Source: Melioribacteraceae bacterium
GTDB taxonomy: Bacteria > Bacteroidota > Ignavibacteria > Ignavibacteriales > Melioribacteraceae
Direction of reading: 5' to 3'
Assembly (NCBI GenBank): GCA_027030245.1
Contig: JALVFE010000016.1
Span: 372,001 to 436,000, forward strand
DNA length: 64,000 nucleotides
The notes below the pieces were generated by a model that was not told the DNA's origin, searched no databases, and worked only from the letters and a program-made list of their open reading frames with translations. The translations under genes were made by a program, and so were the position numbers. Positions 1-64,000 of this stretch are shown piece by piece; the first letter of the stretch is position 1, and each line of letters starts with the position of its first letter.

Positions 1-13
1 GGATATTCATGCG

Positions 14-700
14 ATGTTATCTGAAGAAACATATAATCAATTACTTGAGTCCAAACTTTCTTTTCTCAAATCATCGAATGATAACGTCAAAAACAAAATC
101 CTACGCCACGGAGCAATTTCAAAAATTTCCAAAGGAACGATAATTTTCGATGAAGGCGCAGAATGTAACACTCTGGCGGTCATTCTTTCGGGAAAAGTAA
201 GGGTGTTCAAACTCGGGGACTCCGGAAAAGAAATAACAATTTACAGAATTCTCGAAGGCGAAAGTTGCATTCTTACAATCTCTTCAATCCTGAGTCATCT
301 TAAATTTCCCGCCACGGCAATTGTAGAAGAAGACACGGAAGCTTTGGTAATTCCCGCCGATGTTTTTCAAGAATTGGTAAACAAAGACGAAGCTTGGAGG
401 AATTACACATTCGGACTTGTAAACAAAAGATTGGCAAACATAATTACCGTAGTGGAGAAAGTCGCTTTCAAAAGAATGGATGAAAGAATAGCGGAATTTC
501 TTCTGAAAAAAACCGGCTCAAATTCACATAGCATAAATATCACTCACCAAGAAATTGCAGACGAACTAGGAACTCACCGCGAAGTTGTGAGTAGAATTTT
601 GAAGGAATTCGAAAAGTTCGGATTCATCAAGTTATCCAGAAATAAAATAGAGATTTTAGATAAAGAAGAACTAAACTCAAAAGCAAAAAAATTTTCATAG
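14..700 (+). CDS. Crp/Fnr family transcriptional regulator
   Basis: The 228-residue protein has a cyclic-nucleotide-binding-like beta-roll (about residues 25-145), a long dimer helix and a C-terminal winged helix-turn-helix (about 170-215, with ITHQEIADELGTHREVVSRI). The segment matching the CRP phosphate-binding cassette reads GESCILTISSIL...LKFPATA and lacks the Arg-Ser/Thr pair that holds cAMP. No Fnr-type N-terminal cysteine cluster is present. It is therefore more like the DNR/ArcR-type sensors of the family than a cAMP receptor; the signal is unknown. The ATG at 14 is near the window edge, so a start further upstream cannot be excluded. The next gene, a DUF2892-like protein, lies 86 bp downstream on the same strand and may be a target. 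Confidence 0.88.
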   Translation: MLSEETYNQLLESKLSFLKSSNDNVKNKILRHGAISKISKGTIIFDEGAECNTLAVILSGKVRVFKLGDSGKEITIYRILEGESCILTISSILSHLKFPATAIVEEDTEALVIPADVFQELVNKDEAWRNYTFGLVNKRLANIITVVEKVAFKRMDERIAEFLLKKTGSNSHSINITHQEIADELGTHREVVSRILKEFEKFGFIKLSRNKIEILDKEELNSKAKKFS

Positions 701-703
701 TTT

Positions 704-728
704 TGTAACATTATCACTGAATGTAACA
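704..728 (+). promoter_or_regulatory. Paired TGTAACA direct repeats upstream of the DUF2892 gene
   Basis: TGTAACA occurs at 704-710 and again at 722-728, 18 bp start to start. They lie between the Crp/Fnr stop and the next start codon. The spacing would put both copies on similar helix faces, so this could be a regulator site or promoter element. No dyad of the classic FNR type is visible. Function is inferred from position only. Confidence 0.3.
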
Positions 729-786
729 AAGATAAAAGTTATTTTAACATTGAAAATTTCTTCACAAAAAGCATGGGAGGTTAGGT

Positions 787-975
787 ATGAAAAAGAATGT
801 AGGTTCTGTAGATAAGATTATCAGAATAATTTTAGGATTGGTTATTATTGCATACGGAATCGTCGAATCATCTTGGTGGGGATTAATCGGTTTGGTTCCG
901 TTGCTCACAGCTTTTATGGGATTTTGCCCGTTGTATGCACCGTTTAAAATCTCTACAAATAAAGAATCTAAATGA
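787..975 (+). CDS. DUF2892 (YgaP-type transmembrane) small membrane protein
   Basis: The 62-residue protein has the DUF2892 pattern: an N-terminal MKKNVGSVDKIIRIILG, two hydrophobic segments (about 12-28 and 31-46) and a GFCPLYAPF motif near the end, as in the membrane part of YgaP. A good ribosome site (GGGAGG) precedes the ATG by 8 bases. Family members are inner-membrane proteins often found near sulfur or redox-stress genes; the exact role is unknown. Here it follows a Crp/Fnr regulator. Confidence 0.82.
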   Translation: MKKNVGSVDKIIRIILGLVIIAYGIVESSWWGLIGLVPLLTAFMGFCPLYAPFKISTNKESK

Positions 976-1000
976 TTCTTTGAATTTAATTTTATAAATG

Positions 1001-1231
1001 AGGCTGTCTCAAAATTAAAAAAATCGTCATCCCGTCCGCTTGGGGCGGATTATTTCGGGATCTAAGAAGAACAAATAGATGCTGAACCAATTCGCCTGCG
1101 GCGAACAGCATGACACAGAAAAGAACTTGTCATCCCGAACTGGTTTCGGGATCTAAAATGAACTCATAATTTGAAATAGATGCTGAAATGATTCGCCTGC
1201 GGAGAACAGCATGACATTCTTGAGACAGCCT
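1001..1231. repeat. 231-bp MITE-like element with 12-bp terminal inverted repeats
   Basis: AGGCTGTCTCAA at 1001-1012 is exactly inverted as TTGAGACAGCCT at 1220-1231. Between them are short palindromes: a CCCGAA...TTCGGG unit near 1131-1155, and two copies of a unit running from ATGCTGAA through GAACAGCATGACA at about 1079-1115 and 1180-1216. The same units occur in the opposite orientation in the island at 14.9-15.7 kb. It has no coding capacity. No clear target duplication is visible. It fills most of the 333-bp gap between genes at 976-1308. Confidence 0.75.
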
Positions 1232-1308
1232 TATTTTTTATACTGCCTTTGTTAAAATTGTTTCCTAATTTGTAAATTTAACATACCGGTTTACAAATTG
1301 GAGAAATT

Positions 1309-2778
1309 ATGGAATCCGCTTCCGCACTTTCCGTTCATGCAAATATCTATACGCTTCTTTCTTTCATTGCTTATATATTATTGATATTGGGCATTGGAAT
1401 TTACAGCGCTAAATTTTCATCGAAGGGATTAGGCGAGTTTTTTCTTGGCGGAAGGAGCATGAACAAATTCGTAGTTGCTCTTAGCGCCGTTGCGTCGGGA
1501 AGAAGCAGTTGGTTGTTAATCGGTTTTACGGGAATGGCATTCGTAAAAGGCGCTTCGGCAATTTGGGCTGCTGCGGGTTACGTAACGGTGGAATTTTTGA
1601 TGTTTCTCTATGCGGCACCAAAACTCCGCAAGCAAACCGAAGTTAAAAATGATATTACCATTCCGGATTATTTCGAATCGAGATTTAACGACAAATCCCA
1701 CATTCTCCGTTTAATTTCTTCAATTATAATTATTGTTTTTATGACTGCATACATCAGCGCTCAGTTCGTCGGAGGAGGAAAAGCTTTTGCTTCAAGTTTC
1801 GGAACATCCAATTCAACGGGAATAATTTTAACCGCACTCATCGTTTTAATCTATACGATGCTCGGCGGATTCCTTGCGGTTTCCCTTACCGATGTTATTC
1901 AAGCTTTCTTCATGCTGTTCGCTTTGTTTGTTCTGCCCGTAATTACAATTATCAATTTCGGCGGATGGGAAAAAGTTATGCAAGCGGTTAGTAATATAAA
2001 TCCGGAGTTGCTTGACCCTTTTGCGATCGGAACCGGTGCATTAATCGGTTTTCTTGGAATTGGATTGGGTTCACCGGGAAATCCGCATATTTTGGTTAGA
2101 TATATGTCAATCAAAGACCCTTCCGAATTAAAATTCAGCGCTTACGTCGGAACCTTCTGGAATGCAACAATGGCTTTTGCGGCGGTAATAATCGGAATAG
2201 CCGGAAGAGCATACTTCCCTACTGCAGCTTCCCTTCCGGGCGGCGATGCGGAAAATCTTTATCCTTTTTTGGCTCAAACGCATTTACACCCCGTTTTGTT
2301 CGGAATTGTTATCGCTTCAATTTTAGCGGCAATTATGTCAACCGCCGATTCTATGCTACTGGTAAGTGCTTCTGCGGTTATTAGGGATATTTATCAAAAA
2401 ATTATAAATCCGCACCGTAAATTTTCTCAAAACGAACTTGTGTTTTATAGCCGCATAATTATTTTGTTAATTGTTATTTTCGCTTTGGCGTTCGGGTATT
2501 TTGCATCCGATTTGGTATTTTGGCTTGTTCTGTTTGCTTGGGGCGGACTCGGTGCGGCATTCGGTCCTACAATTTTACTTTCACTTTTCTGGGATAAAAC
2601 AACCAAACAAGGAGTGCTCACCGGCTTCATAGTCGGCGTTTTAACAATAATCATCTGGAAACAAACACCGGAATTAAAATCTATTATTTATGAATTGGTT
2701 CCGGGCTTTTTCTTGTCATTAATTTTTACGGTAATTGTTAGTCTGCTTACCGCAAAAGATAAGCAAACGGAAGCTTAA
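1309..2778 (+). CDS. Sodium:solute symporter family (SSS/PutP-like) transporter
   Basis: The 489-residue polytopic membrane protein has about 13 hydrophobic segments. Family marks are the early GLGEFFLGGRSMNKFVVALSA region, GYVTVEFLMFLYAAPKLRKQ, DYFESRF and the GxxxSTADSMLL-type sequence in TM8 (IMSTADSMLLVSASAVIRDIY), which carries the Na2-site serine/threonine residues. Overall it resembles the PutP proline/sodium symporter group. The substrate cannot be fixed from sequence; proline or another small organic acid is plausible. The gene stands alone after the repeat element, and its end overlaps the convergent TetR gene by 4 bp. Confidence 0.9.
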   Translation: MESASALSVHANIYTLLSFIAYILLILGIGIYSAKFSSKGLGEFFLGGRSMNKFVVALSAVASGRSSWLLIGFTGMAFVKGASAIWAAAGYVTVEFLMFLYAAPKLRKQTEVKNDITIPDYFESRFNDKSHILRLISSIIIIVFMTAYISAQFVGGGKAFASSFGTSNSTGIILTALIVLIYTMLGGFLAVSLTDVIQAFFMLFALFVLPVITIINFGGWEKVMQAVSNINPELLDPFAIGTGALIGFLGIGLGSPGNPHILVRYMSIKDPSELKFSAYVGTFWNATMAFAAVIIGIAGRAYFPTAASLPGGDAENLYPFLAQTHLHPVLFGIVIASILAAIMSTADSMLLVSASAVIRDIYQKIINPHRKFSQNELVFYSRIIILLIVIFALAFGYFASDLVFWLVLFAWGGLGAAFGPTILLSLFWDKTTKQGVLTGFIVGVLTIIIWKQTPELKSIIYELVPGFFLSLIFTVIVSLLTAKDKQTEA

Positions 2779-3374
2779 AGCGAATTATTTTTTAAGGATT
2801 CTTTACTATACTTTTTAAGGATTAATCGTTCCACGCTTTTAAGCGGATAGTTTTCTTTGTCGAGAAGATAATCGATGGAAACACCGTCGAACAATGCGCC
2901 GAGTAAATACGCTTCGGCTTTTGCGTTTTTAATTCCGATTTTACGGAAAAGCTTTTCTACTTTATCAATATAACCTTTCTCCAAATCTTTAAAAATTTTA
3001 CTCATTTTCGGAGTAATTTCCGCTTGGAAACTGAACGAAACGTATAACCGCCAGAATTCTTCGTTTCTTCGTAAATGATTAAACGTTTCCTTTATCAGAA
3101 TTTCCATGATTTTGTAAGGGTCTTCTTCCATCTTAAAAAGCGCGTCGAATTCATCAAGAAATTCAAGCGCCATTAATAAGATTGCTTCGGCGAGTTCGTC
3201 TTTGCTTTTAAAATAGTTATATGCCAGACCCTTGCTTATTCCCGCTTCTTTGGCAATATCGGCTATTGAAGTTCCGTGATATCCTTTCCTGGCAAATAAT
3301 TTCAAGCCTGCATTAAGGATATTCCTTTTGGTCTTTTCCCTTATTTCTTTAAACTGTTCTTTGGTTCTGGGCAT
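2775..3374 (-). CDS. TetR/AcrR family transcriptional repressor
   Basis: The 199-residue protein has an N-terminal TetR helix-turn-helix (about residues 12-58): KRNILNAGLKLFARKGYHGTSIADIAKEAGISKGLAYNYFKSK. The C-terminal ligand domain is variable, as usual. It is divergent from the LolA/ABC operon that begins at 3531. The divergent gap holds two similar 18-bp operator candidates, one next to this gene's start and one at the operon promoter. It is therefore very likely an autoregulated local repressor of that operon. The ligand is unknown. The 3' end overlaps the symporter gene by 4 bp. Confidence 0.92.
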   Translation of the reverse strand: MPRTKEQFKEIREKTKRNILNAGLKLFARKGYHGTSIADIAKEAGISKGLAYNYFKSKDELAEAILLMALEFLDEFDALFKMEEDPYKIMEILIKETFNHLRRNEEFWRLYVSFSFQAEITPKMSKIFKDLEKGYIDKVEKLFRKIGIKNAKAEAYLLGALFDGVSIDYLLDKENYPLKSVERLILKKYSKESLKNNSL

Positions 3375-3380
3375 ATTTAT

Positions 3381-3398
3381 TGATTAAATGTTCAGTCA
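3381..3398 (-). promoter_or_regulatory. TetR operator candidate O1, next to the tetR start
   Basis: The minus-strand sequence is TGACTGAACATTTAATCA, an imperfect dyad (TGAnT...AnTCA). It matches the operator candidate at 3496-3513 at 15 of 18 positions and begins 7 bp upstream of the TetR ATG, where bound protein would block its own expression. Confidence 0.6.
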
Positions 3399-3465
3399 TA
3401 AATATATTGCTTTGAGAATCTTTTTTCAAGTTTGGGGTGTATCATAAATGTGAATAAAAATTAAC

Positions 3466-3494
3466 TTGACAAAGAATTTTAATTGTGTTATTTT
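3466..3494 (+). promoter_or_regulatory. Promoter of the LolA/ABC export operon
   Basis: TTGACA at 3466-3471 and TATTTT at 3489-3494 are separated by 17 bp. The latter is followed by TTG, so it also resembles the Bacteroidetes TAnnTTTG element. It sits 36 bp upstream of the LolA-like start and directly abuts the operator candidate. Confidence 0.55.
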
Positions 3495-3495
3495 T

Positions 3496-3513
3496 TGACT
3501 GACCGTTTAGTCA
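3496..3513 (+). promoter_or_regulatory. TetR operator candidate O2, at the export operon promoter
   Basis: TGACTGACCGTTTAGTCA is a dyad with TGACT...AGTCA arms. It begins one base after the -10 region at 3489-3494 and covers the likely transcription start. With its near copy at 3381-3398 it suggests one repressor controls both divergent units. Confidence 0.65.
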
Positions 3514-3530
3514 ATTATAAAGGCTAAAAA

Positions 3531-4274
3531 ATGAAAAATATCAAACTGCTTGCCGTCTTCTTTTTCTTATTCACCATGTTACGCGCTCAAACCGCTGAGG
3601 AAATTGTCCGTAAAGCGGAAAATACTTTAAAAGGGAAAACAGCTTACGGCATTGTGGAAATGACCGTTATTACACCCGATTACGAAAGAACTTTGAAAAT
3701 GGAAAGCTGGTGGGTCGGGAACGAAAAAGCTCTTATAATTATCAAATCGCCGAGACGGGAACGGGGTAATAAAACTCTTAAAATCGGCAACGAAATGTGG
3801 AATTATCTTAAAAACACCGAAACCGTTATTAAAATTCCCCCTTCGATGATGCTTCAATCGTGGAACGGCTCGGATTTCACCAACGACGATTTGGTAAGGG
3901 AATCGAATCTTGTAAAAGATTACACGCAAAAAATTGTTGCCGAAGAAAAAATAAGCGGCGCCGACTGTTGGAAAATCGAATTGACGCCAAAACCCGACGC
4001 GCCCGTTGTTTGGGGTAAAATTTATTATTGGGTACGCAAATCGGATTACCTTCCCGCACTCGTTCAATATTACGACGAAAACGGAAAGCTAATCAGATAT
4101 ATGGAATTCTCCGATATAAAAAAAATGAACGGAAGAAAAATTCCTACAAAATGGAAAATGGTAAGCGTTGTTAACGAAGGTCATTCGACCGAATTGAAAA
4201 TAATAGATATGAAATTTGACATAAAAATCGACGACAGTATCTTTTCGTTCGAAGAACTTGAGCGCGGTGATTAA
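3531..4274 (+). CDS. LolA-like outer membrane lipoprotein-sorting protein
   Basis: The 247-residue protein has a signal peptide (about residues 1-19, ending LRAQ) and then a LolA-like fold of the PF17131 type. Supporting features are a MESWWVGNEKALI strand, PRRERGNKTLKIGNEMWNY, the IPPSMMLQSWNGSDFTNDDLV loop and the late YMEFSDIKKMNGRKIPTKW region. Such proteins are periplasmic carriers of lipidated or hydrophobic cargo. It is first in a six-gene operon; the next start, for an FtsX permease, lies 3 bp downstream. It probably takes cargo from the ABC complex to the outer membrane. It is a dedicated carrier, distinct from housekeeping LolA. Confidence 0.85.
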   Translation: MKNIKLLAVFFFLFTMLRAQTAEEIVRKAENTLKGKTAYGIVEMTVITPDYERTLKMESWWVGNEKALIIIKSPRRERGNKTLKIGNEMWNYLKNTETVIKIPPSMMLQSWNGSDFTNDDLVRESNLVKDYTQKIVAEEKISGADCWKIELTPKPDAPVVWGKIYYWVRKSDYLPALVQYYDENGKLIRYMEFSDIKKMNGRKIPTKWKMVSVVNEGHSTELKIIDMKFDIKIDDSIFSFEELERGD

Positions 4275-4277
4275 AGT

Positions 4278-5510
4278 ATGAAACTTTTGGTAAAATTGGC
4301 ATGGAGAAATATTTGGAGAAATAAACGGCGGTCGTTTCTTACCCTTTTGGCAATTGTATTTGCCACCACTGCCGCAATTGCAACACGTGGAATGCAATTG
4401 GGAACATACGCCGTAAATATTAACTACGCTGTTCAAATGTTTACGGGTTATCTGCAAATCCAAAAAGAAGGTTTTCAAGAAAACCCTTCGCTAAATAAAG
4501 CTTTCAAAATAAACAACAAACTTAAAACCGCCCTTAGTTCTATTGACGAAATTAAAAGTTGGGCGCCGCGAGTTCAAGCCGACGGATTAATTAGTTTCAA
4601 AGATAACTCACAAGGTGCGGCAATTTTCGGTTTAAGTCCACAAAAAGAAAAAACAACAACCAGAATTTTCTCCCGGCTTAAACAAGGAAATTTTTTCGAA
4701 AGCGATACTTCGGATAAAATCGTTCTTGGACATAAACTTCTTCAAAACTTAAAAGCGGAAATCGGTGATACAGTTGTTATTCTTTCACAGGGGTTCGACG
4801 GTTCGCTCGGCAATAATAAATATGTAATCTCCGGAATCATCAAATTCGGCTCTCCCGATTTGGACGGAATGGGCGTTTTCATGCCGGTTAAATCCGCCCA
4901 AGAACTTCTTGCGCTTTACGGCGGCAGAATCCACTCTATTGCAATAAACCTTAAAAGCTCATACAAGATTGAGGAAACCAAAAAAATTCTTCAAGAAAAG
5001 CTGAAAGGAACCGGCTTGGCTGTTTTGGATTGGGGTGAAATTATGCCAGACTTCAAACAAGCAATTGAGTTGGATAATATAAGCGGAATTTTGATGTTGT
5101 TGATTTTAATGGTAATTGTCGCCTTCGGAATACTCAACACGGTTTTAATGTCCGTCACCGAAAGATTCAAAGAGTTCGGAGTTGCGCTGGCAATCGGTAT
5201 GTCTCACACAAAACTTGTTTTGCTCGTAATTATCGAAACCGTTTTCCTTTCACTTACCGGAATATTTACCGGCAATATTTTAGGATATTTAACGAATTGG
5301 TATTTCGTAAACAACCCGATACACTTTTCGGGAGACATAAGTAATTTATATGAAGAATACGGTTTTCTGCCGGTTATCCGCTCAACACTTGAACCAATGA
5401 TTTTCGTAAATATTTCGCTTGCCGTGTTATTGATTTCTTTATTTGTGAGCCTTTACCCCGTTTACAAAGTTTATAAACTCGAGCCGCTCAAAGGAATCAG
5501 ATATACATAA
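4278..5510 (+). CDS. FtsX/LolC-E type ABC transporter permease (first of two)
   Basis: The 410-residue protein has one N-terminal TM helix (about 20-38) after MKLLVKLAWRNIWRNKRRS, a large periplasmic MacB-type domain and three C-terminal TM helices (about 265-400), ending in PLKGIRYT. This is the LolC/LolE/MacB arrangement used for extraction of lipoproteins or other periplasm-facing substrates. Its start repeats almost exactly in the second permease at 6227 (KLAWRNIWRNKRRS), so the two are paralogues and probably form a heterodimer served by the ATPase at 7460. Confidence 0.9.
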   Translation: MKLLVKLAWRNIWRNKRRSFLTLLAIVFATTAAIATRGMQLGTYAVNINYAVQMFTGYLQIQKEGFQENPSLNKAFKINNKLKTALSSIDEIKSWAPRVQADGLISFKDNSQGAAIFGLSPQKEKTTTRIFSRLKQGNFFESDTSDKIVLGHKLLQNLKAEIGDTVVILSQGFDGSLGNNKYVISGIIKFGSPDLDGMGVFMPVKSAQELLALYGGRIHSIAINLKSSYKIEETKKILQEKLKGTGLAVLDWGEIMPDFKQAIELDNISGILMLLILMVIVAFGILNTVLMSVTERFKEFGVALAIGMSHTKLVLLVIIETVFLSLTGIFTGNILGYLTNWYFVNNPIHFSGDISNLYEEYGFLPVIRSTLEPMIFVNISLAVLLISLFVSLYPVYKVYKLEPLKGIRYT

Positions 5511-5527
5511 AACTCGGAGATAACAAT

Positions 5528-6178
5528 ATGGAAATTTTATATAGAGAATTTAACGAAAGTAAAATTAATAACAATTACAAGAGAGTAGCTTTCTTTTATG
5601 ATATATGGAGTTGGCTGACAGAAAGTAAAGCCGCCAAGAAGGTAATTGAATTAGCCGGAGTTAAAAACGGTGAATCGGTTTTGGAAGTTGCGTGCGGCAC
5701 CGGAGTTCTCTTCGAAAAAATAGTTAAGCAAAATCCGGACGGCATTAACGTCGGCGTGGATTTAACCCCGGCAATGCTTGAGAAAGCAAAACAAAGATTA
5801 CAAAAATTAAAAAACCATAATTTCGAATTGAAAAGAGGTAACGCACTAAATCTTGAATTCGATGATAATTCTTTCGACTTGGTGACAAATAATTTTATGA
5901 TAGATCTTATGCCGGAAAATACTTTTGACACAATAGCCAAAGAATTTTACAGGGTTCTCAAACCAGGTGGCAGATTGGTAATTTCGGTTTTTTCCTTCGG
6001 AACAAAAAAAGTAAATAAAATTTGGCATTGGGTTGCCAAAAACTTTCCGGAACTTTTAACCGGATGCCGTCCGGTTTCCTTTACACAAAATTTAATTAAT
6101 GCGGGATTTAAAATCGACAAGGATATTCATGTAAGTCAAAATACTTTTCCCGCGGAAGTAATAAGAGCAATAAAATAA
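5528..6178 (+). CDS. Class I SAM-dependent methyltransferase (UbiE-like)
   Basis: The 216-residue protein has a Rossmann methyltransferase domain. Motif I is VLEVACGTGVLFEKI (about residues 52-66), the acidic ribose-binding residue lies in NVGVDLTPAMLEKAK, motif II is NSFDLVTNNFMIDLMP, and motif III is LKPGGRLVISVF. The closest general family is Methyltransf_11/25, as in UbiE/COQ5 and small-molecule or lipid methyltransferases. It lies between the two permease genes in the same direction, with 17- and 48-bp gaps, which suggests that it modifies the transported cargo or a linked lipid. The substrate is not known. Confidence 0.88.
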   Translation: MEILYREFNESKINNNYKRVAFFYDIWSWLTESKAAKKVIELAGVKNGESVLEVACGTGVLFEKIVKQNPDGINVGVDLTPAMLEKAKQRLQKLKNHNFELKRGNALNLEFDDNSFDLVTNNFMIDLMPENTFDTIAKEFYRVLKPGGRLVISVFSFGTKKVNKIWHWVAKNFPELLTGCRPVSFTQNLINAGFKIDKDIHVSQNTFPAEVIRAIK

Positions 6179-6226
6179 ATTAAGCAGAATAATTATTAAA
6201 ATTTTAAATCATACGGGAAAACCAAA

Positions 6227-7441
6227 TTGCTTCTGAAACTTGCTTGGCGAAATATCTGGCGGAATAAAAGACGTTCGATGATAGTTATCGGTTCGGTGAT
6301 GGTTGGTGTAATTGCATTAATTATCATCGACGGATTAAACAACGGTTTTCTTTCGCAAATGCTTTTCAATCAAGTTGACTTAAATATATCCCATGTTCAA
6401 ATTCACAAACGCGGCTTCCACGATAACAAAGTCGTGCAAAGTTTCATCCCCGATAAAAAAAAGGTGGAAAAGATTCTCAGAAAAAACGGCAAAATAAAAC
6501 ATTTCAGCGAACGTGTGGTTTCTTTCGGATTAGTCAGTTCCGCCGTTAGTTCTTCGGGCGTTTTTATACTGGGAATTAATCCCGAGGACGAATCCAAAAT
6601 TACGACAGTTTCCAAATCGATAATTAAAGGAAAATATTTTAACGGGAAAGGAAGGGAAATTGTAATCGGTAGTAAACTTGCAGAAAAACTTAAAGTGGAT
6701 TTGGGCGGAAAAGTAATTGCTTTGGCAAACAGACCGGACGGCTCAATTGGCTCGGAAGTTTTCCGCATTGTAGGAATATTCCGGTCTCCAAGTTCAAATT
6801 TTGACAAAACATATATTTTTGTACCGATTAAAACCCTTCAGCGAATGTTGGGAATCGGGAATAATATTCACGAGTTCGCAATCGTTACACAAAATTACAA
6901 TCTTGCGGAAACCGTTAGAGATGAAATAAAACAAGAACTAAGCGATAAATATGAAGTTTTGTCTTATCATGATATACTTCCCCTTCTCATAATGCAAATG
7001 GATTTGTACAAGGAAACAATGTATATTATCAACATGATAATCGGTCTGGCACTTATTTTCGGAATTATCAATTCAATGCTGATGGCGGTTTTCGAACGTG
7101 TTAATGAAATCGGGGTATTAATGGCAATCGGTATGAAAAACGGGAAGATTTTCTCCATGATTTTATTAGAATCTTTATTAATTGGAATTGTCGGTACCGT
7201 ATTCGGTGTGTTTATCGGTTTGGGATTGAATGAAATTTTATCGGTGCAAGGCATAGATTTCAGCTTGTTTTCTAAGAGTCTTGAATCGTGGGGAATCGGG
7301 GCGGTTATTTATCCGCATTTATCATTAGAAAACTTGATAACCACGTTTCTGATGATTCCGTTTATCACAATGTTGGGAGCAATCTATCCCGCATGGAAAG
7401 CAATTAAACTCGAGCCGGTTGCTGCAATTCGTTATGTATAA
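6227..7441 (+). CDS. FtsX/LolC-E type ABC transporter permease (second of two)
   Basis: The 404-residue protein has the same plan as the permease at 4278: one TM (about 18-36), a periplasmic MacB-like domain, three C-terminal TMs and an ending EPVAAIRYV. The start is TTG (LLLKLAWRN), with GGGA eight bases upstream; there is no in-frame ATG at a better place. It is probably the second half of a LolCE-like heterodimer. The gap to the ATPase gene is 18 bp. Confidence 0.9.
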   Translation: MLLKLAWRNIWRNKRRSMIVIGSVMVGVIALIIIDGLNNGFLSQMLFNQVDLNISHVQIHKRGFHDNKVVQSFIPDKKKVEKILRKNGKIKHFSERVVSFGLVSSAVSSSGVFILGINPEDESKITTVSKSIIKGKYFNGKGREIVIGSKLAEKLKVDLGGKVIALANRPDGSIGSEVFRIVGIFRSPSSNFDKTYIFVPIKTLQRMLGIGNNIHEFAIVTQNYNLAETVRDEIKQELSDKYEVLSYHDILPLLIMQMDLYKETMYIINMIIGLALIFGIINSMLMAVFERVNEIGVLMAIGMKNGKIFSMILLESLLIGIVGTVFGVFIGLGLNEILSVQGIDFSLFSKSLESWGIGAVIYPHLSLENLITTFLMIPFITMLGAIYPAWKAIKLEPVAAIRYV

Positions 7442-7459
7442 CAAAAGTATAAGAAGAAA

Positions 7460-8137
7460 ATGGAAATTTTAAGAACCGAAAACGTAAACAAAATTTACCG
7501 GGATAACGGAGTTCCCGTTCAAGCGCTGAAAGATATCAACTTAAAAATATCCAAAGGCGAATATTTAGTAATCGCCGGTCCTTCGGGCTCCGGTAAAACC
7601 ACTTTGCTCAATTTACTCGGCACTTTGGATAAACCTACATCCGGAAAAATATTTTTTGAAAATTCAGATTACACTTCTAAAAACAGAAAAGAGCTTTCGG
7701 AATTCCGTTTGCGAAAACTCGGATTCGTTTTCCAGGCTTATAATTTAATTCCCGTACTAACGGCATTGGAAAACATAGAATTCAGCATGATGCTGTTGGG
7801 CATTCCCGAAAAAGAAAGACGGGAAAGAGCAATGAACCTAATGGCGGAATTAGGAATCGATGATCTTGCGGATAAGAAACCGAACGAAATGAGCGGTGGT
7901 CAACAACAACGCGTAGCCGTTGCAAGAGCTATCGTGAATAATCCGTTAATAGTTTTAGCCGATGAACCGACTGCAAATCTCGATTCTGCCAACGGAAGCA
8001 AGTTATTGGATTTAATGGAAAAAATGAACGAAGAGAAAAACATTACGTTTATATTTTCTTCCCACGATAAGCAAGTAATTGAACGGGCGAAGAGACTAAT
8101 TATTTTGAAAGACGGGCAAATAGTAAATGAAAATTAA
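7460..8137 (+). CDS. ABC transporter ATP-binding protein, LolD/MacB type
   Basis: The 225-residue ATPase has all ABC motifs: Walker A GPSGSGKTTLLNLLG (about 40-54), Q-loop QAYNLIPVLTALEN, signature MSGGQQQRVAVARA, Walker B LIVLADEPTANLDS and the switch His in FSSHDKQ. Length and sequence fit the LolD/MacB/FtsE group, which powers FtsX-type permeases. The last 11 bp overlap the beta-barrel gene, indicating translational coupling. Confidence 0.94.
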   Translation: MEILRTENVNKIYRDNGVPVQALKDINLKISKGEYLVIAGPSGSGKTTLLNLLGTLDKPTSGKIFFENSDYTSKNRKELSEFRLRKLGFVFQAYNLIPVLTALENIEFSMMLLGIPEKERRERAMNLMAELGIDDLADKKPNEMSGGQQQRVAVARAIVNNPLIVLADEPTANLDSANGSKLLDLMEKMNEEKNITFIFSSHDKQVIERAKRLIILKDGQIVNEN

Positions 8138-9287
8138 ACTTTTCATCATTCCGGTTTTGTTTGCCATTGTTTTCAATTGCGAAACACCCGCCCAGCCCGG
8201 TTTCGATTTTTCCGGTTATGCTCAAAACTTTACCGTTTATCAAACCATACCACAAAGTCTGAGCGAAATTTTTCATAGTGATAAATCTTTTATTACGGAC
8301 TTGTTAAGAATAAGACTTAAGCCCGTTATATTTTTGTGGCACGGAGGAAGACTAAACATCGATTATGAATTAAACGTAAATTATTTCAACCGGAAATTTA
8401 TTTACGAAAATTTAAGCGTGACAACCAATAGACGGACTGTTACTTCTTTATTTTGGTCGCCCGTTAACGAAGATAAAATTAAAATCAATCATTTTATAGA
8501 CAGGTTATATTTTAGGCAAAAACTCGCCTTCGGAAATATCAAAATAGGAAGACAGCGCATAGCTTGGGGAACCGGAAGAATTTGGAATTCGACAGATCTG
8601 TTTAACCCGATAAATCCCGCCGCATATTACCTGATAGAAAAACCCGGCGCCGATGCGGTTTCGGCAAAAATCCGTTTCGGAAATTTTACCGACTTGAACA
8701 TTGTTTACAATCCCGTTGATAATTTTAACAAGTATAATTTTGGCGGAAGATTCAGAACAAACTTTTTGGGATACGACTTTTCAATAATGGGCGGGCGATT
8801 CGACGAAAAGACGATTGTTGGATTAGATTTTGCCGGAAACATTTTCGATGCCGGATTTCGGGGCGAAGGGATTTACTCAATTGATCCCGATAATTCCGGA
8901 AATAATTTCCTGAAGTTCATAGTAGGAATAGATTATCAATTTACACCCAAATTATACATGCTTGCCGAATACCATTTTAACGGGGAAGGTAAAACGGATA
9001 AATACCATTACGAATTCTCACGCTTGCTTCACGGAGAAATTCAAAACGTGAGCAGAAATTATCTTGCCGTAAGCGGAATGTACGAACTTACTCCATTGCT
9101 TTTATTAAACGCTCTGTCAATTTTTAACTTGAATGATAACAGCGGTTTCATTAGTGTAAGCGGAAATTATTCCGTTACGGAAAACTTTTATGTAAACTTA
9201 GGCACTCAAATTTTTTGGGGCGAAAAATTGTCCGAATATTGGTTTTTCCCCGATTCCTATTACATTCAGACCGAATATTATTTCTGA
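8127..9287 (+). CDS. Outer-membrane beta-barrel protein linked to the ABC export operon
   Basis: The 386-residue protein has a signal peptide (about 1-22, ending TPAQ). The rest is amphipathic strands rich in aromatic residues (for example LNIDYELNVNYF, LRIRLKPVIFLW) and a C-terminal aromatic strand ending EYYF. The IGRQRIAWGTGRIWNSTDLFNPINP segment recalls the DUF1302/alginate-export-like porins. It overlaps the ATPase gene by 11 bp, so it is the last gene of the TetR-controlled operon. It may act as an outer-membrane receiver or channel in place of LolB. The family assignment is tentative. Confidence 0.72.
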   Translation: MKIKLFIIPVLFAIVFNCETPAQPGFDFSGYAQNFTVYQTIPQSLSEIFHSDKSFITDLLRIRLKPVIFLWHGGRLNIDYELNVNYFNRKFIYENLSVTTNRRTVTSLFWSPVNEDKIKINHFIDRLYFRQKLAFGNIKIGRQRIAWGTGRIWNSTDLFNPINPAAYYLIEKPGADAVSAKIRFGNFTDLNIVYNPVDNFNKYNFGGRFRTNFLGYDFSIMGGRFDEKTIVGLDFAGNIFDAGFRGEGIYSIDPDNSGNNFLKFIVGIDYQFTPKLYMLAEYHFNGEGKTDKYHYEFSRLLHGEIQNVSRNYLAVSGMYELTPLLLLNALSIFNLNDNSGFISVSGNYSVTENFYVNLGTQIFWGEKLSEYWFFPDSYYIQTEYYF

Positions 9288-9353
9288 CATTGTGTCTTCA
9301 GAACTTTTCTCCCTTTGAGTTGTTAAAAATAATATAAGGGTGAGAGGGTTGCC

Positions 9354-9578
9354 ATGAGACAAGAAGAAATTAATATGAATGCATTGCAGTATGAACTTCC
9401 GAGAATTAAAAAACTTTTGAAGAACGGGAATGAAATAATTATCAAAGATTCCAACAAACCGATTGCAATTATTTCGCCCGTTAACAAAAGTAAATTGCTA
9501 AACAAACAAAACAAAGACAAAGTAAATTTACCCTACGGAAGTTATGAAAACACTGCAAGCGAAATTTGGTTCGGTTAA
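9354..9578 (+). CDS. Phd/YefM-like antitoxin, without a recognised toxin
   Basis: The 74-residue protein has the short Phd/YefM-type pattern: an N-terminal helix, then a KNGNEIIIKDSNKPIAIISPV strand-turn-strand like the usual GEEVIItkrGKPIA motif. GAGAGGG lies just upstream of the ATG at 9354; a second in-frame ATG at 9375 is possible. In this family such proteins bind DNA and neutralise a PIN or RelE/YoeB-like toxin. No toxin ORF follows in the next 342 bases. It may be a remnant, or may act with a toxin elsewhere. Confidence 0.6.
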   Translation: MRQEEINMNALQYELPRIKKLLKNGNEIIIKDSNKPIAIISPVNKSKLLNKQNKDKVNLPYGSYENTASEIWFG

Positions 9579-9920
9579 TAAAAAACCGGAAAATCGAATT
9601 ATACTTTCAACAAAAAGAGAAGATATATCTTTTAAATTTCAGCGGTTGTACTTACGGTAAAGCCCACGTTTTTTAATTCCACCCTTTATACGAAAATCTA
9701 ACTTGAGGGAAATTCGCACGCCAATAATTATTTCAATACTTTTCAATCAGACAAAAGACTTGCATGAGCAAACCTTCACTAAAATACAATTTAATTTTAA
9801 TACTTGATTAATTTTACAAATGTAAACAAAAAGATTTTACTTAACCTTAAATTGTATTATCTATCTAATCGAAAAATATTGTAAATTTGATTTGTCATTT
9901 TTCTACACCAATTTTACTCT
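9579..9920. other. 342-bp AT-rich gap before the acetyltransferase run
   Basis: No gene is visible. It contains the small dyad TTTACA-AA-TGTAAA at 9813-9826 and a TAAATTTG sequence at 9882-9889, 31 bp before the next ATG, which fits the Bacteroidetes TAnnTTTG promoter element without a convincing -33 partner. It probably holds the promoter for the 9921-14762 run. Confidence 0.4.
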
Positions 9921-10430
9921 ATGGAAAAATTCATAATACGAAAAGCTACTAAAGACGATACCGGAACCGTATTAAGCTTTATTAAAAAATTAGCCGGATA
10001 CGAAAAACTGGAAAACGAAGTTAAAGCCACCCGCGATTTGCTAGAAAAAAACTTATTCGGAGAAAAGGCGGTAGCAAAGTGCCTGTTGGGTTTTTACGAC
10101 GGAGTTCCCGTTTGCTTTTCAATATACTTTTATAATTTTTCTACGTTTTTAGGTAAACCCGGACTTTACCTGGAAGATTTGTTCGTATTACCGGAATACC
10201 GCGGGCGTGGTTTCGGAAAAGCGATGTTGGTTCATCTTGCGCGCACGGCTGTGGAAGAAGATTGCGGCAGATTCGAATGGGCGGTTCTCGATTGGAACGA
10301 ACCGGCTCTGAAATTTTACGAAAGCCTTGGCGCGGAAAAATTAGACGATTGGATAATTCACAGAGTCACCGGCGAAGCTTTACAAAAATTAGCTAAAGAA
10401 ACCGTTGAAATAAAAGATAAAACGCTATGA
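9921..10430 (+). CDS. GNAT family N-acetyltransferase
   Basis: The 169-residue protein has the GNAT fold. Motif A is LEDLFVLPEYRGRGFGKAMLVHL (about 84-106), with the acetyl-CoA pyrophosphate-binding R/G-x-G-x-G/A loop. Motif B includes RFEWAVLDWNEPALKFYESLGA. Overall it looks most like the diamine (spermidine/spermine) acetyltransferase subgroup. The substrate is not proven. The stop overlaps the start of the mechanosensitive channel gene by 4 bp, so the two are co-transcribed. Confidence 0.88.
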   Translation: MEKFIIRKATKDDTGTVLSFIKKLAGYEKLENEVKATRDLLEKNLFGEKAVAKCLLGFYDGVPVCFSIYFYNFSTFLGKPGLYLEDLFVLPEYRGRGFGKAMLVHLARTAVEEDCGRFEWAVLDWNEPALKFYESLGAEKLDDWIIHRVTGEALQKLAKETVEIKDKTL

Positions 10431-11656
10431 AAGAAATACTGAAGTGGTTCGAACAATATCCCGTTTGGGAAAATCTCGCTAAATTTTTAGCGATTGTTAT
10501 TATTGCATATTTGGCTTACTTGATTACAAAAAAAATATTAATTAGCGGCGTAAATAAACTTGTAAAAAAAACAAAAACACACATAGACGATATTATACTT
10601 AACGAAAAACTCTTAAGCCGCATAGCTCTAATCCTACCTATTTTAATTATCTATCAATTTATTTATTTGCTTCCGTACGGTTCACAGATTCTCGGTAATA
10701 TTCTCGAATCGATATTAATTATAATCTTAGTAATTATAATCGGTTTAGTAATTGATGCCGGAAATGAACTTTACGAAAAATCGAAACGTTATGACAGAAA
10801 ACCGATTAAAGGTTATCTGCAAGTAATCAAAATTGTGGTTTACATTTTCGGCGGTATTGCGATAATCGGAATTCTTACCGGACAGCAACCGTGGACTATT
10901 TTAACAGGCTTAGGCGCACTTACCGCTATCTTAATTTTGGTTTTCAAAGATACAATATTGTCTTTCGTTGCCAGCATACATATTTCCGCTTACGATTTAA
11001 TCAGAATTGGCGATTGGATTGAAGTTCCGCAATACGGAGCCGACGGCGATGTTATCGATATCGCACTTCACACAATTAAAGTGCAGAATTTTGATAAAAC
11101 GATTGTTGTTATCCCGACTTACAAAATACTCGAAGGTTCATTTAAAAACTGGCGTGGAATGCAACAAGCGGGCGCAAGGCGTATCAAGCGTGCGGTCTAT
11201 ATCGATTTGGCAAGCGTAAAATTTTTAGACGAACGTTTGCTAAATAAATTCAGAAAATTCCAATTGATTACCGATTACATCGAAAGGAAAGAAAAAGAAA
11301 TTGCCGAATACAACAAAAAACATAACATAGACGATTCGGTTTTGGTTAACGGTCGAAGACTGACTAACATCGGAACGTTCCGGGAATACTTAAAAGCTTA
11401 CCTGAAAAGCCGCGAAGATATTCATCCGGGATTTACATTTTTAGTCCGGCAACTCACTCCCGGTCCTAGCGGAATACCGATAGAAATTTATGTGTTCGCA
11501 AAAACAACGGTCTGGACAAAATACGAAGAAATCCAAGCCGATATTTTCGATCATATTTTTGCGGTGATTAATGAATTTGAACTTAACATTTTCCAAAACC
11601 CAACGGGTAAAGATTTCAGAGTTGTAGCGGAGTTTGAGAAAAAATTGTTAAAATAA
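10427..11656 (+). CDS. MscS-family mechanosensitive channel, YbdG-like
   Basis: The 409-residue protein has about five TM helices, then the MscS pore helix and beta domain: LGALTAILILVFKDTILSFVASI followed by IRIGDWIEVPQYGADGDVIDI. The next part (VIPTYKILEGSFKNWRGMQQAGARRIKRA) and the C-terminal cytoplasmic domain match the YbdG miniconductance channel rather than small MscS. It should be an inner-membrane channel responding to membrane tension under osmotic downshift. It overlaps the GNAT gene by 4 bp. Confidence 0.92.
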   Translation: MKEILKWFEQYPVWENLAKFLAIVIIAYLAYLITKKILISGVNKLVKKTKTHIDDIILNEKLLSRIALILPILIIYQFIYLLPYGSQILGNILESILIIILVIIIGLVIDAGNELYEKSKRYDRKPIKGYLQVIKIVVYIFGGIAIIGILTGQQPWTILTGLGALTAILILVFKDTILSFVASIHISAYDLIRIGDWIEVPQYGADGDVIDIALHTIKVQNFDKTIVVIPTYKILEGSFKNWRGMQQAGARRIKRAVYIDLASVKFLDERLLNKFRKFQLITDYIERKEKEIAEYNKKHNIDDSVLVNGRRLTNIGTFREYLKAYLKSREDIHPGFTFLVRQLTPGPSGIPIEIYVFAKTTVWTKYEEIQADIFDHIFAVINEFELNIFQNPTGKDFRVVAEFEKKLLK

Positions 11657-11683
11657 TTTTCAAAATGAAAGGGATGGGGTAAA

Positions 11684-12838
11684 ATGAAAACTACTGTTGC
11701 CGATGCAATTGGAATTGCACTAAAAAATCTTAATGTTTCTGTTGTAACAAACGTACCCGGTTACGGCGCAAGCGAAGCTTATAAAAGTTACGCTTTACAT
11801 AATCAAAAAATGCCGGTCTTATCTTTTCACGAAGAAGTAGCTTTTTCCGTTGCTCATGGTGCGGCACTTACCGGTAAACGTTCGGCTTCATTAATGAAAG
11901 CGCAAGGTTTTGTAAAAGCCGGTAATGCGGCTGTAGATTCATTGTATACGTCGATCTCAGCAGGAATGGTAATATTAATTTTCGAAGATCTTACAGGCAG
12001 ACATTCCGACAACATAATGGAAATCGAACCGATTCTACACGGCATGTCATTTCCGTATAAAAGGGCAAAACCGGATACCCTTTATGATGATTTGGTAAAC
12101 TGTTTCCGGGAATCGGAAACCAGAAAACTGCCTTACGCTTTGTTGATAAATGCAGACGAGATAAATACGGAAATTGAGTTTAACCCTAAAACTTTTCCGG
12201 AAGAAAAAAAGAGATTCACACGCAATATTTTCGATCAAGTAGTTCATCCCCTTTTGGCGGATTATCAATACAAAGTTTTCACTACAAAAAAAATAACATC
12301 GGATTTTTCAAATATTGCTTTGCCTAAAACTCCTGTTTTCCCTGACGATTTTCCTTTAAGATATAAACAAGGAGCGCAAAAATATACCGTGCTTTTCGAC
12401 GCATTCAAAAACATACGCGGAGATATTGTAACCGGGGATACAAGCGTTTCCAGCAGTTTTGCTTTCCCGCCGTATAACTCAATCGATTTGGTCACACATT
12501 TAGGTGGAAGCATACCGCTTGCAATTGGCGCTTACCTTGCCGGCTATAAAGATGTTTGGGCTATAACCGGAGATTTCAGTTTTTTAGCTGCTGGCAATCT
12601 TGGTCTAATAGAAGCTTTAGAACGCGAAGTTCCAATTAAAGTGATAATACTGTATAACAAAGAAGCCGGCGCAACGGGCGGACAGAAAATCCACAAGAAA
12701 ATTATGCTCAGGATATTAGCCGGTTATGAAAATTTCATCAAGCATATATCCGACCCGCAAGACATTATGGAAGTTGTTTCCGTATTGGAAGAAGCCAAAA
12801 ACGCGGATGAATTGAGAATAATTATTGCGGATTATTAA
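11684..12838 (+). CDS. Thiamine pyrophosphate-dependent enzyme, IorA/decarboxylase-like
   Basis: The 384-residue protein has a PYR-type domain (about 1-165, with SFHEEVAFSVAHGAALTGKRSA, where the Glu in HEEVA is the likely TPP-activating residue) and a PP domain (about 245-384). The latter has GGSIPLAIGAYLAG, the GDFSFLAAG motif and, downstream, YNKEAGATGG. The closest plan is indolepyruvate:ferredoxin oxidoreductase alpha (IorA) or phosphonopyruvate/sulfopyruvate decarboxylases. The C-terminal ferredoxin Cys clusters of IorA are absent, so non-oxidative decarboxylation is more likely than ferredoxin reduction. GGGG precedes the ATG at good spacing. The cupin gene starts 3 bp downstream. Confidence 0.8.
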   Translation: MKTTVADAIGIALKNLNVSVVTNVPGYGASEAYKSYALHNQKMPVLSFHEEVAFSVAHGAALTGKRSASLMKAQGFVKAGNAAVDSLYTSISAGMVILIFEDLTGRHSDNIMEIEPILHGMSFPYKRAKPDTLYDDLVNCFRESETRKLPYALLINADEINTEIEFNPKTFPEEKKRFTRNIFDQVVHPLLADYQYKVFTTKKITSDFSNIALPKTPVFPDDFPLRYKQGAQKYTVLFDAFKNIRGDIVTGDTSVSSSFAFPPYNSIDLVTHLGGSIPLAIGAYLAGYKDVWAITGDFSFLAAGNLGLIEALEREVPIKVIILYNKEAGATGGQKIHKKIMLRILAGYENFIKHISDPQDIMEVVSVLEEAKNADELRIIIADY

Positions 12839-12840
12839 TA

Positions 12841-13173
12841 ATGGTTTCCGAAGTAAAAAACTTTTTCGAAACTACGTCGGATAAACTGCCCGAAGAGTTA
12901 ATTGAAATTATCTCTCACAACGATTCGGTAAAAATTGAACGCATTATTTCCGAAGGGCATTCTTCACCGCCCGGTTTTTGGTACGATCAAGAAACTAATG
13001 AGTTTGTTATTTTGCTGGAAGGTTCGGCAATATTGAAATTTGAAAACGGTCAAACCATAAATTTAAAGAAAGGTGATTATTTAACAATTCCGGCACATGT
13101 TAAACACCGTGTGGAATACACGCCTTCGGATAGAAAAACTTTTTGGCTTGCCGTTCATTTTAAGAATGAATAA
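12841..13173 (+). CDS. Cupin domain protein
   Basis: The 110-residue single-domain cupin has motif 1 at SSPPGFWYDQETNEFVILLEGSA (about 40-62) and motif 2 at LKKGDYLTIPAHVKHRVEYT (about 79-98). Motif 1 normally supplies two His, a Gln/Glu and a Glu for metal binding. Here the first His is followed by SSPPGFWYDQ and the pattern is degenerate, so metal binding is uncertain. It starts 3 bp after the TPP enzyme, so it may assist or regulate that enzyme. The substrate is not known. Confidence 0.82.
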   Translation: MVSEVKNFFETTSDKLPEELIEIISHNDSVKIERIISEGHSSPPGFWYDQETNEFVILLEGSAILKFENGQTINLKKGDYLTIPAHVKHRVEYTPSDRKTFWLAVHFKNE

Positions 13174-13185
13174 ATTGCGAGTGAG

Positions 13186-13383
13186 ATGGCACAGTTAACA
13201 AGATCTAAAAATGCAATGATCGGCGGAGTATGCGCCGGTATAGCGGAATGGTTGGGATGGGATCCCACAATTGTACGAATCGGCTATGTATTACTTTCTG
13301 TACTAAGCGCCGCATTCCCGGGAATTTTGGTCTATTTGATACTTTGGATGGTAATTCCTTCACCTAAAAATAAGAGCGATTAA
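13186..13383 (+). CDS. PspC domain membrane protein
   Basis: The 65-residue protein is almost entirely a PspC domain: LTRSKNAMIGGVCAGIAEWLGWDPTIVRIGYVLLS, then a TM ending LVYLILWMVIP. PspC proteins sit in the inner membrane and, in enterobacteria, sense envelope stress. No PspA or PspB gene is nearby. A weak GTGAG ribosome site lies immediately upstream of the ATG. It sits between the cupin and BtpA genes, with 12- and 7-bp gaps. Confidence 0.88.
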   Translation: MAQLTRSKNAMIGGVCAGIAEWLGWDPTIVRIGYVLLSVLSAAFPGILVYLILWMVIPSPKNKSD

Positions 13384-13390
13384 AACTATC

Positions 13391-14194
13391 ATGTTCAGTA
13401 AAATTTTTCATACGCCTAAACCGGTTATTGGAATGATTCACCTGGATGCGTTGCCGGGTACGCCGAATTACCAAGGGAATGTTCCGGCGATTATCGGGAA
13501 AGCTCTTGGCGAAGCGGAAATTTACCATACCAACGGCATCGATGCAATAATGATTGAGAACATGCACGACGTTCCTTATTTGAAAAAGAAAGTGGGAGCG
13601 GAAATCTCAACATTAATGAGCATAATAGGCTACGAAATTAAAAACAAAACGGGACTGCCGGTCGGGATACAAATTTTAGCCGGAGCAAACAAAGAAGCGC
13701 TTGCCGCGGCAAATTCCGCAGGCTTGGATTTCATTCGTGCCGAAGGTTTTGTTTTTGCTCATGTTGCAGATGAAGGGATTTTCGAATCGGATGCAGCGGA
13801 ACTTTTACGTTACAGAAAATTAATCGGCGCGGAAAACATTGCCGTTTTTACCGACATTAAGAAAAAACACAGCTCTCATGCTATTACTTCGGATATTAGT
13901 ATTGCCGAAACCGCTAAAGCAGCCGAATTTTTCTTAAGCGACGGTATAATTTTGACCGGCAAATCAACTTCGGAAGAAACAGATATCACCGAAATAGAAG
14001 AAGCAAAAAAAGCGGTTAATATTCCCGTGATAATTGGTTCGGGAATTACATTTGATAACATAGATAAATATTTCCATTCGGCAGACGGATTTATCGTCGG
14101 TTCGTATTTTAAGGAAAATGGATTTTGGAAAAACCAAGTTGAAAAAGAAAGAGTTTCCGCGTTTATGGAGAAAATCAATTCATTACGAAATTAA
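13391..14194 (+). CDS. BtpA/SgcQ family TIM-barrel protein
   Basis: The 267-residue protein matches the BtpA family: GMIHLDALPGTPNYQG at the N-terminus, then GIDAIMIENMHDVPYL, LPVGIQILAGANKEALAAA, FIRAEGFVFAHVADEG, AVFTDIKKKHSSHAI and VIIGSGITFDNIDKY. BtpA is needed for photosystem I stability in cyanobacteria; relatives elsewhere (SgcQ) are uncharacterised TIM-barrel enzymes. No photosynthesis gene is seen in the window, so a metabolic enzyme role is more likely. It follows PspC by 7 bp. Confidence 0.9.
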   Translation: MFSKIFHTPKPVIGMIHLDALPGTPNYQGNVPAIIGKALGEAEIYHTNGIDAIMIENMHDVPYLKKKVGAEISTLMSIIGYEIKNKTGLPVGIQILAGANKEALAAANSAGLDFIRAEGFVFAHVADEGIFESDAAELLRYRKLIGAENIAVFTDIKKKHSSHAITSDISIAETAKAAEFFLSDGIILTGKSTSEETDITEIEEAKKAVNIPVIIGSGITFDNIDKYFHSADGFIVGSYFKENGFWKNQVEKERVSAFMEKINSLRN

Positions 14195-14204
14195 TGTTTT
14201 TATA

Positions 14205-14762
14205 ATGCTTAAATTAAAACTTTCTGTTTTTATATTATTTATTTTTTTAATGTCCGGCGTCGTTTACTCCCAATCTTCCGGTATTGAAATTGGCGTTGGA
14301 GCCGGAATAGGTTCAATCAAAGGTAATTCGCCTTCCGTTACTTCCCTTTCCGGAAATATTGTTTTGGGTTACAATCCGGATTTTTTAAATGCTGTAACTT
14401 TCCGTACAAGTTTTTTAATAGCAAGAAAAGTGGAATATTTTCTTCCTGAAGACAGACGCGGAAGATACTATCCTTTTGTAAAAGCTTTTTCTTTATCGGG
14501 ATTTATTTATCAACCGTTAACCGCTAAATTCAGACTTGAAGAAGGGCTTGGGTTCGTAATTGTAAATGACAGAACCTTCAGCGACACAGACGATTGGGAT
14601 TTCGGTTTAACAGCTTCCATATTGATTCGCTATAAAATTATACATTCCGGTAAAAATAATTTTTCAATTGCACTCGGGACGGAGTTTGGGAATACTTTTA
14701 CCAACAGCGCCGCAAGTTATTTTGTCTTCTTTTTGCAAGGGCTTTACCGTTTTACGTTATAA
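14205..14762 (+). CDS. Secreted outer-membrane barrel-like protein
   Basis: The ORF is open from 14118, but the ATG at 14205 is the better start because it gives a clear signal peptide (about 1-22, LKLSVFILFIFLMSGVVYSQ) and avoids overlap with BtpA. The mature 160 or so residues are Gly-rich amphipathic strands (IEIGVGAGIGSIKG, FSIALGTEFGNTFTN) with a C-terminal strand ending YRFTL, typical of small outer-membrane barrels. No named family was recognised. It is the last gene of the plus-strand run and is followed by the repeat island. Confidence 0.7.
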   Translation: MLKLKLSVFILFIFLMSGVVYSQSSGIEIGVGAGIGSIKGNSPSVTSLSGNIVLGYNPDFLNAVTFRTSFLIARKVEYFLPEDRRGRYYPFVKAFSLSGFIYQPLTAKFRLEEGLGFVIVNDRTFSDTDDWDFGLTASILIRYKIIHSGKNNFSIALGTEFGNTFTNSAASYFVFFLQGLYRFTL

Positions 14763-15904
14763 ACTAATAAACAAAGTTTTTAACGGTTTGTCTCTTCCGG
14801 ATTCTAATTTTTCAGATACAAATCCTTATTAGCAAATGACCAATTCCCAATGACAAAATGTATTACTCCGATGGGTTACAGGTTTTATATTGTTATATTG
14901 TTTTATAGATTTGTCACGCCGCTGGCGTTATCGAGATAGAATAGCAGGTTCTTTTTATATCCCGAAACCAGTTCGGGATGACACGTCTTCTTCAATCCAC
15001 CGTGGCGGACGGGATGACAGTTTCTATTATGTGTCATGCTGTTCGCTGCAGGCGAATTGGTTCAGCATCTATTTGTTCTTCTTGGATCCCGAAACCAGTT
15101 CGGGATGACATTTTTATTTTAGATTCCGAAACGATCCGCCGGTGGCGGACGGAGTGAATGTTTTATTCTGTGATCAATTTGTGTTTAATCTGTGTTATCT
15201 GTGGTTATTTTTAAATCGCAAAGAACGCTAAGGAAAGAATAAACGTGAGATGCGAGACATAAGACGTAGAGGTCGCAAACCTTTCGTCCCAAAAATTATT
15301 TTTCATTCAAAAATTCGTGGCTATTTTTCAAACATCAAAGAACGACCGAACCCCAGAGGGGTGGAATATTTATAATAATCGTAATCCACATCAACATTAA
15401 AACCCCAGCGGGGTGACACCTTAAATTTGTGTTGCGATTAATCTGTGTCACTCCTAGCGGAGTTTGGGTTTTATGTTAGAATACTTGTTCTATAAATGTT
15501 TCACGCCTACGGCGTTTCTGGGATGAAATGGAGAGTTTCTTTTTAGATCCCGAAACCAGTTCGGGATGACAACTTCTATTATGTGTCATGCTGTTCGCTG
15601 CAGGCGAATTGTTTCAGCATCTCATTGTAACAAAGGATTCTTTTTAGATTCCGAAACAAGTTCGGAATGACATTTTTATTTTAGATTCCGAAACAATCCG
15701 CCGAAGACGGACGGGATGACAGTTTCATTGGCTGACGGAATGAGAATAAAGAAATCCCAAATAACAAATTCCAATGACTAATGACAATTGACCAGTGACT
15801 AATAAGAAAGTACAAAAATAAACCTGCAAACCGCGCATAACAAAACACTAAACTAAAGGAGAGAAAAACAAATGATATAAAATTAAATAATAAAGAATCA
15901 ATTA
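14763..15904. repeat. Gene-free island of palindromic intergenic repeats
   Basis: This 1.1-kb convergent intergenic region holds several repeat families. (A) CCCGAAACCAGTTCGGGATGACA-type palindromes at about 14961-14983, 15088-15110 and 15549-15571, with a diverged copy near 15650-15672. (B) TGTCATGCTGTTCGCTGCAG-type hairpins near 15033-15070 and 15584-15622. (C) GATCCGCC...GGCGGACGGG-type units near 14996-15019, 15134-15157 and 15692-15720. (D) ACCCCAG(A/C)GGGGTG-type units near 15350-15415. Blocks 14905-15160 and 15490-15723 share the same order of units, so they look like diverged duplicates. The ends carry CAATGAC-rich short repeats (about 14836-14857 and 15768-15803). No coding gene is supported. 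Confidence 0.8.
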
Positions 15905-16792
15905 TTATTCATTATTACCGTTAGAGTATTTCTCGTACGCATTTATAATATCTTTAACCAACTTATGCCTTACAACATCGCTTTTGGTAAAGTAAACAAA
16001 TCCGACTCCTTCCAAACCTTGCAAAATATTTTTGGCTTGGATAAGTCCGCTTACGGCATGCGGCGGAAGATCAATTTGTGTTATATCGCCGGTGATAATC
16101 GCTTTTGAGTTGGGGCCTAATCTCGTAAGAAACATTTTCATTTGAAGAGCCGTAGCATTTTGAGCTTCGTCTAGAATTACATAAGAATTATTCAACGTTC
16201 TTCCGCGCATGTATGCCAACGGCACAATTTCGATTGTTCCCCTTTCCATATAATTCTTTAATTGTTCTGCAGGCAACATGTCTTGCAAAGCATCGAACAA
16301 CGGACGTAAATACGGATCAATTTTTTCCTTGAAATCACCCGGTAAAAATCCCAAACTTTCTCCGGCTTCAACTGCCGGACGGGCAAGAATAATTCTTTCC
16401 ACAATTCCCTTTTTTAATGCGGAAAGTGCAAATGCCACCGCAAGATAAGTTTTACCTGTTCCCGCGGGACCTATGGCAAAACAAATATCATTTTCCTTCA
16501 TTATCTTGAGATATTTTACTTGGGTAGGCGTTTTTGCCTTAATTGCATCTTTTTTAGTATATAAAATAATGTTGTTGTATTCGTTTCCGTTAATTATTTC
16601 TTTGCCTTCCAAGGTAAGATCGATTATGGTAGAAACATCCCGGGGCGAAAGTTTGCCGGAAGTATTTAAGACGTAAGCCATTTCCTTAAAAATTTTCTCA
16701 ATCGTCTCTACTTCTTCTTTGTTTCCTTTCAGATATAAAATGTCTCCCCGGATACTGACTGAAGTATTAAATCTTTTTTCTATAGGTTCCAA
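15905..16792 (-). CDS. phoH: PhoH-family ATPase
   Basis: The PhoH-like ATPase has Walker A GPAGTGKTYLAVAFALSAL, Walker B SYVILDEAQNAT and GDITQIDLP, with a short N-terminal KH-like part (FNTSVSIRGDILYLKG). The coordinates use the first conventional start (TTG, 295 residues). The reading frame stays open upstream with conserved-looking IEKRIKLENVDIQSLIGF. A perfect ribosome site AAGGAGGTG (minus strand, 16867-16875) lies at the far end, so the real start is probably ACG at 16864 or ATA at 16858 (about 317-319 residues, normal for the family). In bacteria PhoH proteins are linked to RNA metabolism; function here is inferred from family. Confidence 0.93.
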   Translation of the reverse strand: MEPIEKRFNTSVSIRGDILYLKGNKEEVETIEKIFKEMAYVLNTSGKLSPRDVSTIIDLTLEGKEIINGNEYNNIILYTKKDAIKAKTPTQVKYLKIMKENDICFAIGPAGTGKTYLAVAFALSALKKGIVERIILARPAVEAGESLGFLPGDFKEKIDPYLRPLFDALQDMLPAEQLKNYMERGTIEIVPLAYMRGRTLNNSYVILDEAQNATALQMKMFLTRLGPNSKAIITGDITQIDLPPHAVSGLIQAKNILQGLEGVGFVYFTKSDVVRHKLVKDIINAYEKYSNGNNE

Positions 16793-16866
16793 ATTTACAT
16801 CCGAAAAACCTATGAGCGATTGAATATCTACATTCTCTAATTTTATTCTTTTTTCTATTTCCGTAA

Positions 16867-16875
16867 CACCTCCTT
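16867..16875 (-). promoter_or_regulatory. Strong ribosome binding site of phoH
   Basis: The minus strand reads AAGGAGGTG, complementary to the 16S rRNA 3' end over nine bases. It is followed within 12 bases by in-frame ACG and ATA codons but no ATG/GTG/TTG in the phoH frame. It therefore supports a near-cognate start. Confidence 0.7.
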
Positions 16876-16881
16876 AAATAC

Positions 16882-16921
16882 AAAAAGGCTGACCCGGATT
16901 TGAAATCCGGAGTCAACCTTT
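16882..16921 (-). terminator. Intrinsic terminator after the LysM gene
   Basis: A long hairpin has AAAGG / CCTTT outer, TGAC / GTCA middle and CCGGAT / ATCCGG inner stems, with a five-base loop. On the minus strand it is followed by TTTTTG. It lies between the LysM stop and the phoH ribosome site, so it should end the upstream transcript. Confidence 0.7.
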
Positions 16922-16965
16922 AAAAATTGTTGAAAAATTAATTTCAATCTGCAACCGACCTTACA

Positions 16966-17655
16966 TTATTGTGAAGGAGCCGGTTTGTAATTTCTTCTTA
17001 ATTTATCGTAATGAGCTTTTTCGTCCTCGGTTAAGCTCGGAATTTTGAATACTTGTTTCGGATAAATTAAATCCGGATTTTTAATTTGGTCTCTGTTAGC
17101 CTTGTAAATTTTTGGCCATGCAAAACCGTTTCCGTAATGTTTCGGATTTTTAGCAATTTTCCAAAGGTAATCGCCTTTAACAACAGTATACATGATTTCT
17201 TTTGGTTTTTCTTGCCATGCATCCAAAAGTCTTTGCAATCTCATGTGAACCGTTGTATAAAATTCAGGTAAAGCACTGATTTTGCTTGCTTTCAAAGCAT
17301 CCAATTCTGCTTGTCTGTCCTCTTTCGGTGATTCTTTTCTTTGGATTTTACCTTGAAGATCGTTTACTTTTTTTCTGAAAGCATCTACATCTGCTCTGGA
17401 AGCTCCTACCAACGCATATGCTTCGTCCATGCATTCGTCGTAAGGTTGCATTCCGTCGATTTTCGATTTAAGATCGTTCACGGATCCTTGCAGTGATTCC
17501 AATTCTTTCGATAAATCTGCTTTTTCTTGGGTCAATCTGTTTATTTCGTTTTGCCATTCTTCTTCAGTCATCTCTTTTTCTTCTTGAGCAAAAACACCCG
17601 AAGAGAGAAACGCTAAAAGAGCAAACAAAACGAAAAGATATTTAATATGCTTCAT
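16966..17655 (-). CDS. Secreted LysM-domain protein with coiled coil
   Basis: The 229-residue protein has a signal peptide (about 1-23, ending GVFAQ), a coiled-coil region (about 28-125, rich in E/K/L heptads) and a C-terminal LysM domain (about 157-213; YTVVKGDYLWKIAKNPKHYG to LIYPKQVFKIP). LysM binds peptidoglycan, so the protein is probably periplasmic and cell-wall attached. It is the second gene after a coiled-coil lipoprotein (17675-17953) with a 19-bp gap; the pair may link envelope layers. AGGAGG precedes the start. Confidence 0.87.
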   Translation of the reverse strand: MKHIKYLFVLFALLAFLSSGVFAQEEKEMTEEEWQNEINRLTQEKADLSKELESLQGSVNDLKSKIDGMQPYDECMDEAYALVGASRADVDAFRKKVNDLQGKIQRKESPKEDRQAELDALKASKISALPEFYTTVHMRLQRLLDAWQEKPKEIMYTVVKGDYLWKIAKNPKHYGNGFAWPKIYKANRDQIKNPDLIYPKQVFKIPSLTEDEKAHYDKLRRNYKPAPSQ

Positions 17656-17674
17656 TATTAAATCCTCCTAATTT

Positions 17675-17953
17675 TTAATTACTTCCGATTTTTTCTAAAT
17701 TCTTCTTAGTAGCAGCTTTGTCGTTTGCGCATTGCTCTAATTTAGATTGCTTTTCAGCTAATTCTCTCTCTAATTTGGTTTTTTCGCTCTTGAGAGAGTT
17801 GACTTCTTTTTCGAGTGAACTTACTTCACTTCTCAAAGCGTCCAACTGTGCTAATTGCTCTTCGCTAACACCTCCGCAACCGGTAAGCCCTATTGTTCCG
17901 GCTACCAATAAAACAGCTACAGATGTGCTTAAAAGAGATTTGATTTTAGTCAT
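17675..17953 (-). CDS. Small coiled-coil lipoprotein (Lpp-like)
   Basis: The 92-residue protein has a lipoprotein signal with lipobox LTGC (Cys about residue 26), then almost continuous heptads (LAQLDALRSEVSSLEKEV, EKTKLERELAEKQSKLEQ) to the end. The plan resembles Lpp: a lipid anchor and an alpha-helical rod, although a C-terminal Lys for peptidoglycan linkage is not present (it ends KIGSN). AGGAGG lies close upstream of the ATG. It is in one transcript with the LysM protein. Confidence 0.85.
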   Translation of the reverse strand: MTKIKSLLSTSVAVLLVAGTIGLTGCGGVSEEQLAQLDALRSEVSSLEKEVNSLKSEKTKLERELAEKQSKLEQCANDKAATKKNLEKIGSN

Positions 17954-18051
17954 TGATATCCTCCTTTAATGATGTTGTTAACTAATTTTCAAAATTAAGT
18001 ATAAGAATATAAAGAAAATCGTATTAAAAATATATACTAATCTTCGGAATC

Positions 18052-18723
18052 TTAAATTTCCGAAATTAAACTCCTATACGAATTACCCGCAATTATGAGA
18101 TGATCGAAAACATTTATATCCATTATTTTGCCCGCTTCAACCAATTTCCCGGTTATTCGGATATCTTCTTTGCTCGGCTCGGGATTACCACTAGGATGAT
18201 TATGCAACACTATAATATTAGCAGAATTATTTTCAATTGCAACTTTAAAAACTTCCCGCGGATGAACAATACTCGAATTTAAGTTACCGACCGAAATTAC
18301 TTCGTACTTAATAATTTTATTGGCGGAATTAAGACAAACCACAATGAATTTTTCTTTTACTTCGTCCCGGAGCAAAGGTATAAATATTTCGGCAACATCC
18401 GCAGGCGTTGTAATTTTTTTATCCGAAAACCACTTACTTTGAGATTCGATTCTCCTCCCAATTTCAAAAGCCGCTGCAAGCGTTGCCGCTTTGTCTTTTC
18501 CTATGCCCAAATTTTTAATGAACGACTCCACGGAATTAGTTGCGGCTATTGCCAAGTTTCCGTGTTTATTTATAAATTCTTGTGCAATTTCGATGACCGA
18601 TTTACCTTTTGTACCGGTTCTTAATAAAATGGCTATCAGTTCCGCATCGCTTAAGTTTTGTGCTCCTTTAATCAACAATTTTTCGCGCGGTCTGTCGTCT
18701 AACGGTAATTCTTTTACTTTCAG
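18052..18723 (-). CDS. radC: RadC/JAB-domain protein (UPF0758)
   Basis: The protein has an N-terminal helix-hairpin-helix (LSDAELIAILLRTGTKGKSV) and a C-terminal JAMM metalloprotease-like domain with LHNHPSGNPEPSKED. The start is placed at CTG (18723), not at the first TTG (18678). The family's conserved N-terminus KVKELPLDDRPREKLL is encoded directly after this CTG, and GGAG lies 6 bases upstream. No ATG/GTG/TTG is available at that point. The resulting 223 residues match the usual RadC length. Despite the name, a repair role is not established for the family. Confidence 0.9.
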   Translation of the reverse strand: MKVKELPLDDRPREKLLIKGAQNLSDAELIAILLRTGTKGKSVIEIAQEFINKHGNLAIAATNSVESFIKNLGIGKDKAATLAAAFEIGRRIESQSKWFSDKKITTPADVAEIFIPLLRDEVKEKFIVVCLNSANKIIKYEVISVGNLNSSIVHPREVFKVAIENNSANIIVLHNHPSGNPEPSKEDIRITGKLVEAGKIMDINVFDHLIIAGNSYRSLISEI

Positions 18724-18737
18724 AGTAATCTCCGTTA

Positions 18738-19583
18738 TTAACTTTGATTTTTACTCACTTGATTTAATTCATGCACAATGTTTTCGGATGAATTTACAAT
18801 CAAATTATTTTTACCTTGCTTTTTAATACAAGTTCCAAGTAGTTCGATTGCTTTTCTATCGTTTTCATATTCTTCCAAATATTTTCTCAAATGTTTTTCG
18901 GCTTTACCAAATTCACCGAGTTCGAATAAAATTTTTCCGGCACAAAAATGGGTTGAAATTTCTTTTGCATTTATTTTCAGAGCGGTTCTTATTGCTTCGT
19001 AGGCATGATAAAACATTTTCTTTTGGTAGTAAATATTTGCAAGGGTTTTATGTAATTCGTGATTTTGATAAAACAACTCCGATGATTTTTTTGCGCTCTC
19101 CAACGCTTCGTCTAATTTGTTTCTATAGAGTTTCGCCTTCGCCAAAAACAAATATGCTTCAGGCACCAAATCGGCATCGACACTTCGTGAGATAAATTCG
19201 GTGAAGTTCAGTTCGGCTATTTCATATTCCTTTAAATTATAATTTGCCACACCCATTAAAAAATAAACTTCCGGATGCCTGTCTCTTGAAATTCCCGATA
19301 ACATATCGACTGCCAATTCGAAAAATGAATTTCTGATTAAAAAGTGACTGTATATTTTTCTAATTTCCTCGTCATCCGGATTTTTTTCCAAATAAGAATC
19401 GAGTACTTTTTTTGCCAAGTGCGGCTTTTTTAATTTTTCGTATGCGTTTGCCAATTTAACATTGGCAATACGCGAGCATTCCTTTTTATCTTTTAATACA
19501 TTGTATAATTGAATTGCGTGAAGATATTTTCCGTTTTCTTCAAAAATTTGTGCTTGGCGTAAAACGTTTTCCCAATTAGTCAT
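18738..19583 (-). CDS. Tetratricopeptide-repeat protein
   Basis: The 281-residue protein contains at least five TPR units (for example YLHAIQLYNVLKDK, PHLAKKVLDSYLEKNPDDEEI, YEIAELNFTEF, FYHAYEAIRTALKINAKEI, FGKAEKHLRKYLEEYENDRKA). It has no signal peptide or TM, so it is likely cytoplasmic. TPR units bind protein partners; none is identifiable. It lies between guaA and radC on the same strand, with a 5-bp gap to guaA. Confidence 0.85.
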   Translation of the reverse strand: MTNWENVLRQAQIFEENGKYLHAIQLYNVLKDKKECSRIANVKLANAYEKLKKPHLAKKVLDSYLEKNPDDEEIRKIYSHFLIRNSFFELAVDMLSGISRDRHPEVYFLMGVANYNLKEYEIAELNFTEFISRSVDADLVPEAYLFLAKAKLYRNKLDEALESAKKSSELFYQNHELHKTLANIYYQKKMFYHAYEAIRTALKINAKEISTHFCAGKILFELGEFGKAEKHLRKYLEEYENDRKAIELLGTCIKKQGKNNLIVNSSENIVHELNQVSKNQS

Positions 19584-19588
19584 TTAAC

Positions 19589-21130
19589 TTACTCCCATTC
19601 AATAGTTGCAGGTGGTTTCGAGCTTATATCATAAACAACGCGGTTTATCCCGCGCAAGTTTCTGATTATTTTGTTCGATACTTTTTCCAGAAATTCAGGT
19701 TCAAATTTATACCAATCCGCCGTCATACCGTCAATTGAAGTTACAGCCCGTAACACTAACGCATTTTCGTACGTTCGTGCATCGCCCATTACTCCCACTG
19801 TTTGAATCGGCAGTAACACCGCAAACGCCTGCCAAATTTTGTTATACAATCCCGATTCAATTAGTTCGGTGATAAAAATATTATCCGCTTCGCGCAGAAC
19901 CGAAAGACGTTCGGCTGTTACTTCGCCTAAAATTCTAACCGCAAGACCCGGTCCCGGAAACGGATGACGGTTAATAAAATCATCCGGCAAGTTTAATGCT
20001 TTGCCAATCGCTCTTACTTCGTCTTTAAATAATTCGCGAAACGGTTCGATTAATTTCAAGTTCATTTTTTCGGGCAATCCGCCCACGTTATGATGAGTTT
20101 TAATCGTTACCGACTTCCCTTTTACCGAAACGGATTCAATTACATCGGGATAAAGCGTTCCTTGAACCAGAAATTTTACGTTTTCAATTTGCGAAGCTTC
20201 TTCTTCAAAAATTTCTATAAATGTATTCCCGATAATTTTTCTCTTTTTTTCCGGATCGATTACGTTTTTCAATCTTTCTAAAAAGATTCCGGAAGCGTCA
20301 ATATGCTTAAGATTTAAATTATAATTATTCTTAAACATTTTCACCACATTTTCGCTTTCGTTTTTTCGCATCAAACCGGAATCTACATGGATACAATAAA
20401 GTTGCTTTCCTATTGCCTTATCAAGTAAAACGGCTGCAACAGAAGAATCCACGCCACCGCTAAGTGCAAGAATAACGTTTGAATCACCTACGGTCGATTT
20501 TATTTCTTCAATTTTTTCTTCAATAAAATTCGCGGGTTCCCAATCCGGTTGAACATCGCAAATATCAAAAATAAAGTTATCAATTATTTTGCTTCCTTCT
20601 TCGGTGTGATGTACTTCGGGATGGAATTGTAATCCGTAAATGTTTTTGTCTCTGTTTTCGAAAGCTGCAATGGGAGTATCTTCCGTGGAAGCAATCACCG
20701 TAAAATTCTCAGGCGCTTCGGTGATAATATCTCCGTGACTCATCCAGACAATCGAGCCGTTTCGCACTCCGTTTAAAATTTTATTTTCCCTTTTAATTTC
20801 AATTTTCGCTTTTCCGTACTCCCTATTATCCGAAGGAATAACTTTTCCCCCTAACTTTTTAGCTATCAGTTGCATTCCGTAGCAAATACCGAGTATAGGA
20901 ATTCCGAGTTTAAATAATCCGGAATCAATTTCCAATGCATCTTCATCATAAACGCTAAGGGGACCGCCCGAAAGAATTATGCCTTTCGGATTCATCGTTT
21001 TAATTTTTTCCAATGGGAACGAGTTGGGATGAATTTCAGAATAGACGTTCTTTTCGCGGATTCTTCGAGTAATAAGTTGAGTATACTGCGAACCGAAATC
21101 CAAAATTAAAATCGAATTCGATTTATTCAT
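19589..21130 (-). CDS. guaA: GMP synthase (glutamine-hydrolysing)
   Basis: The 513-residue enzyme converts XMP, ATP and glutamine to GMP. An N-terminal class I glutamine amidotransferase domain (about 1-195) has nucleophile motif GICYGMQL and [10 protein letters not shown]. The central PP-loop ATP pyrophosphatase has [16 protein letters not shown] (about 223-238). The C-terminal dimerisation domain ends with [17 protein letters not shown], the standard GuaA tail. All key residues are present and the length is normal. It lies in a minus-strand run after gcvH. Confidence 0.98.
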
Positions 21131-21226
21131 ACGGAACTATTTCCCAAACTGAATGCATGAGAATAAGAGACAAAATATCTTTAATTTCAATACGGATCTT
21201 TATCAACCGGAATTTCCGGGAAATTT

Positions 21227-21607
21227 TTATTGACCGATTAAATTTTTATATGCCGCGCTATCGAGTAATTCGCTTACCGAATCGGGATTTTCAACTTCCA
21301 CTTTTAAAATCCAACCTTCGCCGTAAGGATCGGAATTAATCAATTCCGGCTCGTCTTCCAATTTCGGATTAATTTCCAAAACTTTTCCCGAAACCGGCGC
21401 ATATAAATCGCTTACGGTTTTAACCGCTTCGATTGTACCGAACGATTCACCCGCGGTAATTTCACTAAGGTCGGGATCAATATCAACGTAAACAATATCG
21501 CCCAATTCACTTTGTGCAAAATCTGTTATACCGATTGTGCCGGTATTGCCTTCCAGTTTAATCCATTCGTGTTCTTTGGTATACCTTAAATTTTCCGGAA
21601 AGTTCAT
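21227..21607 (-). CDS. gcvH: Glycine cleavage system H protein (lipoyl carrier)
   Basis: The 126-residue lipoyl-domain protein starts with [19 protein letters not shown] and has the lipoylation motif [18 protein letters not shown], with Lys at about position 64. It shuttles the aminomethyl group in glycine cleavage. gcvT and gcvP are not in the window. It lies 2 bp downstream of accC in the efp-accB-accC run, an unusual place that may reflect shared use of carrier-protein modification. It is full length. Confidence 0.95.
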
Positions 21608-21609
21608 AT

Positions 21610-22953
21610 TTACCCCTTGTTATTTAAAAGTTGATCGATAAATGAAGTATCGTATTCGGCATTTATGAATGCCTCGTTTTCCAAAACTTGAAGATGAAAC
21701 GGAATTGTAGTTTCAATTCCTTCGATTAAAAATTCTTCCAAAGCTCTTTTTGCCCGTTTAATTACTTCGTTACGGTTTTCCGCCCAAATAATTAACTTGG
21801 CTACCATCGAATCATAAAACGGGGGAATTACATATCCGTTGTAAATGTGGGAATCGATTCTGACACCAAAACCGCCCGGGAAATGCAGATTGTTGATTTT
21901 ACCCGGAGAAGGTCTAAAACCTTTATTCGGATCTTCCGCATTAATTCTAAATTCCATGCTATGCCCATAAGCGGCGCGGTGCGGCTTTTTAATCTTTTCT
22001 CCCGCTGCAACCCTAATTTGTTCTTTAATCAAGTCCACTTCGTTTACCATTTCGGTAACGGGATGTTCAACTTGAATTCTCGTATTCATTTCGATAAAGT
22101 AGAAGTTTTGATCTTTGTCCACAATAAATTCTACCGTACCGGCACCCTCGTAATTAACACTTTTAGCACCCAAAACCGCAGCTTCAGCCATTTTTTTTCT
22201 TGTCTCATTTGAAATTATCGGCGAAGGCGATTCTTCTATAAGCTTTTGATGTCTTCGCTGAATTGTACAATCCCTTTCCCCGTATTGTACAACGTTGCCG
22301 TGCTGATCACCAATGATTTGAATTTCAACATGATGCGGTTTTTCAATAAATTTTTCGAGATACAATTCCCCGTTATTAAATGCAGAAAGTGCTTCGTTGC
22401 TTGCGGTTTGAAAAGCATTTTCCAATTCACTTTCGCTCATTACAATTCTCATTCCTTTCCCTCCACCACCGGCCGAAGCTTTCAACATTACCGGATAACC
22501 GATTTCAGCGGCAATCTTTTTTGCCTCCGCAACGTTTTTAACCGCTCCGTCGCTACCCGGAACAACCGGTACGCCAACTTTTTTCATCGTTTCTTTGGCA
22601 AACGCTTTGTCTCCCATTTTATTTATCATATCGGGACCGGGACCAATAAACTTAATTCCCGAATCCGCACAAATCTCGGAGAATTCAGCATTCTCCGCCA
22701 GAAAACCGTAACCCGGATGTATGGCATCGGCTCCGGTAACTTCGGCTGCTGCCATTAAGCTGGGAATTTTTAAATAGCTGTCTTGACTACTCGGGGGACC
22801 TATGCAAACCGCTTCATCGGCAAACAATACATGAAGTGAATCTTTATCCGCTTCGGAAAATACCGCTACGGTATTAATTCCGAGTTCTTTACATGTTCTT
22901 ATTATTCTAAGAGCAATTTCGCCTCTGTTGGCAATTAGGATTTTATTAAACAA
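21610..22953 (-). CDS. accC: Acetyl-CoA carboxylase, biotin carboxylase subunit
   Basis: The 447-residue protein has [20 protein letters not shown] at the N-terminus, an ATP-grasp domain ([14 protein letters not shown], about 160-173; [16 protein letters not shown], about 290-305) and a C-terminal biotin carboxylase domain. It carboxylates biotin on AccB using ATP and bicarbonate for fatty acid synthesis. The start is TTG with GAGG five bases upstream. It follows accB by 27 bp. Confidence 0.97.
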
Positions 22954-22980
22954 TGTAACCTCGCTTATTTAAAATTGAAT

Positions 22981-23460
22981 CTAATCTTTTTCTATTAGGA
23001 ACAGCGGTTGGTTGTATTCAACGGGTGTGGCGTTTTCAACCAGAATTTTAACAATTTTACCGCTAACATCAGATTCAATTTCATTCATAAGTTTCATCGC
23101 TTCTACAATACAAAGCACGGTGCCCTCGGAAACATGATCTCCGACTTGGACATAAGGATCGGCATCGGGCGCGGGAGCTCTATAAAAAGTGCCAACAATT
23201 GGCGATCGAACTTCGTGAAGATTTTCGCTTTTCGGTTCTTCTTTGCTTTCTTCCTTTACGGATGATTCTTGTGTTTGTTGCACCGCTTGCGGTATTTGTG
23301 TGTTTTGGGGAGCAACATTCGTAGGCGCTGTAAAATTAACCACTGAACCGCTTCCGTTTTTAGATATTTTAACTTTTAAATCACCTTCTTGAACGGAAAA
23401 CTCGGTGATCTCGCTTTTTTCTACAAGTTTAATCAATCTTCTTAATAAATTTAAATCCAT
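22981..23460 (-). CDS. accB: Acetyl-CoA carboxylase, biotin carboxyl carrier protein
   Basis: The 159-residue protein has an N-terminal helix region ([21 protein letters not shown]), a Gln/Glu/Pro-rich linker (about 50-82) and a C-terminal biotinyl domain with the [18 protein letters not shown] motif, where the Lys of EAMKLM carries biotin. It works with AccC directly downstream. It starts 3 bp after efp, so efp, accB, accC and gcvH probably form one unit. Confidence 0.97.
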
Positions 23461-23463
23461 TTT

Positions 23464-24030
23464 TTACCCTTTTACTCTTTCTAAGTATTCACCTTTTCTG
23501 GTGTCTATTTTTAATATATCGCCTTCATTAATAAAAAGCGGAACTTGCACGGTTGTGCCCGTTTCCAACTTAGCCGGTTTTAGAGCATTGGTTGCCGTAT
23601 TTCCTTTAAATCCCGGTTCGGTTTCAACTACCTTAAGTTGTACGGTAATAGGAATTTCAACTGTAACGATTTGTTCGTTATCATCCACTAAAATATCAAC
23701 TTCTTCTCCTTCTTTAAGAAATTTTTCACCGCCGTCAAATAATTCCACAGGTACGTTAATTTGTTCGTAAGTCTCGTTATCCATAACCACCAAACTATCA
23801 CCATCGCGGTATAAATATTGGTATTTGCGTCTTTCCACCCTTACGGTTTCTACTTTTTCGCCGGCGCGAAATGTATTATCAAGAACCCTTCCGGTTCTTA
23901 GATTTTTAAGTGTCGTTCTAACGAACGCACCGCCTTTACCCGGTTTAACGTGTTGGAATTCTACAATAGAATATAAATCACCTTTGAACTTAATAATTAA
24001 GCCATTTCTGAAATCGGATGTATCAGCCAT
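23464..24030 (-). CDS. efp: Elongation factor P
   Basis: The 188-residue protein has the three beta domains of EF-P. It starts ADTSDFRNGLIIKFKGDLYSI and has the loop HVKPGKGGAFVRTTLKN, in which the conserved Lys (about 32, KPGKGGA) is the site modified in some groups, and a typical C-terminal domain ending GDILKIDTRKGEYLERVKG. It relieves ribosome stalling at polyproline stretches. Its place just before accB is a common arrangement. Confidence 0.97.
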   Translation of the reverse strand: MADTSDFRNGLIIKFKGDLYSIVEFQHVKPGKGGAFVRTTLKNLRTGRVLDNTFRAGEKVETVRVERRKYQYLYRDGDSLVVMDNETYEQINVPVELFDGGEKFLKEGEEVDILVDDNEQIVTVEIPITVQLKVVETEPGFKGNTATNALKPAKLETGTTVQVPLFINEGDILKIDTRKGEYLERVKG

Positions 24031-24090
24031 TTTACCCTTTAATCTAATTGATAAAAATTAATATACTTAGTGCCGGTTCAAAAATCAAAC

Positions 24091-24116
24091 GGAAGGAACC
24101 CGAAGGGGTTCCTTCC
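24091..24116 (-). terminator. Rho-independent terminator after the T9SS cargo gene
   Basis: A perfect 11-bp stem (GGAAGGAACCC / GGGTTCCTTCC) has a four-base GAAG loop and is followed on the minus strand by GTTTGATTTTTG. It begins a few bases after the stop of the gene at 24123. Confidence 0.85.
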
Positions 24117-24122
24117 AATAAT

Positions 24123-25928
24123 TTATTTAAGTAAAGTCATTTTCATTGTTTTGCTAAAGTTTCCATATTTTAAAGTGTACAGATAAGTACCGCTGGCAAC
24201 TTTATGTCCGAAATTATCCGTTCCGTCCCACTGAACTTTATGATTTCCGGCTTTCATCATTTTATTGTTAATCAGCGTTTTAACTTCCCTTCCCAACATA
24301 TCGTAAACCGTTAGCGAAATTTCTTTATCCAAAGGTAATGTAAAGCTTATAGTTGTTGTGGGGTTAAACGGATTCGGATAGTTTTGTTCCAATTTATAAT
24401 CATCCGGAACAATAATGGTTAAATCTTTTTCCTCAATGCCAGTAGGCGTGGTGGCTTCTATTACTCTCAATCCCCAAATTTTCGGGTTTCTTACATAGGA
24501 TGTATCAAGATCGAATGCCGAACCGTTCCATGTTTTTGTTATAACTTCCACACTATCCGGAACTTTTTGATAAGGTAAAATCAAATCTTCGAAACCATCT
24601 TTATCGAAGTCAGTGTTCCTTGCCCAAATTTTAGAAGCAAAAGAGTGATCAATTGTATAAGCAGTATCAACAACTCCGGCTGAATCCGTAATCGTCATGC
24701 TTGAATAAATCGTGGAATCGCCGGGATAAAGAACACTGATATCCCAATTTGCCATGTCGGTTTTATCACCGCCTTGAAATTCGGCTGAAACAACATTATA
24801 AGGATAAGAACTGCTGAAGTAAAGATTCGGTTTTCCGTCTGCGTCTATATCGCCGTAACCGTAACCGAAACTGGCGCCGGGTAATGTATCGGTTCCCATA
24901 ATTAATTCGAGATTAAATACGTTATTTTCGGTAATCTCGCGAATGTTATCGCCAGCTTCATAATGAATTGCATTTACGATATAACCATGGCTGTAGGTAG
25001 GCATATAAAGTTCTTCCCTTCCGTCTTTATCCACATCATAAGCAATAGCACCGAACAAAGCAACTTGATCTATATCGAATAACATCAGATTTTGTTTACC
25101 ATTGGTAGTGTCTGCCAATTCGTAAGTATCGGGACCGGTAACAACCATCGGAGAAACGTTTTTATTGTTCCAGTTGTGCAAAAGAATCTCTTTATTTCCT
25201 TCGCCGTCGAATTGAACGGAAAACATTCCGTAAGGTGTACCGCCGCTAAAACCGTAATCGGGATAGTCTCTGCGAAGAATCTCTTTTTCTACAACAAAAC
25301 CTGAAAATCCGGGATTACCTGTTGTCCAGTTACCGTCCCCGCTAATGATATAAAATCCGTCATCACTACTTCCGGAGCCTGCATCATGGCATGTAATTAA
25401 TTCGTTTTGCCCGTCACCATCGATATCCAAAATTTCCATATATTCGTTTTTTCCCGGAGTTCCTTCAAAAATAGCACTTCCGATTAATTGCGCATAATGG
25501 TCACCGAAATTGTAAGAACCGGCTTGGCCGTCCCATTCGTAAATATAAATTCCGTTTCCGTTACTGTAGAACAAAATTTCTATCAATCCGTCATTATCCA
25601 GATCTCCCATTAACGGATATCGAGGAGTAGAACCGCCTCCGTTTTCAGCCACGAAAGGAGAAGTCCATACCAATTCCAAAGAATCGTTCCCAACATTAAC
25701 AAATAAATGTACAAGACCGTCTTGATTGTAGTTAGTTGCCACAATTGCAGATTGCCCGGTTCCGAACGGATCGGGATGATAATAAATTCCCCGGATGCTG
25801 TTTAATCCCGATAAAACGGAATCTTCATCTCTTGCGGGAACGTTATACGCCGTTGACAACCTTATTTGAGATATTGCTAAACTTGAAGTCAACAAAAACA
25901 CAATGATAAATAATATACTTTTACGCAT
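24123..25928 (-). CDS. Secreted FG-GAP/VCBS-repeat protein with T9SS sorting domain
   Basis: The 601-residue protein has a signal peptide (about 1-20), then several Asp-rich calcium-binding-like repeats (GDLDNDGLIEILFYS, DIDGDGQNELITCHD, YDVDKDGREELYMPTY, GDIDADGKPNLYFSS, TDFDKDGFEDLILPY), a beta-propeller plan. The C-terminal 85 or so residues form a type A sorting domain with LEQNYPNPFNPTTTISF, YDMLGREVKTL and a KMTLLK end, used for type IX secretion. It is probably exported to the cell surface or medium. The ligand is unknown. A strong terminator follows. Confidence 0.9.
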   Translation of the reverse strand: MRKSILFIIVFLLTSSLAISQIRLSTAYNVPARDEDSVLSGLNSIRGIYYHPDPFGTGQSAIVATNYNQDGLVHLFVNVGNDSLELVWTSPFVAENGGGSTPRYPLMGDLDNDGLIEILFYSNGNGIYIYEWDGQAGSYNFGDHYAQLIGSAIFEGTPGKNEYMEILDIDGDGQNELITCHDAGSGSSDDGFYIISGDGNWTTGNPGFSGFVVEKEILRRDYPDYGFSGGTPYGMFSVQFDGEGNKEILLHNWNNKNVSPMVVTGPDTYELADTTNGKQNLMLFDIDQVALFGAIAYDVDKDGREELYMPTYSHGYIVNAIHYEAGDNIREITENNVFNLELIMGTDTLPGASFGYGYGDIDADGKPNLYFSSSYPYNVVSAEFQGGDKTDMANWDISVLYPGDSTIYSSMTITDSAGVVDTAYTIDHSFASKIWARNTDFDKDGFEDLILPYQKVPDSVEVITKTWNGSAFDLDTSYVRNPKIWGLRVIEATTPTGIEEKDLTIIVPDDYKLEQNYPNPFNPTTTISFTLPLDKEISLTVYDMLGREVKTLINNKMMKAGNHKVQWDGTDNFGHKVASGTYLYTLKYGNFSKTMKMTLLK

Positions 25929-25955
25929 ATCCTACCCTCCCAGGTTATTAAAAAA

Positions 25956-26642
25956 TTATACTAATGTTGAAAGATATCTGTCCACTTCCCTAACAATAAA
26001 AGATTTTTTGTACTCCTTTTTGATTTTTTCAAACAGTTCCTTAGCTTTTTCTTTGTTATCCGATTCCATAAAATTAATTCCGGCATTTAATAAATATTCG
26101 GGATTATGGGGATTAAATTTGGAAACATTTGCAGCCTTTTCGTAATACTCGGCTGCCTCTTCATTTTTCCCCATTGCTTCGTAACAAGCCGCTATACCCG
26201 CATAAGCGGTAGCTTTAAATATTTCGTTGTCCCCCGAGTAATCGTCGTAATATTTCAGCGCTTCGTCATATTTTCCTAAATAGTAATAGCTGTTGGCAAG
26301 GTAAATTTTTGCGTAGTTTCCTTGTTCCGTGCTTCCGTATTCTTCTACAATTTTTTTCAAACCAAGTATATCCGTGCCCGGTTTACCATCGATTGCTTCT
26401 TGGTAAGAGCCGGAATTGTATAAAGGCATAACCTTCGCTAAAGCAATGGTAGCTTCCGTATTTTTTTCTTTAACGTTATTTACATACCAAAAAACAGCAA
26501 GTAGGATTATTGCTACAGCACCGACACCTATTAAGATTTGTTGTTTGTAGGTATTGAAATATTCAATGCTTTTGTAATAAGTTGTAACAAGTTTATCTTC
26601 TTTGATTTGTTTTTTTGTGATTTTCTTCTTTTTAGCAATCAT
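25956..26642 (-). CDS. Membrane-anchored TPR protein
   Basis: The 228-residue protein has a Lys-rich N-terminus, one TM helix (about 37-53, ILIGVGAVAIILLAVFWYV) and then TPR-like repeats (QGNYAKIYLANSYYYLGKYDEALKYYDDY, TAYAGIAACYEAMGKNEEAAEYYEKAANV). The plan resembles YfgM-like or BamD-like single-pass scaffolds, with the repeats outside the cytoplasm. The specific partner is unknown. Confidence 0.8.
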   Translation of the reverse strand: MIAKKKKITKKQIKEDKLVTTYYKSIEYFNTYKQQILIGVGAVAIILLAVFWYVNNVKEKNTEATIALAKVMPLYNSGSYQEAIDGKPGTDILGLKKIVEEYGSTEQGNYAKIYLANSYYYLGKYDEALKYYDDYSGDNEIFKATAYAGIAACYEAMGKNEEAAEYYEKAANVSKFNPHNPEYLLNAGINFMESDNKEKAKELFEKIKKEYKKSFIVREVDRYLSTLV

Positions 26643-26699
26643 AATTTTCTCTTGTTTCTTCGTAGAATAACAAATTTATCTTAGAAATTTAACAAATAT

Positions 26700-27749
26700 T
26701 TAACTTACAATCCTAATATGATTAGAGAATATCCACGCCCGGTTTTCTGTGTAAACTTCCACCCGATAAGCGCCGGTTTTTCTTACAATGAAGGCAGCTT
26801 CGTTGGTGTCAACCGTGTCGATTGTTTTTCCGTTCCGGATTAGTTTAACTGTTCCGCTGACATTGGGTAAAATTACTCTTAATTTAACTTTTCCGTTAAG
26901 CTTAAATTCATCACCCATTTGGAAAATATTGTTCCCGGTTTCCGCAAAAAAACGGAATCCCGATGCATCGCCGTGATAGTAGTTAGCTATATAACATTTT
27001 CCGTTTTTAAGTGCGCTATAAATCAACTCCTTTGCTTGCCGAACCGCGGATTTCGATTTTCCTTTTGGCAATTTCTTTTCGGTTAGAACATAAGTACGAA
27101 TTGATTTGAAAAGTATTTTATACGGGAAAACCTCCACTTCGAAAAATCCGAGAAGATTTACTTTATGTGCATGCGCATCAACTCCGCCTATTCCAACTAC
27201 ACGGCGTTTCATATTTAATTTATCCCAAACTTTTAATGTTTCGGCAGGGGGAGCTTTTATGGAACTCAACGGGTGGATAAAGTAATTATATTTGTTTTTA
27301 TCGTTAAGTCCTTCCATCCATTCCGACATGTGATTCCAAATTTCGATTCCGGTAAAATCGTCAGTATCCCATTCCGTCCAAGGATATGGCGGATGTTCTT
27401 TCATCGATTTCCTTTTTTCGTGCGGATGCGCCAAAAATCCTATTCCACCGGCATCTTTAACTATTTTAACATATTCTTTTGCTGATTGACGAGTAGACGG
27501 GGTTTCATCAATTCCGAAAGCAAGATAATGGTTTTGGTTTTTTCTATCGTTTATTTCAACACCGACAAGAAGCAGCGTGTTACCGTGCCAACCTTCATAA
27601 CCTTCTTTTAATGCCCGTAAAGTGTTATGATCGGTAAGAATAATATAGTCAAGACCGACTTCATTCGCGGCTTTGGCAATATCTTTAACCGAGCCGGAAC
27701 CATCGGAAAATTTAGAGTGCATATGTATGGCGCCGCTATATTCATACAT
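26700..27749 (-). CDS. PHP-domain metal-dependent phosphoesterase-like protein
   Basis: The 349-residue protein has PHP motif I IHMHSKFSDGSGSVKD (about 8-23) and motif II TDHNTLRAL, with later metal ligands in GFLAHPHE and GVDAHAHK. It resembles the YciV/TrpH-like PHP phosphoesterases in its first two thirds. The C-terminal 100 residues look like a beta-sandwich domain (LNGKVKLRVILPNVSGTVKLIRNGK). No signal peptide is seen. It may hydrolyse a phosphate ester; the substrate is unknown. Confidence 0.85.
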   Translation of the reverse strand: MYEYSGAIHMHSKFSDGSGSVKDIAKAANEVGLDYIILTDHNTLRALKEGYEGWHGNTLLLVGVEINDRKNQNHYLAFGIDETPSTRQSAKEYVKIVKDAGGIGFLAHPHEKRKSMKEHPPYPWTEWDTDDFTGIEIWNHMSEWMEGLNDKNKYNYFIHPLSSIKAPPAETLKVWDKLNMKRRVVGIGGVDAHAHKVNLLGFFEVEVFPYKILFKSIRTYVLTEKKLPKGKSKSAVRQAKELIYSALKNGKCYIANYYHGDASGFRFFAETGNNIFQMGDEFKLNGKVKLRVILPNVSGTVKLIRNGKTIDTVDTNEAAFIVRKTGAYRVEVYTENRAWIFSNHIRIVS

Positions 27750-27775
27750 AATCGGATTGTCTTTGTTTCAAACTT

Positions 27776-28078
27776 TTAACTTTCAACTTCAAATAAAGTT
27801 GTGTAATGGGTCGATTTGTCTTTAATCATATCCGAAACTTTTGTCATTAAAATGTCGATTCGCTCATTATCGATGTCATCTGCATTTTCCCATGCTTCTT
27901 TGGATTCGTAAACATACATTTCTTCGAAACAATTTGGTTTTCCTTTTACTTCGTAAACCGAATAACTTTCAAGTCCGTCACCTTTTACTAGACTCTTTAA
28001 TTCTTTAATAACAGTTAAATAATCTTCTCTTTTTTCCGGATAAATATCATAACGGATTGAAAAAATAACTTTGCTCAT
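27776..28078 (-). CDS. Antibiotic-biosynthesis-monooxygenase-like dimeric alpha-beta barrel protein
   Basis: The 100-residue protein has the ABM/YgiN-like pattern: VIFSIRYDIYPEKREDYLTVI, then LESYSVYEVKGKPNCFEEMYVYESKEAWENADD. Members include quinol monooxygenases and many of unknown role. It lies between dapF (11-bp gap) and the PHP gene on the same strand. No cofactor-binding residues can be assigned. Confidence 0.7.
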   Translation of the reverse strand: MSKVIFSIRYDIYPEKREDYLTVIKELKSLVKGDGLESYSVYEVKGKPNCFEEMYVYESKEAWENADDIDNERIDILMTKVSDMIKDKSTHYTTLFEVES

Positions 28079-28089
28079 CTATCTCCTCT

Positions 28090-28935
28090 TTAATTTAGAA
28101 TAAATTTACCATGAAAAACAATTTTAGCATTACCCTTAAGGGTTATATTTGTAAATATATTATTTTCATACTTAAAATTAACTACTAATTTTTCGCCGCT
28201 TTTAGTTAAAATATTAACTGGCGGTTTAATATCTCTATGCAAAAAAGCAGAAATCGCTGAGGCAACGGAACCGGTTCCGCATGAAAGAGTTTCGTATTCC
28301 ACTCCCCTCTCGTAAGTTCTCACCGAAATATTCTCATCACCGGGATCAATAAAATTAACGTTTACTCCTACAGGCGCAAATTCCTTGGCAAATCTGATTT
28401 TACGACCGATTCTTAAAACATCCACATTATCAATGTTAGTATTTGAGCTAAAGAGCCCGGAATTTTCATTAATATTAATTACAAAATGCGGCACATTCAA
28501 ATCGATAAAATCCCCCGTTACATGTATACCGTCGAATTCGATTACTTTATTCAAATCAATTTTTAATGGTTTTTGCAAATTAAAAACCGGCGTACCCGAA
28601 TCATCTATGAATCCGTGATATTGTTTTCCGTTAAAAACAAAATACACTTTCCCTTTATTTAGAGACCGTTTATCCCTTATATATTTAATTACACAACGTG
28701 AACCGTTACCGCACAAAGCGCCGTAACTTCCATCGGAATTATAAAATTCAATATTTAATTCTTCGCCGGAATGGGATTGTAAAATCATTAATCCGTCAGC
28801 ACCTACCCCTGTTTTTCTATCGCAAATTTTTTGGATTAACTCTTTCGAAAATCTCGTATTGTTATTTTCCGCCCGGTCAATAAGAACAAAATCATTACCG
28901 GCAGCCACCATTTTTATAAAAGAAATAAAATTCAT
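28090..28935 (-). CDS. dapF: Diaminopimelate epimerase
   Basis: The 281-residue enzyme turns LL- into meso-diaminopimelate for lysine and peptidoglycan synthesis. It has FIKMVAAGNDFVLIDR at the N-terminus, the first catalytic Cys in YGALCGNGSRC (about 73-83) and the second in LSCGTGSVASA (about 218-228). Length and motifs are normal. No other lysine-pathway gene is adjacent. Confidence 0.97.
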   Translation of the reverse strand: MNFISFIKMVAAGNDFVLIDRAENNNTRFSKELIQKICDRKTGVGADGLMILQSHSGEELNIEFYNSDGSYGALCGNGSRCVIKYIRDKRSLNKGKVYFVFNGKQYHGFIDDSGTPVFNLQKPLKIDLNKVIEFDGIHVTGDFIDLNVPHFVININENSGLFSSNTNIDNVDVLRIGRKIRFAKEFAPVGVNVNFIDPGDENISVRTYERGVEYETLSCGTGSVASAISAFLHRDIKPPVNILTKSGEKLVVNFKYENNIFTNITLKGNAKIVFHGKFILN

Positions 28936-29019
28936 AGCGAATTGAAATTTACTTTAATTCACTTTTGTTTGCAATAGAATTCATTATAATTTTTATTCGG
29001 ATGTGAATCTAAGTTGGTC

Positions 29020-29688
29020 TCAGTCATTCCCACAATACTTTTCGAGTAAGCTACCTGCGCGGGTTAAACCCAAATCGAACGCTTTTCTTAAATGCAGACA
29101 AGCTTCGGGGATTTCGTTCTTTTTGATTTTTAATTTGCCTAAATGAAAATATGCCTCTGCATAGTCCGGCTTAATTTCAATAGCTTTCTTAAAATCTTCC
29201 AGCGCACCGAAGTAATCCTTATTTGCTTCTTTCAAAGCACCTCTCATAACGTAAGCAATAGCATTTTGCGGGTTTTTTCGGATGGCTTTATTATAATTTT
29301 CCAACTCTTCTTTATATCTTTTTAGTTCTTCATCTTCTTCATGCAACTCTTCAACTATCTGTTTTTTGATCTCTTGCATGCCGTAATTAGGATCGATTTT
29401 CTCCAAATATATTTCTGCATCTTTATTACCTAATTTTAACGCCTTTCTAAAATCTGAAATCGCATTTTTATTCTTTCCGATTTTCATATAGTACTTTCCT
29501 CTTTCGAAGTAAGCCAGATCGTCTTCCGGATTAAATTGTATTGCAATGGTTAATTCCTCGAGTCGGCTTTTAGGGGAAGGCAAAGGTTTATTTGAACCGG
29601 AGAGAACTATTTTTATAAACACAAAAAGAATAATTATTCCCGCGGCTATGACCAATATTACAACGGTATTTGAATCACCGGTTATCAT
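29020..29688 (-). CDS. Membrane-anchored TPR protein
   Basis: The start is set at the ATG at 29688; a TTG two codons upstream is also possible. There is an N-terminal TM helix (about 8-26, TVVILVIAAGIIILFVFIKIV) and then TPR units (DLAYFERGKYYMKIGKNKNAISDFRKALKL, AIAYVMRGALKEANKDYFGALEDFKKAIEIKPDYAEAYFHLGKLKI). It is probably a single-pass protein with TPR units for protein contacts. The role is unknown. Confidence 0.83.
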   Translation of the reverse strand: MITGDSNTVVILVIAAGIIILFVFIKIVLSGSNKPLPSPKSRLEELTIAIQFNPEDDLAYFERGKYYMKIGKNKNAISDFRKALKLGNKDAEIYLEKIDPNYGMQEIKKQIVEELHEEDEELKRYKEELENYNKAIRKNPQNAIAYVMRGALKEANKDYFGALEDFKKAIEIKPDYAEAYFHLGKLKIKKNEIPEACLHLRKAFDLGLTRAGSLLEKYCGND

Positions 29689-30369
<681 letters not shown>

Positions 30370-30398
30370 TTAATTTGTGGGTTGCATTCACGGAGATT

Positions 30399-30950
30399 TT
30401 ATTTGTTTTCCCAATTTAAATCGGGAACATTATTTTCAAAATTTTCATAACGTGCAAGAACAAAAAGTAAATCGGATAATCTGTTCAGATATTTAACAAC
30501 AAAATCGTTTATCTGTTCCCTTGTTGCCAGTTCAACAACCTTTCTTTCCGCTCGGCGGCATACCGTTCTTGCAAAATGCAAATATGCCGCTCCGGGAGTT
30601 CCGCCAGGAAGTATGAACACTTTCAATTCAGGTAATTCTTCATCCAATTCGTCAATCCACTTTTCCAATTGCTCAACTAATGCTTGGTCTGCTCTCTGTA
30701 TTTCAATTTTTATTTTTTGTTCATCCAACGGAGTAGCAAGATCGGAACCGATAAAGAACAATTGGTTTTGTAATTGAGCAAGTATTTCATTTGCTTTACC
30801 GCTTTTACAGTTTGTACGCGCAATGCCTATAACAGAGTTTAATTCGTCAACCGTACCGTATGCTTCAAGTCGAGCAGAATTTTTATCTACCCGCTTTCCA
30901 CCGAAAAGCGATGTTTTTCCTGCGTCGCCGGTTTTTGTATAAATCTTCAT
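30399..30950 (-). CDS. Cob(I)alamin adenosyltransferase, PduO/MMAB type
   Basis: The 183-residue protein has KIYTKTGDAGKTSLFGGKRVDKNSARLEAYGTVDELNS, the PduO-type ATP-binding N-terminus, then ARTVCRRAERKVVEL and YLNRLSDLLFVLARY with the conserved Arg/Asp residues. It transfers adenosyl from ATP to cob(I)alamin to make coenzyme B12. It overlaps the ygfZ-like gene by 4 bp. No B12-dependent enzyme gene is adjacent. Confidence 0.95.
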   Translation of the reverse strand: MKIYTKTGDAGKTSLFGGKRVDKNSARLEAYGTVDELNSVIGIARTNCKSGKANEILAQLQNQLFFIGSDLATPLDEQKIKIEIQRADQALVEQLEKWIDELDEELPELKVFILPGGTPGAAYLHFARTVCRRAERKVVELATREQINDFVVKYLNRLSDLLFVLARYENFENNVPDLNWENK

Positions 30951-32032
30951 TTTGAAAAAGGTAAATCCTTAATTACAATGCTTAATTTTTCTTTTTCATT
31001 TTTCGCAACAAATTTATTCCCTGGGTTTACAAAATTCTTCCTAATTAATCCCAAGCCAATATTTTTATTAAATTTGTGCGAATAAGCAACACTCGTTACT
31101 TCACCTATAATTTCGCCCGAGTTTAATATATCATATTCATTTTCATTAGGTTTCCCATCGAAAACCAGACCGACCAGTTTTCTTTGAACTTTATCGTACG
31201 AATCGAGCCGCATAATTACTTCCTGACCAATGAAACAACCTTTTTTAAAATCCACATAGTCCATTAAACCAAGTTCGTGAGGATTATAATTATCGTTTAT
31301 TTCATTGGGGAAAACGGGTATTCCGTTTTCTATTCTGAATATGTTATGAGCAATTTCCCCAACCATTTGAACATCGAAGACACTTACATGATTCAGCAGA
31401 TATTCAATCAATTTTTTCCCAACGGATGTTTCTCCGAAAAGCCAATAATTGGAAATTCCGCCGGGCAACTCATTCTTCACAACTTTAAATATCAAACCTT
31501 CGATATTTACATTTACAATTCTTTTGTTATCCAAAGCATCGATAAACTTTCCGCATATCAGGGTTAAATACGATTCGGCTTGAGGGCCGCAGACTTCAAA
31601 TAAAAACAAATCTTTTTCTTGTTCCACCTTTATATCTTCATTTATAATATACCTGTCAATCCATCGATGCAACCTGTAATTTTCATCGGGACTGCCGATT
31701 AACATATAATCGTAATCAAATCTCATCATTGTGGCTTTGTCAATCATTCTGCCTTTATCGTTAGTAAACAACGTCTCTATTTTTTCATTTACATTCAATC
31801 CGGTAATATTATTAGTCGATATACGATGAATAAAATCGAGAACATCTTTACCGTATAACTTCAAAAATAATTTTCCGGACGAGTTTTTAATTCCCACACC
31901 GTTTTTAAGTGTGAAGTATTCTTTTTCAATATCCGAATAAACGAGTATTTCACCGTTGCCGTTTAATTCAGCATCGACAAATCTGTCTTTGAGAAAATTG
32001 TTTATGATTTTATTTTCCAATTTACTTTCCAA
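30947..32032 (-). CDS. ygfZ: YgfZ/GcvT-domain folate-binding protein
   Basis: The 361-residue protein has a GcvT-like fold with the family motif KKGCFIGQEVIMRLDSY (about 256-272), containing the diagnostic Cys of KGCxxGQE. YgfZ uses tetrahydrofolate to help iron-sulfur cluster assembly or repair. The start is TTG (32032) with GGTGA close upstream. It overlaps the adenosyltransferase gene by 4 bp. Confidence 0.88.
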   Translation of the reverse strand: MESKLENKIINNFLKDRFVDAELNGNGEILVYSDIEKEYFTLKNGVGIKNSSGKLFLKLYGKDVLDFIHRISTNNITGLNVNEKIETLFTNDKGRMIDKATMMRFDYDYMLIGSPDENYRLHRWIDRYIINEDIKVEQEKDLFLFEVCGPQAESYLTLICGKFIDALDNKRIVNVNIEGLIFKVVKNELPGGISNYWLFGETSVGKKLIEYLLNHVSVFDVQMVGEIAHNIFRIENGIPVFPNEINDNYNPHELGLMDYVDFKKGCFIGQEVIMRLDSYDKVQRKLVGLVFDGKPNENEYDILNSGEIIGEVTSVAYSHKFNKNIGLGLIRKNFVNPGNKFVAKNEKEKLSIVIKDLPFSK

Positions 32033-32058
32033 TCTTCACCGGTTATGTTTGTTAAAAA

Positions 32059-33435
32059 TTATTTCCTTTTGATTTTCGAAAATTCATCGAAAAAGTAAAT
32101 AGAACTTATGATACCTAAATGAAAAGTATCCAAACTAAAATGCTCGTTGGGTGAATGGATATTATCGGTATCCAAACCGAATCCCATTAGTACTGCAGGA
32201 GCATTCAATTGTTGAACAAAATCCACAACAATAGGTATGGAACCGCCTTCCCTTGTGAAAACGGTTTTCTTCCCGAATGCTTTTGAAGTAGCTTTTGCCG
32301 CAGCTACAATTGCCGGATCTTCCAACGGAATAACCACCGGATAGGCTCCGTGCATTGCTTTAACTTTAATTTTTATACTCTTCGGAGCTAATGATTTTAC
32401 ATATTTAGTAAATTCCCTGGCAATTTCGTTCGGGTCTTGATCGGGTACCAAGCGCATACTTATTTTTGCGGATGCTTTGGATGGAAGAACAGTTTTTGCT
32501 CCTTCTTCCGTAAAGCCGCCAACAATCCCGTTACAATCAAGAGTAGGTCGAGCCCACAATCTTTCCAAAGTGGAATATCCTTTTTCGCCGTAAAGTTCTT
32601 TAACGCCAAGTTCTTTTGCAAATTTTTTATCGGAAAATCTAAGTCTTTTAATATTTTCTTTTTCCTTCTTAGTCAGTTTTTTCACTTTTGAGTAAAAATT
32701 GGGGATGGTAACTTTTCCGTCTTTGTTGTGAAGCTTAGCAATGATTTTTGCCAATTCGTTTATCGGATTTGCTACGGCGCCGCCAAAACTTCCGGAATGT
32801 AAATCCCGGTTTGGACCGGTCACTTCAACTTCCATATATGTTAAACCGCGCAGACCGTAATTAATTGTAGGTATTCCGGGCGCATACATGCTTGTATCGG
32901 AAATAAGCACCGCATCGCATTTCAATAATTTTTTGTTTTTCTTCAAAAACAGTTCTATGTTTTCGCCACCAACTTCTTCCTCGCCTTCAATCAAAAATTT
33001 TACGTTTAACGGCAGTTTCTTTTCTGTTTTCATATAAGCTTCAACACTTTTGATATGGACAAAATTTTGTCCTTTATTGTCATCCGCACCGCGCGCCCAA
33101 ATTTTACCGTCTTTTATCACCGGTTCAAAGGGATCGGAATCCCATTCCTCCAATGGATCGACAGGTTGAACATCGTAATGCCCGTATATCAAAACTGTAG
33201 GTTTACCCGGCGCACCTAACCATTCACCGTACACCAAAGGATTGCCTTTTGTGGGGATTAGTTTTACGTTTTTCATACCGGCTTCTTTTAGCTTTTTCGC
33301 AACAAAGTTGGCACATGTTTTCATATCTTTTTTATGCGCCGGCAAAGTACTGATACTCGGAATCCGTAAATAATCTTTAAGTTCCTCGATATAACGGTTA
33401 TTGTTTGCTTTAACAAAATCAATGACTTTTTTCAT
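32059..33435 (-). CDS. M20-family dipeptidase (zinc peptidase)
   Basis: The 458-residue protein has metal and catalytic motifs of M20: VLIYGHYDVQPVDP (about 81-94), the bridging Asp in ARGADDNKGQ, IEGEEEVGGEN (catalytic Glu) and a late His in IHSPNEHFSLD. The dimerisation insert is present at about 185-300. It resembles CNDP/PepV-like dipeptidases. There is no signal peptide, so it is probably cytosolic. It is divergent from lptF. Confidence 0.93.
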   Translation of the reverse strand: MKKVIDFVKANNNRYIEELKDYLRIPSISTLPAHKKDMKTCANFVAKKLKEAGMKNVKLIPTKGNPLVYGEWLGAPGKPTVLIYGHYDVQPVDPLEEWDSDPFEPVIKDGKIWARGADDNKGQNFVHIKSVEAYMKTEKKLPLNVKFLIEGEEEVGGENIELFLKKNKKLLKCDAVLISDTSMYAPGIPTINYGLRGLTYMEVEVTGPNRDLHSGSFGGAVANPINELAKIIAKLHNKDGKVTIPNFYSKVKKLTKKEKENIKRLRFSDKKFAKELGVKELYGEKGYSTLERLWARPTLDCNGIVGGFTEEGAKTVLPSKASAKISMRLVPDQDPNEIAREFTKYVKSLAPKSIKIKVKAMHGAYPVVIPLEDPAIVAAAKATSKAFGKKTVFTREGGSIPIVVDFVQQLNAPAVLMGFGLDTDNIHSPNEHFSLDTFHLGIISSIYFFDEFSKIKRK

Positions 33436-33580
33436 TTTGTGCCTCCGTAAAAAAATCCGGCACGCAAAATTAAGCGTTCCGGGTAAATTATAAAAACTTT
33501 GTAAATGAATAATATTATCATCAAATTTAAGTAATAAAATTAAATTTTAACAGAAATATAATGACGTTCCTAAAAATTGT

Positions 33581-33610
33581 TTGCAAAAATAAGATTAAAT
33601 ATTATATAAT
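33581..33610 (+). promoter_or_regulatory. Promoter of lptF, possibly giving a leaderless transcript
   Basis: TTGCAA at 33581-33586 and TATAAT at 33605-33610 are 18 bp apart. The -10 ends 8 bp before the lptF ATG (33619), and no ribosome site is seen between them. The transcript would thus begin at or close to the start codon. Confidence 0.45.
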
Positions 33611-33618
33611 ATAAATTT

Positions 33619-34986
33619 ATGATTTTATTCCGTTACATATTAAGAAACATATTTCTTCCGTTCTTGTTTGCCCTTTTTACGTTAATGTCCGTATTCATGT
33701 TACAATTTTTCATGAAGATTGCGGATAAGCTTATCGGCAAAGGGTTAAGCTTTTTCGTTATTGCGAAATTAATAACTTATAGTTTGTCGTGGATGTTCGT
33801 GTTGGCAGTGCCCATGGCTGTTTTGGTTGCAACTCTAATGGCGTTCGGAACAATGGCGCAAAATAACGAAATTGCCATAATGAAAGCGAGCGGAATAAGT
33901 CTTTACAAAATTATGATTCCTCCATTATTCTTTAGTATTGTGGTCGGTTCCCTTCTTGTTCAATTCAACAACAGAGTTTATCCCGATGCCAACCATGAGT
34001 TGAGAATTTTATTGGAAGATATTTCAAGACAGAAACCGATGCTTTCTTTAGTGCCCGGCGTTTTTTCACAAGAAATAAGACATTATTCCATTCTGGCAAG
34101 GGAAATTGATGCTAAAACAAACTTGTTAAAAAACCTTGTCATTTACGATCAATCCAAACCTCCGGAACTAAATATTATCACGGCAAAACGGGGGAAAATA
34201 TATCTTTCGAAAGATCAAAAGAAAATGATTTTCGATTTGTTCAACGGAGAAATACATACTTCCGACAGAACCGAAGAGAAAAAGTACAGAAAAATTATTT
34301 TCTCAAGACATAAAATAGCTTTGGATGCATCGCAATTTGTTTTTCGAGAAACCACATTCGATAAACAAAGAGGAGACCGGGAATTAAGCGCTCAAGCTAT
34401 GCTTGTGATTGTAGACAGTTTAGAAAAAGAAGTTAATAGACTATACGAGGAAATGACAAGTCGTGTTCTCCAAGCAAGTCCGCATACATATCTTTCATCG
34501 GTAAAACCAAAAAAATCTTCGAAGTTGAGATTAAAACTTGCTTATCTGCGCGCTCAAGATATTATAAAGTCTTCGCAAAATACTGTGAATTCCATTTTAA
34601 GAAGGATTAAATCCAAGAAAATAAGAATCAGTTCTTACCGGGTAGAAATTCATAAAAAATATGCAATACCGTTTGCTTGCATTGTTTTTATTTTAATCGG
34701 CGTACCTTTGGGAACCATGACTCGGAAAAGCGGCGCGGGCGTTGCCGCAACCATAAGTCTTCTTTTCTTTCTTGTATATTGGGCTTTTTTACTCGGTGGG
34801 GAAAAATTAGCCGACCGGGGAATTCTTTCTCCTTTCTGGGGGATTTGGAGCGCTAATATAGTTCTTGGGTTCTTAGGTTTAATTTTATTAATTAAATCAG
34901 CACGAGAAAGAATTACGCTTAATTTAGAAGTATTTCAGAAACTTATCCCAAAACAATGGAGAGTTAACCCTGAAAATTCTCGATAA
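33619..34986 (+). CDS. lptF: LptF/LptG-family permease (YjgP/YjgQ), first
   Basis: The 455-residue protein has three N-terminal and three C-terminal TM helices around a periplasmic beta domain. It starts FRYILRNIFLPFLFALFTL and has GTMAQNNEIAIMKASGISLYKIMIPPL, the cytoplasmic coupling region, plus IPFACIVFILIGVPLGTMTRKSG in the C-terminal part. It pairs with the next gene and the LptB ATPase to extract lipopolysaccharide from the inner membrane. LptB is not in the window. It is longer than E. coli LptF (about 366), with an inserted segment at about 260-335 in the periplasmic region. Confidence 0.9.
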   Translation: MILFRYILRNIFLPFLFALFTLMSVFMLQFFMKIADKLIGKGLSFFVIAKLITYSLSWMFVLAVPMAVLVATLMAFGTMAQNNEIAIMKASGISLYKIMIPPLFFSIVVGSLLVQFNNRVYPDANHELRILLEDISRQKPMLSLVPGVFSQEIRHYSILAREIDAKTNLLKNLVIYDQSKPPELNIITAKRGKIYLSKDQKKMIFDLFNGEIHTSDRTEEKKYRKIIFSRHKIALDASQFVFRETTFDKQRGDRELSAQAMLVIVDSLEKEVNRLYEEMTSRVLQASPHTYLSSVKPKKSSKLRLKLAYLRAQDIIKSSQNTVNSILRRIKSKKIRISSYRVEIHKKYAIPFACIVFILIGVPLGTMTRKSGAGVAATISLLFFLVYWAFLLGGEKLADRGILSPFWGIWSANIVLGFLGLILLIKSARERITLNLEVFQKLIPKQWRVNPENSR

Positions 34987-36052
34987 ATATATCGTTAAGC
35001 AATTTATTCAAATTATCCTTTTCGGGTTGTTAACCTTCCTGCTTATTTTCGTTATTATCGATTTAATGGAAAACCTCGATGATTTTATTGATCAAAATGT
35101 ACCGTTAAGAATAGTTCTCCAATACTATCTCAATTTCATTCCCGAAATAATCAGATTGATGCTTCCGGTAAGTGTTTTGCTAGGCGGATTGTTTACCGCC
35201 GGAAAAATGTCTAACTTAAACGAGCTTACTGCAATCAAAGCGAGCGGGGTTAGTTTATACAGATTTGTAATTCCTTTTCTTACAACTTCATTCCTGATAA
35301 GTTTACTTGCTATTTATTTCGGAGGATACGTAGTTCCCCAAGCAAATAAACACAAAGTTGATATTGAACGATCATACATGAAAAAAGGATTTGTACGTTC
35401 GGGAAGCAACATATTTTTTCAGGACAGTCCTAACCGGATAGTTACGATTTCTTATTATGACATTATCAATCAAAAAGCTAACAGAGTAAGCATTCAGGAA
35501 TTTGCGAAATCGGACTTGGTAAAAATGGTTTTAAGGATTGATGCCAGAAGAATGCGATACGATTCCACAAAAGCGAGTTGGGTTTTATACAACGGAATTA
35601 AACGCACTTTTAATAATTCCGGGGTTTCGGTAAATAAATTTGATTCACTAGTTGTGTCTTATCTTAATTTTACTCCAGAACAAATTATCAAGAAACAACG
35701 AAAACCGGAAGAAATGACATTAACCGAGCTGGAAGAATATGCAAATGAATTATATAAGACGGGCACGGATCCTACTAGAATTTATATAGAATATAATTCC
35801 CGTTTGGCATTTGCTTTTGCCAGCTTTATAGTTATTTTATTTGGTGTTACAATTTCTGCAAACAAACGCAGCGGAAGTCTTGCCATACAGTTTGGTATAA
35901 GTATTCTTTTAACTTTTGTTTATTTAGTTTTAATGAAAATCAGTCAGGCTTTCGGCAAAAACGGATTACTCGATCCTTTCATTACAGCTTGGAGCGCCAA
36001 CATTCTGTTCTTTCTTGCCGGGGTTGTAAATTTATTCCGCGTCGAAAAATAA
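34970..36052 (+). CDS. lptG: LptF/LptG-family permease (YjgP/YjgQ), second
   Basis: The frame contains LptG-like sequence upstream of the first usual start (TTG at 35027): KILDKYIVKQFIQIILFGL, the family's first TM region. A CTG at 34970 directly precedes it, with GGAG 8 bases upstream, so CTG is taken as the start (360 residues). The protein has six TMs and LNELTAIKASGVSLYRF, matching the coupling motif of its partner. It overlaps the lptF end by 17 bp, consistent with translational coupling. Confidence 0.9.
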   Translation: MKILDKYIVKQFIQIILFGLLTFLLIFVIIDLMENLDDFIDQNVPLRIVLQYYLNFIPEIIRLMLPVSVLLGGLFTAGKMSNLNELTAIKASGVSLYRFVIPFLTTSFLISLLAIYFGGYVVPQANKHKVDIERSYMKKGFVRSGSNIFFQDSPNRIVTISYYDIINQKANRVSIQEFAKSDLVKMVLRIDARRMRYDSTKASWVLYNGIKRTFNNSGVSVNKFDSLVVSYLNFTPEQIIKKQRKPEEMTLTELEEYANELYKTGTDPTRIYIEYNSRLAFAFASFIVILFGVTISANKRSGSLAIQFGISILLTFVYLVLMKISQAFGKNGLLDPFITAWSANILFFLAGVVNLFRVEK

Positions 36053-36123
36053 AAACAATTAATCCATGTTCCGGTTTGTTTACTTCCGGTTTTTTACACT
36101 GAATAATTAAGGTTGTAAAAAAA

Positions 36124-37563
36124 TTAAAATCGCCAACGTGAGCTCATTGCCACACTTAGCCGTTTTGCTGTTTCCGGTGCGACAATCGATTGAAAATCGG
36201 AAACCGCAAAATTAAATTCGTAAATACCCGCATTTAATCCGAAGCCGAAGCTCCATTTAAAGAAATCTCTTCCGCCGAAGAGCACACCCGATCTTATTGG
36301 GAACCACGCAACCGGAGCCCACTCAAATCCAAGTGTACCCACGGGTTTAACGGAATTTCCCGGTTGGTTATTAAATCCTTGATGGTAATCAGCCAAAATA
36401 AGCATTTGACCGGGGAAATTATTGTTTAAGAATTTATCAAGCCGGAATTCAATTCCGAAATGAAGAGCGGTAGGTAAATCGGTATAAAATCCGTCGTAAA
36501 TATATTTTCCTTCCCCTTGAAATGCATTTGCAAGTGAATCGCCCAGATTTTCTTGAGTAATATCGCTTAGAACATAAGAACCGTTTGCCTTGAATTCTGC
36601 TGTTTCCCTATCCCATTTAATTTTACCAATATCCGTAACCGATAAACCGAATGACCAAACGTCATCGGGTGAAAACGAAATGCCAAAATCGAAACCTAAA
36701 CCTTTTCCCGCGGGAGTATTAAAAAATCCTATATTCGATTCTTTGGTGGAAAGTGAATCGAAATTATATTGTAGTCCGAAACTCGGAGAAAACGCCATAT
36801 TAAAAACGTTATCACTGTTCACTTCAATTGAGTGGTCTTCATAAGTTGTAATTGAAGTAAAATCCCTGCTCAGTCCCGCATAAGCAAATCCGTGAACCAA
36901 TTTAACCGAGAAACCCGCACTGAAAAATTTCATAAATCCATTAAAATACTTTGTAAAGTCATGGGAATAACTAAACGAATATTCCCTAAGGTACCAAGCT
37001 CTGAAATCAGCACCGGATAAATCGTATTTCTTATTTATCGTATTTCCGTATAACCCCAAATCGATTAAATCTAAAGGCAAACTTGCATGTACGCCTACAA
37101 CTTCGTTCACGGAAAATCCTATTGCTCCGAGGTCTTGACCGGCATTCACCGAAAGAGCAAATAAAACCGTAGAAAAGTTAGAAGCAATTCCGGTACCGTT
37201 TTCAAAAAGAGCTTTAAATTTTTCCTTTTCCTTTGAATTTAAATATTTACCGACAATATCCCCGAATTGATTAGTTTCACCGGTGAAAAAGTATTTATAA
37301 TCATTCAGCGAAAGGAAATCGTTACCGACCGAAAAGTTAAAGCTTGGTAACGGAAAAACAGTTGCAAACTCTACGGCATATTCTTCCGGGAAAGATAAAT
37401 TTGCCGGATTGACCCACATACTGTAAATTCCTCTGGAGGAAACCGTGTGCGATTTAGCTAACGCGGCCGTCCTGGCATCGGTCGCAAAATAAGACCCAAC
37501 ACTTTGAGCAAACAAAAATCCTTGAATTAAGAAGAAGAATATTACGGTTTTTATGATTTTCAT
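36124..37563 (-). CDS. DUF5723-like outer-membrane barrel protein
   Basis: The 479-residue protein has a signal peptide (about 1-19), then TDARTAALAKSHTVSSRGIYSMWVNPANLSFP, a pattern seen in Bacteroidota PorV/DUF5723-like barrels, and many amphipathic strands (GLGFDFGISFSPDDVWSFGLSVTDIGKIKWD). The C-terminus is SVAMSSRWRF, an aromatic end typical of outer-membrane barrels. It lies 14 bp downstream of the lipoprotein gene on the same strand, so the two probably act together. Confidence 0.75.
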   Translation of the reverse strand: MKIIKTVIFFFLIQGFLFAQSVGSYFATDARTAALAKSHTVSSRGIYSMWVNPANLSFPEEYAVEFATVFPLPSFNFSVGNDFLSLNDYKYFFTGETNQFGDIVGKYLNSKEKEKFKALFENGTGIASNFSTVLFALSVNAGQDLGAIGFSVNEVVGVHASLPLDLIDLGLYGNTINKKYDLSGADFRAWYLREYSFSYSHDFTKYFNGFMKFFSAGFSVKLVHGFAYAGLSRDFTSITTYEDHSIEVNSDNVFNMAFSPSFGLQYNFDSLSTKESNIGFFNTPAGKGLGFDFGISFSPDDVWSFGLSVTDIGKIKWDRETAEFKANGSYVLSDITQENLGDSLANAFQGEGKYIYDGFYTDLPTALHFGIEFRLDKFLNNNFPGQMLILADYHQGFNNQPGNSVKPVGTLGFEWAPVAWFPIRSGVLFGGRDFFKWSFGFGLNAGIYEFNFAVSDFQSIVAPETAKRLSVAMSSRWRF

Positions 37564-37577
37564 TTATTTCTCCAAAC

Positions 37578-39611
37578 TTATAAATCTACTTTATAACCTG
37601 CTTCTGCTTTTATAGAAAATGATATTTTTTCGGATATTTTAAATTTAACAGGTTGATTGTTTTCTCCGGGCGTTTCCACACCAAAATTTACTATGATATA
37701 CGGATTACGCAAAAATGCTTTCATATCTTCACCTTTTAACTCGAGTTCTTCCGTAATTTCACCTGCTTTTAATACATCGCCTTGGTTGTTAACTTGCGGA
37801 GCCGGAATTGTTATTTCAGTAATGGAATTATATTCCGGGGGAAGTTTCAATACTTTATTATAGTTTGCATCTACCACTTCACCGCTAAAAGAAACGGATA
37901 TAGGAATTTCATTTGTTAATGTAAGATAAATTTTGCCGTAGTTAATTTTATCAATATCTTCATCCGAAATATCGCCTAAATCAACTTCTACAGTATCAAG
38001 AAACGAACCGCCTTTTATACTAACGCTTAGCGGAATTTCAAAACTAACATCACCGTAAACCGAATCGGTTACACTTACGCTTCCTATTTTGTAATCCGGA
38101 TTAACCAAAGCCGAACCGCTTACTGTAAAAAGGTTAGGAAGATTACTTGAGAATCCGTTTAATAACGGTGCCAAATCAAGAAGTACAGGTTCATCTGAAG
38201 GAATGAGAACATTTTCCAAAGCCATATTGTTCGTTTGAACACCGTTGGAAGACGAAATGGAACCATCAATTTTTACTTCCAAATTTGCTGAAGTATTAAG
38301 TTTAAGCGATAGTTCCGCTTTTTCGAAATTAATTTGATTGAATAAAAAGCTATTTTTCAAATCACCCAAATCAAATTCGAACTCACTCGGGTCAAGTGTG
38401 AACAATGTCGGTTTAAGTTGACCCGATATCGATTCGAAAGCCAACCGGTCAAATTCGAAACTAAACGATATACTGTCGTTTTCGGAAACGGTTACAGGTT
38501 CATTGGTTGCAACCGTTGATACTACCACCGAATAGCTTAATTCATTGGTTAAATCTCCGTTTACCGATCTAATTTTCCAGCCCGATAAATCTGGTATTTC
38601 AATTAATTTGTTTTGTTCGTATTTTCCCAAAGTTACATTCAGATGATATGGATTATTATTCGGATCAAACAAATTTGAGATTGACAAATCGGCATTTAAA
38701 TCCACGCCGATGTTATTATTGACCAAAATTCTTACCGAACCTTCCTTTATTACCGCTTGTTCCAATTTGGTTGAGTCGTCGAAAACAATAGAGTTAGCAA
38801 AAGAAAATGTTTGTTGTGGCAAAGGAGCGGTTGCACTGTTAATAACAAGATTGTTAAACACCGCTGCAACTTGGGTGCCGGCTTGGTTTGGAATAACAAC
38901 ATCTTCCCCGCCGCTGCCCGGTGTATAAATAACTCCGGCAAACTCCAGCGAATCGCTTAGTGTCTTACCTGAAAGATCGAACGGAGTTTCCACAGTCCAT
39001 TGTGTTAAAGGCGGAATATCCACCCAATCTCCTAAAGCGTTAGATCTAGAGGCAATGACGGATTTGTCATCTGCATTTCTAATTTCAAAACCCCGGATAG
39101 TGATTGTTACCGGAAGATTATTATATATTGAAATAAATAAATCCCCTTGATCAAATGTAGCTTGCTTTATAGATTCATAACCTTTAAATCCTATTGCAAC
39201 ATTCCCTTCTTGTTCTGGAAATACCTGGGTTGAACCAGTGGTAACATTCGTAGTCCAATCTTCTACATAAATTCCAGTTTGAATTTGAGTTGGGAAGTCA
39301 AGATGAACTGGTCCTATTACTTGAGAAAATGATGACGAAAAACTATCAACCGCTAAATTATTATCCAGATTTATAGTTTGAATAGGTTGATCTTTGGTAA
39401 AATAAAGAAGTCCCGCATCTTGACCGTTCGTATACCATTTTACAAACGTAGTATCTTTCTCGATGGCTTCTTTCAATGTATATTCTTTTTTGGTAACCGG
39501 AATATGAATTTGAACATCCCATGTAGGGGCAACAAAATCATCCGGAAGTTCCACACAACTTACCGCAAATAACATAAAGAATGTTACTGATAGAATTGTT
39601 GTTAATTTCAT
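37578..39611 (-). CDS. Large unknown lipoprotein, beta-rich
   Basis: The 677-residue protein has a lipoprotein signal with lipobox LFAVSC (Cys about 19). The mature part is beta-rich and acidic, with repeating strands (for example SFSFANSIVFDD, VLLDLAPLLNGFSSNLPN, VTDSVYGDVSFEIPLSVSIKGG) and ends KISFSIKAEAGYKVDL. No named domain was recognised. It is probably anchored at the outer membrane and co-transcribed with the barrel gene 14 bp downstream. Length and composition suggest several immunoglobulin-like domains, unproven. Confidence 0.7.
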   Translation of the reverse strand: MKLTTILSVTFFMLFAVSCVELPDDFVAPTWDVQIHIPVTKKEYTLKEAIEKDTTFVKWYTNGQDAGLLYFTKDQPIQTINLDNNLAVDSFSSSFSQVIGPVHLDFPTQIQTGIYVEDWTTNVTTGSTQVFPEQEGNVAIGFKGYESIKQATFDQGDLFISIYNNLPVTITIRGFEIRNADDKSVIASRSNALGDWVDIPPLTQWTVETPFDLSGKTLSDSLEFAGVIYTPGSGGEDVVIPNQAGTQVAAVFNNLVINSATAPLPQQTFSFANSIVFDDSTKLEQAVIKEGSVRILVNNNIGVDLNADLSISNLFDPNNNPYHLNVTLGKYEQNKLIEIPDLSGWKIRSVNGDLTNELSYSVVVSTVATNEPVTVSENDSISFSFEFDRLAFESISGQLKPTLFTLDPSEFEFDLGDLKNSFLFNQINFEKAELSLKLNTSANLEVKIDGSISSSNGVQTNNMALENVLIPSDEPVLLDLAPLLNGFSSNLPNLFTVSGSALVNPDYKIGSVSVTDSVYGDVSFEIPLSVSIKGGSFLDTVEVDLGDISDEDIDKINYGKIYLTLTNEIPISVSFSGEVVDANYNKVLKLPPEYNSITEITIPAPQVNNQGDVLKAGEITEELELKGEDMKAFLRNPYIIVNFGVETPGENNQPVKFKISEKISFSIKAEAGYKVDL

Positions 39612-39671
39612 TAGTTTCCTTTGTGTTTTGTACGCTATAATCGACTTTGTTTACTCAAATTTAAATATTTT

Positions 39672-40652
39672 TTATTTTATTAGAATCATTTTTCTGGTTT
39701 TTGAAAAATTACCCGCTTTCAAATTATAGAAATAAATTCCGCTCTGTAACTCGGCAGCATCAAAAGTTACCGAATAATTTCCGGTAGTTTGTTTTTTGTC
39801 TACCAGTACCGCTACTTCCTTTCCTAAAACATCATAAATTTTTAACTGAACCGGTATTGCATTACCGTTATTGTTAGGAATCGAATACCGTATTGTTGTA
39901 GACGGATTGAAAGGATTCGGATAATTTTGGTATAATTCGAAATCATTGGAAATACCACCCAAGTTTTCAAGTTTAATTCCTGTAATCGAATAGATATTAC
40001 CTCTTCCTCCTCCTACCTTGGATAAATGAATTCCTTCGAAACAAACCGAGTCTCCGTTATCGATTGTTTGGATTCCCGAAGCAGTCCAATCATCATCTTC
40101 AAAATATGCGAAACCGAGTGAATCGGATGCATCTATTCCAATAATATTTAAAAAGTTATAAAATGCTTGCGTTTTCGGAATACATAATCTCGCTTTATAT
40201 CCATCGTTAAAATAATAATTTGAATCTTCGGGAATAAAATTGGAGTCGGGTAATTCCCAAATTCTCATTTCGAAATAAGCAAATAAGGTATCGTTATCTT
40301 TTCCTTTAACAAGGTATTTGTTTGAATTGGGATCGAGATTTCTAATGAATATTTTAAGAATTATATCATTGTTCAACGCGCCGTAGTCGATTGAAAATTT
40401 ACCTCCGACCAAAGCATCGTAAAGTTCTTGATATTTGGAAAAATCTACCGGGGAAGAAGGCAATACGGCTTCGGGAATAATAAAATGTTCACCTTCCTTG
40501 AAAGAGCCGCTATCGATTCTGGTATCGACCGTACCAAATTGATATGATTGTTCCATAAACAAACTATAGTAAACTTTGTTTGAGTCTTGCGCTAACGTCA
40601 AATTTGCCCAAACAACGAAAGTCATTATCGTTAAAATTATTAATTTTCTCAT
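39672..40652 (-). CDS. Secreted protein with T9SS type A sorting domain
   Basis: The 326-residue protein has a signal peptide (about 1-21, ending TLAQ), a body of about 215 residues of unrecognised fold (DGYKARLCIPKTQAFYNF) and a C-terminal sorting domain: ELYQNYPNPFNPSTTIRY, IYDVLGKEVAVLVDKKQ, TFDAAELQSGIYFYNLKAGN and a KMILIK end. It should be exported by type IX secretion. The body function is unknown. Confidence 0.87.
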   Translation of the reverse strand: MRKLIILTIMTFVVWANLTLAQDSNKVYYSLFMEQSYQFGTVDTRIDSGSFKEGEHFIIPEAVLPSSPVDFSKYQELYDALVGGKFSIDYGALNNDIILKIFIRNLDPNSNKYLVKGKDNDTLFAYFEMRIWELPDSNFIPEDSNYYFNDGYKARLCIPKTQAFYNFLNIIGIDASDSLGFAYFEDDDWTASGIQTIDNGDSVCFEGIHLSKVGGGRGNIYSITGIKLENLGGISNDFELYQNYPNPFNPSTTIRYSIPNNNGNAIPVQLKIYDVLGKEVAVLVDKKQTTGNYSVTFDAAELQSGIYFYNLKAGNFSKTRKMILIK

Positions 40653-40853
40653 CTGTACCCCGATTTTGTATGTAAAAAATTTTCCCGTAAAATACGGGAT
40701 GTCTCATTATGCGTCAATGATTAAAATATTCTAATGTATATGTGACAATAATCATACCACAGATAACTTTTATTCTTTGGTTGATAAATAACCAAAAAAA
40801 ATGATTATTAACGTAAATTTATGATTTATTAATCGAATAAAAGGGGTATTTGT

Positions 40854-43800
40854 TTAGCTGTTTTGGTGTGAATAAATAAAACGGTGTAATGTCTCATCTT
40901 TAGAATCTTTTACGGATTTGACGAAATACATATCAATAAATCCTTTGCCTTTAGCATCAATTTTTCCGCGATATTCACAATCAAAATATTCCCGGACTAA
41001 CATATAAGTATAACCTGAAATATTTATTTCTCCCGGTTCGCTCGAACTTTCCATTCTGCTGGCAATATTAACCGTATCTCCCCAAATATCATAGGTGAAT
41101 TTTTTTGTTCCTACAACTCCTGCTATAACGCTGCCCGAATGGATTCCGAGCCTCATTTCCCATTTGATTGCCGAAGTTTCGTTTCTTGCATTAATTAAAT
41201 TTCTCATTTCCATAGCCGCCAGTACAACCCGAATCGCATGGTCTTGGGTTTCCTTTGGCAAACCGGATGCAGCCATATAAGAATCGCCGATAGTTTTTAA
41301 TTTTTCCAAACCGTATTTGGTAACTATCTGATCAAATTCTCTGAATATATCGTTTAATTCATCTACCAGACTTTCTGCAGGCAATACGGATGCGGTATAG
41401 GTAAAATCTTTAAAATCCGTAAACAGAATCGTTACATGTTTAAATTCCCGCGGTTGAACTTTTCCGTTGGTTTTTAATTCCTCCACCAACGTTGCCGGTA
41501 AAATATTATGCAAAAGTTCATCCGATTTGTTTTTCTCTTGTTCCAGTTCCTTCGTTCTTGCTTTTACCATTTCGCCCAACTCGATATTTCTTCGCCGGAC
41601 TTGCTGGGTTTTGTAGTAATAGACGTTGTAAATTAATAAGAGTACAAAAAGTACGGTCAACGTTATAAACCACCATGTTAAATAATACGGCGGATCGATA
41701 GTAAATGTACTTAAAATAAATTCCGGACTAACCACACCGTCGCTACTTCTTACACGCACATGAAATGCATAACGACCGGGAGGTAATGCTCTGTACGAAA
41801 CTTTATGTTCCCGTGTTTTTGCCCACGAATCTTCAATTCCGTCGAGCCTAATTTCGTAAATTATTTGTTCCGGTTGGTTAAATGCGATTGTAAAAAAGTC
41901 GAAAGTGACATTGTTTTGATTATATTTTAACTTCTGATTTAAGAATTCCGAAAAAATACTCTCGTTTTCCCCGTCGGATATTTTAATACTTTTAAGTAAT
42001 ATCTTTTGTGAAGTTTTTCGCGGTTTCCGGTTGGGATTAATTTTAACCACTCCTTTTTGCGTACCAAACCAAAGCATTCCGTTCCGGTCTTTGTAATAGG
42101 CTCCTTGGTTAAATTCCTTAAATGGCAAACCGTCGGATTTACTGTAATATCTAAAAGCAGATTTACCTTTTTTCTTGTAGTTTTTATAATCGAAAAGCGT
42201 CAATCCGTTTGTTGTTCCAATGTATAGAATCCCTTTATTTTCAACGACAAAGTAACAAATATCTGCAGAAAGTCCGTTTTTAGATGTGATGTTTTCGAAA
42301 TTTTTCCCGTCGTATTTAACTATTCCTTTTCCGTTTGTTGCAAACCAAAAATTATTTTGTTGGTCTTGTGTAATATTAAAAATATCGTTTGTAGGAAGTC
42401 CTTTGGAAGTATCTATTGTTACAAAATTTTTTCCGTCATATTTGATTATTCCGTTGGTTTCCGAAGCAAACCATAGATTATTATCGTTATCCAAATAAAT
42501 GGAATTAACCCAACCTTCGCCAAAAATTTTTTCATCGGAAACGGACATGATAATGTTTCGCGAAACCGGATTATATTGGCTTATTCCACCTTCGCTTCCA
42601 AACCATACATTACCGCGGTTGTCTTTTGTGATAGAGAGGACTTTATTGTTAACCAACCCGTTATCGGTGGTGAAATGCATTACCTCATCATTCAAAAACG
42701 AAACGCCATCAAAAGTACCGACCCAAAGACCGTTTTGTTCGTCAATTAAAATCGATGTGACTTTATTACTAATTAATCCGTTTTTAGGAGATAAATATTC
42801 AACGCGGTTTTTCATTAATTTAGTGATACCGCTTCCGTAATGACCGAAATACATGTTTTGTTCGTTATCCATACTTATTGCAAATACAGCTTCGTCGGCT
42901 AATCCGTCTTTAACAGTATAAATTTCGAACCAATCGGCCGGTAATCTTCCAACTCCGCCCAGAAAAGTACCGAACCATAAATCTCCTCTTTTATCAAGGA
43001 AGGAAGTTTGTATATGATTACTTTCCATTCCACTGTGTTTGTAAAACTTAAATTCTCTTCCGTCGTATTTACACAATCCTTTCCCGTAAAATCCGAACCA
43101 CAAATTTCCGTGAATATCTTCGATAATTGTTCTCACTTCTGAGCGTGGGATTCCGTCTTTGGAAGTAAAATTGTAAAACTTTTCGCCGTCAAATTTCGAA
43201 ATACCGTTTTTTGTACCTATCCATAAATCGCCGCGTGAGTCTTCAAAAATTGACAACACATAATTATTAACCAAACCATCTTTCATTTTGTAAGTTTTAA
43301 ATTCGCTTCCGTTGAAAACCGCCAATCCGCCGCCGAGTGTTCCAATCCAAATATTTCCCGCAGCATCTTTTAACAAACTTCTTGTTCGGCTGGAAGGAAG
43401 TCCTTCTTTTTTTCCATAGTTTGTAAATTCACCTTTGTAATATTTGCTTAAGCCGTTAGACCTTGTTGAAAACCAAATAGCCCCGTTATTGTCTTGAACA
43501 ATCGAATAAATAAAATCCCCTGCTAAACCGTCTCTTTTAGTAAAATTTTTGAATTTACCTTTGCTGAATTTAGAGACACCGTTTTTAGTCCCCATCCAAA
43601 TATTGCTTTCATCGTCTTGATATAAAGCTAGAACATCGGTATCTACCAAACCGTCAACAATGCTATAAATTTTGAATTCAAAACCGTCGAACCGCGCCAC
43701 ACCGGCTTCGGTTCCTATCCAAATGAAACCCGTTGTATCTTGAAGAATTGAAAAAACCGTATTTTGAGGTAAACCGTCGTCAACGGTATAGTTGTGAAAT

Positions 43801-43883
43801 GATAGCGATTGGGCTAACGAGAAAGAGACATTAAAATAAAAAAATGCCAAAACCAAGAGGATATTTTTAGCTTTTGCCTTCAA
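40854..43883 (-). CDS. Two-component-type propeller sensor fused to adenylate cyclase
   Basis: The 1009-residue protein begins with a signal sequence (TTG start), then 14 blade motifs of the type LWxGTxxGV (two seven-bladed propellers, about 25-620), a Y_Y_Y domain (about 645-725, ending ILSTFTIDPPYY), one TM (about 730-750), a coiled coil with HNILPATLVEEL, and a class III nucleotide cyclase (about 810-985). The latter has metal Asp residues in ILFTDFKDFT and KTIGDSYMA, and keeps the Lys (EKLKTIGD) and Asp (YDIWGDTVN) that select ATP. It should make cAMP in response to an external signal. Such sensors are usually fused to histidine kinases. Confidence 0.92.
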   Translation of the reverse strand: MKAKAKNILLVLAFFYFNVSFSLAQSLSFHNYTVDDGLPQNTVFSILQDTTGFIWIGTEAGVARFDGFEFKIYSIVDGLVDTDVLALYQDDESNIWMGTKNGVSKFSKGKFKNFTKRDGLAGDFIYSIVQDNNGAIWFSTRSNGLSKYYKGEFTNYGKKEGLPSSRTRSLLKDAAGNIWIGTLGGGLAVFNGSEFKTYKMKDGLVNNYVLSIFEDSRGDLWIGTKNGISKFDGEKFYNFTSKDGIPRSEVRTIIEDIHGNLWFGFYGKGLCKYDGREFKFYKHSGMESNHIQTSFLDKRGDLWFGTFLGGVGRLPADWFEIYTVKDGLADEAVFAISMDNEQNMYFGHYGSGITKLMKNRVEYLSPKNGLISNKVTSILIDEQNGLWVGTFDGVSFLNDEVMHFTTDNGLVNNKVLSITKDNRGNVWFGSEGGISQYNPVSRNIIMSVSDEKIFGEGWVNSIYLDNDNNLWFASETNGIIKYDGKNFVTIDTSKGLPTNDIFNITQDQQNNFWFATNGKGIVKYDGKNFENITSKNGLSADICYFVVENKGILYIGTTNGLTLFDYKNYKKKGKSAFRYYSKSDGLPFKEFNQGAYYKDRNGMLWFGTQKGVVKINPNRKPRKTSQKILLKSIKISDGENESIFSEFLNQKLKYNQNNVTFDFFTIAFNQPEQIIYEIRLDGIEDSWAKTREHKVSYRALPPGRYAFHVRVRSSDGVVSPEFILSTFTIDPPYYLTWWFITLTVLFVLLLIYNVYYYKTQQVRRRNIELGEMVKARTKELEQEKNKSDELLHNILPATLVEELKTNGKVQPREFKHVTILFTDFKDFTYTASVLPAESLVDELNDIFREFDQIVTKYGLEKLKTIGDSYMAASGLPKETQDHAIRVVLAAMEMRNLINARNETSAIKWEMRLGIHSGSVIAGVVGTKKFTYDIWGDTVNIASRMESSSEPGEINISGYTYMLVREYFDCEYRGKIDAKGKGFIDMYFVKSVKDSKDETLHRFIYSHQNS

Positions 43884-43965
43884 AACAAGTCAAAAATTTA
43901 TAAGAGAAAGTTAAAATATTTTATAACTCCAATTAGAAGAACATTCGAAAAAAAGCAAAAAAAAT

Positions 43966-44292
43966 TTAATTAATTTTCTCGTCGTCCTTCTTGTTAATAA
44001 AGCCGAACTGCGGTGATAATTTCCCTTCGATTTTAATTTCACCGAATCTTTTCTCGTATTTTTCGATATTATCTTGTAAAGCTTTCAGTAACATTTTGGC
44101 ATGTTGAGGAGTGGTAATGATTCTCGCATGAACTTTTGCTTTCGGAGTTCCCGGTACAACCCTAGTGAAATCGATAATGAACTCGCCCATAGAATGGGTA
44201 ATAATTGCCAAATTGGAGTAGATTCCTTCGGCTTCTTTTTCACCGAGTTCTATATTTATTTGTTGCGGATTTGGTTCATTTAGTTTTGACAT
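43966..44292 (-). CDS. DUF3467 protein
   Basis: The 108-residue protein matches DUF3467: QINIELGEKEAEGIYSNLAIITHSMGEFIIDFTRVVPG, then AKVHARIITTPQHAKMLLKALQDNI. It is small, soluble and of unknown role. It is on the minus strand between the TPR lipoprotein and the cyclase gene. Confidence 0.87.
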   Translation of the reverse strand: MSKLNEPNPQQINIELGEKEAEGIYSNLAIITHSMGEFIIDFTRVVPGTPKAKVHARIITTPQHAKMLLKALQDNIEKYEKRFGEIKIEGKLSPQFGFINKKDDEKIN

Positions 44293-44310
44293 TGTAAACC
44301 CCGTGAAATG

Positions 44311-44339
44311 AAAAACGGGGATGTTAAATCCATCCCCGT
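44311..44339 (-). terminator. Rho-independent terminator after the TPR lipoprotein gene
   Basis: ACGGGGATG (44315-44323) pairs with CATCCCCGT (44331-44339) around a seven-base loop. On the minus strand it is followed by TTTTTC. It lies just past the stop at 44351. Confidence 0.8.
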
Positions 44340-44350
44340 ACTTTTATAAA

Positions 44351-45514
44351 TTATTTAAGCTCATCTGCTTTTTTAAATGCCTCTTGAGATTTATCCATTA
44401 TACCCAAATTTGCATAAACTCGCCCTAACAAATCCCACACAACTCCATCATCGGGATGAAGTTCAACATATTTTTCCAAATAGGGTAAAGCTTTTTCAAA
44501 TTTTTCTTTATAACCTGTGTCTTCTTCTTTTTCACTTTCTGCTGCTTTCTCTTGTAGTTTTGCTCCCCATTTTACGTAAGCAATGGCCAAATTATAAAGA
44601 GCCTTTTCATCGTTCGGATCTAATTCGTATGCTTTTTCCAATTGTTTAGTTGCTTCCTCAAATTCGTTTGCTCCGAGTAATATTGTTCCGTAACCAAATC
44701 TGTAAAATTTATTATCCGGTTCTTTTTCAACTCCTTCTTTAAAAGCATCTTTTGCCACGTCTATTTTATTAGCGGCAATATAAGCATTTGTTAACTGTAA
44801 TAAAATATCGGAATCATCGGGATATTTTTTCCGTCCTTCTTCCAAAACGGAAACGGCTTTGTCGAAATATTCCATTGCTTTTACACTGTCTTCTTTATTG
44901 CCATCTACAGCAAATTTATCTTTAAATTCCGCACCTTTACGGGTATAAAGATCGCCAAGTAATTTATACGATTGCGCGGAGCCCGATTTTTCATTTAATT
45001 TTTCCACTGTTTTTATTGCCGAATCCATATCACCGTAGTTGATATAGGCATAAGCCAAATTCATGTAGGAATCCAGTGAATCGGGTTCTAAAAGGATAGC
45101 ATTTTCAAACTGTTTGATTGATTCCGAAAGCATTTCCTTTACGCTATCTGGAGTGGTAACTTTAACCGACTTATTGAAAAAATTAACACCTTTGTTAAAT
45201 GCTTGTGCCCAGTAAAATAATTTCGATTTATTGATTTTATCTTCGAACTTATTACTGATACTAAGTGACTTTTCATAATTTTCGACCATGCCGATAATAT
45301 CACCTTCTTCGCCCAAAATCGAGCCTAATAAAAAATATCCTTCATCACTTTTAGGGTTTTTCTTAATTTCTTTCAATAGAGCTTCTTTGGCTTTTTTATA
45401 ATTTTTTTGTTGAATATAAAGTCTGGCGCTTGTCAATTCCGTTGATGAACATTGAAAAGCTACAACTCCGAATAACATCGCCAAAATAACCAGCGAATTA
45501 ATAACACGTTTCAT
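44351..45514 (-). CDS. TPR-repeat lipoprotein
   Basis: The 387-residue protein has a lipoprotein signal (lipobox AFQC, Cys about residue 22) followed by many TPR units (SARLYIQQKNYKKAKEALLKEIKKNPKSDEG, LDSYMNLAYAYINYGDMDSAIKTVEKL, EEATKQLEKAYELDPNDEKALYNLAIAYVKWG, VVWDLLGRVYANLGIMDKSQEAFKKADEL). It is probably an outer-membrane periplasmic scaffold. It is followed by a terminator, so it is a single-gene unit. The partner is unknown. Confidence 0.87.
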   Translation of the reverse strand: MKRVINSLVILAMLFGVVAFQCSSTELTSARLYIQQKNYKKAKEALLKEIKKNPKSDEGYFLLGSILGEEGDIIGMVENYEKSLSISNKFEDKINKSKLFYWAQAFNKGVNFFNKSVKVTTPDSVKEMLSESIKQFENAILLEPDSLDSYMNLAYAYINYGDMDSAIKTVEKLNEKSGSAQSYKLLGDLYTRKGAEFKDKFAVDGNKEDSVKAMEYFDKAVSVLEEGRKKYPDDSDILLQLTNAYIAANKIDVAKDAFKEGVEKEPDNKFYRFGYGTILLGANEFEEATKQLEKAYELDPNDEKALYNLAIAYVKWGAKLQEKAAESEKEEDTGYKEKFEKALPYLEKYVELHPDDGVVWDLLGRVYANLGIMDKSQEAFKKADELK

Positions 45515-45716
45515 GGATACTCCATTTTTTTTTGAACTTATTAATTAAACTGTTAAAAATAACCATAAAAAATATCCATAGTCAAGCATTATTTTATTCA
45601 AAACGAAATTGGACTTAACTTGCACATTGATCATTAATATCCGGGAGTGAAGTTAAATAAACCGATTGCTTTTACAAACCAAAAAGAATATTTTTAATTT
45701 TAAAAATCGAGGGAAA

Positions 45717-46808
45717 ATGAAAACCGAAGAAATTATCCGCAATGTACCAAAAGTATTATTACATGATCATCTCGATGGCGGTTTAAGACCTTCAACAATT
45801 ATCGAACTTGCAAAGGAAATTAATTACAAAAAATTACCTACGGAAGATCCGGAGGAATTAGCCCGGTGGTTTCACAGAGGAGCAAATAAAGGTAACTTGG
45901 TTGAATTTTTACAAGGCTTTGAACATACTGTTGCCGTAATGCAAACCAAAGAAGCTCTGGAACGTGTCGCTTACGAAATGATGGAAGATATGAAAAACGA
46001 CGGCGTCTGTTACGTTGAAACACGTTTTGCACCGGTTCTGCATTTGGAAAACGGACTTCATTACGAAGAAGTTGTAAATGCCGTATTAAACGGTTTGGAA
46101 CGGGGAAAAAAAGATTTTGGCGTTGGCTACGGCCTCATTTTGTGCGCAATGAGAAATATGACGAACTCGCTTGAAATAGCAGAATTGGCAGCTGACTTCC
46201 GGTTCAAAGGTGTTGTCGGGTTCGACCTTGCGGGCGAAGAAGGCGGATATCCGCCTAAAGATCATCTTGAAGCATTTCAATATATTAAACGTATAAATTT
46301 TAATATTACAATTCACGCCGGAGAAGCGTTCGGTAAAGAATCGATTTGGCAAGCCATTCAATATTGCGGAGCACACAGAATCGGTCACGCAACAAGATTA
46401 AAAGAAGATATTGTTTTCGATTCTGATGGCGAAATTGTTGCCTTGGGAGAATTAGCGCAATACATTCTCGATCACCGTTTGCCGTTGGAAATCTGTTTGT
46501 TGAGTAATGTTCACACCGGTGCAATAGATAAATTGGAAAATCATCCGTTTATTAAACTTTTCCGTAAAAAATTCAGAGTGTTTTTGAATACGGACGACAG
46601 GCTGATGAGTGATACAACATTAACAAAAGAATATCTGATAGCCCAAGAAACTTTCGGAATTACCTTGGATGATATCGAAAAACTCAATATAAATGCGATG
46701 AAATCTGCATTTATTCATTACGAAGACAGATTACATTACATTTACAATGTAATTAAACCTGGTTACCAAAAAATGAGAGAAAAGTTACTTTCACTTCAAA
46801 ATGTTTAA
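45717..46808 (+). CDS. Adenosine deaminase family protein
   Basis: The ORF is open from 45666, but the ATG at 45717 is preceded by GAGGG and gives a standard N-terminus (KTEEIIRNVPKVLLHDHLDGG). Zinc and catalytic motifs are HDHLDGGLRP, ITIHAGEAFGKES, HRIGHATRL, LLSNVHTGA and LNTDDRLMS. It should hydrolyse adenosine or a related amino-purine. The aspartate motif has R where classical adenosine deaminases have P, so the exact substrate may differ. The small gene at 46818 follows by 9 bp. Confidence 0.92.
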   Translation: MKTEEIIRNVPKVLLHDHLDGGLRPSTIIELAKEINYKKLPTEDPEELARWFHRGANKGNLVEFLQGFEHTVAVMQTKEALERVAYEMMEDMKNDGVCYVETRFAPVLHLENGLHYEEVVNAVLNGLERGKKDFGVGYGLILCAMRNMTNSLEIAELAADFRFKGVVGFDLAGEEGGYPPKDHLEAFQYIKRINFNITIHAGEAFGKESIWQAIQYCGAHRIGHATRLKEDIVFDSDGEIVALGELAQYILDHRLPLEICLLSNVHTGAIDKLENHPFIKLFRKKFRVFLNTDDRLMSDTTLTKEYLIAQETFGITLDDIEKLNINAMKSAFIHYEDRLHYIYNVIKPGYQKMREKLLSLQNV

Positions 46809-46817
46809 CGGGAAATT

Positions 46818-47156
46818 ATGAAGAAAAAATTATTCCAAAATTATTCGTTCGAATTCGATAAAAACGAAAGAAAAGTATTAACCAGCTTTTGTAACCAAGC
46901 AATTAAACAAATGCAAGGCGACGAACGCTTTTTTAAAGACATCCGTGCGTTCGAATCTATAATCAAAAAACTTGAAGGGGATGCGAATCCCGTAAAACTA
47001 ACAAAAGAAGAGAAAACCAAATTGGTTTTCCAGCTTAAAGAAAATGTAAAATATTTTCAAAAAGAAATGGACAAAAGTTGGTTTTTAAAAAAATGGCTAA
47101 TGAAAAACATGTTCAAACAATATAATAATTTATTAACAAAACACTTTGAAAATTAA
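46818..47156 (+). CDS. Small unknown protein between adenosine deaminase and hutU
   Basis: The 112-residue protein is Lys-rich and helical ([57 protein letters not shown]). There is no signal peptide and no recognised family. The ribosome site GGGA is close to the ATG. It ends directly before the hutU start, so it is likely co-transcribed with both neighbours. Confidence 0.65.
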
Positions 47157-47157
47157 A

Positions 47158-48804
47158 ATGAGAACAGTAAAAGCACCACGAGGGACGGAATTAACTTGCA
47201 AGGGTTGGATTCAGGAAGCTGCAATGCGAATGTTGATGAACAATCTGGATCCGGAAGTTGCGGAAAAACCCGAAGAGTTAATTGTTTACGGCGGATCAGG
47301 TAAAGCCGCCAGAAACTGGGATGCATTCGAAGCAATAATCGACTCTTTAAAAAATTTGGAGAACGACGAAACCCTTCTAATTCAATCCGGTAAACCGGTC
47401 GGCATCTTCAAAACACACGAAAATGCGCCAAGAGTTATTATCTCAAATGCCATGCTTGTACCCGATTGGGCAAATTGGGATGAATTCCGGAGACTGGAAA
47501 AAATGGGTTTAACTATGTACGGACAAATGACAGCGGGCAGTTGGATTTACATCGGAACGCAAGGAATTTTGCAAGGCACGTACGAAACGTTTGCCGAAGT
47601 TGCACGCCAACATTTTGGAGGCAGTTTGGAAGGTAAATTCTTGTTAACCGCAGGCATTGGCGGTATGGGCGGTGCGCAACCTTTGGCAGCTACAATGAAC
47701 GGAGCCGCATTTTTAGGTATAGACGTTGACATAAAACGGTTGGAAAAAAGAATCGAAACAAAATACTTGGATGTTATTACAAAAGATTTGGACGAAGCAC
47801 TTGAATTAGTGCTCAAAGCCAAAGCAGATAAAAAAGCCTTGTCGGTAGGTTTGGTCGGGAACGCCGGTGAAGTTTTACCGGAAATTCTGAGAAGAGGAAT
47901 CATTCCCGATGTTCTAACCGATCAAACTTCGGCACACGATACTTTGAACGGCTACGTTCCCATGGGAATGACATTCGAAGAGGCATTGAAATTAAGAAAG
48001 GAAAATCCCGCCGAATACATTAAACGTGCGAAAGAAACAATTGTGGTTCACGTTAAAACAATGCTAGAATTCCAAAAAAGGGGCGCGGTTACGTTTGATT
48101 ACGGAAACAATATTCGCGGCGAAGCCAAAGAAAACGGAGTAGAAAATGCATTTGATTTTCCGGGTTTTGTTCCGGCATTTATCCGCCCATTGTTCAACGA
48201 CGGGAAAGGACCTTTCCGCTGGGCAGCACTTTCCGGTGACCCGAACGATATTTACGAAACCGACAAAGCGGTTATAGAAACATTCCCCGAAGACGAAGCG
48301 CTTGTAAGATGGATTAAAATGGCGCAGAAAAAAGTGGCATTCCAAGGATTACCGGCACGGATTTGCTGGTTGGGTTACGGAGCCCGAGCTAAAATGGGAA
48401 AAATCTTTAACGATCTCGTTGCATCGGGTAAAGTTAAAGCTCCTATTGTTATCGGCAGAGATCATCTCGATTGCGGTTCAGTTGCTTCGCCTTACAGAGA
48501 AACCGAAGGAATGAAAGACGGCAGCGATGCCATAGCCGATTGGCCTATACTTAATATTCTAATGAATACGATCGGCGGCGCTAGTTGGGTTTCATTCCAT
48601 CACGGCGGAGGCGTGGGCATCGGGAAATCCCTTCATGCCGGAATGGTCATAGTTGCAGACGGTACCAAGGAAGCGGAACAAAGATTAGAAAGGGTTTTAA
48701 CATACGATCCCGGTACAGGAATTATGCGACACGCAGACGCTGGCTACAAACGGGCTATAGAAAACGCCAAAAAATTCGGAATAAAAATTCCCATGCTAAA
48801 ATAA
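47158..48804 (+). CDS. hutU: Urocanate hydratase
   Basis: The 548-residue enzyme adds water to urocanate in histidine breakdown. The ATG at 47158 is chosen over a TTG at 47146 because it gives the family N-terminus [16 protein letters not shown]. It has [17 protein letters not shown] (NAD-related loop), [41 protein letters not shown] and the [21 protein letters not shown] active-site region, plus [16 protein letters not shown]. Full length. hutH, hutI and ftcD/hutG are not in the window, so it is separated from the rest of the pathway. Confidence 0.97.
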
Positions 48805-48885
48805 ATTTTTATTTTTTTTGGAAGTGACACAAGTGTAATATATTTTTGGATTAGTAAAAGAAAATTAATTTGCGAGGAAAATCAA

Positions 48886-50073
48886 ATGAAAGTGTTAATT
48901 GCCGATAAGCTACCCGAACAATACATACAAAAATTAAGAGATCATAATCTGGAGGTAGTTTTTGATCCTTCCCTAGGCGAAAACGATTTGCCCGAAGCCG
49001 CTAAAGATGCTGATATTCTTGTTGTACGCTCAACCGTTGTTAATGCAAAAACAATAGAAGAAAGTAAAAATTTGAATTTGATTGTCCGTGCCGGAGCCGG
49101 TTACAACAACATAGATTTACCTGCGGCAAATAAAAAAGGTGTTTACGTTGCGAATTGTCCGGGCAAAAACGCTATTGCAGTTGCGGAGTTGGCAATCGGA
49201 TTAATGATATCGCTCGATAGAAAAATTCCCGATAACGTAATCGATTTTAGAAACGGTGTTTGGAACAAAGCAAAATATTCAAAAGCAAAAGGATTGTTCG
49301 GTCGTACAATTGCCATCGTTGGTATGGGAAATATCGGTAAGGAAGTTGCCAAACGGGCAAACGCGCTCGGTATGAATGTTTACGGAAAGGATATATCAAG
49401 AATCGAAGGGGTTGCTTATAAAGATTTTTCCGAATTCGATAAAGTTCTGCCCATTGCCGATGTTGTAACCTTGCACTTACCCGTTACGCCACAAACGAAA
49501 AATTTATTTAACGAAGAGATGTTCAGTTATATGAAAGACGGTGCAATTTTTATCAATACTTCCCGGGCGGGCGTGGTTGACGAAGATGCACTTATCAAAG
49601 CGGTTAAAGAAAAAAATCTCCGTGTGGGATTGGATGTTTTCAACGACGAACCGGAAAGCAAAACCGGCAGCGTAAGCTCAAAATTACAAGAATTGGAAAA
49701 TGTTTATGTAACGCATCACATTGGAGCTTCTACCGAACAAGCACAAAATGCAGTTGCGGCGGAAACCGTAAAAATCATTTTGGATTATATTAACAGTGGA
49801 GTAATTGCTCATTGGGTTAACAAAGCTCATTCCACCGATGCCGCTTATCAATTAGCGGTTAAACATTACGACAAGCCGGGCGTACTTGCATCAATATTAG
49901 ATGTAATCCGGGAAGGTGAAATTAACATCGAAGAAATGGAAAATATGATTTTCGAAGGCGGACTTGTTGCTCTTTGTACGATGAAGTTGAAAAAACCTGC
50001 TACAGAGGAAATGCTTGAGGCAATTAGAGAAAATCCGAACGTAATAACAGTTTCGCACACTGTAGCAAATTAA
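48886..50073 (+). CDS. serA: D-3-phosphoglycerate dehydrogenase-like protein
   Basis: The 395-residue protein is a D-2-hydroxyacid dehydrogenase with NAD loop IAIVGMGNIGKEVAKRANALG (about 146-166), NTSRAGVVDEDALIKAV (about 226-242) containing the catalytic-region Arg, and the His in THHIGASTEQAQ. A C-terminal ACT domain is present (KPGVLASILDVIREGEINIEEMENM), giving the short SerA type. It should oxidise 3-phosphoglycerate in serine synthesis. The ribosome site is GAGG, eight bases upstream. Confidence 0.93.
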   Translation: MKVLIADKLPEQYIQKLRDHNLEVVFDPSLGENDLPEAAKDADILVVRSTVVNAKTIEESKNLNLIVRAGAGYNNIDLPAANKKGVYVANCPGKNAIAVAELAIGLMISLDRKIPDNVIDFRNGVWNKAKYSKAKGLFGRTIAIVGMGNIGKEVAKRANALGMNVYGKDISRIEGVAYKDFSEFDKVLPIADVVTLHLPVTPQTKNLFNEEMFSYMKDGAIFINTSRAGVVDEDALIKAVKEKNLRVGLDVFNDEPESKTGSVSSKLQELENVYVTHHIGASTEQAQNAVAAETVKIILDYINSGVIAHWVNKAHSTDAAYQLAVKHYDKPGVLASILDVIREGEINIEEMENMIFEGGLVALCTMKLKKPATEEMLEAIRENPNVITVSHTVAN

Positions 50074-50090
50074 AAGAGTTAAAAACGTTA

Positions 50091-50849
50091 TTAAGTTAAA
50101 TTAATCTCTGTTATTTCTTTTACAATACCGTGATAATAAGCCAGACGAAGAAGTTCGCTTAATCCGGTAATTTCGTTTCCCGTAATCTCGAAGTAAACGG
50201 AATCAAAGTTTTCCGTAATAAAATTTTTTGCATTTTGTGATAAATCCAAACCGGATAAATACTCCGCTAAATTATCTTCTATTGTTTCGTCAACTTTTTT
50301 CTCGAAATTCGAAATTTCTTCGAGAAGCATTTTGTTTTTACTGACCAATACAAAATTCACATAAGGATAATCAATATATTCCGCTATAATTTCCGAGAAG
50401 CTGACTCCTTTTTCGAGCAACATATCTTGAAAATTTTCATTACCAACTACCAAATAATTTTCCTTATCGAATTCTTTAATCTCGGCAGTAAGTTGGGGAG
50501 ATATGTTCACGCCGAATTTTTCCAGTAATATTATTTTGCTGAGAATAATTTCGTTTGTAGAAACATCGCCGGTTAAAAATAATTTATCGATATTACGTTG
50601 CGAAGGTTTAAAATAAAGATAAGAATTTGAAAGCGGACCGTCGAACGATATTCCGATTTTATTCGAAACGAAAAGTTCGGAATGTTGAAGTAAATCGAAT
50701 GCCGGTATTATGCCCAATTCGCTTTCCCCCTTTTCCACCGCTTGAACTATCATCGCAGATTGAGTCGGTTCAACTTCGAACCTTTCGAAAGCGGGCAGAG
50801 AATTTACTAACAACCGGGCAAAAATATTTTGAGGTATACTTATTTTCAT
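50091..50849 (-). CDS. Unknown protein, MqnA/periplasmic-binding-like fold
   Basis: The ATG at 50849 (KISIPQNIFARLLVNSLPAF) is used. An ATG six codons upstream lies inside the terminator hairpin of the rplS operon. The 252 residues show a pattern like MqnA/solute-binding folds (VEKGESELGIIPAFDLLQHSELFVSNKIGISFDG, YVNFVLVSKNKML). No MqnA-specific motif can be fixed and no menaquinone genes are nearby. There is no ribosome site and no signal peptide. The role is unknown. Confidence 0.6.
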   Translation of the reverse strand: MKISIPQNIFARLLVNSLPAFERFEVEPTQSAMIVQAVEKGESELGIIPAFDLLQHSELFVSNKIGISFDGPLSNSYLYFKPSQRNIDKLFLTGDVSTNEIILSKIILLEKFGVNISPQLTAEIKEFDKENYLVVGNENFQDMLLEKGVSFSEIIAEYIDYPYVNFVLVSKNKMLLEEISNFEKKVDETIEDNLAEYLSGLDLSQNAKNFITENFDSVYFEITGNEITGLSELLRLAYYHGIVKEITEINLT

Positions 50850-50852
50850 AAT

Positions 50853-50877
50853 AAAAAAAGCCGCCATAAAAGGCGAC
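50853..50877 (-). terminator. Terminator of the ffh-rplS operon
   Basis: On the minus strand GTCGCC-TTTTAT-GGCGGC forms a six-pair stem (one G-U) followed by TTTTTTT. It lies between rplS and the unknown gene that starts at 50849. Confidence 0.7.
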
Positions 50878-50903
50878 TTCCGAAAAAAATATGTTCAGCT
50901 AAA

Positions 50904-51251
50904 TTATCTAATATTTTTACTTTTAATTCTGGCTGCTTTACCTGAAAGATTTCTTAAGTAATAAAGCTTGGCTCTTCTTACTTTTCCTTCGCGTACAACA
51001 TCAATTTTTGCAATTTTAGGCGAATTGTATGGGAATATTCTTTCAACACCAACACCGCTGGAAATTTTTCTAACGGTAAAGGTTTTATTTATTCCACCGC
51101 CTTTTATACTGATAACATCGCCTTCGAACGGTTGGATTCTTTCCTTATCCCCTTCGATAACTCTTACATGTACACGAATTCTATCTCCCACGTTAAATTG
51201 TGGTAAATCAGTTCTTAGTTGATCTTTAACTAATTCATTTAAAGTATTCAT
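50904..51251 (-). CDS. rplS: 50S ribosomal protein L19
   Basis: The 115-residue protein has [40 protein letters not shown] and [33 protein letters not shown], the standard L19 pattern. The start is ATG at 51251, in a TGATG overlap with the trmD stop and with GGAG five bases before it; the GTG one codon upstream is less likely. It is last in the ffh-rpsP-khpA-rimM-trmD-rplS run and is followed by a terminator. Confidence 0.98.
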
Positions 51252-51934
51252 CACTTCTCCAATCTATTTATTTTTTTCCAAATTTCGGTATTCTTTTTTG
51301 ATTGTTTTTCTTTCCACTTCTTTATTTCCGCCGCATTACCCGAAAGCAAAACATCCGGAACTTTCATTCCTTCGTATTCCGGTGGCCTTGTGTAATAAGG
51401 CGGTTCCATTATATCGCCGTCCATCAACGAATCGTTTAATGCGGATTCGCTGTCTCCGAGCACTCCTGGAATCAGTCTTACAACCGAATCGACAATTATC
51501 AATGCCGGAAGTTCGCCGCCGCTTAAAATAAAATTGCCAATAGAAATTTCATCGGTCGCAAATTTTTCCCGCACCCGGTCGTCAATTCCTTTATAGTGTC
51601 CCGCAATTATCAAAATATTTTCGGCCAAAGAGAATTTGTTAGCCATCGACTGATTGTAAATCTTCCCTTTCGGCGTACAAAATATAACGTGATCGTATTT
51701 CCTTTCTTTTTGCAACTTCTTTATGCATTCGAAAAAAGGCTCAGGTTTTAATAGCATTCCCGGTCCGCCGCCGTAAGGTTTATCATCAATCTGTTTATGT
51801 TTATCATAAGCATAGTCTCTCAAATTATGCACAACAATTTCAACTAATTTTTTATCTTGTGCTCTTTTTACTATGCTTGTTTCCAACGGGCTTTTAAGTA
51901 AATCCGGCACAGCCGATATAATATCAATCCTCAT
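51251..51934 (-). CDS. trmD: tRNA (guanine-N1-)-methyltransferase
   Basis: TrmD methylates G37 of tRNA with SAM. Motifs are [18 protein letters not shown] at the N-terminus, [13 protein letters not shown], the knotted SAM site with [33 protein letters not shown] and [17 protein letters not shown]. The start is set at the second of two adjacent ATGs (51934) to match the family. It overlaps the rimM end by 11 bp and the rplS start by one base. Confidence 0.97.
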
Positions 51935-52442
51935 CATTTTCGTACTCAAAGTTGTCTGTCAAATCAATTTTTTTATTTTTCACATCAACATTTTTTACGA
52001 AAGATGTTACTGCCGGAACTAAGATTTCTTCACCCTTTTCGTTTTGTACAACATAAACATCATTTGCGGGAAGTGAAAGAACATCAATCAAATTTCCAAA
52101 GAACTTTCCGTCTTTATAAACTTTACATCCAACCAAATCATGGATGTAAAAAGAATTTTCCGGAAGATTGGTTAATTCGTCTTCCGTAATAAAAATTTTC
52201 TTTCCAACTAAAAAGGAAACATCTTCTGCAGTATTAAAATTTTTAAACTTTAGAAGAAGCTTCCCTTTTTCATAAATCGATTTTTCTACGATAAAGGGAT
52301 TCTTATCGTTAAAAACATCGATAAAAACTTTCAACCCGCTGTAAAACCTTTCCGGAAAATCCGTAAAGGGTAAAACGGACAAAAATCCTTCTTTCTTTTT
52401 TGATACTTCTTTAATTTCCGCTACTAAAAAGAAATCACTCAA
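51924..52442 (-). CDS. rimM: 16S rRNA processing protein RimM
   Basis: The 172-residue protein has an N-terminal RimM domain (FFLVAEIKEVSKKKEGFLSVLPFTDFPERF) and a C-terminal PRC barrel (NSFYIHDLVGCKVYKDGKFFGNLIDVLSLPANDVYVV, EEILVPAVTSFVKNVDVKNKKI). It helps 30S subunit maturation. The start is TTG (52442). The ending is acidic (EYENDED). Its place between khpA and trmD is the standard one. Confidence 0.93.
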   Translation of the reverse strand: MSDFFLVAEIKEVSKKKEGFLSVLPFTDFPERFYSGLKVFIDVFNDKNPFIVEKSIYEKGKLLLKFKNFNTAEDVSFLVGKKIFITEDELTNLPENSFYIHDLVGCKVYKDGKFFGNLIDVLSLPANDVYVVQNEKGEEILVPAVTSFVKNVDVKNKKIDLTDNFEYENDED

Positions 52443-52451
52443 TTAAATAAC

Positions 52452-52685
52452 TTAATCAAGTATTTTTAGTATAGCTCTTTTACCTTCCTTAGCTGCAATA
52501 GCCGTTAATAGAGTTCTCATCGCTTGAGCAGTCTTACCCTGTTTACCGATTACTTTCCCAACATCATCAGCACCGACTTTAAGGGTAAGTTCTATTGTTT
52601 TCTCGTTGGGAACAGACTCCTCGATAACAACACTATCTGGATTGTCCACAAGATGTTTTGCAATAAATTCAACAAATTCTTTCAT
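52452..52685 (-). CDS. khpA: KH-domain RNA-binding protein KhpA
   Basis: The 77-residue single KH domain has the GxxG loop in VGKVIGKQGKTAQAMRTLL (about 42-60). It starts MKEFVEFIAKHLVDNPDSVV, as in KhpA/YlqC. It binds RNA, in some bacteria together with KhpB. It is located between rpsP and rimM, the usual place. Confidence 0.94.
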   Translation of the reverse strand: MKEFVEFIAKHLVDNPDSVVIEESVPNEKTIELTLKVGADDVGKVIGKQGKTAQAMRTLLTAIAAKEGKRAILKILD

Positions 52686-52747
52686 GAGACTCCCTGTAAT
52701 ATGTTAAAAGAAAGAGGGCACAACAACTATATGCGCAAAGAAAAAGC

Positions 52748-53242
52748 TTATTCCGTTTTACCGTCTTCTGCTTTTACTTCTTCGGAAGCAGTACCCTGTG
52801 CTTCCTCTGCGCTAATTTCCTCTTTTTCAACTTTTTCTTCAGGCTCTGCTTTAGGCTCTTCTTTAGCCACAGGTTTTGCTTTTGCCTTTGCTTTCTCCTC
52901 AGCCTTTTTTGCTAATTTAGCTTCATGCAGCTTTTTGAGCTCTTCTACTTTAGCATTAATCTCTTCTTCGCTTTTACCTCTCTTGGTCATATCGAATTTA
53001 AGTAAAATTCCTTCTTTCGAAAGGATATTTCTAACCGTAGTAGTGGGTTGCGCACCTACATTCAGCCAATAAAGAGCTCTTTCTTCACTGATTTCAATAG
53101 TAGCGGGATCGGTTTTGGGATTATATAAACCAATTGCTTCTATAAACCTTCCGTCGCGCGGAGCTCTTGCATCCGCAGCAACTACTTTATAGACAGGTTG
53201 CCTTTTCTTACCCATTCTTCTTAATCTTAACTTAACAGCCAA
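52748..53242 (-). CDS. rpsP: 30S ribosomal protein S16
   Basis: The first 90 or so residues are S16 ([56 protein letters not shown]). A C-terminal tail of about 70 residues is rich in Lys, Ala and Glu ([20 protein letters not shown]) and is low-complexity, as often in Bacteroidota S16. The start is TTG (53242) with GGAGG ten bases upstream. Confidence 0.97.
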
Positions 53243-53270
53243 ATTGCTATTTCCTCCTATTTATACATTA

Positions 53271-54605
53271 CTAATTAAATTTAAAATTTCTAAAATTACC
53301 AATCATTTTTTTACCGCTTTTTGATGTAAATCGCTTCATCATTTTCTGCATTTCGTTATATTGTTTGATAAGGCGATTAACATCTTGAATCGATGTTCCG
53401 CTTCCGCGTGCGATTCTTTTCCGTCTGCTTCCGTTCAGAATCTTTGGTTTCGCCCGTTCTTGTTTGGTCATTGATTGAATAATAGCTTCTACCTTAACCA
53501 ATTGCTTTTCGTCAACATCGGCATTTTTTATTGATGTTGATAATCCGGGAATCATACTCATCAACGATTTCAACGAGCCCATTTTCTTAATCATTTTTAT
53601 TTGTTTCAAGAAATCGTTAAAATCGAATTTGTTGCTCAGAAGTTTCTTTTCCAGATCTTCGGCTTCTTTTTCGTCTATTTGTTGCTGGGCTTTTTCAACA
53701 AACGAAACTATATCGCCTTTGCCCAAAATTCTTGAAGCCAATCGGTCGGAATGAAAAACTTCGATCGAATCGAGCTTTTCCCCTAAGCTAACAAATTTAA
53801 TAGGCTTTTGTACAATTGCCCGGATCGAAAGGGCGCACCCGCCTCTCGAATCGCCATCCAATTTTGTAAGAACAATTCCGTCAAATTCCACATTATCGTG
53901 AAACGCTTTTGCGGAATTTACGGCATCTTGACCCGTCATTGAGTCAACTACAAATAAAGTTTCGGTCGGATTAACTTTTTTCTTAATCGCGACCACTTCT
54001 TCCATCAATTCGTCGTCTACGTGTAAACGACCGGCAGTATCGATAATAATTGTATTCAGTCCATTTTCTTTTGCGTAAGCCAAAGATTTTCCGGAAATTT
54101 CAACCGCATCTTTTGTATCGGGAATTGTAAAAACATCAATCCCAATCTGCTTACCCAAAAGTTTTAACTGTTCCCTTGCCGCGGGTCTGTAAACATCCGC
54201 CGCAACAAGTAAAACGTTTCTTTTCCGTTCTTTTAAATATTTTGCCAGTTTTGCGCTAAAGGTAGTTTTACCCGAACCTTGTAAACCAACCAGCAAAATA
54301 ACCGTTGGACCCGAAGGATTTAATTTTAACTCGTTCCCTTCGCGCCCCATTAATTCGGTTAACTCATCATGAATAATTTTTGTGATGAGCTGACCGGGCG
54401 TAACGGAAGCCAGAACTTCCTTGCCAAGAGCTTTTTCTTTTACTTCTTCGATAAAATTCTTGGCTACCTTGTAATTTACATCGGCATCTAAAAGAACTCT
54501 TCTTATTTCTCTTAACGTATCAGAGATATTTTTTTCGGTGATTCTTCCCTGACCCGTTACTTTTTTTAGAGCTTTATCAAATTTTAGTGTCAGATCCTCG
54601 AGCAT
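53271..54605 (-). CDS. ffh: Signal recognition particle protein
   Basis: The ATG at 54605 is used (LEDLTLKFDKALKKVTG) instead of a TTG three codons upstream. The GTPase has P-loop LLVGLQGSGKTTFSAKLAKYL (about 107-127), DTAGRLHVDDELMEEV, TKLDGDSRGGCALSI and a C-terminal M domain (GSGTSIQDVNRLIKQYNEMQKMMKRF). It binds 4.5S RNA and signal sequences to target inner-membrane proteins. The SRP RNA gene was not seen in the window. Confidence 0.98.
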   Translation of the reverse strand: MLEDLTLKFDKALKKVTGQGRITEKNISDTLREIRRVLLDADVNYKVAKNFIEEVKEKALGKEVLASVTPGQLITKIIHDELTELMGREGNELKLNPSGPTVILLVGLQGSGKTTFSAKLAKYLKERKRNVLLVAADVYRPAAREQLKLLGKQIGIDVFTIPDTKDAVEISGKSLAYAKENGLNTIIIDTAGRLHVDDELMEEVVAIKKKVNPTETLFVVDSMTGQDAVNSAKAFHDNVEFDGIVLTKLDGDSRGGCALSIRAIVQKPIKFVSLGEKLDSIEVFHSDRLASRILGKGDIVSFVEKAQQQIDEKEAEDLEKKLLSNKFDFNDFLKQIKMIKKMGSLKSLMSMIPGLSTSIKNADVDEKQLVKVEAIIQSMTKQERAKPKILNGSRRKRIARGSGTSIQDVNRLIKQYNEMQKMMKRFTSKSGKKMIGNFRNFKFN

Positions 54606-54657
54606 AATATCCAATATTTATAAAAAATAACAAATTCTGTATAATTTTCAAACAATT

Positions 54658-55542
54658 TTATGATTCTTTCAGCGCATTTGCACCGGAAACAATTTCTATA
54701 ATTTCTTTGGTTATGGAAGCTTGTCTTTCCTTGTTGTATGTAATCTGCAATGTTCTTATCATTTCTTTTGCGTTTTCGGTTGCCATATCCATTGCCGTCA
54801 TTCTGGCGCCCAATTCCGCCGCATACGATTCAAGCAATATTTTCCACATCGAAGCATTTAAATATTTCGGCAACAGCGAATGAATAATGCTTGCTTTATC
54901 GGGCTCGTATATAAACTCAACATGCTTTTTGTTTTCTTTATCTGTTTCTTCTTCCCTTTTGATTGGCAACAATTGTTCTACAACTACATTTTGTTGAATT
55001 ACCGATTTGAATTCGTTATAGACCACAATCACTCTATCAACTTCCCCGTTTTCAAATTTACTAACCATTTTTTTCATAAAACCCGATACAAAATCGAACT
55101 TAAGAGAAGAGAAGATTCCGTTGTATCTTTCGGCAATGTTATAAGAGAGCCGGCTGAAATAATCGCCGCCTTTTTTACCAATGCAATATAGGTCGATGTC
55201 TGAACTTTCCAGCAAATTGGAATATTCGGTTTCCAGCATTTCTTCAACGGTACGAATAACATTCATATTAAAAGCGCCGCACAACCCGCGATCCGAAGTT
55301 ACGACAACCACGGCTAACTTTTTAAGTTCCCTTTCTTCAAGCAAAATATTGGAGAAATCTTTTTCAGCGCTCAACAAATGATGTAACACTTCGGAAATTT
55401 TTCTTGAATAAGGTCGTGCATTAATAATATTCTCTTGTGCTCTTCGTAATCTGGCAGCCGCAACCATTTTCATCGCTTTGGTAATTTGTTGCGTATTCTG
55501 CACACCAACAATTCTTCTTTTAATTTCTCTTAGTGTTGCCAT
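54658..55542 (-). CDS. atpG: ATP synthase F1 gamma subunit
   Basis: The 294-residue protein has an N-terminal LREIKRRIVGVQNTQQITKAMKMVAAARLRRAQ and C-terminal ARMTAMDMATENAKEMIRTLQITYNKERQASITKEI, the two helices of the rotor stalk. It is last in the atp run. A strong hairpin lies between it and atpA. The beta and epsilon genes that usually follow are absent; ffh comes next instead. Confidence 0.98.
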   Translation of the reverse strand: MATLREIKRRIVGVQNTQQITKAMKMVAAARLRRAQENIINARPYSRKISEVLHHLLSAEKDFSNILLEERELKKLAVVVVTSDRGLCGAFNMNVIRTVEEMLETEYSNLLESSDIDLYCIGKKGGDYFSRLSYNIAERYNGIFSSLKFDFVSGFMKKMVSKFENGEVDRVIVVYNEFKSVIQQNVVVEQLLPIKREEETDKENKKHVEFIYEPDKASIIHSLLPKYLNASMWKILLESYAAELGARMTAMDMATENAKEMIRTLQITYNKERQASITKEIIEIVSGANALKES

Positions 55543-55568
55543 ATTATTTTCATTATTTTAACAAAATA

Positions 55569-55593
55569 ATACCGGAACAGCCGGTTCCGGTAT
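55569..55593 (-). other. Intra-operon hairpin between atpA and atpG
   Basis: A perfect 10-bp stem ATACCGGAAC / GTTCCGGTAT with a five-base loop. Minus-strand sequence after it is T-rich but not a clean T-run. It may attenuate atpG transcription or protect upstream mRNA. Confidence 0.6.
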
Positions 55594-55618
55594 AAATTAT
55601 ACATTCATTTGAAAAAAC

Positions 55619-57169
55619 CTACTTGCTCGGTTTAAATTTAGCCAAAAATTCGTCGGCTGCTTTTTTCAGCAAGTTTTCCGTTTCTTCGCTAATTACTTTT
55701 TCTTTTTTAATATTCTCATAGATTTGAGGATATTTCAAATCTATGTATTCGTGTATTTCTTTTTCGAAACGTTTAACGTCTTCTACAGCAATGTTTTCGA
55801 AATAGTCGTTCGTTCCCAAGAAAATACTGACTACTTGTTTTTCAACCGGAACCGGAGCAAACTGTCCTTGTTTGAGCAATTCGACCAATCTTGCGCCTTT
55901 AGCAAGCGTTCTTTGTGTAGCTTTATCCAAATCGGAACCGAACTTGGCAAAAGCTTCGAGTTCACGGTATTGAGCCAAATCTAATTTTAACGTTCCGGCC
56001 ACTTTTTTCATTGCTTTAATTTGAGCGTTACCGCCCACACGGGATACGCTTATACCAACGTTAATTGCGGGGCGCACACCGGCGTTAAACAGGTTCGGTT
56101 CAAGATAAATCTGACCGTCCGTAATGGAAATAACGTTTGTGGGAATGTAAGCCGATACGTCGCCTTGTTGTGTTTCGATAATCGGTAATGCGGTTAAACT
56201 TCCGCCACCCAGTTCATCGCTCAGTTTGGAAGCTCTTTCAAGCAATCTGGAATGCAAATAGAATATATCACCAGGATAAGCTTCGCGTCCAGGCGGTCTT
56301 CTTAACAAAAGCGAAAGTTCCCTGTATGCAACCGCTTGTTTGGAAAGATCGTCATAAACCACCAGTGCATGTTTTCCGTTGTCTCTAAAATATTCGCCCA
56401 AAGTTGCACCGGCATAAGGCGCGATATATTGTAGCGGCGCCGGATCCGAAGATGAAGCAGAAATAACGGTTGTAAATTCCATCGCTCCTTCTTCTTCCAG
56501 TTTTGCTACCACTTGGGCAACAGTCGAATTCTTTTGACCAACTGCAACATACACACAATACACAGGTTCAATTCCTAATTCTTTTGCTTCTTCTGTATGA
56601 GTATATTTTTGATTTATAATCGTATCGATAGCAACAGCCGTTTTACCGGTTTGACGGTCGCCAATTATCAATTCCCTTTGTCCGCGTCCTATCGGAATCA
56701 TTGCATCGATAGCCGTAATACCGGTCTGCAAAGGCTCTTTAACAGGTTGGCGTTGAATAACACCCAAAGCTTTTCTTTCAATAGGCATGTATTTTTCCGA
56801 TTGAATAGGACCCTTCCCATCCAAAGGTTCACCTAAAGGATTTATAACCCTGCCTAAGAAATTCTCGCCTACCGGAAGTGAAGCTACCCGTTTAGTACGT
56901 TTTACGGTATCGCCTTCTTTAATAAGATTACTGTCTCCGAACAAAACGCAACCGACACTATCTTCTTCCAAGTTAAGAACCATACCGATAACATTATTCG
57001 GGAATTCAACCAGCTCACTTGCCATAACTTGGGAAAGTCCGTAGACGCGTGCAATACCGTCACCGACAGATAAAACAGTACCGACGTCATAAACGTCTAC
57101 TTTACTATCGAAACCGGTTAGTTGTTTTCTTAAAATGGATGAAACTTCCTCTGGTCTAACTTCGGTCAT
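55619..57169 (-). CDS. atpA: ATP synthase F1 alpha subunit
   Basis: The 516-residue protein has the alpha P-loop [19 protein letters not shown] (about 171-189), [59 protein letters not shown] and the C-terminal helical domain. It is a non-catalytic nucleotide-binding subunit. Full length and normal. It follows atpH by 23 bp. Confidence 0.99.
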
Positions 57170-57192
57170 TTCGTTTTCCTTAAGTTTTTATT

Positions 57193-57747
57193 TTAATTAA
57201 ATGTAAAATCTTCTTTTAAAAATTTATTTCTCAAAAGCTCCAATTGATGAACAACGGAAGCATCCAGTACAGTATCCCCTACTCTAACGGTAAACCCGCC
57301 AATTAAAGAAGGATTAACTTTGTATTGCATTCTAACATCTTTTTGCAAATACTCGGTTAACTTTTTCTTTATTTCCTCTTTTTGATTTTCGTCGAGACTA
57401 AACGCGCTGGTAATCAACACTTTTACAACACCAAGTTTTTCATCTCTCAACTCAATAAATCTTTTAAGGATATCGTACATCGCTTCATCACGACCTTTCC
57501 TAACGACAAAAATCAAAAATTCAAGGGCATCTTCACCTACTTTATCACCGAACAATTCACGCAAAATATCGATTTTCTTATTTTCCGTTAGAATTGGATT
57601 AGCAATTGCCACTCTTAACTCTTTCGATGCATCGAAAGTATTAAAAATAAGTTCCATATCCTTTGCAACTTCATCGAAAGTATTTTTCTCTTCTGTTGCT
57701 TCCAAAAGAGCGTTAGCATATCTAGTTGCAATAGTAAAATTACCCAT
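57193..57747 (-). CDS. atpH: ATP synthase F1 delta subunit
   Basis: The 184-residue protein has IATRYANALLEATEEKNTFDEV at the N-terminus and VKVLITSAFSLDENQKEEIKKKLTEYL with NPSLIGGFTVRVGDTVLDASVVHQLELLR, the conserved C-terminal OSCP/delta region. It joins F1 to the peripheral stalk. It begins 1 bp after the atpF stop. Confidence 0.97.
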   Translation of the reverse strand: MGNFTIATRYANALLEATEEKNTFDEVAKDMELIFNTFDASKELRVAIANPILTENKKIDILRELFGDKVGEDALEFLIFVVRKGRDEAMYDILKRFIELRDEKLGVVKVLITSAFSLDENQKEEIKKKLTEYLQKDVRMQYKVNPSLIGGFTVRVGDTVLDASVVHQLELLRNKFLKEDFTFN

Positions 57748-57748
57748 A

Positions 57749-58294
57749 TTAACCTTTTGCTAAATCCTCAATATATTTTTCTACTAATTTTGCGTTAGTT
57801 TGTTCATCCAATTTTTCGCGGATAATTTTTTCCGCTGCGCCGACAGCAATTTCCGCAATTTGAGTTTTAAGATTATTAAATGCTTCTTGGTTCTTTCTTT
57901 CAATTTCGGCAGATGCATCTTGAATTAATTTTTTGGCTTCCGCTTTACTTTCTTCAAGAATTTGTTTCTTCAGGTTTTCAGCATATTCTCTGCCTTGTTC
58001 AATTATTTTCTGAGCTTCTTCTTCGGCACGGGCCAAATTTTGTTTGTTCTTTTCATAAAGCTCTTCAGCTTCTTTTCTGGCTTTTTCCGCTTTTTCGAGG
58101 GAATCTTTAATAAAGTTTTCCCTTTCGTTAAGCGAATTAAGAATAGGTTTCCAAGCCATTTTTTTCAGCACGAGGAAAAGGAAGATGAACGTTATGGTAG
58201 TCCAAATAATAACACCCGGATTAATATCCAACGGGCTACCGCCTTCTCCCCCACTGGAAAAAGCTAAAAGGGCAAAATTTAAAATTGAAGCCAT
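57749..58294 (-). CDS. atpF: ATP synthase F0 b subunit
   Basis: The 181-residue protein has one TM (about 28-46, VIIWTTITFIFLFLVLKKM) followed by a long charged coiled coil (AEKARKEAEELYEKNKQNLARAEEEAQKI and onwards), the peripheral stalk. The fragment WKPILNSLNEREN is typical. The gap to atpE is 44 bp. Confidence 0.97.
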   Translation of the reverse strand: MASILNFALLAFSSGGEGGSPLDINPGVIIWTTITFIFLFLVLKKMAWKPILNSLNERENFIKDSLEKAEKARKEAEELYEKNKQNLARAEEEAQKIIEQGREYAENLKKQILEESKAEAKKLIQDASAEIERKNQEAFNNLKTQIAEIAVGAAEKIIREKLDEQTNAKLVEKYIEDLAKG

Positions 58295-58338
58295 TTATCA
58301 ATTCCTTACTATTAAATAATTAATCGTAAAACTATGTT

Positions 58339-58557
<219 letters not shown>

Positions 58558-58605
58558 TTAATTTCCTCCTTAATGATATTTTGTTTTATTTTACATTTTT
58601 ATTAA

Positions 58606-59448
58606 TTAATGTTCTTGATGAATCGCCATTCCTATGAAAAGGGATGACAAAATTGTAAAGATATAAGCTTGAATTAAAGCAACCAAAACTTCGAGTAAAT
58701 TTATAAACAGTGCGAATCCGATGGAAACGGGTGCAACCGCATAAGATTTCAAAATAAATATCAATCCGATTAAAGCCATTATCACAACGTGTCCCGCCGT
58801 CATATTGGCAAAAAGCCTTACAGCCAAAGCAAAGGGCTTTGTAAAAAGCCCGAGAATTTCTACTACAAACATAATGGGTAAAAGCCACATCGGAATTCCG
58901 TGAGGCATTAATCCTTTAAAATAACCGATAAACCCGTTTTTGATAATCCCACCGATTTGTATAACAAAAAACGAAAATGTAGCTAATGTAGCAGTTACCG
59001 AAATATTGCTGGTAGCCGTTGAACCGTACGGAAACAAACCAAGAAAATTACAGGTAAGAATAAAGAAAAATACGGTTAAAAGATACGGCAAAAATTTCTC
59101 GTAACCCGAACCTATTGTGGGTTTAACAATATCGTCTCTCACAAATACCACGAGGATTTCCACCAGATTTGCAAGGCCTTTGGGCACCATTGATTTTTTA
59201 TAAGATTTTGCAACAGCCGAGAAAATAAGTATTAGAATAACGGCTGCAATCCACATAAAAACTACGTGTTTGGTAATCGAAATATCGATGCCGAAAAGAT
59301 GGATTTGCGGTAAATGAATAACCCCAAACGGGGAAAGGTCTAACTCTTTTCCATCTAAAACATGATGCATCATCCAACCGGCATCGCCACCGCTTTTAGC
59401 TGCGTTGTGCACCGAATCCGCAATTACTTCTTCAACGTTATAAGCCAT
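58606..59448 (-). CDS. atpB: ATP synthase F0 a subunit
   Basis: The 280-residue membrane protein has an N-terminal extension of about 60 residues and then five TMs. The essential Arg is in KPFALAVRLFANMTAGHVVI (about 199-218). It forms the proton path with the c ring. Its start overlaps the AtpI-like gene end by 11 bp. Confidence 0.97.
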   Translation of the reverse strand: MAYNVEEVIADSVHNAAKSGGDAGWMMHHVLDGKELDLSPFGVIHLPQIHLFGIDISITKHVVFMWIAAVILILIFSAVAKSYKKSMVPKGLANLVEILVVFVRDDIVKPTIGSGYEKFLPYLLTVFFFILTCNFLGLFPYGSTATSNISVTATLATFSFFVIQIGGIIKNGFIGYFKGLMPHGIPMWLLPIMFVVEILGLFTKPFALAVRLFANMTAGHVVIMALIGLIFILKSYAVAPVSIGFALFINLLEVLVALIQAYIFTILSSLFIGMAIHQEH

Positions 59449-59839
59449 TTTTATCTGTTTGGTTTTTAATAACTTTTTTATTTACAATAATATATGCTAC
59501 TTCCAGAGAAAGTAGAATAAAATAAATTAAAAAGAATACTAATATAAAGGCATATTTATCAATTTTCAAGAATTTTATTATGAGGGCAATTGATATTAGC
59601 AAAAAAATCATCCTTATTCCGATCCCGCCCAAATTGAAAGCAACAAATGTATTACCCGATTTCCCAACAGAATTCTTAAAAAGAAAATAGGCTATGAAAA
59701 GATTAATTAAATTTAACAGACCTGCATACAAAGCAGCTTCTACGGAATAAGATGAAATTATTTTGAAAAAATACAAAACGGCAACAGCTAAATAGACAAT
59801 CACAAACGTTAATATCATTCCGTTTTTAATTCTTTTCAC
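59438..59839 (-). CDS. AtpI-like membrane protein of the ATP synthase operon
   Basis: The 133-residue protein has four hydrophobic segments (about 8-26, 35-53, 66-88, 95-117) and starts at GTG. It sits just before atpB and after AtpZ, where AtpI-like proteins that help c-ring assembly or ion uptake are found. Sequence identity to AtpI is not obvious, so the name rests mostly on place and topology. It overlaps both neighbours (11 and 14 bp). Confidence 0.68.
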   Translation of the reverse strand: MKRIKNGMILTFVIVYLAVAVLYFFKIISSYSVEAALYAGLLNLINLFIAYFLFKNSVGKSGNTFVAFNLGGIGIRMIFLLISIALIIKFLKIDKYAFILVFFLIYFILLSLEVAYIIVNKKVIKNQTDKNGL

Positions 59840-60074
59840 TTTTCTTTTTTTTGTTTAATTCCAGAGTGGTTTTAATAAAATTATATATTCCTGCCGCACC
59901 TCCGAAAAAGGAGAATAAAATTGTTAGAACTGGATATAAATCGAATTTTTCGTCCAGCCACTTACCCAAAAAGAACATTAATACGATGGTTGCGGCTAAT
60001 TGCGAACCTAACCCGAGGTACGGCCCTACATCTCTGTAAGTTTTATATAGATTACTTTTTGTTTTCCGGATCAT
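59826..60074 (-). CDS. AtpZ/AtpI family protein
   Basis: The 82-residue protein has two TMs with the AtpZ pattern VGPYLGLGSQLAATIVLMFFLGKWLDEKFD then PVLTILFSFFGGAAGIYNFIKT. AtpZ-type proteins are linked to magnesium uptake or F0 assembly. The start overlaps the bactofilin end by 23 bp. Confidence 0.86.
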   Translation of the reverse strand: MIRKTKSNLYKTYRDVGPYLGLGSQLAATIVLMFFLGKWLDEKFDLYPVLTILFSFFGGAAGIYNFIKTTLELNKKKKSEKN

Positions 60075-60465
60075 TCTTTTCCGGCTGTTTTACTGCCGTA
60101 TTGAATTGCGGAGCGTTTGAACCCATAGAGCTCTTTCCGTTAAATTTGGCACCTTCTTCAATAACCAATACTTTGGTATAAATATCCCCTTTTACGTTGG
60201 AGTTCGATTCTAACACCAATTTCGAATCGGCATTAATCGTTCCTTCAACTTTACCGCTAACAACCATGTTATTAGCTTTAACTTGACCTTTGACTTCAGA
60301 GCCTTCACCGAGCGTTAAATTACCGTTGATAATAACATCTCCAACAACTTTACCATCTATTCTTACATTCCCTTCACTTGTAATTTTACCCTCGATTTTA
60401 ACACCACTACTTAAAATGCTAACATCTTCGGTGTGAGATGAATTCATTTCTTTTCTTAACGCCAT
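60052..60465 (-). CDS. Bactofilin (polymer-forming cytoskeletal protein)
   Basis: The 137-residue protein has a bactofilin beta-helix core (about 20-118): VKIEGKITSEGNVRIDGKVVGDVIINGNLTLGEGSEVKGQVKANNMVVSGKVEG. The N- and C-terminal tails are short and disordered. Bactofilins make membrane-linked filaments for cell shape, often with M23 peptidases; such a peptidase lies 3 bp upstream. It overlaps the AtpZ gene, joining shape and ATP synthase genes in one unit. Confidence 0.95.
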   Translation of the reverse strand: MALRKEMNSSHTEDVSILSSGVKIEGKITSEGNVRIDGKVVGDVIINGNLTLGEGSEVKGQVKANNMVVSGKVEGTINADSKLVLESNSNVKGDIYTKVLVIEEGAKFNGKSSMGSNAPQFNTAVKQPEKNDPENKK

Positions 60466-60468
60466 AAT

Positions 60469-61317
60469 TTACTCCTTTTTTATTAATAAAAAATTTTCCG
60501 GATTAACAATTTTCCCGTTTTTCCATATCTCAAAGTGCAAATGGGGTCCCGTTGTATTAAAACCTGTATTGCCGCTCAATGCAATAATTTCTCCTTGTGA
60601 AACAAAATCCCTTTCATTTTTCAGTAAAACCGAACAATGCTTATATACAGTGATATATCCTTTAGAATGTTGAACAATTATTTTTTTGCCGTCCCCCGCA
60701 GTATAATCAGAAAAAATTACTAATCCACCCGCACTGGCGTAAACAGGCGTGCCGGTCTTAACGGCAAAATCAATTCCAAAATGTCCCTTTGAAGGTTTGA
60801 AATCATTTATTATAAATCCTTTTGCCGGTGGTATGAAAAATAAATTTGGATCTTCTTGCTTATTATCGAAAATTTTATTGATAAGATGACCAAAAACTTT
60901 AAAAACATTTCCTTCAGTTGGAATTTTACCATCGTCGGTTTTTCTAAGCGAATCCAACACCGCTTTACTTGAATCCGTGGTATCAATTCCGGCTAAAATT
61001 ATTGCATAGCGAAGTTTTTGATTTGTTGAAGATATTCTTTCTAATTCTTTGGTTAATAAAACCAATTTTTTTTCCAAAACTTTTATTTGTTCAGCTTGTT
61101 TTTTCAATTCTTTGCTTTCGTATAACAGGGCAAGCTTTCTTACTGGCGTAAATATGAACAGCAAAGAAATAATTAAAATCAATAGGACAGAATAAAGAAA
61201 AGCAACAGAAAAAATTTGTTTGAAAGTATATTTATACTGTTTCGTAGAACCGGATACATCCAATCGTGTGATAAAAAACTTTGTTTTAAATATGTCTTTT
61301 AATTTTTTTTTCTTCAT
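60469..61317 (-). CDS. M23-family peptidoglycan endopeptidase
   Basis: The 282-residue protein has a cytoplasmic Lys-rich start, one TM (about 34-55), a coiled coil (about 65-100) and a C-terminal LytM domain (about 170-275) with zinc motifs GHFGIDFAVKTGTPVYA and TTGPHLHFEIWKNGKIVNPE. It should cut peptide cross-links. The plan matches bactofilin-associated M23 proteins. The bactofilin gene follows by 3 bp. Confidence 0.93.
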   Translation of the reverse strand: MKKKKLKDIFKTKFFITRLDVSGSTKQYKYTFKQIFSVAFLYSVLLILIISLLFIFTPVRKLALLYESKELKKQAEQIKVLEKKLVLLTKELERISSTNQKLRYAIILAGIDTTDSSKAVLDSLRKTDDGKIPTEGNVFKVFGHLINKIFDNKQEDPNLFFIPPAKGFIINDFKPSKGHFGIDFAVKTGTPVYASAGGLVIFSDYTAGDGKKIIVQHSKGYITVYKHCSVLLKNERDFVSQGEIIALSGNTGFNTTGPHLHFEIWKNGKIVNPENFLLIKKE

Positions 61318-61376
61318 TGCGGTAAAATTTTATTTTTAAATATAATAAGAATCTGAATAGATTTTTCGGCGAGATA

Positions 61377-62396
61377 TCAGTTTTTTTCGAGCAACATTTT
61401 TACTTCATTATAAACCGTTTCCGGGGTCAACTTAAAACCGCAGTCAAATGTATTCACGGGACATTTTTGATGCCCATGAATTCCGCAAGGTTTACATTCA
61501 AGTTTATCGTAACTAACAAAAGAACTTTTAGAATTATAAGGATAGAATCCGAAATCGGGAACCGTTGAACAATAAATAGTGAGGACGGGAATATTGGCAC
61601 ACATTCCCATATGAGTCGGTGCGCTATCGTTACAAATTAATAACCTACATTTTTTCAATACCGAAATTGATTCGGAAATTTTTAGTTTTCCGGCCAAATT
61701 AATTATATTGTTAGTGTTATCCGCGGAATTTTTTATTTCCGCACATAAATTTTCATCTTCTTTCCCACCGATTAACAAGATAGTATACTTTTCGGATGCC
61801 AGTTTCGATACTAATTGAATAAAATACTCTTTCGGGTATTTTTTAGTTTCCCATACCGAACCCGGCGCCACAGCGATTAAGTTATCCGTACTATTCAATG
61901 GTAAATTTTCTAAAATATTTTTTTCCGGTAAATTGCATTCGGGTAAAATTTTCCAATTTCTTAACAGCTCCGGGTCTTTTAACAAAGAAAGGTTTCTGGC
62001 AACCTCGTGCAATTTCTTTTCATATTTAATTTTATGTGAATAAACAAATGATAGAGTGGCATTATCAAATCCTGTTTTATGATTTGCTCCGGAGAACAGA
62101 GCTATAATCGAACTTCTGAAAGAACGGTGGGGAGAAAAAAGATATTCGTATTTTTGATTACGAAGACGTAAAGCAAATTTTATGGTGGAAATCAAAGATT
62201 TATGTTTGTTTTTTTTATCCAACACAATTACCGATTCAACATAAGGCGAAAGCAAAAAAATCTCTTTTGTAGCCGGCGTACAAACAACATCAATCTTTGA
62301 ATAACCGAATTTCCGTTTGATTTCCTGAATTTGAGGAAGGGTTAATATCGCATCCCCCAGAAAAGCTGTTTGAATTACTAACACGCGACTGTTCAT
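61377..62396 (-). CDS. Glycosyltransferase family 9 (heptosyltransferase-like)
   Basis: The ATG at 62396 lies in a TGATG overlap with the acyltransferase stop and gives NSRVLVIQTAFLGDAILTLP. The GT9 marks are APGSVWETKKYPKEYFIQLVSKL (about 183-205), CNDSAPTHMGMCANIPVLTIY and a C-terminal Cys motif (LECKPCGIHGHQKCP). It probably adds heptose or a related sugar to the lipopolysaccharide core, like WaaF. It lies next to the lipid A acyltransferase. Confidence 0.9.
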   Translation of the reverse strand: MNSRVLVIQTAFLGDAILTLPQIQEIKRKFGYSKIDVVCTPATKEIFLLSPYVESVIVLDKKNKHKSLISTIKFALRLRNQKYEYLFSPHRSFRSSIIALFSGANHKTGFDNATLSFVYSHKIKYEKKLHEVARNLSLLKDPELLRNWKILPECNLPEKNILENLPLNSTDNLIAVAPGSVWETKKYPKEYFIQLVSKLASEKYTILLIGGKEDENLCAEIKNSADNTNNIINLAGKLKISESISVLKKCRLLICNDSAPTHMGMCANIPVLTIYCSTVPDFGFYPYNSKSSFVSYDKLECKPCGIHGHQKCPVNTFDCGFKLTPETVYNEVKMLLEKN

Positions 62397-63274
62397 CAGT
62401 ATTTCCAAATATTATGCATCCAAAACCACTGTTCGGGGTATTGCCTTATATAGTTTTCCAGTTTACCCATATAAATTTGGTTAATTTGCTGAATTTTTTC
62501 GTCAAGGTTACCTTCAATTTCTTTGTAATTTATTTCTTCAAAAAACATAGTATAACGACCCTTTTCATCTCTAACCGTTATCGTAAAAATAATTGGTGTT
62601 TTGAGTTTTAGTGCAATTGCGGCTGTACCGGGATAAACCGCCGTATCACGGTTAAAAAATTTAATTCTTAATCCTTCTTTGGGACCTCTTTGATCGCCTA
62701 CAACACCAACGACTTCTTTATCGGAAAGGGCTTTATAAATATTTCTCACCGAAGCGCCGAGAGGAATTGCGGTATTGCCAAACCTTGTTCGCATTTTGTT
62801 TAACCATTTAGTAACATAAGGATTACGCTGCTGTTTAACAAGAACATTTAAATTTTTATTTTTTAATGATAAACCTACAGCCAAAGCGGCTAATTCCCAA
62901 TTGCCAAAATGTGCGGTCAATAATATAATACCTTTATCTTCTTTTAGTTTTTCCTCTACAATATTAAAGTTTCTAAACTCTATTAAATTCCAGACGTCAC
63001 TTTCTTTATATTTTCTTAAAAATATTACTTCCGTTAATGTTTTGGCGGAACTCCGGTATACTTCTTTTAACAGTTTATTTATTTTTTCTTGGGAATAATC
63101 CGGGAAAGCTATTTTAAGATTCTTTAATATTACATCTTTTCTTAATGGGATAAAATAAATTAAAAGGAAGCTTAAAAATTTTGAAGGAAGTCGAGTATTA
63201 AATTTTCTCAAAACAAAAAATAAATTGGAAAGACCTAACAGTAACCAATACTCGACTTTGTTCTGAAAATCCAT
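62396..63274 (-). CDS. LpxL/HtrB-like lysophospholipid acyltransferase
   Basis: The 292-residue protein has one N-terminal hydrophobic segment and the catalytic HFGNWELAALAVGL motif (about 122-135, the H-x4-D/E type), with GDQRGPKEGLRIKFFNRDTAVYPGTAAIALKL. It is in the lipid A late-acyltransferase family, which adds secondary acyl chains to lipid A or a related lipid. It ends MHNIWKY and is joined to the heptosyltransferase gene by a one-base overlap. Confidence 0.9.
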   Translation of the reverse strand: MDFQNKVEYWLLLGLSNLFFVLRKFNTRLPSKFLSFLLIYFIPLRKDVILKNLKIAFPDYSQEKINKLLKEVYRSSAKTLTEVIFLRKYKESDVWNLIEFRNFNIVEEKLKEDKGIILLTAHFGNWELAALAVGLSLKNKNLNVLVKQQRNPYVTKWLNKMRTRFGNTAIPLGASVRNIYKALSDKEVVGVVGDQRGPKEGLRIKFFNRDTAVYPGTAAIALKLKTPIIFTITVRDEKGRYTMFFEEINYKEIEGNLDEKIQQINQIYMGKLENYIRQYPEQWFWMHNIWKY

Positions 63275-63279
63275 AATAA

Positions 63280-64000
63280 TTATCTGGATCTAATTCTTCG
63301 TTCCCAATTATCATCTCTCAGCTCGCCTCTTTTTGTCGAATGAAGCAATTCATAATCAGAGTATCCGGTAATATCCCCGAAAACAAAAACAACGCCACCT
63401 TCAATCGCTTGGTATTGCCATATTTCGTAAGGTTTTAAATCGATTTCATTGGGATGCCTGTCAATTTGGTCGGGAGGTCCATATTGCAAATAAATTCTTC
63501 CGCGGTCAGTTTTATATCCTTCTTTATTAAACGCTTTGAAATGCGAATTAACGTAATTAATTCTTTTTATATATTCGTTCTTAAATTCGTTTACTTCCGT
63601 TTCCGGAATCGGATCTCTTTTTTTCCAAAATTTATATAAAAAATCCCTTTTTGCATTCAATGAATTCAACTTTTTGTAATGTCCTATTTCACTATCCGTT
63701 GCAATATATTTCGATTCGTCGAACAGTCTATCGCATTCTTTTTCTGTATAAACTCCAAATTCGCTTCCGATATATTTTTCTTCTGCGGAATATTTCCCGG
63801 AATCGGGTTTTACACCAGGATTATAAAAAAAGAATTTTTTAGAAGATATAAATTGTCTATTCTCCACTGAATCCCTAAGTGCTAAAGCCAATATGTAAGC
63901 ATCCGTTGGCAAATGACTCATATTAACTAAACCAACTTCAACTATTGAGTTATTTTTACATGGGATTGCTTTATTTTTTTTATAAACTACTTCACCAATA
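63280..64000 (-). CDS. GWxTD-domain protein, 5' end beyond the window
   Basis: The frame is open to the window edge, with sequence before the first Met at 63921 continuing it (IGEVVYKKNKAIPCKNN), so the N-terminus is missing. The C-terminal part has a GWxTD-like motif as GYKTDRGRIYLQYGPPDQIDRHP (about 100 residues from the end), then YEIWQYQAIEGGVVFVFGD. GWxTD proteins are common in Bacteroidota and Ignavibacteria, secreted or periplasmic and of unknown role. The acyltransferase gene follows by 5 bp. Confidence 0.85.
   Translation of the reverse strand, partial: IGEVVYKKNKAIPCKNNSIVEVGLVNMSHLPTDAYILALALRDSVENRQFISSKKFFFYNPGVKPDSGKYSAEEKYIGSEFGVYTEKECDRLFDESKYIATDSEIGHYKKLNSLNAKRDFLYKFWKKRDPIPETEVNEFKNEYIKRINYVNSHFKAFNKEGYKTDRGRIYLQYGPPDQIDRHPNEIDLKPYEIWQYQAIEGGVVFVFGDITGYSDYELLHSTKRGELRDDNWERRIRSR

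Follow-up and report, generated by a model that had tools for sequence, protein, structure and literature searches.

What do a LolA-like carrier, two FtsX-type permeases, a LolD-like ATPase and a predicted outer-membrane barrel, encoded together beside a TetR gene, move across the cell envelope, and in which direction? The locus lies in the window, that is, the whole stretch of 64,000 nucleotides that was analysed (Melioribacteraceae bacterium, assembly GCA_027030245.1, contig JALVFE010000016.1, positions 372,001 to 436,000). An earlier note on this DNA had read it as six co-directional genes with short gaps or overlaps, under a TetR operator. Coordinates and Pfam families confirm this layout: all six genes are on the plus strand, separated from A to F by 3, 17, 48 and 18 bp and then by an 11-bp overlap of E and F, and the tetR gene diverges from them. 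The operon is real, and its features are as follows.

2775 to 3374, minus strand: tetR, TetR-family repressor gene, 199 aa (TetR_N, E 2.2e-19; TetR_C_6, 1.3e-6), diverging from the cassette
3381 to 3398, no strand: second operator-like palindrome TGATTAAATGTTCAGTCA, differing from the conserved motif at 2-3 positions, adjoining the tetR start
3496 to 3513, no strand: operator-like palindrome TGACTGACCGTTTAGTCA, matching the conserved motif at every position, with its end 17 bp upstream of the carrier gene
3531 to 4274, plus strand: gene A, PF17131 LolA-like carrier, 247 aa (PF17131, E 3.5e-60)
4278 to 5510, plus strand: gene B (FtsX1), LolC/E-like permease, 410 aa (FtsX and MacB_PCD)
5528 to 6178, plus strand: gene C, UbiE-type methyltransferase, 216 aa, a lineage-specific insert outside the core
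6227 to 7441, plus strand: gene D (FtsX2), LolC/E-like permease, 404 aa, TTG start (FtsX and MacB_PCD)
7460 to 8137, plus strand: gene E, LolD/MacB-type ABC ATPase, 225 aa (ABC_tran)
8127 to 9287, plus strand: gene F, predicted outer-membrane barrel, 386 aa, C-terminal Phe

Five of the six genes form a conserved accessory cassette

We defined the core as the carrier, the two permeases, the ATPase and the barrel. It is complete in 34 of the 36 loci fetched from the phylum, the remaining 2 being cut by contig ends, and in 52 of the 57 loci of a wider scan that leave space for it; 23 further loci of that scan end early. The core was found in Ralstonia and Vibrio as well, and culturable hosts of the cassette include Natronoflexus pectinivorans (L202) and Fodinibius halophilus (L192). 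The co-occurrence that the earlier note had wanted checked thus holds for five families, which recur together in many genomes. It does not extend to the methyltransferase, which had been counted as a member: none of the 36 phylum loci, 35 of them with both permeases, has a match, and only 1 of the 66 scan loci holding both permeases contains one (L125); a further scan locus, L178, has merely a 16-bit match, elsewhere. The gene is present in one congener (G152) and missing in another (G153), and this, with its absence from nearly all loci, rules it out as a core member. G116 and G172 encode relatives above 60% identity at sites other than the cassette; in G172 the contig is truncated at one side.

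The cassette is accessory and not universal: 37 of 148 genomes have a match to the carrier under 1e-50. The carrier also matched 15 plasmid records and the barrel 3; two of the former were opened, and showed a full core in Vibrio and a distant variant in Persicobacter. Neither plasmid locus is annotated in its record. The neighbour genes of the cassette loci gave no consistent substrate clue, his-type, CAP-domain and BrkB-family genes each occurring in some lineages, and no additional gene that could be a cargo is shared by most layouts.

The tetR promoter carries a conserved palindrome

The stretch between tetR and the carrier gene holds two copies of one palindrome. The corresponding motif, TGACTGAMCGTTYAGTCA, was derived from the same loci on which it was scored, and occurs with at most 2 mismatches at 38 of 62 TetR promoters (24 lack it) compared to 0 of 1240 shuffles. 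With at most 3 mismatches, the counts are 49 of 62 and 2 of 1240. Random segments from the same loci, which could overlap the promoter, gave 25 of 1240 at the stricter threshold. The promoter loci are partly non-independent (L068/L127 and L077/L179, and L194/L195 by layout). A TetR homologue is found at 18 of 35 core loci. The proposed TetR operator is supported as a predicted site, and the repressor probably binds the palindrome.

The ABC engine resembles LolCDE and stands apart from the housekeeping Lol genes

The AlphaFold2 model of FtsX1 (pLDDT 88) has LolC or LolE as its best nine structural matches (Z 25.5-29.9, rmsd 4.1-5.7). By sequence, LolF and LolE are the nearest solved relatives of FtsX1 and also of FtsX2, so that the LolC/LolE permease fold is assigned from a model for the former and from sequence for the latter. 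In LolC, the LolA-docking hairpin is the 'Hook'; the matching stretch of FtsX1 in the HMMER alignment contains QGFDG and is about 5 residues shorter than that of LolF. In a quick permease tree, built with no bootstrap, a branch with SH-aLRT 100 separates 45 Lol-labelled rows (TIGR02212 loci and their neighbours, restricted to 350-520 aa) from 55 cassette and related rows, and the cassette permeases do not group with housekeeping LolC/LolE. Neither the D rows nor the second ABC type form a clean group there (2 changes each). Judged by eye, the B and D sub-trees have a much alike order of lineages, which fits joint inheritance.

The ATPase has Walker A, signature and Walker B motifs; across the core ATPases, the wider form of the Walker pattern is found in 31 of 35 and the narrow form in 13 of 35. 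LolD is its best NCBIfam match, under the cut-off. FHHLLP is a LolD motif, and the LolD of the genome itself holds FHHLLPEF. The cassette ATPase carries FVFQAYNLIPVL at the position where this LolD has FIFQFHHLLPEF, and HHLLP occurs in none of the 35 core ATPases. The genome holds its own LolA, LolCE and LolD elsewhere. Because of these genes, the separate permease group and the ATPase lacking FHHLLP, we consider the cassette distinct from the housekeeping Lol system. No LolB family is among the Pfam matches of the six proteins. The absence of LolB, to which the earlier note had appealed, is a weak argument, since LolB is divergent in Bacteroidota (PMC11885536).

An engine of this kind could serve a second, dedicated Lol route, in which the ABC transporter would extract a class of lipoproteins, the PF17131 carrier would shuttle them, and the barrel would replace LolB or place them on the surface. 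The permeases speak for such a route, with LolF and LolE as nearest relatives of both and the FtsX1 model closest to LolC/LolE, and some lipoproteins are described as still arriving at the outer membrane when LolA and LolB are missing (PMC11885536). We nevertheless regard it as unlikely. The cassette is accessory and has its own repressor motif, all 35 ATPases lack HHLLP, most layouts share no candidate cargo gene, and PF17131-type carriers adjoin an MMPL pump too. Small lipids are known cargo of MMPL pumps.

The carrier is LolA-like and the barrel is related to RND-linked barrels

The carrier belongs to PF17131, above cut-off, and not to the LolA family PF03548, whose one match in the genome sits elsewhere (C16:249191-249649). 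Its match to DUF1329 is weak (E 0.0038). The carrier alignment shows the conserved block PPSMMxQSWxGSDFTxDDLV, none of the 22 carriers examined has a lipobox-like site, and the solved relatives are 9tp6, 3buu, 4z48 and 3bk5. This family membership bears on a drug or solvent efflux in the sense of MacAB-TolC, in which the carrier would serve as adaptor instead of shuttle. The TetR gene and the MacB_PCD domains would suit such a pump, and the Ame authors, in the sections of PMC6394551 used here, view AmeB and AmeC as possible adaptors. However, the six genes include no MacA-type adaptor and no TolC, and PF17131 is a LolA-like family; this reading is thus improbable.

Gene F alone has no Pfam or NCBIfam match. 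Its AlphaFold2 model (pLDDT 90.1) is a barrel with 18 long strands by our own count, and the structural matches listed, with Z of 21-24, include chitoporin, OprD/Occ and AlgE. As modelled, the fold appears equally near uptake porins (OprD/Occ) and the exporter AlgE. In hhalign comparisons, gene F matched the RND-linked barrels as a set at 99.9% (E 2e-36) and singly at 96.5-99.9%. Three of these (L105, L106 and L113), all over the DUF1302 cut-off, gave 96.5-98.0% each, and the strongest single match (L101, 99.9%) has no DUF1302 match and adjoins a putative RND pump. Controls were reversed, column-shuffled and permease comparisons and, later, OmpF and FadL of E. coli K-12 (0.2% each). Related barrels adjoin PF17131 carriers and RND-type pumps, and two such loci are in the same genome. 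The L105 pump, when scanned, proved to be MMPL; in another tree, L122 was called RND from gene size alone and sits on a very long branch, and its label is unsafe. Compared directly, gene F and a classical 609-aa DUF1302 protein match weakly (19%, E 0.0012). A DUF1302 match at E<=0.01 is found in 1 of 33 cassette barrels; gene F has none at the cut-off, and Ralstonia gene F reaches 19.8 bits against a cut-off of 23.2. Among Pfam matches at E<=0.01, the 33 barrels show no Omp85 family.

The nearness to OprD/Occ (Z 21-24) would also agree with a retrograde or uptake route, in which a hydrophobe enters through the barrel and travels inward on the carrier, or lipid is taken out of the outer membrane, but the six genes include no binding protein of the ABC-importer type and, to our knowledge, all ABC transporters of MacB/LolCDE type with a characterised function work in export or extraction, which makes this the least probable of the readings.

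A possible ATP-driven exporter

We favour, at close to even chances, a TetR-controlled, ATP-driven exporter of a hydrophobe or lipid across the whole envelope, the counterpart of AmeABCD-type, RND-driven exporters. FtsX1, FtsX2 and the ATPase would make up an ABC extractor of LolCDE type (type VII, mechanotransmission), which would draw a hydrophobic or lipid-like molecule out of the inner membrane for transfer to the PF17131 carrier. The carrier would traverse the periplasm with this cargo, and the barrel may take it over, for delivery into the outer membrane or to the exterior. Appearance of some molecule, perhaps a membrane-active one, would make the repressor leave its operator. The cassette would then parallel AmeABCD, with an ABC engine replacing the RND pump.

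This export reading draws on a core conserved as a unit, on permeases whose nearest solved relatives are LolF, LolE and LolC, on a carrier from the LolA-like family PF17131, on a barrel related to those beside PF17131 carriers and RND-type pumps, on the accessory nature of the set with its own repressor motif, and on the ameABCD deletion, after which cells tolerate monoterpenes less well and accumulate more Nile Red (PMC6394551). Several observations weigh against it. Neither cargo nor direction follows from PF17131 and MacB-type folds, the barrel fold is also near OprD/Occ, and no neighbour names a substrate. In the Ame study, the two strains hardly differed in real-time Nile Red efflux (PMC6394551). 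The direct link of the barrel to the classical DUF1302 protein is weak, and another ATPase of the genome (C10) outscores the cassette ATPase on the LolD model (243 against 236 bits).

More broadly, and with more doubt than for the exporter itself, we tentatively propose a general class of trans-envelope exporters of lipids or hydrophobes, in which one carrier-barrel pair (PF17131/DUF1329-type with DUF1302-like) would be driven either by a proton-driven RND/MMPL pump or by an ATP-driven LolCDE-like ABC transporter; the cassette would be the ABC branch and bring along a conserved repressor and operator. Should a hydrophobe be the cargo, the ABC and RND versions would define an exporter class that shares its outer parts and differs in its energy source. 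For Bacteroidota and their neighbours, the cassette bears on the passage through the periplasm of lipids that are neither LPS nor lipoproteins. With a five-gene core and its own repressor, deletion of one gene could switch it on, a handle for finding the load of the carrier.

Comparison with known systems

We found no account of the cassette as one unit in the literature. The dedicated envelope unit of the earlier note stands: it has a carrier, an ATP engine, a barrel and a TetR operator to itself, is distinct from the Lol genes of the cell, and loses the methyltransferase; "undescribed" applies to the whole, similar clusters having been proposed in Borrelia BBJ23-29 and AmeABCD.

With LolCDE-LolA-LolB (and LolF), the cassette shares the LolC/E-type permease fold, LolD as best NCBIfam match of the ATPase and a LolA-like carrier. 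It differs in its PF17131 rather than PF03548 carrier, its barrel, its TetR gene, its separate permease group and its ATPase without HHLLP. In MacAB-TolC, MacA and TolC accompany MacB, and neither is among the six genes.

The following comparisons rest on parts of the cited papers. AmeABCD of Castellaniella defragrans consists of a DUF1302 barrel (AmeA, 605 aa), a DUF1329 LolA-superfamily protein (AmeB), AmeC and an HAE3 RND pump (PMC6394551). Like the cassette, with its predicted barrel and PF17131 carrier, it sets an outer-membrane protein (DUF1302 in its case) and a LolA-superfamily periplasmic protein beside an inner-membrane engine. It differs in that this engine is an HAE3 RND pump, whereas that of the cassette is FtsX/ABC, in the extra AmeC, in the carrier family (DUF1329 against PF17131) and in the barrel, whose direct link is weak. 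For Borrelia BBJ23-29, a cluster that combines a LolA-like carrier with a LolE/MacB-like (LolCDE-like) ABC transporter and a barrel of the outer membrane has already been proposed; that barrel is of Omp85 type, there are two TPR proteins and one permease gene, and the part of the paper concerned mentions no TetR (PMC13078400). The TetR-MMPL operons of Bacteroidota, such as P. gingivalis PG1175-81, share the TetR regulator and a protein annotated as 'outer membrane lipoprotein-sorting protein', but have an MMPL transporter and rise 13- to 136-fold without iron (PMC10434189). Finally, the Aat system of enterobacteria also dedicates a LolC/E-like permease and a LolD-like ATPase to one cargo, and differs from the cassette in its TolC-like AatA, adaptor-type AatB and Lnt-like acyltransferase (PMC7943197).

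Gene organization of the cassette

The earlier note had described six genes as a candidate envelope export system under a TetR operator, and all six were confirmed in place on the + strand. The genome of the window (G000) comprises 3.8 Mb in 40 contigs.

Features of the window
Carrier gene, + strand, family PF17131
Two permease genes, + strand, FtsX and MacB_PCD in each
Methyltransferase gene, + strand, UbiE-type
ATPase gene, + strand, ABC ATPase
Barrel gene, + strand, 386 aa, without Pfam or NCBIfam match
TetR gene, diverging, upstream of the six

Intergenic gaps in the operon are 3, 17, 48, and 18 bp, and the ATPase and barrel genes overlap by 11 bp. Beside the operon, a PutP-like sodium/solute symporter gene is convergent with tetR (4-bp overlap; the pair spans 1309-3374), a neighbor also retained in the congener G153 (L255). 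A 74-aa ORF (9354-9578) resembles by eye a Phd/YefM-type antitoxin and has no Pfam match.

A five-gene core is conserved

Carrier matches at E < 1e-50 were found in 37 of 148 genomes of the phylum, and 36 loci were fetched, leaving out the window's own. Carrier, both permeases, and ATPase occur together in 35 of these, the 36th (L100) being a short contig of 3.7 kb with the carrier alone. Of the 35 loci with both permeases, 34 also encode the barrel; the exception, L093, stops at a contig end, and the genomes of L100 and L093 both have a barrel match on a different contig. A scan of named genomes gave at least 563 carrier relatives. Among the best 80, which were kept, the core is complete in 52, ends early in 23, and is scored incomplete despite sufficient room in five: L132, whose layout looks complete, L152, with one permease gene only, and L164, L169, and L201, where neither ATPase nor barrel is shown.

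Vibrio campbellii (L259) shares the window's gene order across all five core genes. Many of the other phylum labels were given to metagenome bins and could be erroneous. In the two Ralstonia loci (L194, L195), the carrier and ATPase genes, in this order, precede a single 830-aa protein that fuses the two permeases, and the barrel gene comes last. The same layout is seen in Roseateles (L190) and Piscinibacter (L185), except that an unrelated gene of >800 aa, a phosphoketolase in Roseateles, separates carrier from ATPase. Persicobacter (L260:2114-7735) encodes TetR, a weak barrel match, ATPase, two permeases, and carrier, all distant from those of the window.

The methyltransferase (METHYLTRANSFERASE) was detected in 0/35 phylum loci and 1/66 scan loci (L125), counting loci with both permeases. 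It lies inside the cassette of congener G152, whose contig is probably identical to that of L125. Congener G153, with a carrier at 85% identity, gave no match in the cassette or, at 1e-12, in the genome. We therefore reject it as a core member; it represents a lineage-specific insertion that separates the two permeases. Co-occurrence across genomes, proposed for six families, holds for the five-gene core (34/36 phylum loci, 52 of the best 80 scan loci) and fails for the methyltransferase.

Some loci have further neighbors. L081, L083, and L086 (family f23) carry a hisH-like gene upstream of the cassette, with tetR intervening in L083, and the first two a hisA-like gene downstream, the assignments having a Pfam basis for the two L081 genes only. 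Because of these flanking genes, this cassette seems to have landed within a histidine operon.

The cassette is distinct from the housekeeping Lol system

The FtsX1 model (15 rows) has a pLDDT of 88, and its nine best structural rows are all LolC or LolE (Z 25.5-29.9), followed lower down by a Streptococcus exporter (25.4), a heme exporter (22.5), and MacB (17-20). The window ATPase carries Walker A, signature, and Walker B, and our pattern finds all three in 31/35 core ATPases. The genome has a separate LolC/E pair (C22:4454-6890) scoring 276 and 298 bits versus 131 and 160 for the window permeases, and the LolD immediately after it scores 289 bits versus 236 for the window ATPase and 243 for another on contig C10. 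All LolCE and LolD matches fall under the TIGR cut-offs, which are therefore non-discriminating here; it is the permease tree that tells the two apart, parting 45 Lol-labelled permeases from all other rows (branch SH-aLRT 100). The HHLLP motif occurs in 0/35 core ATPases. Whereas the housekeeping system combines a LolD reading FHHLLPEF with a PF03548 LolA, also encoded in this genome, the cassette combines an ATPase reading AYNLIPVL at that place with a PF17131 carrier. The cassette is thus distinct from housekeeping Lol. Downstream of the cassette at locus L099 (8475-10300) stand two more related FtsX permeases, of which the second is cut.

Regulation

A TetR homologue is present at 18/35 core loci. 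At L097 (2468-2974) and L099 (2416-2877), its place ahead of the carrier is taken by a MarR-like gene, an assignment above the Pfam cut-off for L099 and below it for L097. In 62 of the fetched loci, a TetR gene adjoins the carrier; for these, we analyzed the vicinity of the tetR start or the divergent gap. The motif TGACTGAMCGTTYAGTCA occurs without mismatch in 16/62 of these promoters and with ≤2 mismatches in 38/62, versus 0/1240 at either level in Markov shuffles of the same promoters; these counts carry circularity, the motif being taken from the same loci, and redundancy among loci. In the window, a perfect copy, a putative operator that TetR may bind, stands 17 bp upstream of the carrier gene, and a less exact copy adjoins tetR.

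Barrel and carrier link the cassette to RND-type operons

The AlphaFold2 model of the barrel (33 rows; pLDDT 90.1) has 18 strands of ≥8 residues by our count. Among solved structures, its fold comes closest to those of chitoporin, Occ/OprD porins, and AlgE (Z 21.4-23.7, rmsd 3.1-3.9). Profile comparison with six barrels found beside PF17131 carriers and RND-size pumps gave 99.9% (E 2e-36), and four of them compared singly gave 96.5-99.9%, versus 0.2% each for OmpF and FadL and ≤0.3% for reversed, shuffled, and permease controls. Three of four RND-linked barrels scanned exceed the DUF1302 cut-off. A classical 609-aa DUF1302 protein reaches just 19% against the cassette barrel, so the tie to DUF1302 goes via intermediates. 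ATPase and barrel are separated at L150 by a CAP-domain protein gene (12115-12798; Pfam), at the same position in L155, L168, and L175 by ORFs alike by eye in size and start sequence, and at L256 (7436-8681) by genes for an NmrA/epimerase-like protein and a DUF6713 protein.

When 64 PF17131-type carriers were placed in a tree, the cassette's own fell into a single group (97/99), whether the permeases were split or fused. RND-labelled carriers, one pump being scanned as MMPL and the others labelled by size, are parted from ABC-linked carriers at 89/81, and a further ABC-linked type, made up of ATPase, permease (one or two), and carrier, is placed in between with weak support. The tree sorts by engine; carriers therefore follow their engines, the main ground for a tentative reading of the carrier and DUF1302-like barrel as driven by either an RND/MMPL pump or a LolCDE-like ABC unit. 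Elsewhere in the window's genome, two operons each combine a TetR gene with a large pump, a PF17131 carrier, and a DUF1302 barrel (L105:2609-7592, MMPL pump as scanned; L106:4649-9698, 791-aa pump, RND-type by size); they are the RND-type counterpart of the cassette.

Proposed mechanism and comparison with known systems

Our best reading of the observed parts, their conservation, and their homology is that ATP would drive extraction of a hydrophobe or lipid, which the carrier would shuttle and deliver through or into the barrel, the export unit being kept under repressor control. We infer the direction of transport and the handover; cargo and inducer are likewise putative.

Among the matches listed in open-licence full texts, we recognised no description of this cassette, a limited negative, and PMC7565204 is the one paper among them to name PF17131. 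The nearest published systems among those matches are AmeABCD (PMC6394551), Borrelia BBJ23-29 (PMC13078400), Lol in Bacteroidota (PMC11885536), and the iron-regulated TetR-MMPL operons (PMC10434189).
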